Below are positions 1-64,000 of a stretch of DNA of 64,000 nt, piece by piece. A program made the position numbers and the translations under genes. Positions within the stretch are counted from its first letter, which is position 1. Every line of letters begins with the position of its first letter. The DNA lies in contig CABXRK010000001.1 of the NCBI GenBank assembly GCA_902514625.1, positions 1 to 64,000 of the forward strand, read 5' to 3'. Origin of the DNA: an uncultured Bacteroidota bacterium (GTDB lineage: Bacteria; Bacteroidota; Bacteroidia; Flavobacteriales; Flavobacteriaceae). The notes under the pieces are model-generated. The model searched no databases, had not been told where the DNA came from, and worked only from the letters and a program-made list of their open reading frames with translations.

Positions 1-29
1 AAAACAAAAAAGGTTTGTAAATTTGCATC

Positions 30-998
30 ATGTTAGATTTATTAATAATTGGTGCTGGCCCTATAGGATTAGCTTGTGGTATAGAAGCAAAAAAAAAGAA
101 CTTAAAATATCTAATTGTAGATAAAGGGGTTCTTGTTAATTCATTATACAATTACCCACAAAATATGACTTTTTTTTCGACTTCAGATAGACTAGAAATA
201 GGAGACGTCCCATTTATATCAAATAATATAAAACCAACAAAAACAGAAGCCTTAGAGTATTATAGAAGAGTTTCAAAATCATGGAGTTTAAAAATCAAAC
301 TTTATGAAGAAATATTAAACTTTAAAAAAACAAAGAATTACTTCAAAGTTATTTCATCAAAAAAACAATACAAAACACAGAATATAGTCGTTGCTACAGG
401 TTTTTATGATCTGCCATTTTTGTTAAATATCCCAGGAGAAGAACTTTCTAAAGTAACTCATTACTATAAAGATCCTCATCCATATTTTGGAATGAATATT
501 GCGATAATTGGAGCTGCAAATTCAGCAGTTGATGTTGCGCTTGAAACTTATAGAAAAGGCGCTAAAAATGTAAGTTTAATTATTAGAGAGAAAAAACTTT
601 CAAAAAAAGTTAAATACTGGTCGAAACCTGATATAGAGAATAGAATCAAAGAAGGAGCGATAAAAAGTTATTTCGGATCAATTGTTACTAGAATTTTAAA
701 GGATAAAATCTATATTAAAACACCAAAATCTCAAATATCAATAAAAAATGACTTTGTAATTGCAATGACAGGATATCAACCAAACTTTTCTTTAATAAAT
801 AAGCTTGGAGTTAATTTGAAAAACGATGAATTTAAAACACCCGTTTACAATCCGAAAACTATGATGTCAAATAAAGAAAACGTATATTTAGCAGGTGTTG
901 TATGCGGAGGATTAAAAACTAACAAATGGTTTATTGAAAATTCACGAATTCATGCTGAAATAATTATTAACGATATCTTTAAAAAAAAATCAATTTAA
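30..998 (+). CDS. YpdA-family FAD/NAD(P)-dependent oxidoreductase (putative bacillithiol disulfide reductase)
   Basis: N-terminal LLIIGAGPIGLACGIEAKK dinucleotide-binding motif, YNYPQNMTFFSTSDRLEIGDVPF typical of YpdA, second GxGxxx-like motif IAIIGAANSAVDVAL. Confidence 0.85.
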   Translation: MLDLLIIGAGPIGLACGIEAKKKNLKYLIVDKGVLVNSLYNYPQNMTFFSTSDRLEIGDVPFISNNIKPTKTEALEYYRRVSKSWSLKIKLYEEILNFKKTKNYFKVISSKKQYKTQNIVVATGFYDLPFLLNIPGEELSKVTHYYKDPHPYFGMNIAIIGAANSAVDVALETYRKGAKNVSLIIREKKLSKKVKYWSKPDIENRIKEGAIKSYFGSIVTRILKDKIYIKTPKSQISIKNDFVIAMTGYQPNFSLINKLGVNLKNDEFKTPVYNPKTMMSNKENVYLAGVVCGGLKTNKWFIENSRIHAEIIINDIFKKKSI

Positions 999-1013
999 GT
1001 TAAAAAATTATTA

Positions 1014-2150
1014 ATGCATATTTTAATAGCCCCAGACTCATTTAAAGAAAATTTAACCGCTTATCAGGTTTGTAATTCAATAGAAAAAGGAATTAATAAA
1101 GTTTTTCCTAAGGCAAATATTGAAAAAATCCCGATGTCAGATGGAGGAGAAGGAGCTATTAGACTCTTCGAGATAAATAAATTGGGTAAAATAATACATT
1201 GCCCCAGTTTAGATCCAATTTTAAGGCCAATTGATTCCAGTTATATGATTTTTAATGACAACCTTACTGCATGGATTGAATTGTCAAAAGCTTCAGGATT
1301 GGACTTACTTCAAAATTCTGAAAAAAATCCCTTAATAACATCAACCTATGGAACAGGATTATTAATAAAAGATGCGATAAATAGAGGCTGTAATAAAATA
1401 ATTCTTGGAATTGGAGGAAGTGCAACAAATGATGGCGGCTCTGGAATTCTTTCAGCTTTAGGATTTAAATTAAAAAACAAAAACAATGTTATTTTACCCC
1501 ATGGTGGAGGTGGGTTAAAAGCCCTAAACAAAATTGAAATTCCAAAAAAAAATAATTTTAAAAACATATCATTCAAAATAGCTTGTGATGTAAATAATGT
1601 TTTGCTTGGCACAAATGGAGCAACTGCAATTTTTTCTGAACAAAAGGGTGCTTCGGAGAAAGATAAAATATTACTTGAAAAAAACATGGAAACATATGCC
1701 TCAGTAATAGAAAAAACATTTTCAAAAAATATAAAAAAAATAATAGGTGGAGGAGCTGCTGGAGGAACTGCTGCAGGTATGGTTGGTGCTCTAAATGCAA
1801 AAATTACAAATGGATTTTCAATTATATCAGAAATAATAAATCTAGAAAAAAAAATAAAAAAAACAGATTTAATAATTACTGGAGAAGGCAAACTAGATTT
1901 TCAAAGTCTTGAAGGGAAAGTTCCTCTAGGAATAGCTCAATTTGGGAAAAAATATAATATCCCCGTAATCTGTATTGCAGGATCAATTGAGTCCCCATTA
2001 AAAAACTTCTATAAATTGGGGTTTTATGGAATATTTTCTATCCAAGATAAACCAATGTCTGTTTCTAATTCATTTAAAAAATCTAAATATTTAATCGAAA
2101 ATTGCGTAATTAGAATACTTAGTTTTTATAAAAAAATATTAAAAATATGA
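1014..2150 (+). CDS. glycerate kinase (GlxK/GarK family)
   Basis: MHILIAPDSFKENLTAYQV, PMSDGGEGA, GIGGSATNDGGSGIL motifs. Confidence 0.93.
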   Translation: MHILIAPDSFKENLTAYQVCNSIEKGINKVFPKANIEKIPMSDGGEGAIRLFEINKLGKIIHCPSLDPILRPIDSSYMIFNDNLTAWIELSKASGLDLLQNSEKNPLITSTYGTGLLIKDAINRGCNKIILGIGGSATNDGGSGILSALGFKLKNKNNVILPHGGGGLKALNKIEIPKKNNFKNISFKIACDVNNVLLGTNGATAIFSEQKGASEKDKILLEKNMETYASVIEKTFSKNIKKIIGGGAAGGTAAGMVGALNAKITNGFSIISEIINLEKKIKKTDLIITGEGKLDFQSLEGKVPLGIAQFGKKYNIPVICIAGSIESPLKNFYKLGFYGIFSIQDKPMSVSNSFKKSKYLIENCVIRILSFYKKILKI

Positions 2151-3469
2151 TTTATGGAATTTTAATCACAGCACTCTGTGTTTGCTGGATTATTTTTGGG
2201 ACAAGTTATCTTAAAATTCATCCCTTTTTAATACTCCTTTCCGCTAGCATTTTTTTAGCAATTGGGATTGAAATTCCAATAAATGAAATTAGCAGTCTTA
2301 TAGGAAAAGGATTTGGAAAAACCTTCGAAAGCATTGGTTTAATTATTATATATGGGACAATTATTGGAGTTGTTTTAGAACATTCTAATGCAACACATAC
2401 TATTGCAGATAAAATATTAAAATTATTACATAATTTACCAGCTCCATTCATTGTTAGCTTTATCGGCTATATTGTTTCAATTCCTGTTTTTTGTGACTCC
2501 GCTTTTGTTATACTTAACTCTTTAAATAAATCTATTTCACACAAAACAAAAACTCCCTTAATTGGATTAACTATAGCGCTTTCAACAGGATTATTTGCTC
2601 CTCATGTTCTCGTTCCTCCCACTCCAGGGCCACTTGCTGCTGCAGCAAACCTAGAACTCGAAAATATTTTTTTACTTATAATTTTTGGTGGATTAATAGC
2701 TTTTATTTTAATCTTGATAGGTGCATTTTATTCTTATCATTTATCTAAAAAAAAAATTTATTCCTATCAACAAAATTTTCAAATTGATGATTCTGAGATT
2801 AAATCATTACCTTCTTTTTCAAAATCAATCTCTCCAATACTGATCCCCATAATCTTAATGGCTCTCGGGACCTTGTTTAATTTTAATAATTCTATATTCT
2901 CTTCAATATTTGATTTTATTACCCTTCCTGTTAATTCTCTATTGATTGGAATGCTTTTATCATTCAAATTAATTTCAAAAGAAAAATTCAAAAGCCTATA
3001 TAAAATTGTGGAAAAAGGCATTATTAATGCGGCTCCTATATTAATTATTACTGGGATGGGTGGCACTATTGGAATAATATTACAAGAACTTCCGATTTCT
3101 ACTTATATAGAAGAAATTGAAATTGATCCAAAGTTTGGAATAATTTTACCATTTATAATAGCTGCAATATTAAAATCAGCTCAAGGATCTTCTACTGTCG
3201 CTATTATTACAACATCATCAATTATATTTCCTTTTCTTCCATTACTTCAAATAGATAGTGAAATGGGAAAAGTTTGGGCTATTATTTCATTAGGAGTTGG
3301 ATCAATGACGGTTTCACATGCTAACGATTCATATTTTTGGATAGTTTCTCAAATTGGCGGAATTGATGTAAAAACCGCATATAAAACCCATACTTTTGCC
3401 ACTTTTATTCAAGGACTAAGTGGATTAATTATAACATTAATTGGTTTTACCCTATGGAAAATGATGTAA
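2147..3469 (+). CDS. GntP family permease (gluconate/glycerate-type)
   Basis: Multi-TM; LVPPTPGPLAAAANL, KSAQGSSTVAIITTSSI, SHANDSYFWIVSQ motifs of GntP family; overlaps the kinase start. Confidence 0.9.
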   Translation: MIYGILITALCVCWIIFGTSYLKIHPFLILLSASIFLAIGIEIPINEISSLIGKGFGKTFESIGLIIIYGTIIGVVLEHSNATHTIADKILKLLHNLPAPFIVSFIGYIVSIPVFCDSAFVILNSLNKSISHKTKTPLIGLTIALSTGLFAPHVLVPPTPGPLAAAANLELENIFLLIIFGGLIAFILILIGAFYSYHLSKKKIYSYQQNFQIDDSEIKSLPSFSKSISPILIPIILMALGTLFNFNNSIFSSIFDFITLPVNSLLIGMLLSFKLISKEKFKSLYKIVEKGIINAAPILIITGMGGTIGIILQELPISTYIEEIEIDPKFGIILPFIIAAILKSAQGSSTVAIITTSSIIFPFLPLLQIDSEMGKVWAIISLGVGSMTVSHANDSYFWIVSQIGGIDVKTAYKTHTFATFIQGLSGLIITLIGFTLWKMM

Positions 3470-3470
3470 A

Positions 3471-4622
3471 ATGAAAAATAAATTAAAAAAAAACATTATT
3501 AATAAAGCTGAAATTTCATGGTTTGCCCCTTTATGTAATGGTGACGATCAATTTTTAGGAACCCATGACCCTAGATATAAAAGTAATTGGAAAAACACCT
3601 CTAGGATAGTTAAAACAGTTGACAAATTAGGATTCAACAACATTCTATGTCCATCATCATTCCAAGTTGGGCAGGATACTATGACATTTGCATCAGCTAT
3701 TGCCCCATTTTTAAAAAACATCAATCTATTAACTGCAATTAGATCTGGCGAAATTCATCCTCCCATGTTAGCTAGAGCAATCTCAACACTTGATCATATT
3801 TTAAAAGGCAAATTAACTCTCAATATTATTTCATCTAATTTACCTGGAGAATTATTGGAATCTAAAAAAAGATATCAACGTTCAAAAGAAGTGATTGAAA
3901 TCCTTAAACAATGTTGGAATAATGAATTTATTGATTTTGAAGGTGAATATTATAAGATCCATTTACCCACTGAGCCTGTAAAGCCATATCAGCAAAATGG
4001 AGGCCCTTTGTTATATTTTGGAGGTTATTCTTCATCAGGCATGAATTTATGTGCAGAACACTGTGATGTTTATTTAATGTGGCCTGATACCGAAAATAAC
4101 ATTAAAAATTTAATAAATCAAATGAAAATTAAAGCTAAAGCACATAATAGAGAAATAAACTTTGGTTTAAGAATTCACGTTATTGTAAGAGAAACAGAAA
4201 ATGAAGCCAAAGCTTATGCCAAAAAAATAATTTCAAAGCTAAATATTTTAAAAGGGGAAAAAATCAGAAATCGCGCTCTTGACTCCAAATCTTTAGGGGT
4301 AAATCGACAATCCCTTCTCCGAGAAAAATCAGATAAAGAGTTTTTTGCTGAAGATAATCTATGGACAGGAATTGGAATAGGGCGATCGGGATGTGGAGCC
4401 GCATTAGTTGGAAATCCAGACCAAATAGTGACAAAAATTAAAAAATACATGAAAATGGGAATTAAAGCATTTATTTTTTCAGGCTATCCTCATGAAAATG
4501 AAGCAAATTTATTTGCTAAGTATATTTTGCCTAAAATCAAAACAATTTCTTTGCCAAAATTGTATAATAAAATTCCAATAAAAACACCATTGACCCCCTT
4601 AGGCAAGGGTAAAAGAAAATAA
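3471..4622 (+). CDS. LLM-class flavin-dependent monooxygenase, SsuD-like
   Basis: Alkanesulfonate-monooxygenase-like pattern (LGFNNILCPSSF...QDTMTFASAIAP...LLTAIRSGEIHPPMLARAISTLDHILKGKLTLNIIS). Confidence 0.85.
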   Translation: MKNKLKKNIINKAEISWFAPLCNGDDQFLGTHDPRYKSNWKNTSRIVKTVDKLGFNNILCPSSFQVGQDTMTFASAIAPFLKNINLLTAIRSGEIHPPMLARAISTLDHILKGKLTLNIISSNLPGELLESKKRYQRSKEVIEILKQCWNNEFIDFEGEYYKIHLPTEPVKPYQQNGGPLLYFGGYSSSGMNLCAEHCDVYLMWPDTENNIKNLINQMKIKAKAHNREINFGLRIHVIVRETENEAKAYAKKIISKLNILKGEKIRNRALDSKSLGVNRQSLLREKSDKEFFAEDNLWTGIGIGRSGCGAALVGNPDQIVTKIKKYMKMGIKAFIFSGYPHENEANLFAKYILPKIKTISLPKLYNKIPIKTPLTPLGKGKRK

Positions 4623-4631
4623 CTTTATTAG

Positions 4632-6170
4632 ATGATTGATCTTATAATAGTTTTAATATATTTTTTTATAGTCTTTATAACTGCTTTCTCTGGGAGAATA
4701 AAAAACATTTCAAGTGAGCAATATTTTCTTAATTCTAGAAGTTTGAAATGGCATTCCATTGCTATCTCAACAATAGCTACGAACATACAAGGGTATCAGT
4801 TCCTAGGAATGATGGGATCTGCTTATTTATTTGGCATAGCCCAAGCAAGTCTAGAAATTAATGCAATTCAAGGATTATTAATTGCCGCTTTTGTTTTTGT
4901 CCCTCTTTTTTTAAAAGAAAAAATAATTACAATATCTCAATTCATTAAAATAAAGCTTGGGAAGACGCTAGCATTCACATACTCTATTACCTATTTAGTC
5001 TTTTATTCAACAATAACAATTGGAGCGGCATTATTTTGGGGAGCATATGCTGCTGATTCTGTTTTTAATAATGAATTGAGTTTTTTAAGTGAAAATAGAA
5101 TAACACGAATAGCAATTTTAATTTTTTTTCTAGGTGTCTTCTCGGCATTATACACTTATTTTGGCGGATTGTCTGCAGTTGTAAAAACAGATATAATTCA
5201 ATTTTGTTTTTTAACAATTGGGGGAATTGCCATTTTAGCCACGACCTTATATCATCTTGGAGGCTGGAGTAAATTGTATGAATTATCCCCTGATAAAATG
5301 CATTTATATCTTCCTTCAGATCATGAATTTTTACCCTGGACTCATGTTTTAGGCCTCTTTTTTTTAAACATAAACTATTGGTGTGGTAACCAAATTGTAA
5401 TGCAAAGATCTATAGCTGCAAAAAATTTAGGACATGCCCAAACCGGATTAATGGTAGGAGGCCTATTAAAATATTTAATGGCTTTAATTATAATCATTCC
5501 TGGAGTTGCCCTTTACAATATAAACCCTAACCTTATTTCAGAACCAGATATTGCATATCCCTACATAATTAAAACTTTCATACCTATAGGTTTTAAAGGA
5601 ATTATTCTTTGTGGACTTTTTGCATCCCTTATGAGTACAGTTGACTCTACATTTAATTCTATTGCAACTTTATGGTCCATTGATATTTATAGTGTTCTGA
5701 TAAACAAAAAAGCTACTTCTAAAGAAAAAGTCGACGCCGGCAAAGCCTCTATAATTGTTAGCCTCTTTAGTGGATTAATAATGGGATTTGTTTTTTTATT
5801 AATGAAATTTGAAAATCCAGAATTAGCTTTTACTCACAGCCTTAATGAATTACGATATATAATATTTAGTGGATTAATTTTATTAGTTTGTTTAACTGTC
5901 TTGTTAATTAATCCTAAATCAAAATTTATTTTATTTTGTTTTATCTTAACTATTTTAACCAATATTTTTATTAAAATATTTTTTTCTGACATTAATTACT
6001 TTTTAAGAACTTTTATGTCTGTTGGGGCGTGGATAATTGTAATACTAATTATTAATAGAAAAAAATTGACTCTATTTAATAAAATGTTCAAATCTTATTC
6101 GATAAAACATCGAAATTTTGGATTTCTTTTATTACTAAGCTTAATTTTAATAAATTATTTTTTTAAATGA
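4632..6170 (+). CDS. sodium:solute symporter (SSS family)
   Basis: Multi-TM protein with YFLNSRSLKWHSIAISTIATNIQ, YTYFGGLSAVVKTDIIQF, GLFASLMSTVDSTFNSIATLWSIDIY. Confidence 0.9.
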   Translation: MIDLIIVLIYFFIVFITAFSGRIKNISSEQYFLNSRSLKWHSIAISTIATNIQGYQFLGMMGSAYLFGIAQASLEINAIQGLLIAAFVFVPLFLKEKIITISQFIKIKLGKTLAFTYSITYLVFYSTITIGAALFWGAYAADSVFNNELSFLSENRITRIAILIFFLGVFSALYTYFGGLSAVVKTDIIQFCFLTIGGIAILATTLYHLGGWSKLYELSPDKMHLYLPSDHEFLPWTHVLGLFFLNINYWCGNQIVMQRSIAAKNLGHAQTGLMVGGLLKYLMALIIIIPGVALYNINPNLISEPDIAYPYIIKTFIPIGFKGIILCGLFASLMSTVDSTFNSIATLWSIDIYSVLINKKATSKEKVDAGKASIIVSLFSGLIMGFVFLLMKFENPELAFTHSLNELRYIIFSGLILLVCLTVLLINPKSKFILFCFILTILTNIFIKIFFSDINYFLRTFMSVGAWIIVILIINRKKLTLFNKMFKSYSIKHRNFGFLLLLSLILINYFFK

Positions 6171-6901
6171 TCGATTTAATTATTGTTATTCCTTGTTATA
6201 ATGAATATAATAGACTGCTTTATGAAAAATATATTTCTTTTCTAAAAAGCTCTAAAGATATTTATATAATTTTTGTTGATGATGGATCAATTGATAATAC
6301 TATAGAACAGCTTGAAAAAATTAAACTTTTTTCCCCAAAAAAAGTAAAAATTTTATCAAATAATACTAATAAAGGAAAAGCTCATGCTGTACAAATGGGA
6401 ATGCTATATGCATCAAAAAAATTAAAGTCTAATAAAATTGGATATTTAGATGCAGATCTTTCAACTCCGTTTAAAGAAATAATTAGATTATCTTCTTTAG
6501 TTTCAAAAAATATAAAATTTGTCTTTGGTTCAAGAATATTAAAACTAGATAACGAAATCATAAGAAAAAAATATAGATTTATTATTGGAAGAATTATTGC
6601 AACAATAATTTCAAAAATGTTAAAAATTTCAGTATATGACACTCAATGTGGCTGTAAAGTGATGAACTATAATTTAATACCTGATCTTTTTGAAGAAAAA
6701 TTTATTTCAAAATGGCTCTTTGATGTTGAATTATTTTTTAGGTTAAAAAGAAAGTTTGGAGAAAATAATATTAGAGAAAATTGTTTAGAAGTAGCTTTAA
6801 AAAAATGGATTGATACAAATGATTCTAGAGTAAACTTTTCCTATTTTTTTAAAATATGGATTGATTTATATAAAATAAATTATTTATATAACTATAAATG
6901 A
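6167..6901 (+). CDS. glycosyltransferase family 2 (dolichyl-phosphate glucose/mannose synthase-like)
   Basis: IDLIIVIPCYNEYNRL, DDGSIDNT, GYLDADLSTP, TQCGCKVM. Confidence 0.9.
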   Translation: MIDLIIVIPCYNEYNRLLYEKYISFLKSSKDIYIIFVDDGSIDNTIEQLEKIKLFSPKKVKILSNNTNKGKAHAVQMGMLYASKKLKSNKIGYLDADLSTPFKEIIRLSSLVSKNIKFVFGSRILKLDNEIIRKKYRFIIGRIIATIISKMLKISVYDTQCGCKVMNYNLIPDLFEEKFISKWLFDVELFFRLKRKFGENNIRENCLEVALKKWIDTNDSRVNFSYFFKIWIDLYKINYLYNYK

Positions 6902-8301
6902 AAATTAATTTTTACTATAATAAAATATCCGGTAATATATATCTACTCTTAATTTTTTTATTAATTGGAATTAGATGTTTTTTTAATGCAGCAGTACCTC
7001 TTTTAGATAAAACTGAAGCTAGATATGGGGAAATTGCAAGGATTATGTCAGAAACTAAAAATTGGCTAATTCCACACATAGATTATGGAGTTCCCTTTTG
7101 GGCTAAACCCCCTTTATCATCATGGATGACAGCTTTTAGCATAAATGTCTTTGGAAATAGTGAATTTTTTGTTCGATTACCATATCTCCTAGTTTCTATT
7201 GTAATGATATTTTTAACTTGTAGATATTCTTCCTTGAATAAATCTGAAAAACTTGTTCCTGCAATTATTCTATTAACTATCCCTGAATTTTTTTTACATG
7301 TTGGCGTTGTTTCAACTGATTTATTTCTATCTTTTAGTGTAGCCATAGTATTCTTTTCTTTTTGGGAATATATCTTAAGCTCAAACAATAAATGGATTTT
7401 TATTTTTTTTATAGGGCTAAGCTTGGGGCTATTATCTAAAGGGCCTATTGCAATAATTCTTTCTTTGCCTCCAATTATTTTTTGGAGTATTAGATTTTCT
7501 ATTCCGTTAAATAAAATACTAACTAAGTATTTACTTTTAGGTATTTTACTTTTTTCATTAATAACAATTCCCTGGTATTATCTAGCTGAAAAGTTCTCTC
7601 CTGGATTTATCGATTATTTTATAGTTGGAGAACATTTTAATAGATTCTTTGATAGTAATTGGTCAGGAGATAAATATGGCTTCCCCAAATCACAACCTAT
7701 AGGGATAATTTGGGGGTTTTTAATACTTTTTACAATCCCATGGATTATATTTTTAATCACAAAACTTTTTAAAAACATAAATTCAATATGGAATAATAAA
7801 TGGAGATTGTATTTAATCTTTTGGCTTCTTTGGACCCCAATTTTTTTCACGCTATCCAGTAGCCTAATTCATCCTTATATTTTGCCAATTATGATACCTT
7901 TTTCTCTTTTGGTTTCTGAATGGTGGAATGAAATGAAAAACAAAAAAACATACCTTTTTATAAGTTTAATTATTCCTGTTTTATTGCTTCTAATTTATCC
8001 CCTAGATTGGTCAAAAAAAATTCTTCATAATAATACTGATAAATATTTAATCCAAAACATTGATCATAATGAATCAATCTTTTCATTAAATAAGAAAAGC
8101 TATTCGAGTCAATATTATAGTAATGGAAAAATAAAAGTTCTTAATACGAGAGAATTAGATTCAATAATATCTAATAAATTGATTTTTTCAATTATCATTA
8201 ATAATGATGATTATGAAAAATATCCTAATAAAGAAAAATTGACTTTATTGAAAACCAATGATAAAAAAGGGATATATAATGGATCTGGTCCAATGTATTA
8301 A
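6898..8301 (+). CDS. ArnT/PMT-like glycosyltransferase family 39 membrane protein
   Basis: Multi-TM with DKTEARYGEIARIMSETKNWLIP and KPPLSSWMTA typical of ArnT-like GT-C enzymes. Confidence 0.88.
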   Translation: MKINFYYNKISGNIYLLLIFLLIGIRCFFNAAVPLLDKTEARYGEIARIMSETKNWLIPHIDYGVPFWAKPPLSSWMTAFSINVFGNSEFFVRLPYLLVSIVMIFLTCRYSSLNKSEKLVPAIILLTIPEFFLHVGVVSTDLFLSFSVAIVFFSFWEYILSSNNKWIFIFFIGLSLGLLSKGPIAIILSLPPIIFWSIRFSIPLNKILTKYLLLGILLFSLITIPWYYLAEKFSPGFIDYFIVGEHFNRFFDSNWSGDKYGFPKSQPIGIIWGFLILFTIPWIIFLITKLFKNINSIWNNKWRLYLIFWLLWTPIFFTLSSSLIHPYILPIMIPFSLLVSEWWNEMKNKKTYLFISLIIPVLLLLIYPLDWSKKILHNNTDKYLIQNIDHNESIFSLNKKSYSSQYYSNGKIKVLNTRELDSIISNKLIFSIIINNDDYEKYPNKEKLTLLKTNDKKGIYNGSGPMY

Positions 8302-8304
8302 ATG

Positions 8305-10110
8305 CTAATTTAAAGAAAAGTCTGTATAATAAATCTCTAAAATTGGCTTCTTATTTTTTTCTTTATCAGATGGATTTGGTCCAATTAAAACTGTCCCCAT
8401 TGGATTCATTATAGAAGCTCTAGGAAAAAATATTATTTTGTCTGATCCATCTTTAATAGCTTTATTTAAAAAATAATTATCAATATCTGAAGTCACAACT
8501 AATCCTAAATCGGCATTTTCTAAATCTTTATTTAATAATAAATTTCTCACGTGTTCTGTAACCCTTATTTTATATCTATAGGGCTTTTGATTTTCGTCAT
8601 ATTCTAAAATACCCCCATGTATGTATCTATTTCTATTGACTAAATCAGTATTCTTTGAAGGATCAGAATAATAATCAACTAATACATTTTTGTTGCTAAT
8701 ATTATAAACAAATAATCTGTCAGATATTTCTTCATTTTTCCATTTATTAACTTCATCTTGATCAACATAAAAAACTAAATTTGCCTCATTTATCAACCAT
8801 TGTTCATTTCTAATAGAATCAAGAATATGACCTTTTTCAGGGCTATCTTGAAAAAGTTTTAGCTTCGACCTTATTCCTAGACCGCCTTTTAAAAAGATTC
8901 TAGTCCCATTATCAGAATTTATTAATTTTGAATTAGTGTTATTAAAATTATTAAATGACATCCCTAAAGTCCCAATAGAAAATGTTTTTTCATCTTTATA
9001 TATAAAATTTTCTGCAGCATTATATCTATCAAATTGATAATCTATTTTTATGCTTGCACTATTAAAATTTAAAAGCATATATAAATTATCAGAAGAATCC
9101 TCGAAAGTTATTATTATCCCCCTTAAATATTCCGAAAAATCAGATTGATTTGATAACTCAAATGATCCTTCTTTATCTAAAATTTTATTTTGAAAAAAAG
9201 ACTTGTCTAAAGGGATCCTAATTCTTGGAGTAAGTCTAGTCTCTATAACTTTTGTCTCATCTATATCTAAAGTAATTGAATCGTCTTTTTTATAATAGAA
9301 TCTTAATTCATCAAAATTTAAAGTAGTTAAATCATCATATAATTTAGCTCCTACGAATCCTTCTTTATATAAATCTTGACTTGAAAAATAACCGGCCATT
9401 GTTTCGAAATTATTATTTATATCAAAACTATTCAGATAATACGTCAACTCATTAACTTTTAATTTAAATTGAGAAAACTTATTCCCATAAATAGAGTCAA
9501 TTCGATATTCATTATTTTCTTTAGGAAATTCAACTGAGTTGTTTTCGTCTTCTAAATCATTAATTCCATCACCATCAGTATCTATATTTAAAGGATTTGT
9601 TGAGTTTTGTGTTTCAATATAATCTAAAACCCCATCTCCATCAGAATCACTTTCTCTATTCTGAGGATCAACATCAAATTCATCAGTAACCCCATCATTA
9701 TCTGAATCATCATTATTTACAAAAAAAGGTATCTCCAAAAATACATCAAGTATCTCTTCATTTTCTTGTATTATTGATACATCATCCGATTCCGAATCTT
9801 CAATTAATTGAGAATTTACTCCAAATACCGGATTATTAGAAATAGATAATTGTGAAATTATTTGGGCTGATGACCTGCCAAATAAAGAATGATGATATTC
9901 CCCCAAATGTAAATATGGAAGTTGATTAGACTGTACATCTGAGATCTCTTGATTAATAGAAAAAACTGGTGCTGTAAATTTTTTTGAAACTATTTCTTTG
10001 CTTGATAACAATTCATAACCAATTGAATTAAATTCAATATTACATGAAAAAGATGCTGTCAATAAAATTATCAGAGTAATACTCTTTAAGTTAAAAAAAA
10101 TTGAATTCAT
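8305..10110 (-). CDS. DUF4270-like surface lipoprotein with thrombospondin type-3 calcium-binding repeats
   Basis: Lipobox-like ASFSC, internal DSDNDGVTDEFDVDPQNRESDSDGDGVLDYIE...DTDGDGINDLED repeats, position next to glycogen-synthase-like gene and panC. Confidence 0.75.
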   Translation of the reverse strand: MNSIFFNLKSITLIILLTASFSCNIEFNSIGYELLSSKEIVSKKFTAPVFSINQEISDVQSNQLPYLHLGEYHHSLFGRSSAQIISQLSISNNPVFGVNSQLIEDSESDDVSIIQENEEILDVFLEIPFFVNNDDSDNDGVTDEFDVDPQNRESDSDGDGVLDYIETQNSTNPLNIDTDGDGINDLEDENNSVEFPKENNEYRIDSIYGNKFSQFKLKVNELTYYLNSFDINNNFETMAGYFSSQDLYKEGFVGAKLYDDLTTLNFDELRFYYKKDDSITLDIDETKVIETRLTPRIRIPLDKSFFQNKILDKEGSFELSNQSDFSEYLRGIIITFEDSSDNLYMLLNFNSASIKIDYQFDRYNAAENFIYKDEKTFSIGTLGMSFNNFNNTNSKLINSDNGTRIFLKGGLGIRSKLKLFQDSPEKGHILDSIRNEQWLINEANLVFYVDQDEVNKWKNEEISDRLFVYNISNKNVLVDYYSDPSKNTDLVNRNRYIHGGILEYDENQKPYRYKIRVTEHVRNLLLNKDLENADLGLVVTSDIDNYFLNKAIKDGSDKIIFFPRASIMNPMGTVLIGPNPSDKEKNKKPILEIYYTDFSLN

Positions 10111-10115
10111 GATAT

Positions 10116-10922
10116 CTATATAATATGTGAATTATAAAAATTCACGTAAGAGTTTTCTTCATTTTTTATCTCATCAAATTTTAAAATTGGCTTATTACAA
10201 AGTTCAATAATTTCATCAATTTTTTTGCCAAGATTTTCACTAGAAATAACCACCCCATCTGAATTTTTTACTGCTATCTCAATTAAACTTTCATATGTTG
10301 GAGATGATAAATTTGCTATCAAATCGGATGGGATTTCATCAAATTCTATTTTACTTTTTAATTTTTTTGACAAATTATTTTCAAAATCTTTTGGATAAAT
10401 AGAAGTAACTATTTTACTTGAATTAAAAATTGGCTCATCTCTAAAATAAGTTTTCATGTATAAAGGGAAAAGTGAAGTGAACCAGCCATGCAAATGAATA
10501 ATGTCAGGTGCCCAATTTAATTTTTTAACAGTTTCAATTACTCCCTTTGTGAAAAATATCATTCTTTCATCATTATCTTTAAAAAGTTTTCCCTTAATGT
10601 CCCTTAAAAGCCCTTTTCTTTTAAAATACTCTTCATTATCAATAAAATATACTTGCATTCTTTCCTTAGGTATAGAGGCTACCTTAATTATTAAAGGCAT
10701 ATCTTCATCATTAATAACAAGATTCATCCCAGACAGACGAATTACTTCATGCAATTGATGTCTCCTCTCATTTATAACCCCATACCTTGGCATAAATATT
10801 CTAGTCTGACCTCCAGCTTCATTAATCTGTTTTGGAATCTTAAATGAATTAATTGATTTGTCAGTTTGTGGTAAATAAGGGATAACTTCGGAAGAAATTA
10901 TTAAAACTTTTTTTTTAAACAT
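10116..10922 (-). CDS. short glycogen/starch synthase-like protein (GT5 N-terminal domain only)
   Basis: KKVLIISSEVIPYLP...INEAGGQTRIFMPRYG; APDIIHLHGWFTSLFPLYMK. Confidence 0.78.
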   Translation of the reverse strand: MFKKKVLIISSEVIPYLPQTDKSINSFKIPKQINEAGGQTRIFMPRYGVINERRHQLHEVIRLSGMNLVINDEDMPLIIKVASIPKERMQVYFIDNEEYFKRKGLLRDIKGKLFKDNDERMIFFTKGVIETVKKLNWAPDIIHLHGWFTSLFPLYMKTYFRDEPIFNSSKIVTSIYPKDFENNLSKKLKSKIEFDEIPSDLIANLSSPTYESLIEIAVKNSDGVVISSENLGKKIDEIIELCNKPILKFDEIKNEENSYVNFYNSHII

Positions 10923-11025
10923 AATAATGTTTTAACTTAAATTATAATAAATTAGGTATGCAAAATTACAAAAAATCTTTGGTTCAGTTTAAAAAACAGT
11001 AATTTAGAATCTTAATATTTTTATA

Positions 11026-11865
11026 TTGAATTTATTTACAACTTATAAAGCATTAATGCTTCATATTAAATCAAATTCATTTAATAGAATTGGATTAGTC
11101 CCAACTATGGGGTCATTACATGAGGGTCATTTGGGACTTATCATAAAAGCCATCAAACAAAATGATATTGTTATTGTTACAATTTTTATTAATCCCACAC
11201 AATTTGACGATAAATTAGATTTTATTAAATACCCTAAAAACATTGATGAAGATTTGAAAAAAATTAGAGGATTTAATAGTAATATACTAGTCTATTCTCC
11301 GAATGTAGAAGATTTATATAATAACAAAATTATATCAAAAAAATTCGATTTTAATAATCTTGATAAGATTATGGAAGGGAAATATAGAAAGTCACATTTC
11401 AACGGTGTTGCAACTATTGTTTACAAATTACTATCTGTTTTTAAACCAACAAATGCATATTTTGGTGAAAAAGATTATCAACAGCTGATAATAATTAAAG
11501 CTCTAGTTTTACAAAAAAAAATTAAAACTAAAATTATTAGCTGTAAAACTATTCGTAATAAAAATGGTCTGGCTTTAAGCTCAAGAAATTTATTATTAAC
11601 AAATAAAGAAACCAATCTCGCTCCAATTATTTATAAAACATTAAAAAAAGTGAAATCCTTCAAAAATAAAATGTCTCAAAATGAAATTTTAGTTTATGTA
11701 AAAAAAATATTTCATGACCAAAATGAATTCAAACTCGAATATTTCAAAATACTTAATGAAAAAAAACTTACCTCAGTAGATAATTTAAAAAAAGAAAAAA
11801 AATTACGTGCTTTTATTGCCGTTAGATTAGGAAAAATAAGATTAATTGATAACATAAAATTTTAA
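11026..11865 (+). CDS. panC: pantothenate synthetase
   Basis: LVPTMGSLHEGHLGLI, VTIFINPTQF, FGEKDYQQL, LALSSRNLLL; TTG start. Confidence 0.97.
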   Translation: MNLFTTYKALMLHIKSNSFNRIGLVPTMGSLHEGHLGLIIKAIKQNDIVIVTIFINPTQFDDKLDFIKYPKNIDEDLKKIRGFNSNILVYSPNVEDLYNNKIISKKFDFNNLDKIMEGKYRKSHFNGVATIVYKLLSVFKPTNAYFGEKDYQQLIIIKALVLQKKIKTKIISCKTIRNKNGLALSSRNLLLTNKETNLAPIIYKTLKKVKSFKNKMSQNEILVYVKKIFHDQNEFKLEYFKILNEKKLTSVDNLKKEKKLRAFIAVRLGKIRLIDNIKF

Positions 11866-11884
11866 AATTGAATATATTTGAACT

Positions 11885-12229
11885 ATGCAAATTGAAGTTC
11901 TAAAATCAAAAATTCATAGAGTTACTGTCACAGAGGCTGACATTAATTATATTGGGAGTATTTCTCTTGATAGAAATCTGATTAATGCCGCAAAACTTGT
12001 CGTAGGCGAAAAAGTCCATGTTTTAAATCTTAATAATGGGGAAAGAATAGAAACCTATATAATTGAAGGTAAAAAAAATGGTGAAATAACAGTAAATGGA
12101 CCTGCCTCTAGAAAAATATTAAAAGGAGATATTATTATTATTGTAAGTTATTGCATGATTTCTTATGAAGAGGCTAAAAATCATAAGCCAACCATAATCT
12201 TTCCAAATGAGAAAACTAATATCCTTTAA
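11885..12229 (+). CDS. panD: aspartate 1-decarboxylase
   Basis: KSKIHRVTVTEADINYIGSISLD with GS self-cleavage site; VHVLNLNNGERIETYIIEG. Confidence 0.97.
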   Translation: MQIEVLKSKIHRVTVTEADINYIGSISLDRNLINAAKLVVGEKVHVLNLNNGERIETYIIEGKKNGEITVNGPASRKILKGDIIIIVSYCMISYEEAKNHKPTIIFPNEKTNIL

Positions 12230-12234
12230 TACGC

Positions 12235-13200
12235 TTGAAAATTAATTATAAAAAAATCCTGGCTAATTTAATTCCAATCCTTATTGGTTTATTTTTTATC
12301 TATTTTTCCTATATTAATACTACAATTAATGAAAGAAATGAAATTTATAGAAATCTAAAAAACGCAGATTACATTTATGTCATTTTATCTGTATTTATTG
12401 GTTTTATTAGTCATATTATAAGAGCTTTTCGATGGAAATTAATGCTTAATCCACTAGGATATTCTCCTAAAACCCATAATTCTATACTAGCAGTTTTTAT
12501 CGGATATTTATCAAATTATGCTTTACCAAGACTTGGAGATGTAATTCGAGCAACAGTTTTAGCTAAATACGAATCCATTCCTTTCAATAAGAGTTTTGGC
12601 ACCATCGTTATTGAAAGAGCAATTGATCTTTTTCTTTTATCATTATTAATAATAGTTGCTATGATTTTAAATTTTGAACTGATCCATTCTCATCTTCATA
12701 TTGAAAAATGGAATCCATTACTTTTTTTTATTATTTTATTTTTTTCTTTAATCCTAGGCTATAAATTATTTTCTCATTTAAAAACTTCAAAAAAAAACTC
12801 AATTATAAAACTACTTAAATTCCTAGAGGGATTTAAAGAAGGATTCTTGATTATTTTCAAGATGGACAAGAAGATTACATACCTTATTCAAACTTTACTT
12901 ATTTGGTCTATGTATCTAGGAATGTTTATATTAATTAAATGGTCTATTCCAGAAACTACTTCTCTTTCAATTGAGCCTCTAATCTTAGCCTTTGTTATTG
13001 GATCTTTAAGTTTTTTTGCATCAAATGGAGGAATAGGAATTTACCCATATGTTATTTCTCTAGTTCTAATAAATTATGGAGTAAGTAAAGAATCTAGTCT
13101 TGCATTTGGATGGATTATGTGGACTTCTCAGTCTTTAATGTTTTTAATCTGTGGCAGCCTTTCCTTTTTTATATTACCTTTAATTAATAAGAATAATTAA
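12235..13200 (+). CDS. lysylphosphatidylglycerol synthase-like (UPF0104) flippase-domain membrane protein
   Basis: Multi-TM; SHIIRAFRWKLML...YLSNYALPRLGDVIRATVL; TTG start. Confidence 0.85.
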   Translation: MKINYKKILANLIPILIGLFFIYFSYINTTINERNEIYRNLKNADYIYVILSVFIGFISHIIRAFRWKLMLNPLGYSPKTHNSILAVFIGYLSNYALPRLGDVIRATVLAKYESIPFNKSFGTIVIERAIDLFLLSLLIIVAMILNFELIHSHLHIEKWNPLLFFIILFFSLILGYKLFSHLKTSKKNSIIKLLKFLEGFKEGFLIIFKMDKKITYLIQTLLIWSMYLGMFILIKWSIPETTSLSIEPLILAFVIGSLSFFASNGGIGIYPYVISLVLINYGVSKESSLAFGWIMWTSQSLMFLICGSLSFFILPLINKNN

Positions 13201-13214
13201 AGTTTTTTAAGACA

Positions 13215-14579
13215 ATGTCCAAAGCAAAAAAATCTTTTTTTTGTCAAAATTGTGGAAACGAATCTTCACAATGGCAGGGTCAGTGCAATTCTTGTAAAGA
13301 GTGGAATACTATAATAGAAGAAATACTAGACTCCTCCAAAAATAAAATTTGGGATTCTTTCTCAGAAAAAATTCCAATTAATCCCTCTAAATCGATAAAA
13401 CTTAATGAAATCGTTATAAATAATGAATCCAGGTTGTCTACTAATGATGTTGAATTAGATAGGGTTCTTGGTGGTGGCTTAATTCCTGGATCAGTGACTT
13501 TAATAGGAGGAGAACCTGGTATTGGAAAATCTACTCTACTTCTTCAAGTTTCTCTCAAATTAAATAAAAAAGTTCTTTATATCTCTGGAGAAGAAAGTCA
13601 TAAACAAATTAAATTAAGAGCAGATAGAATTAATCACAATAACCCTGATTGTTTTATCTTAAACGAAATAGAAACTGAAAAAATATTTAAACAAATTGTT
13701 GAAATTAATCCCTCCTTAATTATCATAGATTCAATTCAAACATTATATTCCAAAAGTATTAATAGTAGTGCAGGAAGTGTTTCTCAACTTAGAGGAAGCT
13801 CCTCTGAATTAATTACTTTTTCAAAAAAAACTAATATCCCTGTAATTTTAGTTGGGCATATTACAAAAGATGGTTCAATTGCTGGACCAAAAGTTTTAGA
13901 GCATATGGTTGATACTGTGATACAATTTGAAGGAGATCGAAATCATTTATACAGAATTATAAGAGCAAAAAAAAACCGATACGGATCAACTAATGAAATA
14001 GGGATTTATGAAATGACAAATAATGGTCTTAATGTTGTTAATAATCCAAGTCAATTACTTCTTTCTAATACAAATCTTTCTCTTAGCGGCCATTCTATTG
14101 CCTCTACAATGAAAGGCTTAAGACCTTTAATGATTGAAATTCAATCTTTAGTTAGTTCGGCAGTTTATGGTACTCCTCAAAGAAGTGCTACTGGATTTAA
14201 TTCTAAGAGATTAAACATGATATTGGCAATTCTAGAAAAAAAAGCCGGATTTAATTTAGGATCCAAAGATGTTTTTTTAAATATTACTGGAGGTCTAAAT
14301 ATTGAAGATCCTTCAATTGATTTATCTGTAATAGCTTCTATTTTATCCAGTTATAATGATATCCCTCTTTCAAAAAAAATGTGTTTTACCTCTGAAGTTG
14401 GTTTATCAGGAGAATTAAGGCCAGTCCCAAAAATAGAACAAAGGATCAAAGAAGCAGAAAAATTAGGATTCGATACTATTGTGATAGCTAATCCTATTAA
14501 AACTTTTTCGAAATATAATTCTATAAAAATTAAACAGTTAAATAAAATTGAAGATCTAATTAATTTATTATTTAATTAA
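13215..14579 (+). CDS. radA: DNA repair protein RadA
   Basis: CQNCGNESSQWQGQCNSCKEWNT zinc finger, GGEPGIGKSTLLLQ Walker A, KKNRYGSTNEIGIYEM RadA motif. Confidence 0.97.
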   Translation: MSKAKKSFFCQNCGNESSQWQGQCNSCKEWNTIIEEILDSSKNKIWDSFSEKIPINPSKSIKLNEIVINNESRLSTNDVELDRVLGGGLIPGSVTLIGGEPGIGKSTLLLQVSLKLNKKVLYISGEESHKQIKLRADRINHNNPDCFILNEIETEKIFKQIVEINPSLIIIDSIQTLYSKSINSSAGSVSQLRGSSSELITFSKKTNIPVILVGHITKDGSIAGPKVLEHMVDTVIQFEGDRNHLYRIIRAKKNRYGSTNEIGIYEMTNNGLNVVNNPSQLLLSNTNLSLSGHSIASTMKGLRPLMIEIQSLVSSAVYGTPQRSATGFNSKRLNMILAILEKKAGFNLGSKDVFLNITGGLNIEDPSIDLSVIASILSSYNDIPLSKKMCFTSEVGLSGELRPVPKIEQRIKEAEKLGFDTIVIANPIKTFSKYNSIKIKQLNKIEDLINLLFN

Positions 14580-14608
14580 CTTTATTATAAATAAATCTTT
14601 TATTCATT

Positions 14609-15949
14609 ATGAAAAAAATAATCGATAATTTTCTATCTGAAGTAAATTCTAGAAATAAAAATGAACCTGAATTTATGCAAGCTGTTTCAGAAATTGCAGA
14701 AACAGTGATTCCGTACATTATTAAAAATAACATCTATTATGGACAAAACGTTCTATTAAGAATGGTAGAACCAGAAAGGGTTATATCTTTTAGAGTAGCT
14801 TGGATAGATGATAATGAAGAAATCAAAGTAAATAGAGGCTATAGAGTTGAAATGAATTCTGCTATAGGCCCTTATAAAGGTGGTTTAAGATTTCACCCAA
14901 GTGTAAACCTTAGTATTTTAAAGTTTTTAGCATTTGAGCAAATATTCAAGAACAGTTTAACCACTTTGCCAATGGGAGGAGGAAAAGGTGGATCTGATTT
15001 TGATCCAAAAGGTAAAACTGACACAGAGGTAATGAGATTTTGTCAAAGTTTTATGACTGAATTATATAGGCATATTGGCCCTAATAGAGATATCCCCGCT
15101 GGAGATATTGGAGTTGGCAGTAGAGAAATTGGATATTTATTTGGTCAATATAAAAGACTTAAAAATGAATTTACAGGAGTTCTAACTGGAAAAGGAGTTT
15201 CTTGGGGGGGATCCTTAATTAGACCTGAAGCTACAGGATATGGAGTTGTATACTTTATTGAAAACATATTAAATCAAAAAAGTGATTCTATTAAAGGTAA
15301 AAGAATTGTTATTTCTGGTTCTGGAAATGTTGCTCAATATGCTGCAGAAAAAGCTATAAAACTCGGTGGTAAAGTTTTAACCCTTTCAGATTCATCTGGA
15401 TTTATTTATGATAAAAATGGGATTTCATCAGAAAAACTTAGTGCGGTAATGAAAATTAAAAATGTAAAAAGAGGAAGAATTAGTGATTATTTAAAACTAT
15501 ATCCTAAAAGTGAATTTCATAAAGGTCAAAACCCTTGGAAAATTAAATGTGATATTGCTCTACCTTGCGCTACTCAAAATGAATTAAATGAAAATGATGC
15601 CAAAACCCTTTTTAATAACGGATGTATTTGTTTAGGAGAGGGAGCCAATATGCCATGTACTCCAGAAGCTATAACTTTCTTTGTAAATAACAAGGTTTCT
15701 TTTGCTCCAGGTAAAGCTTCAAATGCTGGAGGTGTTGCAGTATCAGGTCTTGAAATGGCACAAAATTCACTTAGATATAATTGGTCAAGAAAAGAAGTTG
15801 ATGAGAAATTAAAAAATATAATGTTTGAAATTCATCAATCATGCCTTGCTTATGGTAAAGAAAAAAACTATATCAATTATGTAAAAGGCGCTAATATTGC
15901 TGGTTTCGTTAAAGTTGCGGATGCGATGTTAGCTCAAGGAGTAGTATAA
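14609..15949 (+). CDS. gdhA: NADP-specific glutamate dehydrogenase
   Basis: GPYKGGLRFHPSVN, LPMGGGKGGSDFDPKG, PAGDIGVGSREIGYLFGQY. Confidence 0.97.
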   Translation: MKKIIDNFLSEVNSRNKNEPEFMQAVSEIAETVIPYIIKNNIYYGQNVLLRMVEPERVISFRVAWIDDNEEIKVNRGYRVEMNSAIGPYKGGLRFHPSVNLSILKFLAFEQIFKNSLTTLPMGGGKGGSDFDPKGKTDTEVMRFCQSFMTELYRHIGPNRDIPAGDIGVGSREIGYLFGQYKRLKNEFTGVLTGKGVSWGGSLIRPEATGYGVVYFIENILNQKSDSIKGKRIVISGSGNVAQYAAEKAIKLGGKVLTLSDSSGFIYDKNGISSEKLSAVMKIKNVKRGRISDYLKLYPKSEFHKGQNPWKIKCDIALPCATQNELNENDAKTLFNNGCICLGEGANMPCTPEAITFFVNNKVSFAPGKASNAGGVAVSGLEMAQNSLRYNWSRKEVDEKLKNIMFEIHQSCLAYGKEKNYINYVKGANIAGFVKVADAMLAQGVV

Positions 15950-15950
15950 T

Positions 15951-16673
15951 ATGCTTATTGAAACTAAAGCTATTGTAATTAAAAATATTAAATATGGTGA
16001 TTACAGTATTATTAGTAGATGCTTTACCCTTGCACATGGCTTACAATCATTTATGCTAAAAGGCATACTTAAACGAAAAAAAAGTGGCATTAAAAGGTCT
16101 CAATTTCAAACTCTTACCCAACTAAGTATCATTTATAATTTCACAAATAAAAAAAAATTAAAATTTATAAAACAAGCAAAAGTTATTAATACATATACAA
16201 CTATTCAAAATGATATAGTTAAAAATACCATTATTCTTTTTCTTTCAGAGATTTTAAATGAAGTTATAAAAACGGAAGCTCACACTCCATCTCTATATTT
16301 ATTTATCGAAACCTCTTTAAATTGGCTTGATGCTAAAAAAAAGGTAAAGAACTTTCATATTATTTTTTTAATTAAACTAATAAAATTCCTTGGATTTTTC
16401 CCTAACATAAATTCTAATGGAATCTATTTTGATCTGGAAAAAGGCTCATTTTCTAACCATAAAACTTCCATCCTAGAATATGATGTTGATACTATCATAA
16501 TTTTTAAAAAAATTTTAGGCATGAATTTTGAGCAAGGCGAAACAATAGATATTAACAGAAACTCAAAAAACAAAATACTTGAAATCCTTATAAAATATTT
16601 TGAAATTCACCATCATGGTTTTAAAACTCCAAAATCTCTTAGAATATTAAATGAATTATTTGATAATCCATAA
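15951..16673 (+). CDS. recO: DNA repair protein RecO
   Basis: N-terminal ETKAIVIKNIKYGDYSIISRCFT OB-fold; helical C-terminus. Confidence 0.92.
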   Translation: MLIETKAIVIKNIKYGDYSIISRCFTLAHGLQSFMLKGILKRKKSGIKRSQFQTLTQLSIIYNFTNKKKLKFIKQAKVINTYTTIQNDIVKNTIILFLSEILNEVIKTEAHTPSLYLFIETSLNWLDAKKKVKNFHIIFLIKLIKFLGFFPNINSNGIYFDLEKGSFSNHKTSILEYDVDTIIIFKKILGMNFEQGETIDINRNSKNKILEILIKYFEIHHHGFKTPKSLRILNELFDNP

Positions 16674-19155
16674 ATTTATTTTAATTCTAACTTTTCTTTC
16701 TATATCTAATATTATATATAGTCAAAAGATAAGGGTTATTGATGATTTAAATGGGAACACTCTTTCAAATGTCATTGCATTTAATTATGAACAAAAAATC
16801 TATTCATTGTCAGATAAAAATGGTGAATTAGATATTAGTGACTTTAAAAAAGATGAAATTATTTTTTTTCAATTGTTAGGATATAAAGAAATTTCGTTAA
16901 GAAAAAGCGAAATTATAAACAATGGATTATTAGTAGAACTTCAATATGAAAAAAATGAGTTAGAAGAAGTTATTCTATCAGTTGCAAGAAAGTCATCTTC
17001 AAAGAAAAAAATTGCAAAAAAAGTTTCAATAATAACAGCTGATCAAATTGAATTTAATATGTCATCTACTGGCGCGGAATTATTAAATATAAGTCCTGGA
17101 ATTAGAGTTCAAAAATCTCAAGGTGGTGGCGGAAGCCCTGTTATTAGAGGATTTGAAGCCAATAGAGTGCTTTTGGTAATTGATGGTGTTAGAATGAATA
17201 ATGCAATTTATAGATCTGGTCATCTTCATAATTCAATAACTGTTGATCCTCACAATATAGATCGCGTAGAAATAATATACGGGCCTTCTTCTGTTGGTTA
17301 TGGTTCTGATGCGCTTGGCGGAGTAATTCATTTTTATACAAAAACCCCTGAAATAAATATTGAAAAAAAAATTAAAACTACATTTTCTAGCAAGTTTTCA
17401 TCTTCTGATTTGTCTTTGATTAACAATATTACATCAACATACAGTTCAAAAAAATGGGCTAGTATTACAAGTATAAGCTCCTCCAAATTTAATGATATTT
17501 TAACTGGGAAGAAAAGATTTCATGGGTTTAAATCTTGGGGACTAAATAATTATTATTACCCCTCAAACAGCAATGTTTATTATATAAATCCAATTAAAAA
17601 TCCGAACCCAAACATTCAGAAAAATACGGGATATAGTCAATATGATGTTTTTCAAAAGTTTGCAATCTTATTACCACAACAATTTAAATTAAATCTTAAT
17701 CTACAATTTTCTAATTCTTCAAATATTTCCAGGTATGATAAACTCACTGAAAAAAACTCCTCTGGAAAATTAAAATATTCCGAATGGTACTATGGCCCTC
17801 AAAAGAGATTATTTTTTGCACCTCAATTAAAATTTTATCCTGGAAAGAAATTAATAAAAAAAGGGACTCTAACCCCTGCAATACAATTCATAAAAGAATC
17901 TAGAATAAATAGAAGGTCTAATGCTTTAAATAAGTCAATACAAAAGGAATCTCTTGTTGTTTACAGTTTAAATGGCGATTTTGAGGGATCAATGACCCCT
18001 AAACTTTCTTTTTCATATGGATTTGAGGTAGTTCAAAACAAATTAAGTTCAACCGCATATTCTGAAAAATTGATTTTACTTAATAATAAAATAATCGGAT
18101 TTGAAAATAGAATACTAATTCCCACAAGATATCCAAGTGGTGGAAGCTCATATAAAAATTACGCTTCATATATAAATTTTGATTTTGACATAAACAAATC
18201 AACTACTATAAATTATGGTCTTCGTTTTACCTGGTCATCAATAGAAGCTAATTGGCAAGAATTGGCTTCTATTGATGCATTTTTATCTAATTATAAATCT
18301 AATTCAAATGCATTAACTACTAGTTTAGGGATAGCGCATAGGACTAATAATAATTTAAAATTTAATGCAATATTTTCTAGTGGATTTAGAAATCCTAACA
18401 TTGACGATATTGGAAAAATTAGAGAAAATAATGGAATACTTACAGTCCCCAATACATTTCTGAAGCCTGAATATGCTTATAATTTTGATTTAGGGTTAGA
18501 TTATTTTTCGCCCAAAATAAAAAATACCATCTCTTTTAGAACTTTTATTTCATTAATATCTAGACATATTGTTAGATCCAATTATACTATTTTCGCTGAT
18601 AAGTCAACAAAAAACCCAAATACAATTTTATACGATGGGAATGAGGTTATAACAATTGCAAATAAGAATTTGGGTAATAGGGTAATATATGGAGGGTCAC
18701 TTGATACAAAAATTTCTATAAATAAAACCTTAAAATTCATTTCTAATTTTACTTTAACAAAAGCTGATTCAAATATAAAATATGGTCCTATGCCCTCTAT
18801 CTCTCCATTTTTTGGGGCTATTATTTTTAACTATAGCAAAAAGAATTTTTCAGTGGAAACTAAAATTAAATTTAGTGAGTCTAAACGCCCTGATGAATTT
18901 AGCAAAGGAGGAGAAGATAGGCTTGAATCAACTCCATTAATAAAATCTTCAATATTAAATGGGGAAAAAATTAATTATTATTACGGTTTCCCTTCATGGA
19001 ATACTTTTTCAATTATTTCTAATTACATGATTAATGAATCATTTATAATTAATTTAGGAATTAATAATATTTTTGATGCTAATTATCGAGAATTTTCCTC
19101 AGGTATTTCATCTCCAGGAAGAAATTTTATTGCAGGAATACGATTCGATTTTTAA
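16651..19155 (+). CDS. TonB-dependent receptor with carboxypeptidase-regulatory-like N-domain
   Basis: Signal peptide, plug domain (GIRVQKSQGGGGSPVIRGFEANRVLLVIDGVRMNNAIYR), terminal F (GRNFIAGIRFDF). Confidence 0.93.
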   Translation: MNYLIIHKFILILTFLSISNIIYSQKIRVIDDLNGNTLSNVIAFNYEQKIYSLSDKNGELDISDFKKDEIIFFQLLGYKEISLRKSEIINNGLLVELQYEKNELEEVILSVARKSSSKKKIAKKVSIITADQIEFNMSSTGAELLNISPGIRVQKSQGGGGSPVIRGFEANRVLLVIDGVRMNNAIYRSGHLHNSITVDPHNIDRVEIIYGPSSVGYGSDALGGVIHFYTKTPEINIEKKIKTTFSSKFSSSDLSLINNITSTYSSKKWASITSISSSKFNDILTGKKRFHGFKSWGLNNYYYPSNSNVYYINPIKNPNPNIQKNTGYSQYDVFQKFAILLPQQFKLNLNLQFSNSSNISRYDKLTEKNSSGKLKYSEWYYGPQKRLFFAPQLKFYPGKKLIKKGTLTPAIQFIKESRINRRSNALNKSIQKESLVVYSLNGDFEGSMTPKLSFSYGFEVVQNKLSSTAYSEKLILLNNKIIGFENRILIPTRYPSGGSSYKNYASYINFDFDINKSTTINYGLRFTWSSIEANWQELASIDAFLSNYKSNSNALTTSLGIAHRTNNNLKFNAIFSSGFRNPNIDDIGKIRENNGILTVPNTFLKPEYAYNFDLGLDYFSPKIKNTISFRTFISLISRHIVRSNYTIFADKSTKNPNTILYDGNEVITIANKNLGNRVIYGGSLDTKISINKTLKFISNFTLTKADSNIKYGPMPSISPFFGAIIFNYSKKNFSVETKIKFSESKRPDEFSKGGEDRLESTPLIKSSILNGEKINYYYGFPSWNTFSIISNYMINESFIINLGINNIFDANYREFSSGISSPGRNFIAGIRFDF

Positions 19156-19253
19156 AACTGTAAATATTAAGTATAATTATAACAACTTGAAAAATGAAAT
19201 GAATATTTGTTTATAAATTGCTTAATTTCGCAATTTGATTAACTATATGTTAA

Positions 19254-22200
19254 ATGTCTTTTAAAGAATATAAGGGATTGGATTTGAATAAAATCTCAAA
19301 AGAGATTTTAAAAATATGGAGTGAAAAGTCTATATTTAAAAAGAGTGTTATTTCTCGTGAAAATTCTGAAAATTACATCTTTTACGAAGGGCCTCCTTCA
19401 GCAAATGGCATTCCAGGTATTCATCATATGATGGGAAGAACAATTAAGGACATTTTCTGCAGGTATAAAACCCTACAAGGGTTTCAAGTAAACCGAAAAG
19501 CTGGTTGGGATACTCATGGACTTCCAGTAGAACTTAGCGTCGAAAAAGAACTAGGAATTACAAAAGAAGCTATTGGGGGAAAAATCAGTGTAAAAGATTT
19601 TAATTCTGCCTGTAAAGTAGCTGTAATGAAATACACAAAAACTTGGAAGGAATTAACTAACAAAATGGGTTATTGGATTGATATGGATTCTCCATATGTT
19701 ACTTATAATTCAAAGTATATAGAAACTGTTTGGTGGCTAATCAAGCAACTTCATCTTAAGGATTTGCTTTATAAGGGTTATTCTATTCAACCTTATTCTC
19801 CAAAGGCAGGTACTGGTCTTAGTTCTCATGAACTTAATCAACCCGGCACCTACAAAAGCGTTAGTGATACAAGTGTTACTGCTCAGTTTAAAGCTATTTT
19901 TTCTAGTCTGCCAGAAAAATTAAAAAAGTATAATAATTTATACTTACTAGCTTGGACTACGACACCCTGGACTCTACCATCTAACACTGCTTTATCTGTA
20001 AATGAGAATATTAATTACTGTATAATTAAAACATTTAATCAATATACTTTTTCTCCTATTAGCGTTGTAATAGCAACTAAATTAATTGATAAAATTTTTA
20101 ATAAAAAATTTTTTAAAGTTAAATCATTAAAAGAATTAAGTGCTTATAATTCAAATGACAAAAAAATTCCATTTTTATTTTGTCAACATATAAAAGGAAA
20201 AGATTTAATAGATATTAAATATGAAAAATTATGGGAAGATGCTCCAATGCCATTGCATTTTCCTGAAAATGCATTTAGAATTATTTCTGGAAACTTTGTT
20301 AATATAGAGGAAGGAACAGGTATAGTTCATACTGCTCCTACTTTCGGTGCTGATGATTCTAAAGCTGCAAAAGAGGCTGTTCCTGAAGTTCCTCCTCTTA
20401 TGGTTAAGGATGAAAATAATATTCCTGTGCCATTAGTTGATCTTGAAGGAAAATTCAGAAAAGAATTAGGGGCATTAGGTGGAAAATATGTTAAAAATGA
20501 ATATTATGAAACTAATAAAGTCCCTGAAAAATCTGTAGATGTTGAAATAGCAATAAAATTAAAAGAAAACAACAAAGCGTTTAATGTAGAAAAACACATT
20601 CACTCATATCCAAATTGTTGGAGGACTGATAAACCAATTTTGTACTATCCTCTTGATTCTTGGTTTATTAAAGTTTCTTCTCATAATAAAAAGTTATCAA
20701 GGCAAAATGCTTCAATAAATTGGAAACCGAAAAATACAGGAGAAGGAAGGTTTGGAAATTGGTTATTAAATGCAAATGATTGGAATTTATCTCGTTCTAG
20801 ATTCTGGGGGATCCCTCTTCCTATTTGGAGATCAAAAAATAAATCTGAGACTAAGGTTATTGGCTCAATTGAAGAACTAATAATCGAAATAAATAAATCG
20901 TTAGAAATTGGTTTAATGAAAAAAAATCCATTCTCTAAATTCAAAATAGGAGACATGCAAAACTCTAATTATGAAAAAATAGATTTACATAAAGAAAATG
21001 TTGATGAAATAATTTTAACCACTTCTGATGGCAAACCAATGTATAGAGAATCTGATCTTATCGATGTTTGGTTTGATTCTGGATCAATGCCTTTTGCTCA
21101 ACTTCACTATCCTTTTGAAAATATTGAAAAAATTGACGGTAAAATTAATTTTCCCGCAGATTTTATTTGTGAGGGAGTTGATCAAACAAGAGGTTGGTTT
21201 TATACCCTTCATGTAATTTCAACTTTATTATTTGATTCTGTTGCATATAAAAATGTGATTTCTAATGGATTAGTACTTGACAAAAAAGGACAAAAAATGT
21301 CAAAAAGGTTGGGCAATGTAATTGACCCATTTGAAACACTTGAAAAATATGGCCCAGATGCAACAAGATGGTATATGGTAAATAATTCTAACCCATGGGA
21401 TAATTTAAAATTTGATTTTAAAGGAATTGAAGAAGTTAAAAGAAAATTCTTTGGCACCCTTTTTAATACTTATTCTTTTTTTAGCCTCTACTCAAACATT
21501 GATGGATGGATTTATAAAGAAGCTCCAATTCCTCTAAAAAATAGAGTTGAAACTGATCAATGGATTTTGTCAGAACTACATTCATTGATCAAAACTGTTG
21601 ATTCTGCTTATCAAGATTTTGAACCCACAAAAGCTTCAAGAGCAATCTCAAATTTTGTCCAAGAACTTTTAAGTAATTGGTATGTTAGACTTTCCAGAAG
21701 AAGATTTTGGAAAGGAGCTTATGGTAAAGATAAAATTTCTGCTTATCAAACTCTCTTCGAATGTCTTATTACAATAAGTAAACTTTGTTCACCAATAGCT
21801 CCATTTTACTCAGATAATTTATATCTAGATCTGTGTAGTGCTACTAATATAGAAAATCACGAATCCGTTCATCTTAGTTCATTCCCAAAGCATAACTCAG
21901 AATATATTAATCACTACCTAGAAGAAAGTATGTTAAAAGCTAGAATAATTTCTTCTTTAGTATTGTCCCTAAGAAAAAAAGAACAAATAAAAGTTAGACA
22001 GCCACTTAACAAAATACTTATTCCCATTTTAAATGCCAATGAAAAAAAATCTATTTTAAAAGTTAAAGAATTAATTCTTTCAGAAACTAATGTAAAAAAA
22101 ATTGAATTCATTGATGATGAAAGCGAACTTCTGATTAAAGAAATCAAGCCTAATTTTAAATCCCTAGGACCTAAATTTGGTAAAGACATTAAAAAAATTG

Positions 22201-22655
22201 AGTCTTTAATTTCAAAATTAACTGCTCAACAAATATATGATCTTGAAAATGACAAATCTATTCCTCTTAAACTAAATAATAAATTAATTTCTATTTCAAA
22301 AAATGATATTGAAATTAAATCTAAAGATATTAATGGTTGGTTGGTTGCTAAAGGAAATGGAATAACTTTAGCTTTAGACATTCAAATAACTGAAAATTTA
22401 GCTTATGAAGGAATAGCTCGAGAATTGATAAATAGAATTCAAAATCTAAGAAAAGATATCGGATTTAAAGTTACAGACAAAATTATTATATATTTGAAAA
22501 AAAATAATATACTTGATCCTATTATAAAAATACATGAAAACCATATAAAAGGAGAAACGTTATGTGAAAAAATCATTATTAAGAAAAATATTGATAATGG
22601 TCATAATATCGCATTTGAAAAAATCAAAACAGAGATTTTAATTTTAAAAAAATGA
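19254..22655 (+). CDS. ileS: isoleucyl-tRNA synthetase
   Basis: YEGPPSANGIPGIHHMMGRTIKD (HIGH-type), KMSKRLGN (KMSKS), 1133 aa. Confidence 0.98.
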   Translation: MSFKEYKGLDLNKISKEILKIWSEKSIFKKSVISRENSENYIFYEGPPSANGIPGIHHMMGRTIKDIFCRYKTLQGFQVNRKAGWDTHGLPVELSVEKELGITKEAIGGKISVKDFNSACKVAVMKYTKTWKELTNKMGYWIDMDSPYVTYNSKYIETVWWLIKQLHLKDLLYKGYSIQPYSPKAGTGLSSHELNQPGTYKSVSDTSVTAQFKAIFSSLPEKLKKYNNLYLLAWTTTPWTLPSNTALSVNENINYCIIKTFNQYTFSPISVVIATKLIDKIFNKKFFKVKSLKELSAYNSNDKKIPFLFCQHIKGKDLIDIKYEKLWEDAPMPLHFPENAFRIISGNFVNIEEGTGIVHTAPTFGADDSKAAKEAVPEVPPLMVKDENNIPVPLVDLEGKFRKELGALGGKYVKNEYYETNKVPEKSVDVEIAIKLKENNKAFNVEKHIHSYPNCWRTDKPILYYPLDSWFIKVSSHNKKLSRQNASINWKPKNTGEGRFGNWLLNANDWNLSRSRFWGIPLPIWRSKNKSETKVIGSIEELIIEINKSLEIGLMKKNPFSKFKIGDMQNSNYEKIDLHKENVDEIILTTSDGKPMYRESDLIDVWFDSGSMPFAQLHYPFENIEKIDGKINFPADFICEGVDQTRGWFYTLHVISTLLFDSVAYKNVISNGLVLDKKGQKMSKRLGNVIDPFETLEKYGPDATRWYMVNNSNPWDNLKFDFKGIEEVKRKFFGTLFNTYSFFSLYSNIDGWIYKEAPIPLKNRVETDQWILSELHSLIKTVDSAYQDFEPTKASRAISNFVQELLSNWYVRLSRRRFWKGAYGKDKISAYQTLFECLITISKLCSPIAPFYSDNLYLDLCSATNIENHESVHLSSFPKHNSEYINHYLEESMLKARIISSLVLSLRKKEQIKVRQPLNKILIPILNANEKKSILKVKELILSETNVKKIEFIDDESELLIKEIKPNFKSLGPKFGKDIKKIESLISKLTAQQIYDLENDKSIPLKLNNKLISISKNDIEIKSKDINGWLVAKGNGITLALDIQITENLAYEGIARELINRIQNLRKDIGFKVTDKIIIYLKKNNILDPIIKIHENHIKGETLCEKIIIKKNIDNGHNIAFEKIKTEILILKK

Positions 22656-23029
22656 AAAAAAAATCAGGATATTCACAAAAAGAACTTTCAGAGTTTAGAA
22701 AAATAATAGAAACCAAGATCTTTTTAGCTAAAAAAGATCTTGATCTTTTAAAAAGCTCATACAAAAATGATCGAAATAATGGAACTGAAGATACTTCTCC
22801 AACATTTAAAGCGTTTGAAGAAGGCTCTGAAACTATGTCTAAAGAAGCTAATACTCAATTAGCAATTAGACAAGAAAAATTTATTAGAGATCTTAAAAAT
22901 GCACTTATAAGAATTAAAAACAAGACCTATGGAATATGTCGAGTAACTGGAACCCTTATTCAAAAAGAACGTTTAAAACTTGTTCCACATGCTACTTTAA
23001 GTATAGAAGCAAAAAAAATACAAAAGTAA
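22652..23029 (+). CDS. TraR/DksA family zinc-finger-type regulator
   Basis: Coiled-coil then KTYGICRVTGTLIQKERLKLVPHATLSIEA. Confidence 0.88.
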   Translation: MKKKSGYSQKELSEFRKIIETKIFLAKKDLDLLKSSYKNDRNNGTEDTSPTFKAFEEGSETMSKEANTQLAIRQEKFIRDLKNALIRIKNKTYGICRVTGTLIQKERLKLVPHATLSIEAKKIQK

Positions 23030-23595
23030 ATTTTAAATTAATCCTTTCTCTTTTTGTTTTTTTATTCCAACTTTCTTTTGGACAAAGAGAAATTAAAAAA
23101 GATTGGGATACTAATTTGTTTTCTAAAGTAACTTTTTACATTCCATTTTCTAATAAAATCAATATTTATAACAACTCAAACCAAAAACTTGAAATAATTT
23201 TCAACTCAAATGGAGAATATCAAAATTCAATACTATTAAACACAAAATTAATCAATGAAGAAATTATTATAGAAGAAATTATGAATCCTCTTTTCGAAAA
23301 AAAAAATGATAAATTAAGTGCTCATAAATTAATGTCTTCATCATTTATAATCAAAATTCCCGATTATATTCCTTTAAAAATTGAAATTAACGATGCAAAA
23401 GTTAAATGCTCTGGAAATTTTCTAGATATTAATTTAAAACAAAAAGAAGGTGTATTTAATTTGATATCTCAAAAAAGTAATGGTGAAATTTTTACAGAAT
23501 ATGCTGAAATTAATATCTTCTCTAATCACCAAAGTAAATTTTCTAATTTAAAAGTTACTAGTAAGAAAGGAAATGTTTTTTATCATACACAATAA
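22936..23595 (+). CDS. hypothetical exported protein (likely true start near 23030; ORF-track N-terminus overlaps the dksA-like gene)
   Basis: Signal-peptide-like NFKLILSLFVFLFQLSFGQ begins about 32 codons into the ORF; coding-like composition after that. Confidence 0.55.
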   Translation: MSSNWNPYSKRTFKTCSTCYFKYRSKKNTKVNFKLILSLFVFLFQLSFGQREIKKDWDTNLFSKVTFYIPFSNKINIYNNSNQKLEIIFNSNGEYQNSILLNTKLINEEIIIEEIMNPLFEKKNDKLSAHKLMSSSFIIKIPDYIPLKIEINDAKVKCSGNFLDINLKQKEGVFNLISQKSNGEIFTEYAEINIFSNHQSKFSNLKVTSKKGNVFYHTQ

Positions 23596-23620
23596 TACTA
23601 TAAATTTGAATTAAAAATTT

Positions 23621-24268
23621 ATGAAAATAAAATCTCCTAAATTAATAAGTTGTAAATATTTGTCTATAATTATATTTATAATAATTATCGATCAATTCTC
23701 TAAAATTTATATTAAATTAAATTATCCTCTAACTTTATATGGTCAACCAGCAATTATTGATTGGGGATTTTTTAAATTATTATTTATAGAAAACAGAGGA
23801 ATGGCCTGGGGAACTAAAATCAATGATTTTATACCTTTTATTTCTGAAGAAACAGGGAAACTGTTTTTAACTATTTTAAGGCTTATTGCAATATCTATTT
23901 TATCCTTCTGGTTAATTGAAACTATCCGAAATAAAGCTCATTATCTTAAAACTACCGCTTTATCCCTAATTTTAGCAGGTGCAATAGGAAATATTATTGA
24001 TTCCTTATTCTACGGAGTAATTTTTTCTCATAGTTATGGTCAAATAGCTCAATTTCTTCCTGAAAAAGGATATGCCCCTTTTCTTTTTGGAAATGTGGTG
24101 GATATGCTACAATTCCCTCTTGTATCATGGAAATGGCCAAGTTGGATACCATGGATAGGTGGAAATGACTATACGTTTTTTCAATATGTTTTTAACTTTG
24201 CCGATTCTTCAATAAGTATTGGAATAGCTATCATTTTAATTTTTAACAAAAAAATAATTAATTCTTAA
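23621..24268 (+). CDS. lspA: lipoprotein signal peptidase
   Basis: IIDQFSKIYIK, GNIIDSLFYGVIF, NFADSSISIGIAIIL aspartyl motifs. Confidence 0.95.
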   Translation: MKIKSPKLISCKYLSIIIFIIIIDQFSKIYIKLNYPLTLYGQPAIIDWGFFKLLFIENRGMAWGTKINDFIPFISEETGKLFLTILRLIAISILSFWLIETIRNKAHYLKTTALSLILAGAIGNIIDSLFYGVIFSHSYGQIAQFLPEKGYAPFLFGNVVDMLQFPLVSWKWPSWIPWIGGNDYTFFQYVFNFADSSISIGIAIILIFNKKIINS

Positions 24269-24873
24269 AATTGATAAATCCTAGATGGAGTGACACAATA
24301 ATCAATTCTTATATCTCTTTTGTTTGAAGGTATTAACTTTTCTTCTGGTGGAAAAAATGACAATCCTATCTTTAAACAATCATTATTACAGCTTTTTAAA
24401 AAATTATCGTAATACCCTTTGCCGTAACCTATCCGATTGCCATTTATATCATAAACGAGTAACGGGACAAAAACAACATCAATTTTTTTAGAATTAATTT
24501 GAATGCCATTTTTAGGCTGAAAAATTCCAATTTTACTTTGCTCAATTATTGTAAAATCAGTAAGCAAAAAATTTTTTAAACTAGTTTTTGAACATACTTT
24601 CGGTACTGCTATTTTCTTGCCTCTCCCTTGTAGTAGTGAAATTATATAACTGGTTTCAACCTCTTTCAATTTAGGAATCGTCAAAAATAAATGAAACATT
24701 TTTTTATTCCATATGCTCATTTTATTACAATTATTAGCAATATCCAGACTCATCTGATGAATTTCCTTATCAGAAATTTTATTTCTCAAACCTCTATAAA
24801 CTTTTCTGAAAGTATTCTTTATGTTTTTCATTTTATTTATATTTTTAAATTTAAGTGTTTTCTTTATATACAT
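24265..24873 (-). CDS. 5-formyltetrahydrofolate cyclo-ligase family protein
   Basis: RKVYRGLRNKISDKEIHQMS; VFVPLLVYDINGNRIGYGKGYYDNFL. Confidence 0.93.
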   Translation of the reverse strand: MYIKKTLKFKNINKMKNIKNTFRKVYRGLRNKISDKEIHQMSLDIANNCNKMSIWNKKMFHLFLTIPKLKEVETSYIISLLQGRGKKIAVPKVCSKTSLKNFLLTDFTIIEQSKIGIFQPKNGIQINSKKIDVVFVPLLVYDINGNRIGYGKGYYDNFLKSCNNDCLKIGLSFFPPEEKLIPSNKRDIRIDYCVTPSRIYQF

Positions 24874-24901
24874 TATATAATTTAAAAATTAGTTTAGATT
24901 A

Positions 24902-26641
24902 ATGAAAATTGCTGCTCTTGAAATACAATTAAAAACTTTACCTGAGTGTCCAGGGGTTTATAAATTCTTCAACCGAAAAAAAAATATTCTATATATAGGA
25001 AAGGCAAAAAATCTCAAAAAAAGAGTTTCTTCTTACTTTAATAAAAATCATAAAAATTTTAAAACTAATATTCTTGTAAGGCAAATTTTTATAATTGAAA
25101 ACATTGTTGTTGAAACTGAAATGGATGCTTTACTCCTTGAAAATAATTTAATAAAAAAATACAAGCCTAAATATAATGTTTTATTAAAAGATGATAAAAC
25201 TTACCCATGGATTTGTATAAAAAAACATCCTAAACCAAGAATCTTTTACACTAGAAAAATAGAAGAAAATTCAGATGAATATTTTGGGCCTTTTACAAGT
25301 GTCAAAAATGTGAAATTTTTAATTCAATTAATTAAAGACTTATATCCTTTTTTAAATCACGAATTAATTCACTTATTAAAAAACACTTACCAAGAAAATG
25401 AAATCAATCTTTATGATAAGAACATCAAATCAATAAAAGCACTCATAAAAGGAAATTTCAAAGAGTGTGTTCGTCAGTTCAAAAAAGAAATGAATGATTT
25501 TTCAGCAAAGATGGAATTTGAAAATGCTCAGAAAATTAAAGAAAAAATTGGTGTTTTATATACTTATCAAAGTAAATCTACAATTGTTAATCCTAAAATA
25601 ACAAACACAGATGTATTTACCGTTTTCTCTGATAAAATTTTTGCATATGTAAACTACATGCAAATTTCATATGGTTCAATTAATAGCTCTTATACAATTG
25701 AAATAAAAAAGAAATTAAATGAATCCGATAGAAAAATTCTAAAAATTGCAATTATCGAATTAAGAAAAAGATTTAATTCTGTTTCTAAAGAAATATTGAC
25801 ACAGTTTAAGATTGATTTACCTTATAAAATTAATTGTATTGTTCCAAAATTAGGTGACAAAAAAAATTTAATAGCTTTATCGCTTAAAAACGCAAAGTCT
25901 TTCAGATTAGAAAGATTTAAACAAATTCAAATTCTTGACCCTGAAAAACATACAAAAAGACTTCTAAATCAAATAAGACAAGATCTGAAACTTTCTAAAA
26001 CTCCTTTTCATATTGAATGTTTTGATAATTCAAACCTTCAGGGAACTAATCCAGTTGCTGCTTGCGTAGTATTTAAAAATTGTAAGCCTTCTAAAAAAGA
26101 TTATAGACATTACGATATCAAATCAGTTAAAGGCCCTAATGATTTTGCTTCCATGGAAGAAATAATTTTTAGAAGATATACCAGACTTTTAAATGAAAGA
26201 AGAAATTTGCCTCAACTAATTGTAATAGATGGAGGTAAAGGTCAAGTTTCTTCTGCCGTTAAAAGTATCAACAAACTTAATCTAAGTGAAAAAATTTCAA
26301 TTATAGGCATCGCTAAAAAATTAGAAAAAATCTATTTTCCAAATGACTCTGTTCCAATTTATCTGGATAAAAAATCTGAAACTCTAAGAATAATACAACA
26401 ATTGCGAAATGAAGCTCATAGATTTGGGATTAAACTACATAGAAAAAAAAGAAACCAAAATTCATTAACATCTAAATTAGATGAGATTACTGGAATAGGA
26501 AAAAAGACAAAAGAATCTCTATTGAAAGAATACAAATCATTTAAAAACATTTCTAAGGCATCTTTAGAAAATTTATCTTTTCTGATAGGGCCTTCAAAAG
26601 CAAAAAAAATAATTAATTTAACAAAAAAAAATTCTAGTTAA
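24902..26641 (+). CDS. uvrC: excinuclease ABC subunit C
   Basis: LPECPGVYKFFNRKKNILYIGKAKNLKKRVSSYF GIY-YIG; HIECFDNSNLQGTNPVAACVVF; LIVIDGGKGQVSSA. Confidence 0.97.
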   Translation: MKIAALEIQLKTLPECPGVYKFFNRKKNILYIGKAKNLKKRVSSYFNKNHKNFKTNILVRQIFIIENIVVETEMDALLLENNLIKKYKPKYNVLLKDDKTYPWICIKKHPKPRIFYTRKIEENSDEYFGPFTSVKNVKFLIQLIKDLYPFLNHELIHLLKNTYQENEINLYDKNIKSIKALIKGNFKECVRQFKKEMNDFSAKMEFENAQKIKEKIGVLYTYQSKSTIVNPKITNTDVFTVFSDKIFAYVNYMQISYGSINSSYTIEIKKKLNESDRKILKIAIIELRKRFNSVSKEILTQFKIDLPYKINCIVPKLGDKKNLIALSLKNAKSFRLERFKQIQILDPEKHTKRLLNQIRQDLKLSKTPFHIECFDNSNLQGTNPVAACVVFKNCKPSKKDYRHYDIKSVKGPNDFASMEEIIFRRYTRLLNERRNLPQLIVIDGGKGQVSSAVKSINKLNLSEKISIIGIAKKLEKIYFPNDSVPIYLDKKSETLRIIQQLRNEAHRFGIKLHRKKRNQNSLTSKLDEITGIGKKTKESLLKEYKSFKNISKASLENLSFLIGPSKAKKIINLTKKNSS

Positions 26642-26707
26642 TATTGTTAATATTTTAATTAATAATTTCAAATCAGTAGTTTTTAAATTACTAGTAATTA
26701 AATTATA

Positions 26708-27535
26708 TTGAAAATTATGATTCTTAAAAAAAAATTTTTGTTTAATTTATTTTTACTGAAAATTGCTATTCTGCTTTGTCAAGAAAATCATAACTCCCAT
26801 TCAATTAATGATTCAATAAAAATAAATTCATTTAAACATGGGGAATGGTTTGAATATAGAATTCACTATGGGTTTATTAATGCAGGCTTCGCTACACTTG
26901 AAATTATTGAAGACTCAATAAACAACAAAGCTGTCTTTCATTCAAAAGGATATGGCAAAACTGTAGGATTAGCAAGGTTGTTTTTTAAAGTAGAAGACTT
27001 TTATGAAAGCTATTTCGATAAATTCACCGGACTACCATATAAGTTTATTAGGAATATTTATGAAGGTGGTTACACTAAAAATACAGAGATATTTTTTAAT
27101 CATAAACTTGGTCTTGCTAATGTTGATGATAAAAAAAACGATAAAAAATATTCACTCCCCCTAAATCAAAATGCACAAGATATGATTTCTGCTTTTTACT
27201 ATTTAAGAAATTTTTTTAATCCTTCTGAAATTAAAGTCGACGATACTTTAGATATAAATATGTTTTTTGATAATGAGAACTATATCTTTAAATTAAAATT
27301 TCTTGGAGTAGAAATATTAGAAACCAAATTTGGAAAAATCAATTGTCTAAAATTAAGACCTTATGTTCAAAGTGGAAGAGTATTTAAAGCACAAGAAAGT
27401 GTTACTTTGTGGGTTTCTAATGATAAAAATAAGCTCCCAATTAGACTTCAAGCTAATCTCGCAGTTGGAGCGATTAAATGTGACCTGGAAAACTTTAAAA
27501 ATTTAAACCATCCTTTTTCTTTAACTTTAAATTAA
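26708..27535 (+). CDS. DUF3108 domain-containing exported protein
   Basis: GEWFEYRIHYGFINAGFATLEI...GRVFKAQESVTLWVSNDKNKLPIRLQANLAVGAIKCDL. Confidence 0.85.
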   Translation: MKIMILKKKFLFNLFLLKIAILLCQENHNSHSINDSIKINSFKHGEWFEYRIHYGFINAGFATLEIIEDSINNKAVFHSKGYGKTVGLARLFFKVEDFYESYFDKFTGLPYKFIRNIYEGGYTKNTEIFFNHKLGLANVDDKKNDKKYSLPLNQNAQDMISAFYYLRNFFNPSEIKVDDTLDINMFFDNENYIFKLKFLGVEILETKFGKINCLKLRPYVQSGRVFKAQESVTLWVSNDKNKLPIRLQANLAVGAIKCDLENFKNLNHPFSLTLN

Positions 27536-27544
27536 AATCCAAAT

Positions 27545-28777
27545 TTGAAATCAAAATCTCTTTCTATTTTATTATTGTTTTTTATAATAATTTTATCATG
27601 TAAAAAAGAGAATAATTCTAATCATTTTCAAACAAAAGACATAGGAGAAAGTCCTACAAAAATCATAAAATATGGAATAGAATTTAACAAATACACTGTT
27701 AAAGAAAAAAAAATAAAAAGAGGTGACACTTTTGGATCAATATTAGAAAAAAATGGAATTGACTATCCTGAAGTTCATTCCATTTTACAAAAAATTAAAA
27801 ATCACATTTCCGTTAAAAAGCTTCAAATAGGCAGGCCTTATATCCTATTGTTTAATAAAGATTCAATTCCTTATCCTAAATTTTTTATTTATGATAAAGA
27901 AATCGGCCGATATTCAATAGTCAGTTTAAAAGATAGTGTTTATGGAAAAGAGATTATTAAACCTATAAGAACAGTTGAAATGGAAGCTCATGGTGAAATA
28001 GAAAGTTCACTCTACCAAACAATGATTGATAATGCGTACAATGAACAACTTACATATTATTTATCCGACATTTATGCATGGACTATAGACTTTTTTAGAT
28101 TACAAAAAGGGGATAAATTTAAAGTTCTTTATGAAGAAAAATTTGTTGATGATAGTATTTCAATAGGAATTTCAAAAATTAAAGCTGCATCTTTTGAACA
28201 TAAAGGTAAAATTATTGAAGCATATGAGTTCAAAACTGATACATTAAAAGGAATTGTTGATTATTTTGATCAAGAAGCAAAAAATCTAAGACGAGCTTTT
28301 TTAAAAGCGCCTGTATCTTTTGGAAGAGTATCTTCAAGATATAATTTAAAAAGAAAAATCTCATATTATGGAAGAGTTAAACCTCATAAAGGAACTGATT
28401 TTGCAGCTTCAATTGGAACTCCAATTATGTCTACCGCTAATGGAACCGTAATTAAATCTAGCTATTCAAGAGGAAATGGAAATTATGTTACAATAAAACA
28501 CAATAATAAATATACTACTCAGTATCTTCATATGAAAAGAAGAAAAGTAAAAGTAGGGGAATTTGTTAAGCAAGGTGACATAATAGGATGGGTTGGAATG
28601 ACAGGTTTCACTTCAGGGCCTCATGTTTGTTATAGGTTCTGGAAAAATGGTATACAGGTAGACCCTTTTAGACAACGACTTCCTGAAGCAAAACCTATAT
28701 CAAAATCATTAAAAACAAAATTTCTTGTTTATAAAAAACCTCTTAAAGAAAAACTAAATTGCATAAGTTTTAATTAA
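27545..28777 (+). CDS. peptidoglycan DD-metalloendopeptidase, M23 family
   Basis: Lipobox-like FIIILSCKK; GRVKPHKGTDFAASIGTPIMSTANGTV...YLHM; C-terminal HVCYRFWKNG. Confidence 0.93.
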   Translation: MKSKSLSILLLFFIIILSCKKENNSNHFQTKDIGESPTKIIKYGIEFNKYTVKEKKIKRGDTFGSILEKNGIDYPEVHSILQKIKNHISVKKLQIGRPYILLFNKDSIPYPKFFIYDKEIGRYSIVSLKDSVYGKEIIKPIRTVEMEAHGEIESSLYQTMIDNAYNEQLTYYLSDIYAWTIDFFRLQKGDKFKVLYEEKFVDDSISIGISKIKAASFEHKGKIIEAYEFKTDTLKGIVDYFDQEAKNLRRAFLKAPVSFGRVSSRYNLKRKISYYGRVKPHKGTDFAASIGTPIMSTANGTVIKSSYSRGNGNYVTIKHNNKYTTQYLHMKRRKVKVGEFVKQGDIIGWVGMTGFTSGPHVCYRFWKNGIQVDPFRQRLPEAKPISKSLKTKFLVYKKPLKEKLNCISFN

Positions 28778-28810
28778 AATAAATAATTTAGTATTAACAA
28801 AAATTATTTC

Positions 28811-30454
28811 ATGTCATTAAATAAGATTAATCCTACCAAAACAAAATCCTGGGGAAAATTAAAAACCCATTTTAAATCAATTTCCTCTTCATCTATTAAA
28901 TCTTTTTTTAATAAAGATCCTGAAAGAGAAAAAATTCTTAAAATTGAATGGGGAGATTTTTTAATTGACTATTCTAAAAATAGAATCACACCTAAAACTA
29001 TTAATTTGCTTGTTAATCTAGCAGAAGAATTAAATTTAAAAGAATCTATAAAAAAATATTTTACAGGAGAAAAAATCAATCAAACTGAAAATAGAGCCGT
29101 ACTCCATACTGCGCTAAGATCAAAACAAAATGAGTCAGTTTTAGTTGATGGATTAAATGTTATTCCTGAAATTCATAATATTAAAAATAAAATTAAAAAT
29201 TTCAGCAATGAAATTATTTCAGGAAAATATAAAGGATACTCAGGAAAATCAATAACCGATATTGTAAATGTTGGAATAGGAGGATCAGATCTAGGGCCTT
29301 CCATGATAAACGAAGCTCTAAAATTTTATTCTAATCATTTAAATATTCACTTTGTTTCAAATGTTGATGGAGATCACGTCCGAGATATATTAAAAAAAAT
29401 TAAACCTGAAACAACTATTTTTATTATTGTTTCCAAAACTTTTTCAACGCAAGAAACCCTAACAAATGCATCTACCATAAAAAAATGGTTTTTAAAATCT
29501 ACATCTAAAAAACATATTTCTAAACATTTTATTGCAGTTTCATCAGCAATAAAAAAAATACGTGAATTTGGAATAAAAAATGAAAATATTTTTCCAATGA
29601 AAAACTGGATTGGAGGTAGATTTTCTGTTTGGAGTTCTGTGGGTATTTCAATTTCGTTATCAATAGGTCCTGAAAACTTTAATAAATTATTAAAAGGTGC
29701 ACACAAAATGGATACTCATTTTAAAGAATCTCGTTTTGAAAAAAATATCCCAGTTATTCTTGCTCTTATAAGTGTTTGGTATAATAACTTTTATAATTCT
29801 GAAACAGAAGTTATACTGCCATATTCAGAATATCTTAAAAAACTCCCCTCTTATCTTCAGCAAGCTGTAATGGAAAGTAATGGCAAAAATTTCGATAGGT
29901 CAGGAGATCCCATCGATTATCAAACTGGAAATATAATTTGGGGGTCTACTGGGACAAATTCCCAACACGCCTTTTTCCAATTAATGCATCAAGGGACTAA
30001 AATCATTCCATCTGATTTTATTGGATTCATTATCCCTCTTTATAATGAAATTGATCATCATCAAAAGCTAATGTCCAATTATTTTGCACAAACTGAAGCT
30101 TTAATGAATGGTAAAAACGCTAAAGAAGTTGAACGAGAATTAAAAGAATCCGGTCTTTCAAAAGAAGAAATCAAAAAGATATTACCTTTCAAAGTTTTTA
30201 AAGGAAATAACCCTTCAAACTCAATATTGATTAAAAAATTAACTCCTGAATCTTTAGGCTCATTAATTGCAATGTATGAACATAAAATTTTTGTTCAAGG
30301 GATAATTTGGAATATTTTTAGTTTTGATCAGTGGGGAGTTGAGCTTGGCAAAAAATTGGCGCAAAATATATTGTTAGAAATTCAGGGAAATAATAATTTT
30401 AAACACGACCCTTCAACTGCCAATTTAATTAAAAAATACAAACTAAACTCTTGA
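28811..30454 (+). CDS. pgi: glucose-6-phosphate isomerase
   Basis: VNVGIGGSDLGPSMI, FSVWSSVGISISL, GTNSQHAFFQLMHQGTKIIPSDFIG. Confidence 0.97.
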   Translation: MSLNKINPTKTKSWGKLKTHFKSISSSSIKSFFNKDPEREKILKIEWGDFLIDYSKNRITPKTINLLVNLAEELNLKESIKKYFTGEKINQTENRAVLHTALRSKQNESVLVDGLNVIPEIHNIKNKIKNFSNEIISGKYKGYSGKSITDIVNVGIGGSDLGPSMINEALKFYSNHLNIHFVSNVDGDHVRDILKKIKPETTIFIIVSKTFSTQETLTNASTIKKWFLKSTSKKHISKHFIAVSSAIKKIREFGIKNENIFPMKNWIGGRFSVWSSVGISISLSIGPENFNKLLKGAHKMDTHFKESRFEKNIPVILALISVWYNNFYNSETEVILPYSEYLKKLPSYLQQAVMESNGKNFDRSGDPIDYQTGNIIWGSTGTNSQHAFFQLMHQGTKIIPSDFIGFIIPLYNEIDHHQKLMSNYFAQTEALMNGKNAKEVERELKESGLSKEEIKKILPFKVFKGNNPSNSILIKKLTPESLGSLIAMYEHKIFVQGIIWNIFSFDQWGVELGKKLAQNILLEIQGNNNFKHDPSTANLIKKYKLNS

Positions 30455-30468
30455 TTTTTATTCTGCTT

Positions 30469-32166
30469 TTAGGTTTTTTTAATCTGAATTTCTTTAATTT
30501 TTAATTGAATTGAACTTTTCCCATTCCATTTATTTTCTTCAATCGAATATAAAATATCAAAAGGATTACCTGATTTAATCTGATTCAATTTATCAGAATT
30601 ACCAAATGCTATTCCCGAAATCATATTTTTTTTGTTATTTGAAATTTCTAATTTTAAATGTTCATTATTTTTACCTACTATTTTTGAATTTCCTGAATCA
30701 AAACAATTTGAAGTTTTAAATATGGGGACATTATTCTTAGGCCCAAATGGTCTCATTTGGTTAATAATTCTAACAACTTTCGCGGTAATTTGATCTAACT
30801 CAATCTCAAAATCATAAATTATTTTTGGATCTTTTTCATGCTTACTAATTTTGTCTTTAACTGCATTTTCAAAGGATTTTTTAAAATCAAAATATTTAGC
30901 AGCTTCAATTTTTAATCCAGCTGCATATTTATGCCCTCCGTATTCAATAATATGTTCCTGACACATATCTAAAATTTTATGTACATCAAAATCTCTAATT
31001 GATCTAACTGATCCAATAAAATAATTACCAGAGGAACATAAAACAACCGTGGGCCTATAAAAAGTTTCTATTAATCTTGAAGCTACTATTCCTAAAACTC
31101 CTTTATTCCAGTCTTTATCATAAACCACTGAAGTAAATAAATTTTCCTCATTTAATTTCTTAATTTGAGATACAGCTTCTTCAGTTATTTTTTTATCAAT
31201 TTTTTTTCTTTCATTATTAAATTCTTCAATAATATTATTTTGTTTCTCAGCTAAATCAATTCTATTCGAAATTAATAATCTGAATGCCTGAATAGCATGA
31301 TTCATTCTTCCTGCTGAATTTATCCTTGGAGCTATTTTAAAAGAAACATCATTAGCTCTAATAGGTTTTTTTAAAAGCCTAATTATCGACTTTAATCCAA
31401 GTCTTTTATTTTTTTCTAATTCCATGATTCCGTAATAACATAGAATTCTATTCTCTCCATTAAGGGGGACTAAATCTGAAATAGTAGCAATTGCAACTAA
31501 GTCTAAATACTTTTTAATTTTATTTACATCAATATCCCAATTTAAAGAAAGGGCTTGAACCAATTTAAAACCTATTCCACAACCACATAATTCTTTAAAA
31601 GGATATCCGCACTCTTGTCTTTTCGGATTTAAAATTGCTTTTGCAGGAGGAATTTCTTTAGAAGGTATATGATGGTCACATATTATAAAATCTATTCCTT
31701 TTTTTTCTGCATAAAGCACTTGTTTCTTAGCTTTTATCCCACAATCTAAAGCAATTATTAAAGTTACACCTTTTTTAAAAGCTATGTCTATTCCTTTAAA
31801 TGAGACCCCATAACCTTCTTCATTTCTATCGGGCATATAAGGAATTATATTTTCAAAAAAATCGGATAAATATAAATAAAGTAGAGTGACTGATGTAACT
31901 CCATCTACATCATAATCACCATATATCATTATAATTTCATTATTTAGTTTTGCATTATTTATTCTGTTGATAGCTATATCCATATCCTTCATTAGAAATG
32001 GATCATTTAATTTGTCTAAAGAAGGTCTAAAAAAGTTTTTTGCAGAATTAAAATCTTGTATTCCTCTTTGTACTAAAAGAGTAGAAATGATTTTAGGAAC
32101 ACCTAATTCACTTTCTAAATTCTCTATTTTTTGTTTGTCAGCATGACTCTTTTGTTCCCAATTCAT
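30469..32166 (-). CDS. recJ: single-stranded-DNA-specific exonuclease RecJ
   Basis: IYGDYDVDGVTSVTLLYLYL, DHHIPSKEIPPAKAILNPKR, GVLGIVASRL, GGHKYAAGL. Confidence 0.97.
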   Translation of the reverse strand: MNWEQKSHADKQKIENLESELGVPKIISTLLVQRGIQDFNSAKNFFRPSLDKLNDPFLMKDMDIAINRINNAKLNNEIIMIYGDYDVDGVTSVTLLYLYLSDFFENIIPYMPDRNEEGYGVSFKGIDIAFKKGVTLIIALDCGIKAKKQVLYAEKKGIDFIICDHHIPSKEIPPAKAILNPKRQECGYPFKELCGCGIGFKLVQALSLNWDIDVNKIKKYLDLVAIATISDLVPLNGENRILCYYGIMELEKNKRLGLKSIIRLLKKPIRANDVSFKIAPRINSAGRMNHAIQAFRLLISNRIDLAEKQNNIIEEFNNERKKIDKKITEEAVSQIKKLNEENLFTSVVYDKDWNKGVLGIVASRLIETFYRPTVVLCSSGNYFIGSVRSIRDFDVHKILDMCQEHIIEYGGHKYAAGLKIEAAKYFDFKKSFENAVKDKISKHEKDPKIIYDFEIELDQITAKVVRIINQMRPFGPKNNVPIFKTSNCFDSGNSKIVGKNNEHLKLEISNNKKNMISGIAFGNSDKLNQIKSGNPFDILYSIEENKWNGKSSIQLKIKEIQIKKT

Positions 32167-32842
32167 CTAAATTATTTTTACTGCTAATACAAATAACAAA
32201 TTCCCCCTTAATTTTTTTATTAGAATAAAATACTAATGATTCTTTGATAGTCCCTATAAACGTTTCTTCATAAATTTTTGTTAATTCTCTTGAAATAGAT
32301 ATTCTACAATTTGGGCCAAAATAAGAATTAAATTCAAATAAAGTTTTCAATAATTTATGGGGTGACTCAAAAAAAACAATAGTTCTTCTTTCATTAACTA
32401 AGCTTTGAATTCTTGACTTTCTCCCTTTTTTCTTTGGCAAAAATCCTTCAAAAACAAACCTGTCATTTGGGAACCCGCTTTGAACTATTGCAGGAATAAT
32501 TGCTGTTGCTCCTGGAAGACATTCAACTTTAATATTATGAGTTAATGCTTCTCTAACTAAATAAAATCCTGGATCTGAAATTGAAGGTGTCCCAGCATCA
32601 GAAATTATGGCTATTTTAATCCCCTTTTCTATTAATTTTATTATCCCTTTAGTTTTACTATGCTCATTATGCATATGATAGCTCTTAATTGGAATATTAA
32701 TATTATAGTGTTTAAGTAAAATTTTACTTTTTCTAGTATCTTCAGCTAAAATAAAATCCACCGAATTTAAAATCTCAATTGCCCTAAAAGTTATATCCTT
32801 AAGATTCCCTATTGGAGTAGGGACAATAAAAAGTTTCTTCAT
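32138..32842 (-). CDS. rsmI: 16S rRNA (cytidine(1402)-2'-O)-methyltransferase
   Basis: KLFIVPTPIGNLKDITFRAIEIL, AIISDAGTPSISDPGFYLVREA. Confidence 0.96.
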   Translation of the reverse strand: MKKLFIVPTPIGNLKDITFRAIEILNSVDFILAEDTRKSKILLKHYNINIPIKSYHMHNEHSKTKGIIKLIEKGIKIAIISDAGTPSISDPGFYLVREALTHNIKVECLPGATAIIPAIVQSGFPNDRFVFEGFLPKKKGRKSRIQSLVNERRTIVFFESPHKLLKTLFEFNSYFGPNCRISISRELTKIYEETFIGTIKESLVFYSNKKIKGEFVICISSKNNLDELGTKESC

Positions 32843-32865
32843 TTAATAATCCTATTAGAAATATC

Positions 32866-33450
32866 CTATAAAAAATTATTTTCAATTATTTTTAAAAACC
32901 TTAATTCAAAAGACTCTTTACCTTCCCAATTATTATAATCAGGTTTCACAAATTTATGAATAAAAGTTTCTGCTTCTTCCCAAGTTTCAAATGTAGATAA
33001 TTGGGAAATGACTCTCATATATTCCTTTGAATTAGAATCAAAAAGATCCCTTATAAAAGCAATTCTATCATTTAATCCAATTTTAAATCCTTTTCCAAAA
33101 AGATCATTAATTTTAGTGTTTTCATTTAAAGATTTTTTTTTCTCAACACCATCCTCATTTTTTTTAATAAATTCCGGAATATTCTCAGAGTTTGAAGATA
33201 ATTCTCTTTTAGAATCTACTTTAAGCCTTTCTGTAGTTTGCTTATTAGATATGAGATTAAAATTATCCAAGTCCTTTTTTCCCTTTTGAGATACTATATA
33301 ATTATGAATAATTAATTTTTCATAGATTAATTTAGTTCTATGAAGTAAATCTTTATAATTTATAGAGTCGCCTTTTTCGATGATTTCTTTAGCAATTTTT
33401 TTTAATTCCTTAGATGTCTCCTTTATCATTTTATTGCTCACTACAATCAA
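32866..33450 (-). CDS. conserved hypothetical protein (flavobacterial type)
   Basis: Long ORF; GFKIGLNDRIAFIRDLFDSNSKEYMRVISQLSTFETWEEAETFI. Confidence 0.72.
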   Translation of the reverse strand: MIVVSNKMIKETSKELKKIAKEIIEKGDSINYKDLLHRTKLIYEKLIIHNYIVSQKGKKDLDNFNLISNKQTTERLKVDSKRELSSNSENIPEFIKKNEDGVEKKKSLNENTKINDLFGKGFKIGLNDRIAFIRDLFDSNSKEYMRVISQLSTFETWEEAETFIHKFVKPDYNNWEGKESFELRFLKIIENNFL

Positions 33451-33559
33451 TTAGTTTATTAACTTTGCACTATATATACATAGAATCATTTTATGAATTT
33501 ACAAAAATGTTTTCATTAAAAAGATCATAAGAGTTTAATATAAATTTATCAATCCATTA

Positions 33560-34660
33560 ATGGAAATATCTGGTCCATATTTAACTATTAATCTAAAAAA
33601 CCTAGAACATAATTTGAATCTTCTTAGGTCTAAATTAAAAAAAACGACTGAAGTGATTCCTGTAATTAAAGCTGACGGCTATGGTTCCAATGCTATAGTT
33701 ATAACAAAGAAGCTTATTAGTCTCGGCATAAAACGTTTCGCTGTAGCTTCAACGAAAGAAGGTGTTGAATTGAGAAATGCCGGAATAAAAAATCCGATTA
33801 TGATTTTTTATCCTTATATAAAAAACTTTAAGTTGCTTTTTGAAAATAAATTGGAACCGGTATTATATTCGAATACGTTAATTAACGCAGCTATAAAATA
33901 TCTTTCAGATTTAAAAATAACTAATTACCCTGTTCATATTAAATTTAATACCGGCCTTAATAGAATTGGTTTATCAATAAATGAATTCGATCTTTCTAAT
34001 TTAACCCCAAAATCAAAATGTTTCAAAATACTTAGCATTTATTCTCACTTAAGTGCATCAGAAAATCCTAGACCCTGTAAATATACTTCCAGCCAAATAA
34101 GTGAATTTGAAAAAATCAAAAAAATTACATCTGAAATTGTTAAACCTGAAATTGGCTTCCATATACTAAATACATCTGGAATATTTAATTATCCTGAAAA
34201 ACAATACGATGCTATTAGATCTGGGATTGGACTCTATGGTTATGCAAATTGCAAAAGCTGGGATTCTGAATTAAAACCAGTTTTAACTCTAAAAGCTCCA
34301 ATAATTCAAATTCTAAAAATAAAAAAAGGTGAAAGTGTTGGTTACAATAATGCTTGGGCATCTAAAAGAAATACTGCCATAGCTATTCTCCCTTTAGGTC
34401 ATGCTGATGGTATTACTAGAAGTTTTGGAAATAAAAAAATAAAAGTTGATATAAATGGCTTTAAATGTCCTATTATTGGGAATATCTGCATGGATATAAT
34501 TATGATTGATGTTACAAATTCTAAATGTAAAGAAGGAGACTTTGTGACTATTTTTGGTGAATCTAATTCTGCTTCATTTATTTCTGAGCAAGCAGGAACT
34601 GTTTCATATGAATTATTAACTGGGCTTTCTCAAAGAATATTAAGAAAAATAATAGAATAA
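33560..34660 (+). CDS. alr: alanine racemase
   Basis: VIPVIKADGYGSNA PLP-Lys motif, GLNRIGLS, IGNICMDIIMIDVT. Confidence 0.96.
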   Translation: MEISGPYLTINLKNLEHNLNLLRSKLKKTTEVIPVIKADGYGSNAIVITKKLISLGIKRFAVASTKEGVELRNAGIKNPIMIFYPYIKNFKLLFENKLEPVLYSNTLINAAIKYLSDLKITNYPVHIKFNTGLNRIGLSINEFDLSNLTPKSKCFKILSIYSHLSASENPRPCKYTSSQISEFEKIKKITSEIVKPEIGFHILNTSGIFNYPEKQYDAIRSGIGLYGYANCKSWDSELKPVLTLKAPIIQILKIKKGESVGYNNAWASKRNTAIAILPLGHADGITRSFGNKKIKVDINGFKCPIIGNICMDIIMIDVTNSKCKEGDFVTIFGESNSASFISEQAGTVSYELLTGLSQRILRKIIE

Positions 34661-34749
34661 ATATAATTTGTTTTATTTATAAGATAATAACGAAAGTCTT
34701 TTCAGGCATTCTTAAAAATAATTACTTTTGTCAAAAACAATAATTAATT

Positions 34750-35739
34750 ATGAAGATTGCTATTGTAGGTGCTACTGGAATGGTTGGGAGAATAATGTTA
34801 GATATTTTATCCAAAAAAAAATTCCCTTTAACTGAATTAATTCTTGTCGCTTCTAATCGATCAATAGGTAAAATCATTTCTTTTAAAAATAAAGATTATT
34901 CCATTGTTGGAATAAAAAAAGCGATTGAACTTAAGCCCGACATAGCTTTATTTTCCGCAGGTGCTAAAATATCTATAAAATGGGCGCCTTTATTTGCTAA
35001 TAATGGGACTACTGTTATAGATAATTCCTCAGCATGGAGAATGGACCCAAAAAAAAAATTAATTATTCCTGAAATTAATTCTAGTGCCCTCAACGAAAAG
35101 GATAAAATTATTTCTAATCCCAATTGTTCAACAATTCAATTATTAATGGTTTTAGCTCCTCTTCATAAAAAATATAAAATTAATCGAATAATCATTTCTA
35201 CATATCAATCTATAACAGGCTCTGGAGTGAAGGCAGTCCATCAATTAGAAAATGAATATAATAATAAAAAGGGGGAAATGGCTTACCATTATCCTATTCA
35301 TAAAAATGCTATACCTCATTGTGATGATTTTACAAAAAATGGATATACAAAAGAAGAAATGAAATTAGTAAACGAAACTCATAAAATATTATCAGATAAG
35401 ACTATCGGTATATCCGCAACAGCAGTTCGAATACCTGTTGTTGGAGGACACAGTGAATCTGTAAATGTTGAATTAAAAAAATCTGCTTCCGTAAAAGGAA
35501 TACAAAAATTATTAAATAAAGAAAGTGGGGTGATAGTAAAAGATGATCCCATTACAAATACTTATCCAATGCCTATTTACGCAGAAGGCAAAGATGATGT
35601 ATTTGTTGGCAGAATTAGAAAAGATCATTCATTATCAAACACTTTCAACTTCTGGATTGTTGCAGATAATCTTCGAAAAGGAGCAGCAACAAACACAATA
35701 CAAATAGCTGAATTCATAATTTCTAAAAGATGGAAATAA
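34750..35739 (+). CDS. asd: aspartate-semialdehyde dehydrogenase
   Basis: MKIAIVGATGMVGRIMLDIL, SNPNCSTIQLLMVLAPLHK, VRIPVVGGHSESV. Confidence 0.97.
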   Translation: MKIAIVGATGMVGRIMLDILSKKKFPLTELILVASNRSIGKIISFKNKDYSIVGIKKAIELKPDIALFSAGAKISIKWAPLFANNGTTVIDNSSAWRMDPKKKLIIPEINSSALNEKDKIISNPNCSTIQLLMVLAPLHKKYKINRIIISTYQSITGSGVKAVHQLENEYNNKKGEMAYHYPIHKNAIPHCDDFTKNGYTKEEMKLVNETHKILSDKTIGISATAVRIPVVGGHSESVNVELKKSASVKGIQKLLNKESGVIVKDDPITNTYPMPIYAEGKDDVFVGRIRKDHSLSNTFNFWIVADNLRKGAATNTIQIAEFIISKRWK

Positions 35740-35750
35740 TTTATTTGAAA

Positions 35751-37094
35751 TTAATTTTCTAGTTGAAAATCTTCCATGAATTTTGTAGTATACTTTCCCT
35801 TTAAATATAATGGATGATCCATTAACTTCCTGTGAAATGGAATAGTTGTTGAAATTCCTTCAATCACAAATTCATCCAAAGCCCTTTTCATTTTATTTAT
35901 AGCTTCTTCTCTTGTTTGAGCAGTCGTAATAAGTTTTGCAATCATTGAATCATAAAAAGGAGAGATCGTATATCCCGAATAAACATGCGTGTCAATCCTG
36001 ACTCCATGCCCTCCTGGAATATTTAAATTTGTTATTTTTCCAGGACATGGTCTAAAATCATTAAATGGATCTTCAGCATTAATTCTACATTCTATGGAAT
36101 GCATTTTTGGAAAATAATTTTTACCAGAAATAGGCTCACCAAATGCTACCTTTATTTGCTCTCTAATTAGATCAAAATCTAATACTTGTTCAGTTACAGG
36201 ATGTTCGACTTGAATTCTAGTATTCATTTCCATAAAATAAAAATTTCTGTTTTTATCTACTAAAAATTCGACAGTCCCAGCTCCTTCATATTTTATATAT
36301 TTTGCAGCTTTAACAGCAGCTTTACCCATTTTCTTTCTTAAATCTTCAGTCATAAAAGGAGATGGCGTTTCTTCGGTCAACTTTTGATGTCTTCGTTGTA
36401 TAGAACAATCTCTTTCTGAAAGATGACATGCTTTTCCATACCTATCTCCAACAATTTGTATTTCAATATGTCTTGGATCTTCAATTAATTTTTCCATATA
36501 CATAGCATCATTTCCGAATGATGCAGCTGCTTCTTTACGCGCACTATTCCATGAATCCTCAATATCTTCAATTGACCAAACAGCCCTCATCCCTTTCCCT
36601 CCACCTCCAGCACTAGCTTTAAGCATTAAAGGAAATCCTATTTCTTTGGTTAATTCAATTGCCTCCTCTAAAGTTTCTACTTCCCCATTTGATCCAGGAA
36701 TAGTTGGAATTCCTGCTTTTTTCATAGTAGAAATTGCAGAAGCCTTATCTCCCATTTTTTCAATCATCTCAGCAGAAGCACCAATAAATTTTATTTTATG
36801 TTCTTCACACATCTTTGAAAATTTAGAGTTTTCAGATAAAAAACCATAACCAGGGTGAATTGCATCAACATTAGTAATCTCTGCTGCTGATAAAATATTA
36901 GATGCTTTTAAATACGATTCTGAACTAGCAGAAGGTCCAATACATACCGCTTCATCAGCAAATTTAACATGGAGACTTTCTTGATCTGATTGAGAATATA
37001 CTGCAACAGACTTTATCCCCATTTCCTTACATGTTCTTATAATTCGAAGTGCTATTTCACCTCTATTAGCAACTAAAACTTTTTTGAATATCAT
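35751..37094 (-). CDS. accC: acetyl-CoA carboxylase, biotin carboxylase subunit
   Basis: KVLVANRGEIALRIIRTCKEMG, KASAGGGGKGMR, FYFMEMNTRIQVEHPVTE. Confidence 0.97.
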   Translation of the reverse strand: MIFKKVLVANRGEIALRIIRTCKEMGIKSVAVYSQSDQESLHVKFADEAVCIGPSASSESYLKASNILSAAEITNVDAIHPGYGFLSENSKFSKMCEEHKIKFIGASAEMIEKMGDKASAISTMKKAGIPTIPGSNGEVETLEEAIELTKEIGFPLMLKASAGGGGKGMRAVWSIEDIEDSWNSARKEAAASFGNDAMYMEKLIEDPRHIEIQIVGDRYGKACHLSERDCSIQRRHQKLTEETPSPFMTEDLRKKMGKAAVKAAKYIKYEGAGTVEFLVDKNRNFYFMEMNTRIQVEHPVTEQVLDFDLIREQIKVAFGEPISGKNYFPKMHSIECRINAEDPFNDFRPCPGKITNLNIPGGHGVRIDTHVYSGYTISPFYDSMIAKLITTAQTREEAINKMKRALDEFVIEGISTTIPFHRKLMDHPLYLKGKYTTKFMEDFQLEN

Positions 37095-37105
37095 CTTTTA
37101 GCTAA

Positions 37106-37597
37106 TTATGAAGGGTCAACTAAAAATAAAGGTTGATCAAATTCAACTGGAGAAGAATCCTCTACTAGAATTTTAACAATTTTTCCTTGAATTTCAGATT
37201 CAATTTCATTAAATAATTTCATTGCCTCAATTACGCAGAGAACATCACCTTCTTTAACTTCGGATCCAACATCTACAAAAGTCGGTTTATCAGGTGATGG
37301 TTTCCTGTAAAATGTACCAATTATAGGAGATTTAATAATTTCATAACTTTTATCATCAGAATCCGTTAATTCTTCTGAAATATTTGTTTGTAATAACTTA
37401 TCATCTAATTTTTTCTCTTCTAAAACAACTATAGGATCTTTAGATGAAAGGCTGTCAGCGGTTGAGGGATTTTTAGGAGAAGATTTTTTTAAGTCTGTTT
37501 TTATAGTAATCTTAAATTCTCTCAATTCTAATCTAACTTCACTGACTTTAGACTTAGCGACAAATTTAATTAAGTTTTTTATTTCTTTAATATCCAT
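37106..37597 (-). CDS. accB: acetyl-CoA carboxylase biotin carboxyl carrier protein
   Basis: C-terminal [17 protein letters not shown] biotinyl-Lys motif. Confidence 0.96.
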
Positions 37598-37814
37598 TCT
37601 TTAAACTTTATAACCCCCAATTATTTTTAAAATAGGTAAAAAAAATTAGATAAATTGAAAAAAATAAAGATAATAAATTCCTTATACTGATTTGTTTTCA
37701 TTAAATTATTTTTGAAAATCATTATCTAAAAGTGAAGATACTAGTTTTTTAAACTCTATAAAATCTTTTAGAAAAAAACATTTAATTGATCAATGAGAAA
37801 TAAAATTATATTTC

Positions 37815-38012
37815 CTATGCTTCCGAGATTTCTTCATTATCTATAATCACTTTACCTTTATAATATAATTTCCCTTCATGCCAATGAGCCCTATGGTAAA
37901 GATGAGCTTCGCCCGTAGTTTTATCAATAGAAATTTGAGAATGAGAAGCTTTATAATGAGTCCTTCTTTTATTTCTTCTCGTTTTAGAAATTTTTCTTTT
38001 TGGATGTGCCAT
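37815..38012 (-). CDS. rpmF: 50S ribosomal protein L32
   Basis: [21 protein letters not shown]. Confidence 0.95.
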
Positions 38013-38033
38013 TTTATATGCTTAAAATTAATT

Positions 38034-38546
38034 TCAAAGTAAATCTTTTAATTTATCCCATCTAGGATCTGTTTTTTTTAAATTTCTTGGTTGATATTCT
38101 TTTAACTTTTTTAGAACGTAGGAATCTAAAGTGCCTTTTTTAATCCCAGGATGTGTTTTTTTTAAAGGAATAGATAATATTAACATTTCATAAATATATT
38201 GAGAAATATCAATCTTATGACTGCCGTGAGGAAGAAAAATAATTTCATCATCAATATCATTATATTCTTTAGCGAATTTAACCATTATCTTAAATTCTTC
38301 TTTAATAGTCATGTCAAACGGTTCATTTGACACATCACAATCAATATTAATAATCCCGGATGAATAAAATTTTATATTAATCAAATTAAACTTCTTTTCT
38401 AATGAAACTAAAGTTTTTATTTTTGAAAAATTAAATTCCTTATATTCAAAAGCTTCAAAGAACCCATTATCAATTTCAAAATCATAATTATAAACTCCTT
38501 CCTTCAATCCTCCAAAATGAATGATATACTTTGACAAAGAATTCAT
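38034..38546 (-). CDS. DUF177/YceD family protein
   Basis: Adjacent to rpmF; INIDCDVSNEPFDMTI...C-terminal DPRWDKLKDL. Confidence 0.88.
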   Translation of the reverse strand: MNSLSKYIIHFGGLKEGVYNYDFEIDNGFFEAFEYKEFNFSKIKTLVSLEKKFNLINIKFYSSGIINIDCDVSNEPFDMTIKEEFKIMVKFAKEYNDIDDEIIFLPHGSHKIDISQYIYEMLILSIPLKKTHPGIKKGTLDSYVLKKLKEYQPRNLKKTDPRWDKLKDLL

Positions 38547-38615
38547 GATTTCGTTATTGAGCGAGCAAATTTAATAAAATTTTGAGTATCCTGTGGTTTA
38601 ATCTAAATTTTTAAT

Positions 38616-39626
38616 TTAAATCCTCTTTTTAGATCTTCTAATTAAAATTTTTCTTGCTAATAAAAGCGCTTCAATAAATGATTCTTTATTAGCTATTCCT
38701 TTCCCTGCAATATCATAGCCAGTCCCATGATCAGGAGATGTCCTAATCTTATTTAAACCAGCGGTAAAATTAACTCCCTTTCCAAAAGAAACTAATTTAA
38801 ATGGAATTAATCCTTGATCGTGGTAAATAGCTAAAACAGCATCAAATTCTAAATATTTCTTAGTCCCAAAAAAACTATCAGCAGAATAAGGGCCAAAGGC
38901 TAAAACCCCTTTTTTATTTATTTTTTTTATAGTAGGTATAAGAATTTCCTTGTCCTGATCACCAATAATTCCATTGTCTCCAACATGTGGATTTAAAGAT
39001 AGTACAGCAATTGAAGGAGATGATATACCAAAATCCTTTTTAAGGGATTCTTCTATAATTCTCACTTTCTTTTCTATTAAAGAAGATGAAAAATAAGAGT
39101 TAATTTCTTTTATATTTATGTGCTCGGTTAATAATCCAACTTTAAATTTTCTGCTAACCATTAACATCAAACTGTCTCCTTCTAGCTTATCATTAAAATA
39201 CTCGGTGTGGCCATTATAATTAAATCGCTCCGTTTGTATGTTAGATTTATTAATTGGTGCAGTAACCAATGCCGAAATATTATTTTGAATTAATGCTTTA
39301 GTTGAAGCTTCTAAACTTTTTAAAGAAATTTCTCCTGCTTTTTTAGAGACTTTTCCAAATTTCACATTATAATCCTGATCTAATACATTAATAATATTTA
39401 ATTGATTTGTTTTTGGTTTTTTAATGTCCTTTAAAATTGTAATTTCTGTGTTTAAATTAAAATGTTTTTTTTGAAAAGACATGATCTTTAAACTCCCAAA
39501 AACAATTGGAGTGAAAAAGTCATACATTTTTTTATCTTCAAAAGTCTTAAGAATTACCTCAATTCCTATGCCATTTGGATCCCCTATTGAAATCCCTATT
39601 ATTATTTTTCTTTGAAGAGCCATCAA
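38616..39626 (-). CDS. pdxA: 4-hydroxythreonine-4-phosphate dehydrogenase
   Basis: GISIGDPNGIGIEVILK, LNPHVGDNGIIGDQDKEI, AIYHDQGLIPFKL, RTSPDHGTGYDIAGK. Confidence 0.96.
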   Translation of the reverse strand: MMALQRKIIIGISIGDPNGIGIEVILKTFEDKKMYDFFTPIVFGSLKIMSFQKKHFNLNTEITILKDIKKPKTNQLNIINVLDQDYNVKFGKVSKKAGEISLKSLEASTKALIQNNISALVTAPINKSNIQTERFNYNGHTEYFNDKLEGDSLMLMVSRKFKVGLLTEHINIKEINSYFSSSLIEKKVRIIEESLKKDFGISSPSIAVLSLNPHVGDNGIIGDQDKEILIPTIKKINKKGVLAFGPYSADSFFGTKKYLEFDAVLAIYHDQGLIPFKLVSFGKGVNFTAGLNKIRTSPDHGTGYDIAGKGIANKESFIEALLLARKILIRRSKKRI

Positions 39627-39678
39627 TTCCTAGATTTATTCCTATTTTTAATTCAAATTTAATCAATATAATTAATCA

Positions 39679-40275
39679 ATGTTCACTGGCATAATAGAGT
39701 GTTTTGGTAAAATAGTTAGAATAGAAAAAAAATCTGAAAATCTAAGCCTATATATTGATAGTCCAATAACTCCAGAATTAAAAATAGATCAAAGTTTATC
39801 TCATAATGGTGTTTGTCTAACAGTTGTCGGAATAAAAAAAACAATTTATAATGTAATCGCTATTAAAGAAACTTGTGAAAAAACCAATCTTAGGCTTCTA
39901 AAAATAGGTGATATTATAAATTTAGAACGAGCTATAAAAGTAGGCGATAGACTTGATGGTCATATTGTTCAAGGCCATATTGATCAAATAGGGGTTTGCT
40001 CAAAAATTATTGAACAAGGAGGAAGTTGGATCTTTTCTTTTAAATATGACCCTAAAAGTCAAAACATTACAATTAATAAAGGCTCTATAACTATAAATGG
40101 TGTAAGTTTAACTATAGTAAATTCAAACAAATCTTCTTTTTCAGTAGCAATTATACCTTATACCTACAAAAACACAAATTTTCATTTAATTTCTAAAGGA
40201 TCACATGTGAACTTAGAATTTGATATATTAGGAAAATTTTTCCAAAAAAGGATGAATCTTTTTTTAAATAAGTAA
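39679..40275 (+). CDS. ribE: riboflavin synthase
   Basis: MFTGIIECFGKIVRIE, SHNGVCLTV, DRLDGHIVQGHIDQ, INGVSLTIVN. Confidence 0.96.
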   Translation: MFTGIIECFGKIVRIEKKSENLSLYIDSPITPELKIDQSLSHNGVCLTVVGIKKTIYNVIAIKETCEKTNLRLLKIGDIINLERAIKVGDRLDGHIVQGHIDQIGVCSKIIEQGGSWIFSFKYDPKSQNITINKGSITINGVSLTIVNSNKSSFSVAIIPYTYKNTNFHLISKGSHVNLEFDILGKFFQKRMNLFLNK

Positions 40276-40317
40276 TGGTCTGTAAATTATTTTTAAATTA
40301 GTGGTAAAACAAAAAAA

Positions 40318-41586
40318 ATGAACATCCTTGAACTTTCTACAATTTTACTTCTTTTAGCTTCAATTTTCTCGATAGTAAACTTAAGACTCTTAAAACTTCC
40401 CCAAACAATTGGATTAATGGTTTTAGCAATAATTTTATCAGTTATTGTTTTAATTGTTGGATTTGTTTTTCCTGACTTTTTAGAAGCAGCTTCAAGCATT
40501 ACTCAAAAGTTTGATTTTAGCACTTTGCTGATTGATGTAATGCTCCCTTTCCTCTTATTTGCTGGAGCTATTTCTATAAGTGTTCATGAACTATTAAAAG
40601 ACAAATTAACAATTCTATTACTCGCTTCCTTTGGTGTTGTTTTTTCTACATTTACAGTTGGGATTGTTACTTTCTGGCTAACTCAACAACCTTTTCTTGG
40701 TTTAAGTTCATTAAACCTTACCATTATAGATTGCCTTCTATTTGGTGCGCTAATAGCTCCAACCGATCCAATTGCTGTTCTTGCAATGGTAAAAAAAATG
40801 AATTTATCTAAAGCTACGGAAACTCGAATAGCTGGAGAATCTCTATTTAACGATGGTATCGGGGTTGTAATATTTCTTACTCTTTTAAATATTAAAATTG
40901 AAGGAATTGATACTGTTACTGTTCAAAGTGTCGGAAGCTTATTTATTACAGAAGTTCTCGGAGGGGCTATTTTAGGAGCTGTTATAGGATATTTAGGGTT
41001 AAAATTATTGTTATATATAGAAAACCAACATGTTGAGCTTGAAGTTATTATTACTCTATCTCTTGTGCTATTGGTTTCTGTTGTAGCTCATCGATTTCAC
41101 TTTTCTGGTCCAATCGGTGTCGTTATAATGGGATTATTTTTAAATAGAAACATTGATACTGATGATCAAACAGAAGGAATTCAAAAAGCTATGGGCGATT
41201 ATGTTTATAAATTCTGGCACCTTTTAGACGAAACATTAAATGCCGTTCTTTTTATCCTAATTGGATTAGAGATATTAGCAATTTTTAATGGATTTCAAAT
41301 TAGTTATCTAATTCTTTCATTTTTAATAATTGTTTTAGTAGTTCTATCTCGTGGATTAGGTGTTTTTATTCCTATCAAATTACTTTCTATTAAAAAGAAA
41401 TTTGAAAAAAATACTGCCCTAATAATAACCTGGGGGGGGCTTAGAGGAGGTTTAAGTATAGCGTTAGCTCTTAATTTGCCTGCATCACTAGGTGATGGTA
41501 AATCCCTAATTTTATTTTTAACTTATGCAGTTGTTTTATTCACAATTTTAGTGCAAGGTTTAACGTTGAAAAAAATTGTTAAATAA
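40318..41586 (+). CDS. sodium/proton antiporter (CPA1/NhaP-like)
   Basis: Multi-TM; FGALIAPTDPIAVLAMVKK, GESLFNDGIGVVIF, ITWGGLRGGLSIALAL. Confidence 0.93.
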   Translation: MNILELSTILLLLASIFSIVNLRLLKLPQTIGLMVLAIILSVIVLIVGFVFPDFLEAASSITQKFDFSTLLIDVMLPFLLFAGAISISVHELLKDKLTILLLASFGVVFSTFTVGIVTFWLTQQPFLGLSSLNLTIIDCLLFGALIAPTDPIAVLAMVKKMNLSKATETRIAGESLFNDGIGVVIFLTLLNIKIEGIDTVTVQSVGSLFITEVLGGAILGAVIGYLGLKLLLYIENQHVELEVIITLSLVLLVSVVAHRFHFSGPIGVVIMGLFLNRNIDTDDQTEGIQKAMGDYVYKFWHLLDETLNAVLFILIGLEILAIFNGFQISYLILSFLIIVLVVLSRGLGVFIPIKLLSIKKKFEKNTALIITWGGLRGGLSIALALNLPASLGDGKSLILFLTYAVVLFTILVQGLTLKKIVK

Positions 41587-41589
41587 ATT

Positions 41590-41760
41590 TTATTTGGTTT
41601 TCCTAGAAGGAAGTAATAGTTCAATTAAAATTCCTAACAATCCAAATAATAAACCTAGGATAAATCCTTCATAATGGTTTCTCCCTTTTCTTTCAGCTAA
41701 ATAAGCTCCTATAGCGCCAAATATTATTCCAATTGCAGTAATTATTAATATCGATTGCAT
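41590..41760 (-). CDS. small hydrophobic membrane protein, 56 aa (absent from the supplied ORF track)
   Basis: Hand translation of the minus strand: MQSILIITAIGIIFGAIGAYLAERKGRNHYEGFILGLFLGLLGILIELLLPSRKTK*. Two TM segments, fits the gap between its neighbours. Confidence 0.65.
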   Translation of the reverse strand: MQSILIITAIGIIFGAIGAYLAERKGRNHYEGFILGLLFGLLGILIELLLPSRKTK

Positions 41761-41768
41761 AATTTTTT

Positions 41769-42581
41769 TTATTCCTTATATAAAACAGGATTTAAGTGAG
41801 TATTTATTACTTCGCCGACAATAGCATTAGGACACCATGTATTCCAATCATTTTCTTGGCCTTCATTTTCAGGTTTTTTTAATTTCATTTTGTGATCCAT
41901 ATAAATAACTGTCATAACCTTCCTAGCATTATTAGTTTTATTAGCTCCAGCCCTATGAAAAACCCAACCCGAATGAAAACTAATTTCTCCTATATCAAAT
42001 TTCTGAACAATATGATCAAAATCTGTAACCCTCAATCTCTCATGTATAATTTTTTCACTATCATCACTAATAGCAAGATCCCTGCCTTCTTTTATTTTAT
42101 GACTTCCTGAACTAAATTCTAAAGGTCCCATTTCTAGAGGAGTTTCTTGAAGCGGAATCCATGCAGTAATAGTTTTATCTGATTCAAAAGGCCAATAATA
42201 CTGATCTGCATGCCAGGGGGTAATCCCCCCTCCAGCCTCTTTAAATAAAGCCTGATCATGATACATTCTTACTCCAGTAATGCCCATTAAATTTGAAGCA
42301 ATTCTTGCTAAACGTTTTGAAAAAACAAATTCTTTTACCTGATCATTTTCTCTCCACAAATTCATCAATTGAAGAAATGCTTTACCATATGTATCTCTTT
42401 GATTCAAAGGTCTTTTATTTTTAGATAAAGAATCAACTGTTTTAGATATAACTTCATTATAATAATTAATGGTCTCTTTAGAAAAGACATTTTTAAGCTT
42501 AATAAATTTATTAATTTGAAAAAAACTAATTTGTTCTTTAGAGAGGCTATAATAACTTTTAAGTTCTTTATTGTTATACAT
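41769..42581 (-). CDS. phytanoyl-CoA dioxygenase (PhyH) family Fe(II)/2OG oxygenase
   Basis: GITPWHADQYYWPFES (HxD), ISFHSGWVFHRAGANKTNNARKVMTVIYMD. Confidence 0.9.
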   Translation of the reverse strand: MYNNKELKSYYSLSKEQISFFQINKFIKLKNVFSKETINYYNEVISKTVDSLSKNKRPLNQRDTYGKAFLQLMNLWRENDQVKEFVFSKRLARIASNLMGITGVRMYHDQALFKEAGGGITPWHADQYYWPFESDKTITAWIPLQETPLEMGPLEFSSGSHKIKEGRDLAISDDSEKIIHERLRVTDFDHIVQKFDIGEISFHSGWVFHRAGANKTNNARKVMTVIYMDHKMKLKKPENEGQENDWNTWCPNAIVGEVINTHLNPVLYKE

Positions 42582-42622
42582 AAAATTAGATTTAAGTTAT
42601 TTTAAAATTATAAAAATCTTTT

Positions 42623-43279
42623 CTATCTATCATTAAGTAAAGAAAAAACATAAAACATTTCTCTAGCTATTTGATAACTAGTTTTTAAATACTCTTTTTC
42701 TTCAATTTCAGAATTATCAAATAGTTTAGGATCTTTATATGCAATTGTCATTTTAAAATCTGAACCATAAACTAAAGGACATTTTTTTTCAGCAGAAGTA
42801 CAGGTTAAAACTGCAACAAAATTATTTTTTGGATTGTTTATATGATTAATTTTTTTTGAAAACAATTTAATTTCTGGTTTATTTTGAGAATATCTAACCA
42901 AATAAATCGAATTTTTTTCTCTTGTTAGCTGCTTAACAAAAAACCCCATTTGGACTAACGAGTTAATAACTGATGGATGCACAAATGTTGATAAAGTACC
43001 CCCCGAGAAAGTTTCTAAATAATCCAAATTAAAAAACGAGGAAAAAACTTTAGCCCAAACCTGACAGTATTGACTTCTTCTAGAGTTATGTGTGCAAATA
43101 AAATTTAAATTTATTTTTTGATTCAATAAAATTTTATTTTTCAAATACTTAATTAAAGGATTTAAGACAAGCTTTCTGTCATAATTTAAATCTTTATTTT
43201 TTATACTTTCAATTACTTTATCAATCTTCAAAAAAGTGCCTTTTGTCATTCCTATTAAATTATACTTAAAATTAGCCAA
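42623..43279 (-). CDS. low-molecular-weight protein-tyrosine-phosphatase/arsenate-reductase-like protein
   Basis: NFICTHNSRRSQYCQVWA P-loop-like motif; CTSAEKKCPLVYGSDFKMTIAYKDPKLFD. Confidence 0.8.
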   Translation of the reverse strand: MANFKYNLIGMTKGTFLKIDKVIESIKNKDLNYDRKLVLNPLIKYLKNKILLNQKINLNFICTHNSRRSQYCQVWAKVFSSFFNLDYLETFSGGTLSTFVHPSVINSLVQMGFFVKQLTREKNSIYLVRYSQNKPEIKLFSKKINHINNPKNNFVAVLTCTSAEKKCPLVYGSDFKMTIAYKDPKLFDNSEIEEKEYLKTSYQIAREMFYVFSLLNDR

Positions 43280-43407
43280 TATTATTCTGATATAAATAAA
43301 ATGCTATTTTAATTAAACTAAATATATTTGTTTATAATTTAGTGAAATTCTATTAATGCTTTTTAATCAAAATGTGCTGTCAATTTATTTTGAAATTTAA
43401 ATGTTAG

Positions 43408-43818
43408 ATGAAAAAAACAATAGTAAAAGAAGACTATCTTAAGATAATTTATAAAATCATAGAAAAAGGCGATAAAGTTTCTGTTTCTAAAATTGCTAAA
43501 CATTTAAACATTAGTTATTCTTCTGTTTCTAACATGCTAAAAAAACTTAAAACACTTGGCTGGGTTTCTTATCAACCATATCAACCTATTAAACTAACAC
43601 CTTTAGGAGAAAAAGTTTCCAGTAAAATTGTTTCTAAACACAGGCTTACAGAAATGTTTCTTGTGGATGTTATGAAGTTTAAGCCAAATGAAGTTCATGA
43701 AATCGCTGAAGAAATTGAGCACATAAATAATCCCGAATTTTTTAATAGAATGAAAAATTTAATAAAAAATCCTAAAAAAGATCCGCATGGATCTAAAATT
43801 CCAAATTCTAGTTATTAA
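43408..43818 (+). CDS. DtxR/MntR-type metal-dependent transcriptional regulator (two-domain, no SH3-like tail)
   Basis: EDYLKIIYKIIEKGDKVSVSKIAKHLNISYSSVSNMLKKLKTLGWVSYQPYQPIKLTPLGE...KHRLTEMFL. Confidence 0.83.
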   Translation: MKKTIVKEDYLKIIYKIIEKGDKVSVSKIAKHLNISYSSVSNMLKKLKTLGWVSYQPYQPIKLTPLGEKVSSKIVSKHRLTEMFLVDVMKFKPNEVHEIAEEIEHINNPEFFNRMKNLIKNPKKDPHGSKIPNSSY

Positions 43819-43826
43819 TTTTTATA

Positions 43827-44114
43827 ATGAACATACCTATGATAGAATGGTGCAAAAAATACTTAGGTTGGCTAGGTTTTATATTTTTTTTATTGGGAGG
43901 TTTACTCACTTTTATTAGTGACTACTTTTACAACATCAATATATCTGAATTGGCTTTTAGTTCTTTCGGAATAATGGCAGCATGTCAAACTATTCAAGAC
44001 CTTTTGCTGAAAAGAATTTCAAAAAATTGGTCAAATAAAAAAAGATCCCTTTTTATTTATTTCATTATCATTATGTCTTTAATCATATTTGTTTTTTTGC
44101 CTTTTTATTTTTAA
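43827..44114 (+). CDS. hypothetical membrane protein
   Basis: 95-aa ORF with predicted TM segments, directly downstream of the DtxR-like gene. Confidence 0.6.
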   Translation: MNIPMIEWCKKYLGWLGFIFFLLGGLLTFISDYFYNINISELAFSSFGIMAACQTIQDLLLKRISKNWSNKKRSLFIYFIIIMSLIIFVFLPFYF

Positions 44115-44321
44115 TACAATAAATTTATTTTGTTTTAATTTTAATTAATTTATACTCAAAAAATCTTTAAAAATAAAAGGAACCCTATATTTAAATCCTC
44201 AATTATTGTTGATAAATTTTGTTCTAAAACTATGCAAAACTTACAGAAGATTTAAGATCTTAGAGAAAGATTTAAAAAAATCATAATATTTGCCACAAAT
44301 TTAAAAGTCAAAGAGTTATAA

Positions 44322-45470
44322 ATGTTAGATAAAAAGAAATATTTTGAGTTAATCGGAAGCAGAATAAGAAGTGAATTAAACGATTTAAAAAGAACGCCTG
44401 AATCAGCTGCTTTTGAATTAAACTTTGAAGTTTCAGAACTAAATAAAATATTAGAGGGAAAATCCTCAAAAAAGGAAATAAATACACTCATTAATAAAAT
44501 GGGTGATTTCTATCCTATCGATATCTCAGATCTATATATTTTAGAAGATGATTGTTCTAATGGAATTAAAATTATGACCGGTAAAGATTCTATTAAAACC
44601 AGTCGAGTCTTTAATAGAAAAAACAGCAATGGTAAACTACTACCTTATTATGAATATAGGGATAGTGCGATGTCAAAGTTAGGCCCATTTAAGCCTGAAT
44701 GGATTAAAGAATTAAGAAATGTTAATAATTCTGATCCACATAATCCTGAAATTGCATATAACAACGGTCACTTTTTACATCAATTAACATTTTTTATTGG
44801 GCCAGTAAATTTCTATTGGAAGGAGGGTGAAAATTATTATTGTGAAGAAATGAATACTGGAGACTCAAATTACATTACACCTTTTTATCCTCATTCTTTT
44901 TCAAGTAGAGATAATTCAAAAGATGCAATTATTATAGCAGTAACTTTTGGTGGAGAAGTTAGAAGAGCCCAAAAAGAAATGTATTGGCTTGGAGAAGAAA
45001 GAGTAAATAAATATAAAAACTTTGGTAAACAAAAAAATAAGGAAAATTTCAATCCTATAATTATTAGTAAAAATAAAATATTCAATGAAAACAAAAATTA
45101 TTTAATTAAAGATTTAGCATACCCAAATCATCTAGAAATTGCCAAAGGAATGGAAATACAAGTCTTAAATACTAAATCTGAAACTGATTATTTTGAAAGC
45201 CCTTTTCATTCATTTTTATTCAATTATGGTAATTGTAAAATCCTATTTAATTGGAAAATGAATAATGTCATTCATCAACACATATTATTACCTGGAGATT
45301 CTATTTATATTCAGCCCTTCATTTCTTATAGTTTCACTAATGTGGAAGATGCCAATGCTAAGCTTATAGTTTATGAGGTTGCTGGAGCAATGAATAGTTT
45401 AGCGCAAATTGAATTATCATACTTTAATGATAGTAGTCGACTAGCTAATGAAACTAAAAAATGGTTTTAA
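44322..45470 (+). CDS. methylphosphonate synthase / 2-hydroxyethylphosphonate dioxygenase (MPnS/HEPD) family protein
   Basis: N-terminal helical XRE-like segment, cupin core with YNNGHFLHQLTFFIGP (HxxxQ) and FYPHSFSSR; followed directly by pepM, ppd and a reductase. Confidence 0.82.
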   Translation: MLDKKKYFELIGSRIRSELNDLKRTPESAAFELNFEVSELNKILEGKSSKKEINTLINKMGDFYPIDISDLYILEDDCSNGIKIMTGKDSIKTSRVFNRKNSNGKLLPYYEYRDSAMSKLGPFKPEWIKELRNVNNSDPHNPEIAYNNGHFLHQLTFFIGPVNFYWKEGENYYCEEMNTGDSNYITPFYPHSFSSRDNSKDAIIIAVTFGGEVRRAQKEMYWLGEERVNKYKNFGKQKNKENFNPIIISKNKIFNENKNYLIKDLAYPNHLEIAKGMEIQVLNTKSETDYFESPFHSFLFNYGNCKILFNWKMNNVIHQHILLPGDSIYIQPFISYSFTNVEDANAKLIVYEVAGAMNSLAQIELSYFNDSSRLANETKKWF

Positions 45471-45471
45471 A

Positions 45472-46782
45472 ATGAAAAAAGAAGTGAAGGTTTATTTGCC
45501 TATGGCCGCTGACTTAATTCATAATGGTCACATAAATATTATTAAAAAAGCTAGCGAATTAGGCCAAGTTATTGTTGGTCTTCTCACTGATAAGGCTGTT
45601 GCTAAATACAAGCGAGTTCCTTTTTTGACTTTTCAACAAAGAAAATTTATAGCTGAAAATATAGTTGGTGTTCATAAAGTAATTGCGCAAGAGGATGACG
45701 ATTATGTTTCAATTATTAGGGAAGTCAAACCTGATTATTTTGTTCATGGGGATGATTGGAAAGAAGGCCCTCAAAAAAACAAAAGAAAAAGAGTTCTTGA
45801 AGTAATGAAAGAAATAGGGGGAAAGGTTATTGAGCCAGAATATACTAAAGACATATCATCTACAAAATTACACGAACTTATTAAAGAAATTGGAACTACT
45901 CCTGATATTCGAAGAAGAAAATTAAAAAGACTCATTGACTCTAAACCAATAGTAAGGATATTAGAAGCTCATAGTGGGCTTAGTGGCCTAATAGTTGAAA
46001 GTACTAAAGTGTTAAGTTCAGAAGGAATGGAACTTGAATTTGATGGAATGTGGGCAAGTAGTCTCACTGATTCTACTTTAAGAGGAAAACCTGACATTGA
46101 GGCTGTAGATTTAACTTCAAGATTAACAAGTATCAATGACATTTTAGAAGTCACAACTAAACCAATAATATATGATGGAGATACAGGAGGAAAACCGGAA
46201 CATTTAAATTTTACTGTTAAAACTTTAGAAAGATTAGGAGTGTCTGCTATTATTATTGAAGATAAAATAGGTTTAAAGAAAAACTCTTTATTTGGTACTG
46301 AAGTTGATCAACAACAAGACTCAATTGAAAGTTTTTGTCATAAAATCAAAACAGCTAAAAACGCTCAGGTAACCTCAGAATTTATGGTCATTGCAAGAAT
46401 AGAAAGTTTAATTTTACAAGCAGGCATGAAAGATGCATTAACTAGGGCCAAATCATATATTGATTCAGGGGTTGATGGTATAATGATTCATTCTAGAGAA
46501 AAAACCCCTAATGAAATTTTCGAATTTTGTCTAGAGTATAAAAAATTTAGAAGTCATAAACCATTAATTGTTGTTCCTTCTAGTTATAACAAAACAAAGG
46601 AAAAAGAATTAATTAACCATGGAGTTAAAGTTGTGATCTATGCAAATCAACTACTTCGATCTTCCTATCCATCAATGATAAAAACGGCTAAATCCATTTT
46701 AAATAATTCTCGAAGTTATGAGTCCTCAAAAGACATGATGACAATTAAAGAAATCCTAAATTTAATTCCTGGCGGAAAATAA
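45472..46782 (+). CDS. pepM: phosphoenolpyruvate mutase with N-terminal cytidylyltransferase-like domain (ORF-track start 45448 probably too early)
   Basis: N-term VYLPMAADLIHNGHINIIKKASELG (HxGH nucleotidyltransferase); PEP mutase/ICL domain with EFDGMWASSLTDSTLRGKPD, YDGDTGG, IIIEDKIGLKKNSLFG, ARIESLI. ATG at 45472 follows the upstream stop at 45468-45470. Confidence 0.93.
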   Translation: MKKEVKVYLPMAADLIHNGHINIIKKASELGQVIVGLLTDKAVAKYKRVPFLTFQQRKFIAENIVGVHKVIAQEDDDYVSIIREVKPDYFVHGDDWKEGPQKNKRKRVLEVMKEIGGKVIEPEYTKDISSTKLHELIKEIGTTPDIRRRKLKRLIDSKPIVRILEAHSGLSGLIVESTKVLSSEGMELEFDGMWASSLTDSTLRGKPDIEAVDLTSRLTSINDILEVTTKPIIYDGDTGGKPEHLNFTVKTLERLGVSAIIIEDKIGLKKNSLFGTEVDQQQDSIESFCHKIKTAKNAQVTSEFMVIARIESLILQAGMKDALTRAKSYIDSGVDGIMIHSREKTPNEIFEFCLEYKKFRSHKPLIVVPSSYNKTKEKELINHGVKVVIYANQLLRSSYPSMIKTAKSILNNSRSYESSKDMMTIKEILNLIPGGK

Positions 46783-46785
46783 ATT

Positions 46786-47913
46786 ATGATTGATCCAAAT
46801 TTATTTATTGACTTTTTGATAGAAAAAGAAATTAATTTTTATTCTGGTGTTCCTGATTCTTTATTAAAGGAATTAAGTTTTTACTTTAACAAAAAAATTG
46901 ATTCTAAAAATCATAAAATTGCTGCAAATGAAGGGGCCGCAATTGGATTAGCGGCAGGACATCACCTAGCAACTGGAAAAACTCCACTTGTATATTTTCA
47001 AAATTCAGGATTAGGTAATGCAATTAACCCGCTGCTTTCTTTATGCGACTCTACGGTATATAAAATCCCGATGATAATTTTAATTGGCTGGAGAGGAGAG
47101 CCAGGGTTTTTTGACGAGCCTCAACATATAAAGCAAGGTGCAATTCAAGAAAAACTTTTAAATACTCTAGAAATACCCTACGAAATTATTGATAATAAGC
47201 TTAAAAATTATAATTTAATTTCTAGTCTAATTTCAAAATCAAAAATTGAATCTCGCCCAGTTGCTTTGCTTATAAAAAAAGGCACCTTTTCAAAATTTAA
47301 AAATAAAAAACATACTTCTGATACAAGTAAATTAATGCTTAGAGAAAAAGTTCTTAAGGAAATCTTAAACTCAGAAATTAAAAATGGAATTTTTATAACT
47401 ACAACAGGTAAAACATCAAGGGAATTCTATGAGTTAAGAAAGAAAAATAGTGAAATTGTAAATAAAGATTTTTTAACTATTGGATCAATGGGACACTGTT
47501 CTCAAATAGCTTTAGGAATTTCTCTATTTAACAAAAATGACGTGTACTGTATTGATGGTGATGGTTCAGTTATAATGCATATGGGATCCCTAACTATAAA
47601 TGGGACTTCTAATTCAAAGAACTTCAAACATATAATTTTAAATAATGGCTCTCATGAATCCGTTGGTGGTCAACCAACCGTAGGTAAAAAAATAAATTTT
47701 TCAAAAATTGCTAAAAATTGTGGATATAAAAAAGTTAAAAAAATCTCTACTTACACTGAACTAAAAGATTCCATAAAATGGTTAAATTCAAATAAAGGCC
47801 CATTATTTCTTGAAATACTTATAAAGAATGGCTCAAGGAAAAACTTAGGGAGACCTAAAGAAAGCCCTTATGAAAATAAATTGAATTTTATGAAAAAAAT
47901 TAACAATGAATAA
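46786..47913 (+). CDS. phosphonopyruvate decarboxylase
   Basis: ThDP-dependent: YSGVPDSLLKEL, ANEGAAIGLAAGHHLATGKTPLVYFQNSGLGNAINPL, YCIDGDGSVIMHMGSLT. Confidence 0.93.
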   Translation: MIDPNLFIDFLIEKEINFYSGVPDSLLKELSFYFNKKIDSKNHKIAANEGAAIGLAAGHHLATGKTPLVYFQNSGLGNAINPLLSLCDSTVYKIPMIILIGWRGEPGFFDEPQHIKQGAIQEKLLNTLEIPYEIIDNKLKNYNLISSLISKSKIESRPVALLIKKGTFSKFKNKKHTSDTSKLMLREKVLKEILNSEIKNGIFITTTGKTSREFYELRKKNSEIVNKDFLTIGSMGHCSQIALGISLFNKNDVYCIDGDGSVIMHMGSLTINGTSNSKNFKHIILNNGSHESVGGQPTVGKKINFSKIAKNCGYKKVKKISTYTELKDSIKWLNSNKGPLFLEILIKNGSRKNLGRPKESPYENKLNFMKKINNE

Positions 47914-48994
47914 AATCATAAAAGGTGAATTTGAATCAAATCTTACTAATATACTTTTAAAAGAGAAGCCTAATTCAATTTTAATCGTTACTGGTAAAAA
48001 CTCTTTTAAAGATAGTGACGCTGAAATATATTTCAATAAACTTTCTTCGAAATACAATATAACTTTATATTCAAAAACAGAAAAAAATCCATCTTTTAAA
48101 GAAATTTTAAGACTATTAATAAAACATGAACAATTAAATTTCGATTTGATTGTTGCTTATGGTGGAGGTTCTGTTATTGACTTTTCCAAACTAGTGGCCT
48201 TATTTAAAAATAACATATCCCTTTTTAAAAATAACTTCCAAAACTCAGCTGACTTATTAAATACTATACCAATAATAGCAATCCCAACTACAACAGGATC
48301 TGGTGCAGAATCAACAAAATTCGCTGTAATTTATAGAGAAAACATTAAGTTCTCCATTTTAAATAAAAAAACACTTCCTAAGTATGCTATTCTTGATCCA
48401 AAAACAACTTTTTCTCTATCGAAATATCAAATTGCTTGTTCGGCAATAGATGCAATTTGTCAGTCAATAGAGTCCTTATGGGCTAAAAATAAAAATAGTG
48501 AAAGTGAACTATACGCCTTAAAATCTTTAGCATTAATATATCCTAATATCTCTAGAATTTATGAAACCGACGAAAACATCCGTTCACTCCTTTTAGAAGG
48601 TTCTAATTTAAGTGGTAAAGCAATCAATATTTCTAGAACAACAGGCCCTCACGCAATGAGTTACTATCTAACAACTTTTCATGATATTCCTCACGGTGAG
48701 GCCGTGGCTATAAATATTGAACCCTTTATTAAAATGAATTTTGAAAGTATTCGACAAAAAATTAAAGTGAAATTATTTGAAATTTTTAGGGTAACCACAA
48801 AAATTGAATTTATAAACTCTATTGAATTATTAAAATTAACATTAGGATTAAAATCAGATTTATCAATGGTAAGTAATTTAAATATTAATGCCTATTCTTC
48901 ATTTATAAATATTGAAAGATTAAAAAATAATCCAGTAGAATTAAAAATTAAAGACATACTTAATCTTATAAAGAAGTCATCTTTAAAGAGTTAA
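47906..48994 (+). CDS. iron-containing alcohol dehydrogenase, probable phosphonoacetaldehyde reductase
   Basis: DLIVAYGGGSVIDFSKL, IPTTTGSGAESTKFAV, HGEAVAI; overlaps the phosphonopyruvate decarboxylase gene. Confidence 0.87.
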   Translation: MNKIIKGEFESNLTNILLKEKPNSILIVTGKNSFKDSDAEIYFNKLSSKYNITLYSKTEKNPSFKEILRLLIKHEQLNFDLIVAYGGGSVIDFSKLVALFKNNISLFKNNFQNSADLLNTIPIIAIPTTTGSGAESTKFAVIYRENIKFSILNKKTLPKYAILDPKTTFSLSKYQIACSAIDAICQSIESLWAKNKNSESELYALKSLALIYPNISRIYETDENIRSLLLEGSNLSGKAINISRTTGPHAMSYYLTTFHDIPHGEAVAINIEPFIKMNFESIRQKIKVKLFEIFRVTTKIEFINSIELLKLTLGLKSDLSMVSNLNINAYSSFINIERLKNNPVELKIKDILNLIKKSSLKS

Positions 48995-49167
48995 ATTAAA
49001 TAGAAGAACTTTAACTTGAATTTTAGCATTTAATAAATTTAAATTAAATTTTTTTGTTAAATTCAAATTAATAGATATATAAATAATAATCTCTCAGCTC
49101 AAAATTGTAGTTTTATTGAGTTGAAAAAATCTTAAATTACATGTTTTATCTCTATAATTATTAAATC

Positions 49168-50223
49168 TTGAATAAGTCAAAGATCAGTCTATTTAGTGAA
49201 GGAAATATATATTTTTCAACCTTTATGCCTCTTATAAAATCATTTATTGATAAAAAAATTTATGTTTCATATTATACAATAGACTCCAAGGATAAAATAT
49301 TAAATATTAAAAGCGAATATTTAAAGGCTAAATACTTAGGATATAAGTTCCTGTCATATATTAGATTTTCATTAATAGAATCTGAATATTTAATAAGTAC
49401 AACTCCAAATATTGGAACTCCAGGTTATCCATATAAAAAACCTAAATTAGTAAAAAACTTAGTCCATGTATTCCACTCAATAAGTGATATTTCAATCTAC
49501 AGAGAAGGATCGTTAGATCATTATGATTCTGTTATATTGGTGGGCCAATTTCAAAAAAAATCAATAAGAGAACTAGAAAAAAAACGAGGGTTAAAACAAA
49601 AAGAGCTTTTGCCTCTAGGCGTCCCTTATATAGATGATTTAATTAGGAGTAAAAAAGCAATTAATTTTTCAAAAACAACTATTTTAATTGGTTCCTCTTG
49701 GGGTAATAAAGGATGCTTACGTAATTACGGAATAGAATTTATAAAAGAGTTAAGCAAAAAAGAATATAATATAATCGTCCGTCCTCATCCTCACTCCCTT
49801 CATCATGAAAAAAGATTTATAAATAATTGTAAAAGAGAATTATTAAAATGTAAAAATCTAGAATGGGATGATTCTATTAGTCCCTCGGAATCTATGAATA
49901 AATCTAACATCTTAATTTCAGACACATCATCTATTAGATTTGATTTTTTATTTGTTCATAAAAAACCAGTAATTACTTTGGGTATAAATAGAGATGAAAT
50001 GAAAGGCTATGAAAGAGAACATCTGGATATAAATTGGACTGATAGATCTAATTATGATATTGGACCAGTTATTACGAAAGACCTTATTCATCAATTGGAA
50101 TCAAAAATAAAATTATCAATTAAGAGTTTTAACAAATCAAAATTGTTAAAATACAGAAATAAAACTGTTTATAATTTTGGGAAAGGAGCCAATTCAATAA
50201 CTGAATTTTTTATTAATCAATAA
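49168..50223 (+). CDS. CDP-glycerol glycerophosphotransferase-like (TagB/TagF family) protein
   Basis: VHVFHSISDISIYREGSLDHYDSVILVGQFQKKSIRELE, IIVRPHPHSLHH, NILISDTSSIRFDFLFVHKKPVITLG. Confidence 0.75.
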   Translation: MNKSKISLFSEGNIYFSTFMPLIKSFIDKKIYVSYYTIDSKDKILNIKSEYLKAKYLGYKFLSYIRFSLIESEYLISTTPNIGTPGYPYKKPKLVKNLVHVFHSISDISIYREGSLDHYDSVILVGQFQKKSIRELEKKRGLKQKELLPLGVPYIDDLIRSKKAINFSKTTILIGSSWGNKGCLRNYGIEFIKELSKKEYNIIVRPHPHSLHHEKRFINNCKRELLKCKNLEWDDSISPSESMNKSNILISDTSSIRFDFLFVHKKPVITLGINRDEMKGYEREHLDINWTDRSNYDIGPVITKDLIHQLESKIKLSIKSFNKSKLLKYRNKTVYNFGKGANSITEFFINQ

Positions 50224-50388
50224 AAAAGAAAACTTATATCTAAAACTCCTTTTTAACTTATCACAAACTCTTCCAGTAGTTCCACTTCCCATAAAAGGGT
50301 CTAATACCAATTCAAACTCTTTAGAAGTTTGAGGTATTGGTAGAGTTATTATTTCTTCAGGAAAAGGAGCTCTAGTTTCAAAAGAAAA
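50224..50388 (-). pseudogene. C-terminal remnant of a DNA (adenine-N6/cytosine-N4) methyltransferase
   Basis: Minus-strand translation FSFETRAPFPEEIITLPIPQTSKEFELVLDPFMGSGTTGRVCDKLKRSFRYKFSF has APFPEE and DPFMGSGTTG (SAM motif I); no start, in-frame TGA just upstream. Confidence 0.8.
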
Positions 50389-50489
50389 TCAGATTTAATT
50401 TAAGGCACAGAGGTCTAAATTGAGGGTTTTAAATTGAAATTTTTGTGGGTTCTATAAGAAATAAAGGGACAAATATCGGGACAAATAAG

Positions 50490-50526
50490 AAAAAGTGCTA
50501 ACGGCAAATTTACCGTTAAAACTTTT
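50490..50526. terminator. hairpin terminator-like inverted repeat before the leftmost tRNA-3'-end core
   Basis: aaaagtgctaacggcaaatttaccgttaaaactttt: stem taacgg/ccgtta flanked by aaaagt/actttt. Confidence 0.6.
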
Positions 50527-50534
50527 CTTTGTTG

Positions 50535-50547
50535 GTGGTCCCACCTG
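50535..50547 (-). repeat. tRNA-Met 3'-end core copy 1 (putative att core)
   Basis: gtggtcccacctg, identical to 57547-57559 in the tRNA-Met 3' end; 20-nt identity gttggtggtcccacctgtcc with copy 2. Confidence 0.8.
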
Positions 50548-50601
50548 TCCCAGAAACAGAGATGTATTTACACTGATTATCAAGTAGTTAAGTTAACAAG
50601 G

Positions 50602-50642
50602 TGGTTCGATAATCGAACCAATCTAGTTCGAAGTTCGAACCA
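50602..50642. repeat. palindrome pair, left end of unit A
   Basis: tggttcgataatcgaacca (50602-50620) and tagttcgaagttcgaacca (50624-50642), start-to-start 22 bp. Confidence 0.85.
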
Positions 50643-50698
50643 TCCCAAAAATTAAGGTTTTTTGACCTTAACCATGATTCAAGTTCCAAAAGGACCAA

Positions 50699-51142
50699 TT
50701 ATAAAATCCCAAATTGATTAAAGTGATATGAGGTGTGGAAATGAACTAGTTTCTTAAATAAACTAGTTTCAATATTACCATATATGTTGTGAAAAGTATA
50801 ATGAGATTTTAACTCCTTAACCATTTTAATGTTTTCAATAAGTCTTTTTTTTTGATTTAAAAATGATTCTTCTGAACTAAAAGGTTTAAACTCTTTTAGG
50901 GTCTTTGAATTTTTTGGATACTTATTTATATCAAAATCCAATGACTTTAAATATTTCAAAAATACTTTTCCAAAAAGTCTCCCAAATAATCTTGTCCAAA
51001 GACTAATTTTTTGGTTTCCCAACGAGACTTCAATAAAATTATTACAATGATTAATCATTTGAACTGAATTCATTTTTCCCCATTTAGGGGATGTCTCTTC
51101 ATCAAGATAATTCAACTTATCAATAAGGGAATCATAAATCAT
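50699..51142 (-). CDS. DUF1569/DinB-like small protein (cargo of unit A); ORF-track start at 51256 lies inside the repeat
   Basis: MIYDSLIDKLNYLDEETSPKWGKMNSVQMINHCNNFIEVSLG... ending TSYHFNQFGIL; upstream residues in the track translate the att/terminator repeat. Confidence 0.72.
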   Translation of the reverse strand: MIYDSLIDKLNYLDEETSPKWGKMNSVQMINHCNNFIEVSLGNQKISLWTRLFGRLFGKVFLKYLKSLDFDINKYPKNSKTLKEFKPFSSEESFLNQKKRLIENIKMVKELKSHYTFHNIYGNIETSLFKKLVHFHTSYHFNQFGIL

Positions 51143-51158
51143 ACTACAAATTAATGAT

Positions 51159-51250
51159 TTTGGTTCGACAATTGGTTCGACAATTAAATCATTAAAAACA
51201 AAAACCCTCATAGTCAAGGACTTAGAGGGTTTGTTGGTGGTCCCACCTGT
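51159..51250. repeat. right-end repeat of unit A (direct half-sites + hairpin + tRNA-3'-end core copy 2)
   Basis: Gapless alignment with 57469-57560 at constant offset 6310; contains ggttcgacaattggttcgaca, aaaaccctcatagtcaaggacttagagggttt and gtggtcccacctg. Confidence 0.88.
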
Positions 51251-51303
51251 CCTCACAGGAGGGTGTCTCTTCCTTCGTAAATACTGACTTTTTCATTTTT
51301 CTT

Positions 51304-51344
51304 TGGTTCGATTGTCGAACCATTTTGGTTCGTTGTTCGAACCA
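51304..51344. repeat. palindrome pair, left end of unit B
   Basis: tggttcgattgtcgaacca (51304-51322) and tggttcgttgttcgaacca (51326-51344), start-to-start 22 bp; both left ends have the first palindrome 71 bp from the gttggtggtccc start. Confidence 0.87.
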
Positions 51345-51402
51345 ATCAATGTTTTATAAAAATCTTATGTAAAACCTAGGTTCAAGTCCCTTTGGGACCA
51401 TG

Positions 51403-54399
51403 TCACCCTTCTAATTGATTTAATAACTCTGGTCTTGAAATAAACATTCGAATCATTTTTTCTTTAAAGTATTTCTTTTCAAAAAACTCATACAATTTGG
51501 TACTTGTGTCAAGTGTCTTTATGTTCTTCTCCTCGTAAATTTCACGAATCTTATCTCTTTTGTTAGAGTCTGTGTTGTTTGATTTTACTACTTGTTTAAA
51601 ATCCTCATCGTTTACTATTTCTTCAATTAATTTTTTTGAACTTTCTTCAGTTCCTTCAGGAAGTTTCCCATAATATTCATTTATTTCATTGATGATTTCA
51701 GAAAGTAAATCAAATTCTTCCTCGTCTTTTCCTTTTCCATCTCCATATTCATTAGGGTCAAATATAGTATCCTCAGGTTCTAAAGAAATATTTAATTTTC
51801 CCTTGACATCAATATTTAAAGACTCTAAATCAACTAAATCAGAAACGTCAATTCTTTCGTCTCTATCAACTGGAAACTTCTTTCTTAAATATTCAAAAAA
51901 GACATAATGTTTTTCAAGTTCAATATTGTCAAATTGGTGGACCATTGAAATATATCCATATAGTTTACAATAGTTGGAGAATTGGGTTCTAGAAACATCT
52001 CTATCTTCATCCGAAAGTTCTTTCCATCTGTCTAACACTAAATTTAAAGTGGGTTGTAGTTGTGAATCATCACGATTATCAGAAAAGAAAACAGTATTCC
52101 AATCTTCTATTTCTTGAGGGGTAAACAAGTCATAATTTCTAATCTTGTCAAGAACATCATAGACTAAATTTGGGTCAGTATCTTCGGATAAAATAGTTGT
52201 TTGGTAAAAGTTTTGAAATGATTCTTGAATGGTTTCTACTTTATTTACAAAATCTAAAACAAATGTACTTTTCTTTCCTTTCATCTTTCTGTTCAATCTT
52301 GAAAGTGTTTGAACACATTGTAACCCTTGTATTGGTTTATCGATAAACATTGAATGAAGTAGAGGTTCATCAAATCCTGTTTGGAATTTATCACATACAA
52401 TCAAAACTTTATAAAGGGGATTTTTAAATCCTTTTGGAATATCCTTACTTTCAAATCCGTTTTCTTTATTAAGGGAATATTCTGTTACTTTTTCTCCATT
52501 GTGTTCTGTATCCCCACTAAAACCAACCACACACTTTATTTTATTTTGTAGACCTCTTTCTCTAAATTGTTTGTTCATTTCAAAAAAGAATTTCACCGTG
52601 TCTTTTATAGAACGAACTACAACCATTCCTTTACCTCTACCTTCAATTGATTTGACAGTTGTGTTTAAAAGATGTTCTATTATGATTCCAACTTTTCTGG
52701 ATATTGTTTCAGGATTAGAATCAACCCATTTAATTAATTCTTTTTTACCTCTATTTTCTGGAAGTTCTACATCCTCACCTTTACCTCTTAATTTAAACCA
52801 TCTTTTTACAGGAGTAAAAGATTTTAACACATCTAAAGTAAATCCCTCTCCTATGGATTGTTTCATTGTGTATGTGTGAAATGGTTTTTTGGAACCGTCA
52901 GATTGAGAAGTTCCAAATACTTCTAGTGTTTGTGGTTTTGGTGTTCCGGTAAATCCAAAGAATGAAATATGATTTTGTTTTTGACGAGATTTCATTTCTT
53001 TACGAATCTCTAATATCTCTTCGTTGACTAGATCATCATCAACCTCAATTTCATCTTCAATATTTAACGATAAAGTTTTATTAAGATTTTTCGTTCCTTT
53101 ACCTCCTTGTGAGGAGTGTACCTCATCAACTATTACACCAAAAGTTTTACCACTTAATTCTCTCATTCTGTTAACTACTACCGAAAATTTTTGAATAGTA
53201 GTTACTATTATATTTTTACCACTTGTGAGGGACTTTCTTAGTTGTTCAGAATTTTTGTCAATCCTTTTTACTACACCTTCAACTCTTTGGATACTTTTTA
53301 CGGTGTCTTGGAGTTGTTTGTCTAACACCTTTCTATCTGTTATAATAATTATTGAATCAAAGACCCTGTCTTGTCCATCATTCTTAAACAAATTCATTAA
53401 CATAAAAGACAACCAACCAATAGAAAATGATTTTCCTGAACCAGTGGTGTGTTGAACTAAATAGTTTGTTCCAACACCATCTTTAAGTACTTGATTTTTT
53501 AATTTTCTAATAACATTTAATTGGTGGTATCGAGGAAAAACAAGAAGGGGTTTTTTATTCTCTTCAACCCTTTGTTTTTTATCATTCCAAGTGTAGTCAG
53601 TTTTTTGTGTGAACAGTAAAAAGTTTTCAATGATATCTAAAAGTGATGTAGGGGTAAGTACTTCCTTCCATAAATAATCCACCTTGAATCCTTTACTTTT
53701 TGTTTCAGAGTTGTTTAAAGTTTTATTAAACGGTAAAAAGAAAGTATCCTTACCTTCTAATTTAGTTGTCATGTTAACCCTGTCGTTATCTACACTAAAA
53801 TGACAAACACATCTTTGAAATTTAAGTAGTGGTTCCCCTTTTGGATCTCTATTAAATCTGTATTGTTTGTCAGAGTCAAGAACAGTCTGTCCTGTTAATT
53901 GATTTTTAAGTTCTATTGTTAAAATAGGAATTCCATTAATAAAAACAACCACATCAATGGAGTTATTATTGTGAGGTGAATAGTGAAGTTGACGAACTAA
54001 AAGAAATTTATTTTTTAGATATTTAGTTTCTCTATATTCTGGATTGAGATTACTTGAAGGTTGGAAGTATAGTGTTTTTATATTCCCACCATATACATCA
54101 TCAAATCCGTTTCTTAAAACATGTATTAATCCCTTATTTTCTATTACTTTATTTAATCTCTTTAAAATATTTTTATGGGTGTTATTCCCATATTTCTTTA
54201 TAAGGGTATCGTAGGTTTCTTTTTGTGTTTCCTTTAGGAACTCTATGAATTCATCTCCAACAATACATAAATCTTTATCATACCAACTATCATCTCTTTG
54301 GTGAACTTTAGAATGAAATTGTAAACCATCATCTAAAAGAGAATTTAGTTCTCTTTCAATGTGTTGTTCGTATCTTTTTTCTGTTGGTACTCTTACCAT
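51403..54399 (-). CDS. hsdR: type I restriction endonuclease subunit R
   Basis: VVFINGIPILTIELKNQLTG nuclease motif, QHTTGSGKSFSIGWLS Walker A, VIVDEVHSSQGG, FFGFTGTP, QTLSRLNRKMKGK. Confidence 0.96.
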   Translation of the reverse strand: MVRVPTEKRYEQHIERELNSLLDDGLQFHSKVHQRDDSWYDKDLCIVGDEFIEFLKETQKETYDTLIKKYGNNTHKNILKRLNKVIENKGLIHVLRNGFDDVYGGNIKTLYFQPSSNLNPEYRETKYLKNKFLLVRQLHYSPHNNNSIDVVVFINGIPILTIELKNQLTGQTVLDSDKQYRFNRDPKGEPLLKFQRCVCHFSVDNDRVNMTTKLEGKDTFFLPFNKTLNNSETKSKGFKVDYLWKEVLTPTSLLDIIENFLLFTQKTDYTWNDKKQRVEENKKPLLVFPRYHQLNVIRKLKNQVLKDGVGTNYLVQHTTGSGKSFSIGWLSFMLMNLFKNDGQDRVFDSIIIITDRKVLDKQLQDTVKSIQRVEGVVKRIDKNSEQLRKSLTSGKNIIVTTIQKFSVVVNRMRELSGKTFGVIVDEVHSSQGGKGTKNLNKTLSLNIEDEIEVDDDLVNEEILEIRKEMKSRQKQNHISFFGFTGTPKPQTLEVFGTSQSDGSKKPFHTYTMKQSIGEGFTLDVLKSFTPVKRWFKLRGKGEDVELPENRGKKELIKWVDSNPETISRKVGIIIEHLLNTTVKSIEGRGKGMVVVRSIKDTVKFFFEMNKQFRERGLQNKIKCVVGFSGDTEHNGEKVTEYSLNKENGFESKDIPKGFKNPLYKVLIVCDKFQTGFDEPLLHSMFIDKPIQGLQCVQTLSRLNRKMKGKKSTFVLDFVNKVETIQESFQNFYQTTILSEDTDPNLVYDVLDKIRNYDLFTPQEIEDWNTVFFSDNRDDSQLQPTLNLVLDRWKELSDEDRDVSRTQFSNYCKLYGYISMVHQFDNIELEKHYVFFEYLRKKFPVDRDERIDVSDLVDLESLNIDVKGKLNISLEPEDTIFDPNEYGDGKGKDEEEFDLLSEIINEINEYYGKLPEGTEESSKKLIEEIVNDEDFKQVVKSNNTDSNKRDKIREIYEEKNIKTLDTSTKLYEFFEKKYFKEKMIRMFISRPELLNQLEG

Positions 54400-54401
54400 A
54401 A

Positions 54402-55688
54402 TTAAACTACTTTTCGTTTACCAGTTACTACTTCAGAGATTAGGGATTGACGATACTCTTTAAGGAGTTCTATTCTCTTTTCTTCAATGGATATAGTGTT
54501 ATCTATTAGTTTGGTTTGTTCATCCAAATAGGATACAATTTGTTGTTGTTCATTTACATCAGGAATTAGTACAGGAGTATCACCTAAAACCTGTTGACTT
54601 AATGATGAACGTGTAACTATGTTCATTTTACTTTCAATAATTACTTTTTTCCAATGGGTCTGAAAATGATATCTAGAATATTCAGGTAAATGAACATTAT
54701 TATGAAATCTAAATCTAATTACGAATCCTGAAAATCCTGAGTTCTCAATTGTGTTTAAACAAGTGGAACAAACCCCAATATCATCTTTTGTTTCAGATGT
54801 TCTCGTAAAAAACACATCCCCTCTTTGAATAGTATATCTATCTATTTCAGAGTCCTCTAACTGAACTTTCCCATTTAGTTTGGTTGGAGTAATATCGTTT
54901 TTATATACATCTCCATAACTCATAAATGGATATCCAGTTCCAAAAAACTCTGAACCCTTACTAATTCCGTTCTGAAAAGAACCGAGGTGTCTTAAAGGGA
55001 CTATTCTCCAACCATCTGGAATCTCTCCAATCCATTCCACACCACTATCCTTCATCTCCACATTGGGGTTCAATCCTTTGGTAACTACTTCATTGATAAG
55101 AGAGGTTCTTTTCTCTTTGAGTAGTTCAATCTTTAGTTGGGTTTTCTCAATTAGAGAATCAATGAGTAAGGTTTTGGTATCTAAGAAGGATACGATTTGT
55201 TGTTGTTCGGAGAGGGGTGGGAGTGGTAGTTTAATATTACCAAACACATCCTTAGTAAGATGAGTCATTGTTGAACCGTGAGATTCGTTTGAAAGTTCTT
55301 CAATTACTCCTTGAATTACCCAGTAATAAAATCTTCTTACCAAAATCTCGTTAAGTTCAACTTTGAATATGTGTTGATTTAGAACCCCCTCTTCCCTTTT
55401 CCATTCAAATAAACCGAGGGTGGTAGACCAACTAAAAAGATAATCACCTTTTTTGATGATATATTTTGGGTCTATTTCATTATCATAGAAGTTTTCAGAA
55501 CCTTTACCTTTAGTTAAGTTTTGTATTCTAATTATTAATCGTCCATTGTCTCCCCAATCAGAAGGTTTGAAAGGATAACCATTTATATAAGTACCAACAT
55601 ATTTCATCTTGGTGTGTTTCCACTGACTTGGAATCTCACCAATCCATTCAACTCCTGAATCCTTATATGAATCATATCTCTTCATCAA
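54402..55688 (-). CDS. hsdS: type I restriction-modification specificity subunit S
   Basis: Two TRDs, each opened by DSGVEWIGEIPxxW and closed by LSEQQQIVSFLDTKT / VNEQQQIVSYLDEQT conserved regions. Confidence 0.96.
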   Translation of the reverse strand: MMKRYDSYKDSGVEWIGEIPSQWKHTKMKYVGTYINGYPFKPSDWGDNGRLIIRIQNLTKGKGSENFYDNEIDPKYIIKKGDYLFSWSTTLGLFEWKREEGVLNQHIFKVELNEILVRRFYYWVIQGVIEELSNESHGSTMTHLTKDVFGNIKLPLPPLSEQQQIVSFLDTKTLLIDSLIEKTQLKIELLKEKRTSLINEVVTKGLNPNVEMKDSGVEWIGEIPDGWRIVPLRHLGSFQNGISKGSEFFGTGYPFMSYGDVYKNDITPTKLNGKVQLEDSEIDRYTIQRGDVFFTRTSETKDDIGVCSTCLNTIENSGFSGFVIRFRFHNNVHLPEYSRYHFQTHWKKVIIESKMNIVTRSSLSQQVLGDTPVLIPDVNEQQQIVSYLDEQTKLIDNTISIEEKRIELLKEYRQSLISEVVTGKRKVV

Positions 55689-57397
55689 TCCATTATTAGG
55701 TTAAGTAAGTTTTCAGATTCTTTTTTTAACTCTAATAAATCACGAGTAATATCCTCTGAAGAACGAAGGGGTTTGTATTGGTAAAAATACTTTGTGAAGT
55801 TGATTTCATATCCCACCTTACTTTTGTTAAAATCAATCCATGATTTTGGAAGATGAGGTTCTACTTCACGAGAAAAATAGTCTTCAATATCTTCTGATAA
55901 AGGAACTCTTTCTGAATCTCTAAGTTTTGAATCAGGTTTTGGATTCCCTTTTTTATCTCTAAGAACTTGTCCCTTCTCAACCTTAGGTTGTTCAATCGTA
56001 ACCTTTGTGTAACCAAAGAACTCATTATCAAAAATCTTAGAGTGTTCATTTTCTTCAAACTTCTCGTATGTTTTAAGGAGTTGTTCTCTTTGAGAATCCT
56101 CAATATATTTTCGTTTATTCCCCAATGATTTCTTCATGGATTTATAGAACGAAGAACCATTGATAAGTTGAACTTTACCTTTTCGTTTAGAATTCTTCTT
56201 GTTGGTAACAATCCATACGTAGGTGGAAATACCTGTATTAAAGAATAAAGAGTCTGGAAGAGAAATAATCCCTTCCAACCAATCACTTTCAATTATCCAT
56301 TTACGGATTTCTGATTCTCCTGAACCACCATCACCTGTAAATAAAGGAGAACCATTAAATACAACACCTATTCTGGAACCTTGAGTTTCCATTTTAGAAA
56401 TCATATGTTGTAGGAAAAGAAGTGAACCATCCGATACTCTTGGTGTACCAACTGAAAATCTACCTCCATATTCTTGAGACTCATTTTTGATTTGTTTTTG
56501 TTCTGATTTCCAACTAACTCCAAAAGGAGGATTAGTAATCATATAATCAAACTTTCTGTTTTCCTCAGAGTGTTGGTCCTTGGTAAGTGATGAACCAAGT
56601 TTAATGTGGTCTGGTTCTTCATCTGTAATTAAAAAGTCTGATTTACAAATCGAATAGGTTTGAGGGTTGAGTTCCTGTCCAAACAAGTTGATATCTACTT
56701 CTTTATTGATGTTTTCATGTACCCAATCTTTTCCAATGGTTAACATTCCACCTGTTCCACAACAAGGGTCATAAACAGAAATTATTTTATTTGGGTCTGA
56801 AAGTTTGTTCTTATCCGATGAAAACACCAATGAAACCAAAAGTTTTACTACATCACGTGGTGTATAATGTTCTCCACTGGTTTCATTACTCATCTCTGAG
56901 AATTTCCTTAGAAGTTCTTCAAAAATATTCCCCATGACGTGATTGTCAATTTTCGATGGATGTAAATCAATGTCAGTAAACTTCTCAACAAGAAGATATA
57001 ATTTGTTGTTTGAGTCTAATTTGTCAATGTGTTTTTGTAATCCAAAATTTTGAATGATGTCTTGAACATTTGTAGAGAAAGAACTTAGATAATCATAAAA
57101 GTTTTCTGAAAGTTTACTAGGTTCATCCTTCAACCTTCTTAAATCATATCTTGAATAGTTGGAGAACTTTAGGTTAAGTTTTGAATGTATGATTTTAGAG
57201 GTATCATCAAACTTGTTTTTATACTCTTGATGAACTTTAATAATTTCATCTTTTCTTCCTTCCAAAACACAATCTAGTCTTCTTAATACTACAAAGGGTA
57301 AAATTACATCCCCATACTCATGTTGTTTAAACAACCCTCTAAGTACATCGTCACAGACATTCCAAATAAAGGATGATATTTCGTTATGGGTTGACAT
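55685..57397 (-). CDS. hsdM: type I restriction-modification DNA methyltransferase subunit M
   Basis: SGEHYTPRDVVKLLVSLVF, VYDPCCGTGGML, DYMITNPPFGVSW. Confidence 0.97.
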   Translation of the reverse strand: MSTHNEISSFIWNVCDDVLRGLFKQHEYGDVILPFVVLRRLDCVLEGRKDEIIKVHQEYKNKFDDTSKIIHSKLNLKFSNYSRYDLRRLKDEPSKLSENFYDYLSSFSTNVQDIIQNFGLQKHIDKLDSNNKLYLLVEKFTDIDLHPSKIDNHVMGNIFEELLRKFSEMSNETSGEHYTPRDVVKLLVSLVFSSDKNKLSDPNKIISVYDPCCGTGGMLTIGKDWVHENINKEVDINLFGQELNPQTYSICKSDFLITDEEPDHIKLGSSLTKDQHSEENRKFDYMITNPPFGVSWKSEQKQIKNESQEYGGRFSVGTPRVSDGSLLFLQHMISKMETQGSRIGVVFNGSPLFTGDGGSGESEIRKWIIESDWLEGIISLPDSLFFNTGISTYVWIVTNKKNSKRKGKVQLINGSSFYKSMKKSLGNKRKYIEDSQREQLLKTYEKFEENEHSKIFDNEFFGYTKVTIEQPKVEKGQVLRDKKGNPKPDSKLRDSERVPLSEDIEDYFSREVEPHLPKSWIDFNKSKVGYEINFTKYFYQYKPLRSSEDITRDLLELKKESENLLNLIMD

Positions 57398-57468
57398 AAA
57401 TATAAAAATAGTCTTTTAGAAACTTTGTTTCAAACTTTTTTTGATTCCTGTCTATTAAAAAATTCATT

Positions 57469-57560
57469 TTTGGTTCGATAATTGGTTCGACACCTGTGTC
57501 TAAAAAAAACAAAACCCTCATTGTCAATGACATAGAGGGTTTTTTCGTGGTCCCACCTGG
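57469..57560. repeat. right-end repeat of unit B, running into the tRNA-Met 3' end
   Basis: ggttcgataattggttcgaca, aaaaccctcattgtcaatgacatagagggtttt, gtggtcccacctg; gapless match to 51159-51250. Confidence 0.88.
57501..57543 (-). terminator. rho-independent terminator of the tRNA-Met gene
   Basis: Minus strand: aaaaccctc...gagggtttt stem (57511-57519/57535-57543) followed by a T-rich tract (revcomp of taaaaaaaac, 57501-57510). Confidence 0.75.
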
Positions 57561-57621
57561 GCTCGAACCAGGGACCAACTGATTATGAGTCAGCTACTCT
57601 AACCAACTGAGCTATAGGACC
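57548..57621 (-). tRNA. tRNA-Met (anticodon CAT)
   Basis: Minus strand GGTCCTATAGCTCAGTTGGTTAGAGTAGCTGACTCATAATCAGTTGGTCCCTGGTTCGAGCCCAGGTGGGACCA folds as a cloverleaf; loop CTCATAA gives CAT; no encoded CCA. Confidence 0.93.
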
Positions 57622-57895
57622 TAATTCAATGATAATAATACTTTCCAAAGGATTTCTTATTTGTTACTGCCTCCTCGAGGATGTCATTTGCATAAACATT
57701 CAAAAGTATGATAGTAATATCATTTCTCAATTGAGGCATAAAAATACTAAAACAAATGAATTTAAATTATATAGTGAGTCAGATTATTTTTCTAATATAC
57801 TGCATTCACCATTTACCTTTCTATGATACTGTTCCAGTACTTTATCTGTACCAGTTTTTTCATCCCTTTCTAATTTATCTACTTTAAGTTTGAAA

Positions 57896-58084
57896 TTATT
57901 TAATTGACATTATTTCTTTATAAAACTCTTCATTAATAGTGAAATATCCTTCTCTTTCCGTATGAATTGAATAATCCCCTCTACCATTAATAGAATGATA
58001 TTCAATTAAATGCCTTTTAAACATTTCTAAATTATTAATTTCAATATCATTTCCGTAATCATCCTTTATTATAACTTTTTTCAT
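57896..58084 (-). CDS. hypothetical small protein
   Basis: 62-aa ORF MKKVIIKDDYGNDIEINNLEMFKRHLIEYHSINGRGDYSIHTEREGYFTINEEFYKEIMSIK; protein-like composition. Confidence 0.5.
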   Translation of the reverse strand: MKKVIIKDDYGNDIEINNLEMFKRHLIEYHSINGRGDYSIHTEREGYFTINEEFYKEIMSIK

Positions 58085-58164
58085 GATTTAATCGATTATT
58101 TAAATATCCGTAATTTAGTCCTATTAAAAAACTATTTATTATAAGGTTTCAAAGTTTATAACTG

Positions 58165-58545
58165 ATGAAAAATACCATAAGTCCCCGACAAAGAAAAATT
58201 GCAGCTTTATTACAACAAGAAATTGCAACTTTGTTACAACAACAACTAAAATCTCAAGGATCTTCAAATTTATTAATCTCTGTTACTAAAGTAAATATAA
58301 CTGTAGACTTTTCTTTAGCTAAAATATTTTTAAGTATTTTCCCTTCAAATCAAGCTAATAATCAAATTGAACATATTAAAAAAAATTCCTACAAAATAAA
58401 ACATAAATTAGCTCAATTACTTAAAAATCAAATCCGAAAAATCCCTGAATTATTTTTCCAAATTGATGATTCACTTGATTACATTGAAAAAATTGATAAA
58501 GCTTTAAAGGATAAAGAAAATCCAATAAAAAATTTTAATAAATAA
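58165..58545 (+). CDS. rbfA: ribosome-binding factor A
   Basis: SPRQRKIAALLQQEIATLLQQ...ISVTKVNITVDFSLAKIFLSIFP...PELFFQIDDSLDYIEKI. Confidence 0.93.
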   Translation: MKNTISPRQRKIAALLQQEIATLLQQQLKSQGSSNLLISVTKVNITVDFSLAKIFLSIFPSNQANNQIEHIKKNSYKIKHKLAQLLKNQIRKIPELFFQIDDSLDYIEKIDKALKDKENPIKNFNK

Positions 58546-58554
58546 AATTAATTT

Positions 58555-59751
58555 TTGAATTTTTCATTTTTCATAGCATCCAAATATTTTGTTTCAAAAA
58601 GCAAACAGAAAGTAATTAATTTAATTAATTTCATTTCATTATTCCTTGTTATCATTGCTTCTGCATCCCTAATAATTGTTTTAAGTGCCTTTAGTGGATT
58701 AAAAAATTATGGCCTCTCTTTTTCAAATTCTTTTGATCCCGATTTTAGAATAGAACCTAAAACAGGCAAAACATTATTTGTGAATTCCTCAATTTTAGAT
58801 TCAATTCAATCTATAAAAGAAATTGAAGCTGTTGCTCCAATAATTGAAGAAAAAATTTTCTTGACTTTCCGTGAGAAAAATCATGTTGCCTATTTAAAAG
58901 GTGTCGACTCCAGTTACCATAAAGTTATCCCAATAAAAAAATTAATTGGAACCGGACAATGGTTTAATTCAGAATATGATGAAGTTATAGTTGGCTCTGG
59001 AATAGCAAAAATATTAAGTTTAGGTGTATATGATTACAATGATTTTCTTTTGCTTGCCGCGATTAAAAAACCCCCAAGTTTAAATATTTTTAACAATCCT
59101 TTTAATTCAATTAGAAGTTTAGTGTCAGGAATTTATTCTAGTGGTGAAGAAATTGACAGCAAGTATTTATTTTCATCTTCAGAATTTGCAAGAAAACTAT
59201 TTGAAACTCCTGAAAACTATTATAGTTATATATACATAAAATCAAATGCAAATGCTAAATCTAAAACATTACTAAAAAAAATTACGCCTATTCTAAAAGA
59301 TTCATTTATAATAAAAACTAAAAAAGAACTTAACCCTGTTCTATATAAAATGCTTAATACTGAAAATGTTGCTGTATATTTAATTTTCACATTAATTGTT
59401 ATAATTGCATTATTTAATGTAGTTGGTGCTCTTATAATGATGATCCTAGAAAAAAAACCTAATCTTAAAATATTAAACGCAATAGGTGTAAACAAAAAAG
59501 CAATACGAAAAATATTTTTTTATTTAGGATTAATGATCTCTTGGATTGGAGGAATTATAGGAATTCTTATAGGGGGAATTCTATTGATAATTCAATATTA
59601 TCATCCTTTTTTATTTGTTCCCGGAACATCCCTTCCATATCCTGTTTCCTTTGAATTTAAAAATCTTATTTTAGTAATTATAACCTTAATGATTCTTGGA
59701 GGAATTACTTCTTTTTGGGTTACTTCAAATTTTAATAAAAATCTAAAATAA
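58555..59751 (+). CDS. ABC transporter permease (FtsX/LolCE-like)
   Basis: N-terminal FFIASKYFVSKSKQKVINLINFIS, C-terminal FtsX TM domain; TTG start. Confidence 0.9.
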   Translation: MNFSFFIASKYFVSKSKQKVINLINFISLFLVIIASASLIIVLSAFSGLKNYGLSFSNSFDPDFRIEPKTGKTLFVNSSILDSIQSIKEIEAVAPIIEEKIFLTFREKNHVAYLKGVDSSYHKVIPIKKLIGTGQWFNSEYDEVIVGSGIAKILSLGVYDYNDFLLLAAIKKPPSLNIFNNPFNSIRSLVSGIYSSGEEIDSKYLFSSSEFARKLFETPENYYSYIYIKSNANAKSKTLLKKITPILKDSFIIKTKKELNPVLYKMLNTENVAVYLIFTLIVIIALFNVVGALIMMILEKKPNLKILNAIGVNKKAIRKIFFYLGLMISWIGGIIGILIGGILLIIQYYHPFLFVPGTSLPYPVSFEFKNLILVIITLMILGGITSFWVTSNFNKNLK

Positions 59752-60744
59752 ACTTAAAGACTTTTCTCCATTAAAAGCGTATTCTATTTCATCTAAAATA
59801 TTAAAAACTTCAGTTGAAGAATTAGCTGTAACCAATCTTATTCTATATTTTTTAAAATCTGGTATTCCCTTAAAATAATTATTATAGTGTTTCCTGGTTT
59901 CAAGGACTCCAAGTGTTTCTCCTTTCCAATCTAATGACATTTCAAAATGCTTCCTTGCAACTTTAACTCTTTGATCTATTGAAGGTTCTTTTATTATTAT
60001 ATCTTTCTTTAGAAACTCCTTAACTTGATTAAAAAACCATGGGTTCCCTATGCTTGCTCTCCCAATCATTGCCCCATCTAATCCATACTTATCTCGAATC
60101 AATTTAGCCTTCTCAGGAGTATTAATATCTCCATTACCAAAAATAGGTATAAACATTCTATGATTATTTTTTACATCAGCAATTAAACTCCAATTCGCTT
60201 TCCCTTTATACATCTGAGCTCTAGTCCTTCCATGAATAGCTATTGATTTAATTCCAACATCTTGGAGCCTTTCAGCAACTTCAACTATTTTAATGGAATT
60301 TTCATCCCATCCAAGTCTAGTTTTAACTGTTATTGGAATTAAGGTTCTTTTAACCATTTCCTCAGTAAGTTTTACCATCAATGGTATATCTTTTAAAATT
60401 CCTGCTCCAGCTCCTTTGCAAACAACTTTTTTTACTGGGCATCCATAATTTATATCTATTATGTCAGGTTTAGTTGCCTCAATAATTTCTACTGACTTAA
60501 TCATGGAATTAATGTCTGAACCAAAAATTTGAATTCCTACAGGTCTTTCCTTTTCATAAATGTCAAGTTTTTTTATGCTTTTGGCTGCATCCCTAATTAA
60601 TCCTTCACTAGAGATAAATTCAGTATATACAACGTCCGCTCCATTCTCTTTACAGATAGACCTAAATGGGGGGTCACTTACATCCTCCATGGGAGCTAAC
60701 AGAAGAGGGAAATCTCCTAATTCTATTTCACCAATTGATGCCAA
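59743..60744 (-). CDS. dusB: tRNA dihydrouridine synthase (DusB-like)
   Basis: LLAPMEDVSDPPFRSICKENGADVVYTEFIS, DINYGCPVKKVVCKGAGAGIL, IAIHGRTRAQMYKGKANW. Confidence 0.93.
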   Translation of the reverse strand: MASIGEIELGDFPLLLAPMEDVSDPPFRSICKENGADVVYTEFISSEGLIRDAAKSIKKLDIYEKERPVGIQIFGSDINSMIKSVEIIEATKPDIIDINYGCPVKKVVCKGAGAGILKDIPLMVKLTEEMVKRTLIPITVKTRLGWDENSIKIVEVAERLQDVGIKSIAIHGRTRAQMYKGKANWSLIADVKNNHRMFIPIFGNGDINTPEKAKLIRDKYGLDGAMIGRASIGNPWFFNQVKEFLKKDIIIKEPSIDQRVKVARKHFEMSLDWKGETLGVLETRKHYNNYFKGIPDFKKYRIRLVTANSSTEVFNILDEIEYAFNGEKSLSLF

Positions 60745-60795
60745 TTCAATTAAATTTTTTCACAAATCTAAATAATTTAAATTTTAATTATAATA

Positions 60796-61668
60796 TTACC
60801 CCTTAAGATCAAAAAAAGATTTTATGTTATCTGTGAAATTGTCATCCCAAATTTTTATGACCTTACCATTGTTTATATAATAAATTCGAGGAGGAGAATC
60901 TCCAATTAAATCAAAAAATGAGTTTACGTCTATTAATGTGTATGGAAATTGTGATCCTGATATTTTTTCAAATTCTTTTACTGAAGTACTCCCTTCTTTA
61001 AAATATAAAACGAAAACTTTAGGAAAAGCTTCATGCTTTTTTTTCATTATTGACAACTCTATAGCGGCTTCCTGACAATGATCACAATCTAAATTAAAAA
61101 TTGCAACTAGGCCCTCTTTTTCTGCTAAATCAATTCTTCCAGACGGAATAAAATTGGAATATTTTTGAAATGGAAAGTTTTTATTATTTGGAATTGGTAT
61201 TATAAACCACATACTTAATATAGTAAGTAGCATAAAAATATTTGGAATCAGAATTGAAATTCTTTTTTCAGAAGACTTCTTATAAACAAAAAAAGTGGCA
61301 AAAATTAAAATTATATTTTTAACTATTGATTCAGATGGAGTCATTGAAATCATCTCACCAAAGCATCCACAATTTTCATTATCTCCAATTAAAATTAAAT
61401 AAACTAAATGAATTGTAAATGCAGAGAGTAATCCTCCAGAGAAAAGCATTAAACTCTTTGTTAAATATGGAAGAATTATTAAAATCCCTAAAGAAAATTC
61501 TAAGCCAATGAAAAACCTTGTCATATGAGCAGCAAAATCTCTTGATGATGCTAGCCCTTGATCTAAAAGAGTGATTTCAAAAAATCCTGGAGCTATTAAC
61601 TTCGTATACGAAGAAAACAAAAAAGACAATCCAAGGAAAATTCTAAGTACAACAATAAAATTTTTCAT
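60796..61668 (-). CDS. DoxX/MauE-like membrane protein with C-terminal thioredoxin-like segment
   Basis: FLGLSFLFSSYTKLIAPGFFEITLLDQGLA TM domain, CGCFGE, later CDHC in AIFNLDCDHCQEAAIELS. Confidence 0.82.
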   Translation of the reverse strand: MKNFIVVLRIFLGLSFLFSSYTKLIAPGFFEITLLDQGLASSRDFAAHMTRFFIGLEFSLGILIILPYLTKSLMLFSGGLLSAFTIHLVYLILIGDNENCGCFGEMISMTPSESIVKNIILIFATFFVYKKSSEKRISILIPNIFMLLTILSMWFIIPIPNNKNFPFQKYSNFIPSGRIDLAEKEGLVAIFNLDCDHCQEAAIELSIMKKKHEAFPKVFVLYFKEGSTSVKEFEKISGSQFPYTLIDVNSFFDLIGDSPPRIYYINNGKVIKIWDDNFTDNIKSFFDLKG

Positions 61669-61765
61669 TCTTAATTCTAAAATATTAAAAATAAGTTTTC
61701 TTATTTAAACAAAAAAGCATCAGAACAAATAAGTATCTTTGAATCTGAATGAGCTAAAAAAATTA

Positions 61766-63562
61766 ATGAAAAAAATCAGAAATTTTTGCATTATTGCACA
61801 TATCGATCACGGTAAAAGCACACTTGCTGATAGATTACTTGAATTTACTGGCGCTGTAACTGAAAGAGAAAAAAAAGATCAACTTTTAGACAATATGGAT
61901 CTTGAAAGAGAAAGAGGAATTACAATAAAGTCTCACGCGATCCAAATGGAATATAATTTAAATAATGAATTATATATTCTTAATCTAATTGATACCCCAG
62001 GCCATGTTGATTTTTCATATGAAGTATCAAGATCAATTGCTGCTTGTGAAGGAGCATTATTAGTGGTTGATGCAGCCCAAAGTATTCAAGCCCAAACGAT
62101 ATCTAATCTATATTTAGCTCTTGAAAACGATTTAGAAATTATTCCTGTTCTAAACAAAATAGATCTCCCCTCTGCTAATAAAGAAGAAGTTACTGACGAC
62201 ATTGTAAATCTTCTTGGATGTGACAAAAATGAAATTATTCCCGCTTCAGCTAAAACCGGTCAAGGAATTGAAGAAATCTTAAAAGCCATTATTGAAAAAA
62301 TTCCTCATCCTAAAGGAAATTCTGAATCTCCTCTTCAAGCCTTAATTTTTGATTCAATATATAATCCTTTTAGAGGGGTAGAAACCTATTTTAGAGTTTT
62401 AAATGGAACCATAAAAAAAGGTGAAAAAGTCCATTTTATGGCTACTAACAAATCCTATTTTGCAGATGAGATAGGCACACTAAAACTAATTCAAGAGCCT
62501 AAAAATAAAATTGCTGCAGGTGATGTAGGATACCTCATAACTGGCATTAAAAATGCAAAAGAAGTCAAAGTCGGCGACACAATAACTTCCTCTGAAAACC
62601 CTACTGGGAATGCAATAGATGGATTTGAAGAAGTTAAACCAATGGTGTTTGCAGGAATTTATCCTATAGATACAGAAGAATTTGAAGACTTAAGATCCTC
62701 AATGGAAAAATTACAACTTAACGATGCTTCATTAGTTTTTTCGCCAGAAAGTTCAGCTGCTCTTGGATTCGGGTTTAGATGTGGTTTTTTAGGAATGTTA
62801 CATCTAGAAATTATTCAAGAGAGATTAGAAAGAGAATTTAATTTGCCAGTTATAACGACAGTTCCAAATGTTTCATATCAAGCCTATACAAAAAAAGATC
62901 CTTCTAAAATTCTTTTAGTAAATAACCCTTCTGACCTTCCTGATCCATCTTTTTTAGATAGAGTTGAAGAACCCTATATTACTGCCTCAATAATAACAAA
63001 ATCAGATTATGTTGGAAATATTATGTCCCTTTGTATAGAAAAAAGAGGTATGATACTAAACCAACATTATATTACCACCGAACGAGTTGAACTCACTTTT
63101 AACCTTCCCTTAGCTGAAATTGTTTTTGATTTTTATGACAGATTAAAAACTGTATCAAAAGGATATGCTTCATTTGACTATACTCCTTCTAAAATGAAAG
63201 TTTCAAAATTAGTCAAAATTGATATTTTATTAAATGGAAATCAAGTTGACGCTTTGTCTGCACTTATTCATTCCGACAACGCATATTCTATTGGGAAAAA
63301 AATATGTGAAAAACTTCAAAAAATAATTCCTAGGCAACAATTTGATATCCCTATTCAAGCCGCTATTGGCTCTAAAATAATTGCCAGAGAAACTGTCAAA
63401 GCTTTAAGAAAAGATGTTACAGCTAAATGTTATGGCGGTGATATAACAAGAAAAAGAAAGCTTCTTGAAAAACAAAAAAAGGGAAAGAAAAAAATGCGAC
63501 AAATAGGAAATGTTGAAATCCCTCAAGAAGCTTTTATGGCTGTTCTTAAATTAAATACTTAA
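61766..63562 (+). CDS. lepA: elongation factor 4 (LepA); probable start at the internal ATG (track start 61739 is TTG)
   Basis: [42 protein letters not shown]-terminal [25 protein letters not shown]. Confidence 0.96.
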
Positions 63563-63573
63563 TATTTTTACTG

Positions 63574-64000
63574 ATGAATTATAAATCAATTTCTTTTTTT
63601 TTGACTAAAAAAATACTCACATTCATTCTTTTTTTTTGCTTTATGAAATTATCTAGCCAAGAGTTTTCCAAAGAAGTTTTTGTAATTAAAGGAGACACAT
63701 TGCCCTACAGAATTCTTCTCCCAAAAAATTTTAATGCTAATCAAAAATACCCTTTAGTTTTATTTTTGCATGGAGCTGGAGAAAGAGGAAATGACAATGA
63801 AAGTCAATTAATTCATGGAAGTAAACTCTTTCTTCAACATAACATTGAAAATACCAATCCAGCAATTATTCTTTTCCCACAATGTCCAAAAAATCAATAC
63901 TGGGCTAACGTATTAAGTAGAGAAAATAATTCTTTTCAATATAGTCCAGATCCTATCAATAACAAAACTTTAAATTTAGTAGAAAGCCTCCTAAAAAATA
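63574..64000 (+). CDS. alpha/beta-hydrolase (prolyl-oligopeptidase/esterase-like), truncated by window end
   Basis: Hand translation MNYKSISFFLTKKILTFILFFCFMKLSSQEFSKEVFVIKGDTLPYRILLPKNFNANQKYPLVLFLHGAGERGNDNE...; signal peptide and LFLHGAGERG oxyanion-type motif. Confidence 0.8.
   Translation, partial: MNYKSISFFLTKKILTFILFFCFMKLSSQEFSKEVFVIKGDTLPYRILLPKNFNANQKYPLVLFLHGAGERGNDNESQLIHGSKLFLQHNIENTNPAIILFPQCPKNQYWANVLSRENNSFQYSPDPINNKTLNLVESLLKN

Follow-up and report, generated by a model that had tools for sequence, protein, structure and literature searches.

In the attP site of phage lambda, short arm sites lie on both sides of the core with an IHF site between arms and core, and tycheposons are anchored at tRNA genes. 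Binding to subterminal arm sites is established for the CTnDOT integrase (PMC8138268), cis-mobilizable elements (CIMEs) are defined as att-flanked elements without integrase or transfer genes (PMC5704250), and CALIN, defined in the work that also names the tycheposons, are integron cassettes without an integrase (PMC11389934). The window, i.e. the whole 64,000-nucleotide stretch of Flavobacteriaceae DNA analyzed here, contains two cassettes that share features with these systems. As in CIMEs such as those related to ICESt1, they are flanked by direct attL/attR-type sites, carry no integrase or transfer genes, and are stacked by tandem accretion at a tRNA 3' end; unlike CIMEs, such cassettes are small (0.7-6.3 kb), each has an arm specificity of its own that both ends share, the cargo is often a restriction-modification system, no ICE is seen, and adjacent cassettes often differ in arm code. 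By sequence the window cassettes appear to fit the CIME definition, apart from origin by decay and mobilization, and may represent a variant of CIME-like tandem accretion. With regard to an ICE or IME origin, integrase-bearing relatives share the layout; an intact ancestor of the window cassettes was not found.

Comparable likenesses and differences hold for the other systems. The cassettes resemble lambda attP in having an IHF consensus between arms and core and short arms on both sides, and differ from it in that the arms on one side are 19-bp inverted pairs and the core is the tRNA 3' end. Like tycheposons they are small tRNA-anchored islands in marine bacteria, although of another phylum. 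A cassette array without an integrase gene and putatively mobilized in trans recalls CALIN; unlike CALIN, core and arm sites at a tRNA take the place of attC and no integron integrase is seen, and the overlap of the sites with the tRNA 3' end speaks against an integron cassette array. The integrase of one relative (G342) has the arm-binding, core-binding and catalytic domains of the IntCTnDOT group (CTnDOT, NBU1), against which stands the present arrangement, where one end has direct repeats and the opposite end paired palindromes. No description of arms of this form was found in the literature searched, outside which most subscription papers lay. Very probably, the palindromes serve an arm-domain tyrosine integrase as arm-type attachment sites arranged in inverted pairs.

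The anchor is a tRNA gene with anticodon CAT (57547-57621, minus strand; ARAGORN and Rfam RF00005) that is called tRNA-Met and may alternatively be an Ile2-type CAU tRNA. Its 3' end, AGGTGGGACCAC on the minus strand, is core 1 (57547-57558), and minus-strand copies of it form core 2 at the border of cassettes 1 and 2 (51237-51248) and core 3 at the far border of cassette 2 (50535-50546). All three share one orientation and make up the att flanks together with the arm sites. Read from the tRNA, cassette 1 consists of core 1, a terminator-like hairpin, two direct repeats TCGAACCA, a type I restriction-modification system on the minus strand (51403-57397; Pfam and PADLOC) with HsdM (55685-57397), HsdS (54402-55688) and HsdR (51403-54399), a palindrome pair and core 2. 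Cassette 2 follows with a terminator-like hairpin between core 2 and its own TCGAACCA repeats, a gene for a DUF1569 protein (Pfam PF07606; 50699-51211, minus strand), a palindrome pair and core 3. On the plus strand the repeats read TGGTTCGA with a 12-bp period, at 57471-57478 and 57483-57490 in cassette 1 (57471-57490 overall) and at 51161-51168 and 51173-51180 in cassette 2 (51161-51180); this is also the half-site of the palindromes, the reverse complement of TCGAACCA as read from the tRNA. Neither open reading frames nor Pfam revealed an integrase or transfer gene between 50535 and 57558. Beside core 3 is a third, decayed element, whose plus-strand direct repeats GGGACAAAT (50466-50474 and 50478-50486, together 50466-50486, again with a 12-bp period) use another half-site, ATTTGTCCC. 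The remains of this element lie at 50220-50490 and, judged by eye alone, also include part of a DNA methyltransferase gene on the minus strand, with a DPFMGSGT motif.

In both units, A at the end of cassette 2 and B at the end of cassette 1, the palindromes are paired, 19 bp long, and set off by 71 bp from a repeated tRNA 3' end. The inner palindromes, TGGTTCGATAATCGAACCA in unit A (50602-50620) and TGGTTCGATTGTCGAACCA in unit B (51304-51322), are perfect 8-3-8 structures; the outer ones, TAGTTCGAAGTTCGAACCA (50624-50642) and TGGTTCGTTGTTCGAACCA (51326-51344), pair at 7 of 8 positions and start 93 bp past the start of gttggtggtccc. An earlier, sequence-only reading had placed the first palindrome 71 bp past the gttggtggtccc start (50602, 51304) and the second 22 bp past the first (50624, 51326), and both distances are exact in both units. 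Its further claim, that the intervening sequence has diverged while the spacing is kept, stands as to spacing; divergence is not wholly free in that unit A retains a perfect IHF consensus that unit B has lost. Outside the palindromes unit A has a hairpin TTAAGGT...ACCTTAA (50652-50671), to which hairpins in several related modules correspond in position, and each unit terminates in an inverted core-like copy of T-arm and acceptor on the plus strand (GATTCAAGTTCCAAAAGGACCA, 50676-50697, in unit A; GGTTCAAGTCCCTTTGGGACCA, 51379-51400, in unit B). Such an inverted copy with an adjoining hairpin ends most of the related modules too, ~150 bp from the true core.

The position of each palindrome pair and its partner repeats shows that what had been read as one module is one end of each of two cassettes. 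The earlier reading thus covered half of the structure; it lacked the recurrence of the same 8-mer as direct repeats at the opposite ends, the assignment of the palindromes to separate cassettes whose tRNA-distal ends they mark, and the partner arms beside the upstream core. It had considered a promoter operator unlikely, and the palindromes do lie 3' of the stop codons of unrelated cargo genes, at a core distance that is fixed across these cargos, rather than as ordinary operators 5' of unrelated genes. That they are operators or terminators of neighboring genes, or a regulatory RNA, is highly improbable: palindromes can be operators and the strand folds into strong hairpins, but Rfam finds no family here other than tRNA, the distance to the tRNA core is constant whatever the cargo, and the direct repeats of the half-site cannot form a hairpin. 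A tRNA-like or structured-RNA interpretation of the units was likewise rejected, since the half-site is found in the direct repeats too.

With 3 mismatches allowed, the pattern TGGTTCGAnnnTCGAACCA is matched 5 times in the window as against 0.12 expected, a number attained in none of 100 shuffles. In the window's genome (63% complete, 60 contigs) the core copy and the palindrome pair are each confined to these places, and a genome scan found the exact palindrome sequence to be missing from hundreds of relatives; it is the layout that is conserved across relatives and not the palindrome sequence. The module adjoins the same tRNA core in G370, G355, G329, G384, G297, G660, G555, G630, AG-892-E21 and a Maribacter MAG, several of these modules being homologous and hence not independent. 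Direct repeats of differing sequence, mostly with a period of 11-12 bp, occur 3' of this tRNA in other Flavobacteriaceae, and the far cores were therefore searched for palindromes of the same motif. Far core copies with paired palindromes of their own motif are found in G370 (CCGAACCA), G297, G555, G630, G660 and AG-892-E21, and G355 has three tandem cassettes with the codes GAGTTCCA, GGGTACCA and TGTGTACCA. In G384 palindromes are present and the other cassette end is off the contig; in Maribacter and G329 palindromes are present and the direct repeats have a decayed look. Homologues in other genera retain the spacing instead of placing the palindromes at random: the inner palindrome begins 72 or 74 bp before the core, and the pair is spaced 22 bp apart in most modules and ~31-34 bp in a few.

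That the palindromes are dispersed repeats of the REP or MITE kind, located here by chance, is scarcely credible. Short palindromic repeats are common, and Chitinophagales genomes hold dispersed pairs that fit a loose pattern, but the pair occurs at two places only in the window's genome, and when 85,462 species genomes were scanned with a loose palindrome-pair pattern that omitted the core, all four of the Flavobacteriaceae contigs matched had their match at this tRNA core. Most matches outside the Flavobacteriaceae were set aside as dispersed repeats or chance. Four other candidate loci (G564, G547, G460, G467) look spurious, and scans of viral collections yielded coincidental matches at most. 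Numerous dispersed palindrome-like pairs TGGTACG...GTACCA, spaced 22 bp apart, occur in Flavipsychrobacter and a Chitinophagaceae MAG (L137, L139, L140, L153-L155, L162, L147, L149 and others).

The relationship between the two ends of a cassette was examined by scoring the palindrome half-sites of each of 17 cassettes against the direct-repeat region of every cassette. Direct repeats match the palindromes of their own cassette at no fewer than 14 of 16 positions in 12 of the 17, and the own-pair sum of 238 (permutation mean 193) is attained in 0 of 20,000 permutations. Homology among some of the cassettes makes this test optimistic, but the codes involved are six different ones. The five that fail to match include those of Maribacter, G329 and the second cassette of AG-892-E21 (L152:1960-4302), where repeats GAGTGACAA face palindromes TGGTACCC and two cassettes have perhaps been fused. 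Comparison of the window cassette with its G370 homologue shows cargo that is identical at 447 of 459 positions (97%), a direct-repeat side at 19 of 35 and a far module at 123 of 160, and the code TCGAACCA gives way to CCGAACCA both in the direct repeats and in the inner palindrome, a shift that could reflect either co-evolution or exchange of both ends.

Five relatives encode their own tyrosine integrase of ~530-570 aa at tRNA-Met, -Val, -Phe or -Asp genes, with the same layout around it. G342, at the same tRNA as the window, has a 533-aa integrase with PF17293, PF13102 and PF00589 as well as direct repeats GGGTACTA; its palindromes, TAGTACCC, adjoin a core copy at the end of another contig, so that the two ends of this element are on different contigs. 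Homologous integrases (32-37% identity) with the same layout and other codes are found in G513 at tRNA-Val and in G660 at tRNA-Phe, the palindromes of the latter being less regular. All four further integrases of this class immediately follow a tRNA and come with 12-bp direct repeats, and palindromes at the far core, predicted beforehand, are present in both of the two whose far end could be judged, G574 (tRNA-Met) and G590 (tRNA-Asp); of the other two, one is cut off by the end of its contig and one shows no far core over 39 kb. By domain content rather than phylogeny these integrases probably belong with the arm-domain IntCTnDOT type, Pfam domains having been checked on the G342 protein and G513, G660, G574 and G590 assigned by homology. 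In these five the cognate integrase thus stands beside the layout as in a CTnDOT-type att site; the window cassettes have no integrase gene within the element, and are classed as integrase-less, their putative arm sites being recognized by layout. The layout seems tied to one integrase class, because the ~530-570-aa class has palindromes whereas the ~420-440-aa integrases at the same tRNA (G387, G300, G340, G393) have direct repeats at both ends. Near one integrase gene, in G313 (L224, minus strand, near 3260), the CAT tRNA recurs in partial form.

These results bear on whether the palindromes bind integrase or an accessory directionality factor (excisionase, Xis). Xis sites are often found between cargo and core, where the palindromes sit, and inverted pairs two turns apart would suit small dimeric DNA-binding proteins; yet the same half-site recurs at the other end as direct repeats spaced 12 bp apart, both forms vary together between cassettes, and a single protein reading both ends, as the arm-binding domain of the relatives' integrase would permit, is simplest. 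The Xis explanation is thus improbable. The recombinase arm sites favored by the sequence-only reading agree with the spacing in homologues, the matching half-sites and the integrase-bearing relatives with the same module, and that assignment now appears well founded.

In 15 of 21 modules, as against 0.17 expected from shuffles, the stretch from palindrome to core contains a perfect match to the IHF consensus WATCARNNNNTTR, known from E. coli; in 14 of these 15 it is 30-31 nt from the core. The unit A site is TATCAAGTAGTTA (50578-50590, plus strand), 31 nt from the core; unit B has none. On the model of phage lambda and CTnDOT, the palindrome pair would act at the tRNA-distal attachment site of each tandem cassette and the direct repeats, which share its half-site, at the opposite end, the N-terminal domain of the integrase binding the arms and its core-binding and catalytic domains the core. 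A protein of the IHF/HU type, bound in the stretch that separates palindrome from core, would introduce a bend that brings arms and core together, and recombination of the directly repeated cores would excise the cassette and leave an intact tRNA. We infer such binding and bending, and that the integrase-less cassettes of the window were moved, now or formerly, in trans by an integrase encoded elsewhere. Counting against the arm-site interpretation are the lack of an integrase in the window cassettes, the code mismatches in 5 of 17 cassettes, and the loss of the IHF consensus from unit B. The ~530-aa integrase class was not found in the window's genome (63% complete), close relatives of the integrase were not found among phages or plasmids, and these searches and the viral scans yielded no helper.

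Exchange of cassettes between genera is seen. A Bsp6I-type restriction-modification system is the cargo of the third cassette of G355 and of the first of G630, which share 96.8% identity over 3,414 nt; the first cassette of G355 is 85.7% identical to the second of G630. The matches are at differing array positions, which means that the order is permuted, and the chromosomal xerC loci of the two are 68% identical. G370 and G555 have cassettes that share 91-93% identity with the DUF1569 cassette of the window, against 67-71% for the xerC loci. Overall, cassettes 91-97% alike are found in genera whose chromosomes, judged by xerC, are only 67-71% alike. In G355 (88% complete) just two tyrosine recombinases are encoded, presumably XerC and XerD. 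These were rejected as the movers on the reasoning that one enzyme pair cannot explain several arm codes in one array. Near-identical cassettes in permuted order in divergent genera suggest mobilization in trans, and would fit a scheme in which whole integrase-less cassettes are transferred and the integrase comes from another source.

The cassettes might instead be decayed scars with functionless palindromes, a possibility that concerns mobility and overlaps with the arm-site interpretation. The lack of an integrase, the missing IHF consensus of unit B and the decayed third element by core 3 are in its favor, but the arms are still matched in most cassettes, and the 3.4-kb cassette at position 3 in G355 and position 1 in G630 is 96.8% identical where xerC is ~68%; we consider such scars rather unlikely. 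That the cassettes are still mobile in trans seems to us somewhat the better supposition. A broader picture, offered tentatively and perhaps incorrect, is that marine Flavobacteriaceae share a pool of integrase-less, often defense-carrying cassettes stacked at tRNA genes and moved in trans, each with a private arm code at both ends, the codes changing faster than the cargo and deciding which travelling integrase moves which cassette.

The signature consists of core, IHF site and paired palindromes at one end; at the opposite end, core and terminator are joined by direct repeats that use the palindromes' half-site. It locates the exact ends of integrase-less cassettes and predicts the integrase that would be able to move each of them. 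With this signature, the spread of restriction-modification genes among streamlined marine bacteria, some of them lacking a dedicated integrase, can be put directly to the test, and it supplies natural pairs of integrase and arm code for the study of specificity change in arm-binding domains. One cassette protein, of 322 aa (L054:438-1406), matches the PADLOC candidate defense family PDC-S18 (E 2.5e-90). Proteins of ~770 aa that also match the arm domain were discarded as succinate dehydrogenase subunits: in several small-genome Flavobacteriaceae, SdhA (~770 aa, encoded beside SdhC and SdhB) has an N-terminal extension of ~100 aa that resembles the integrase arm-binding domain, matching residues 3-92 of the G342 protein at 37-41% identity (L230:5132-7447, L231:3374-5671, L232:5236-7551).
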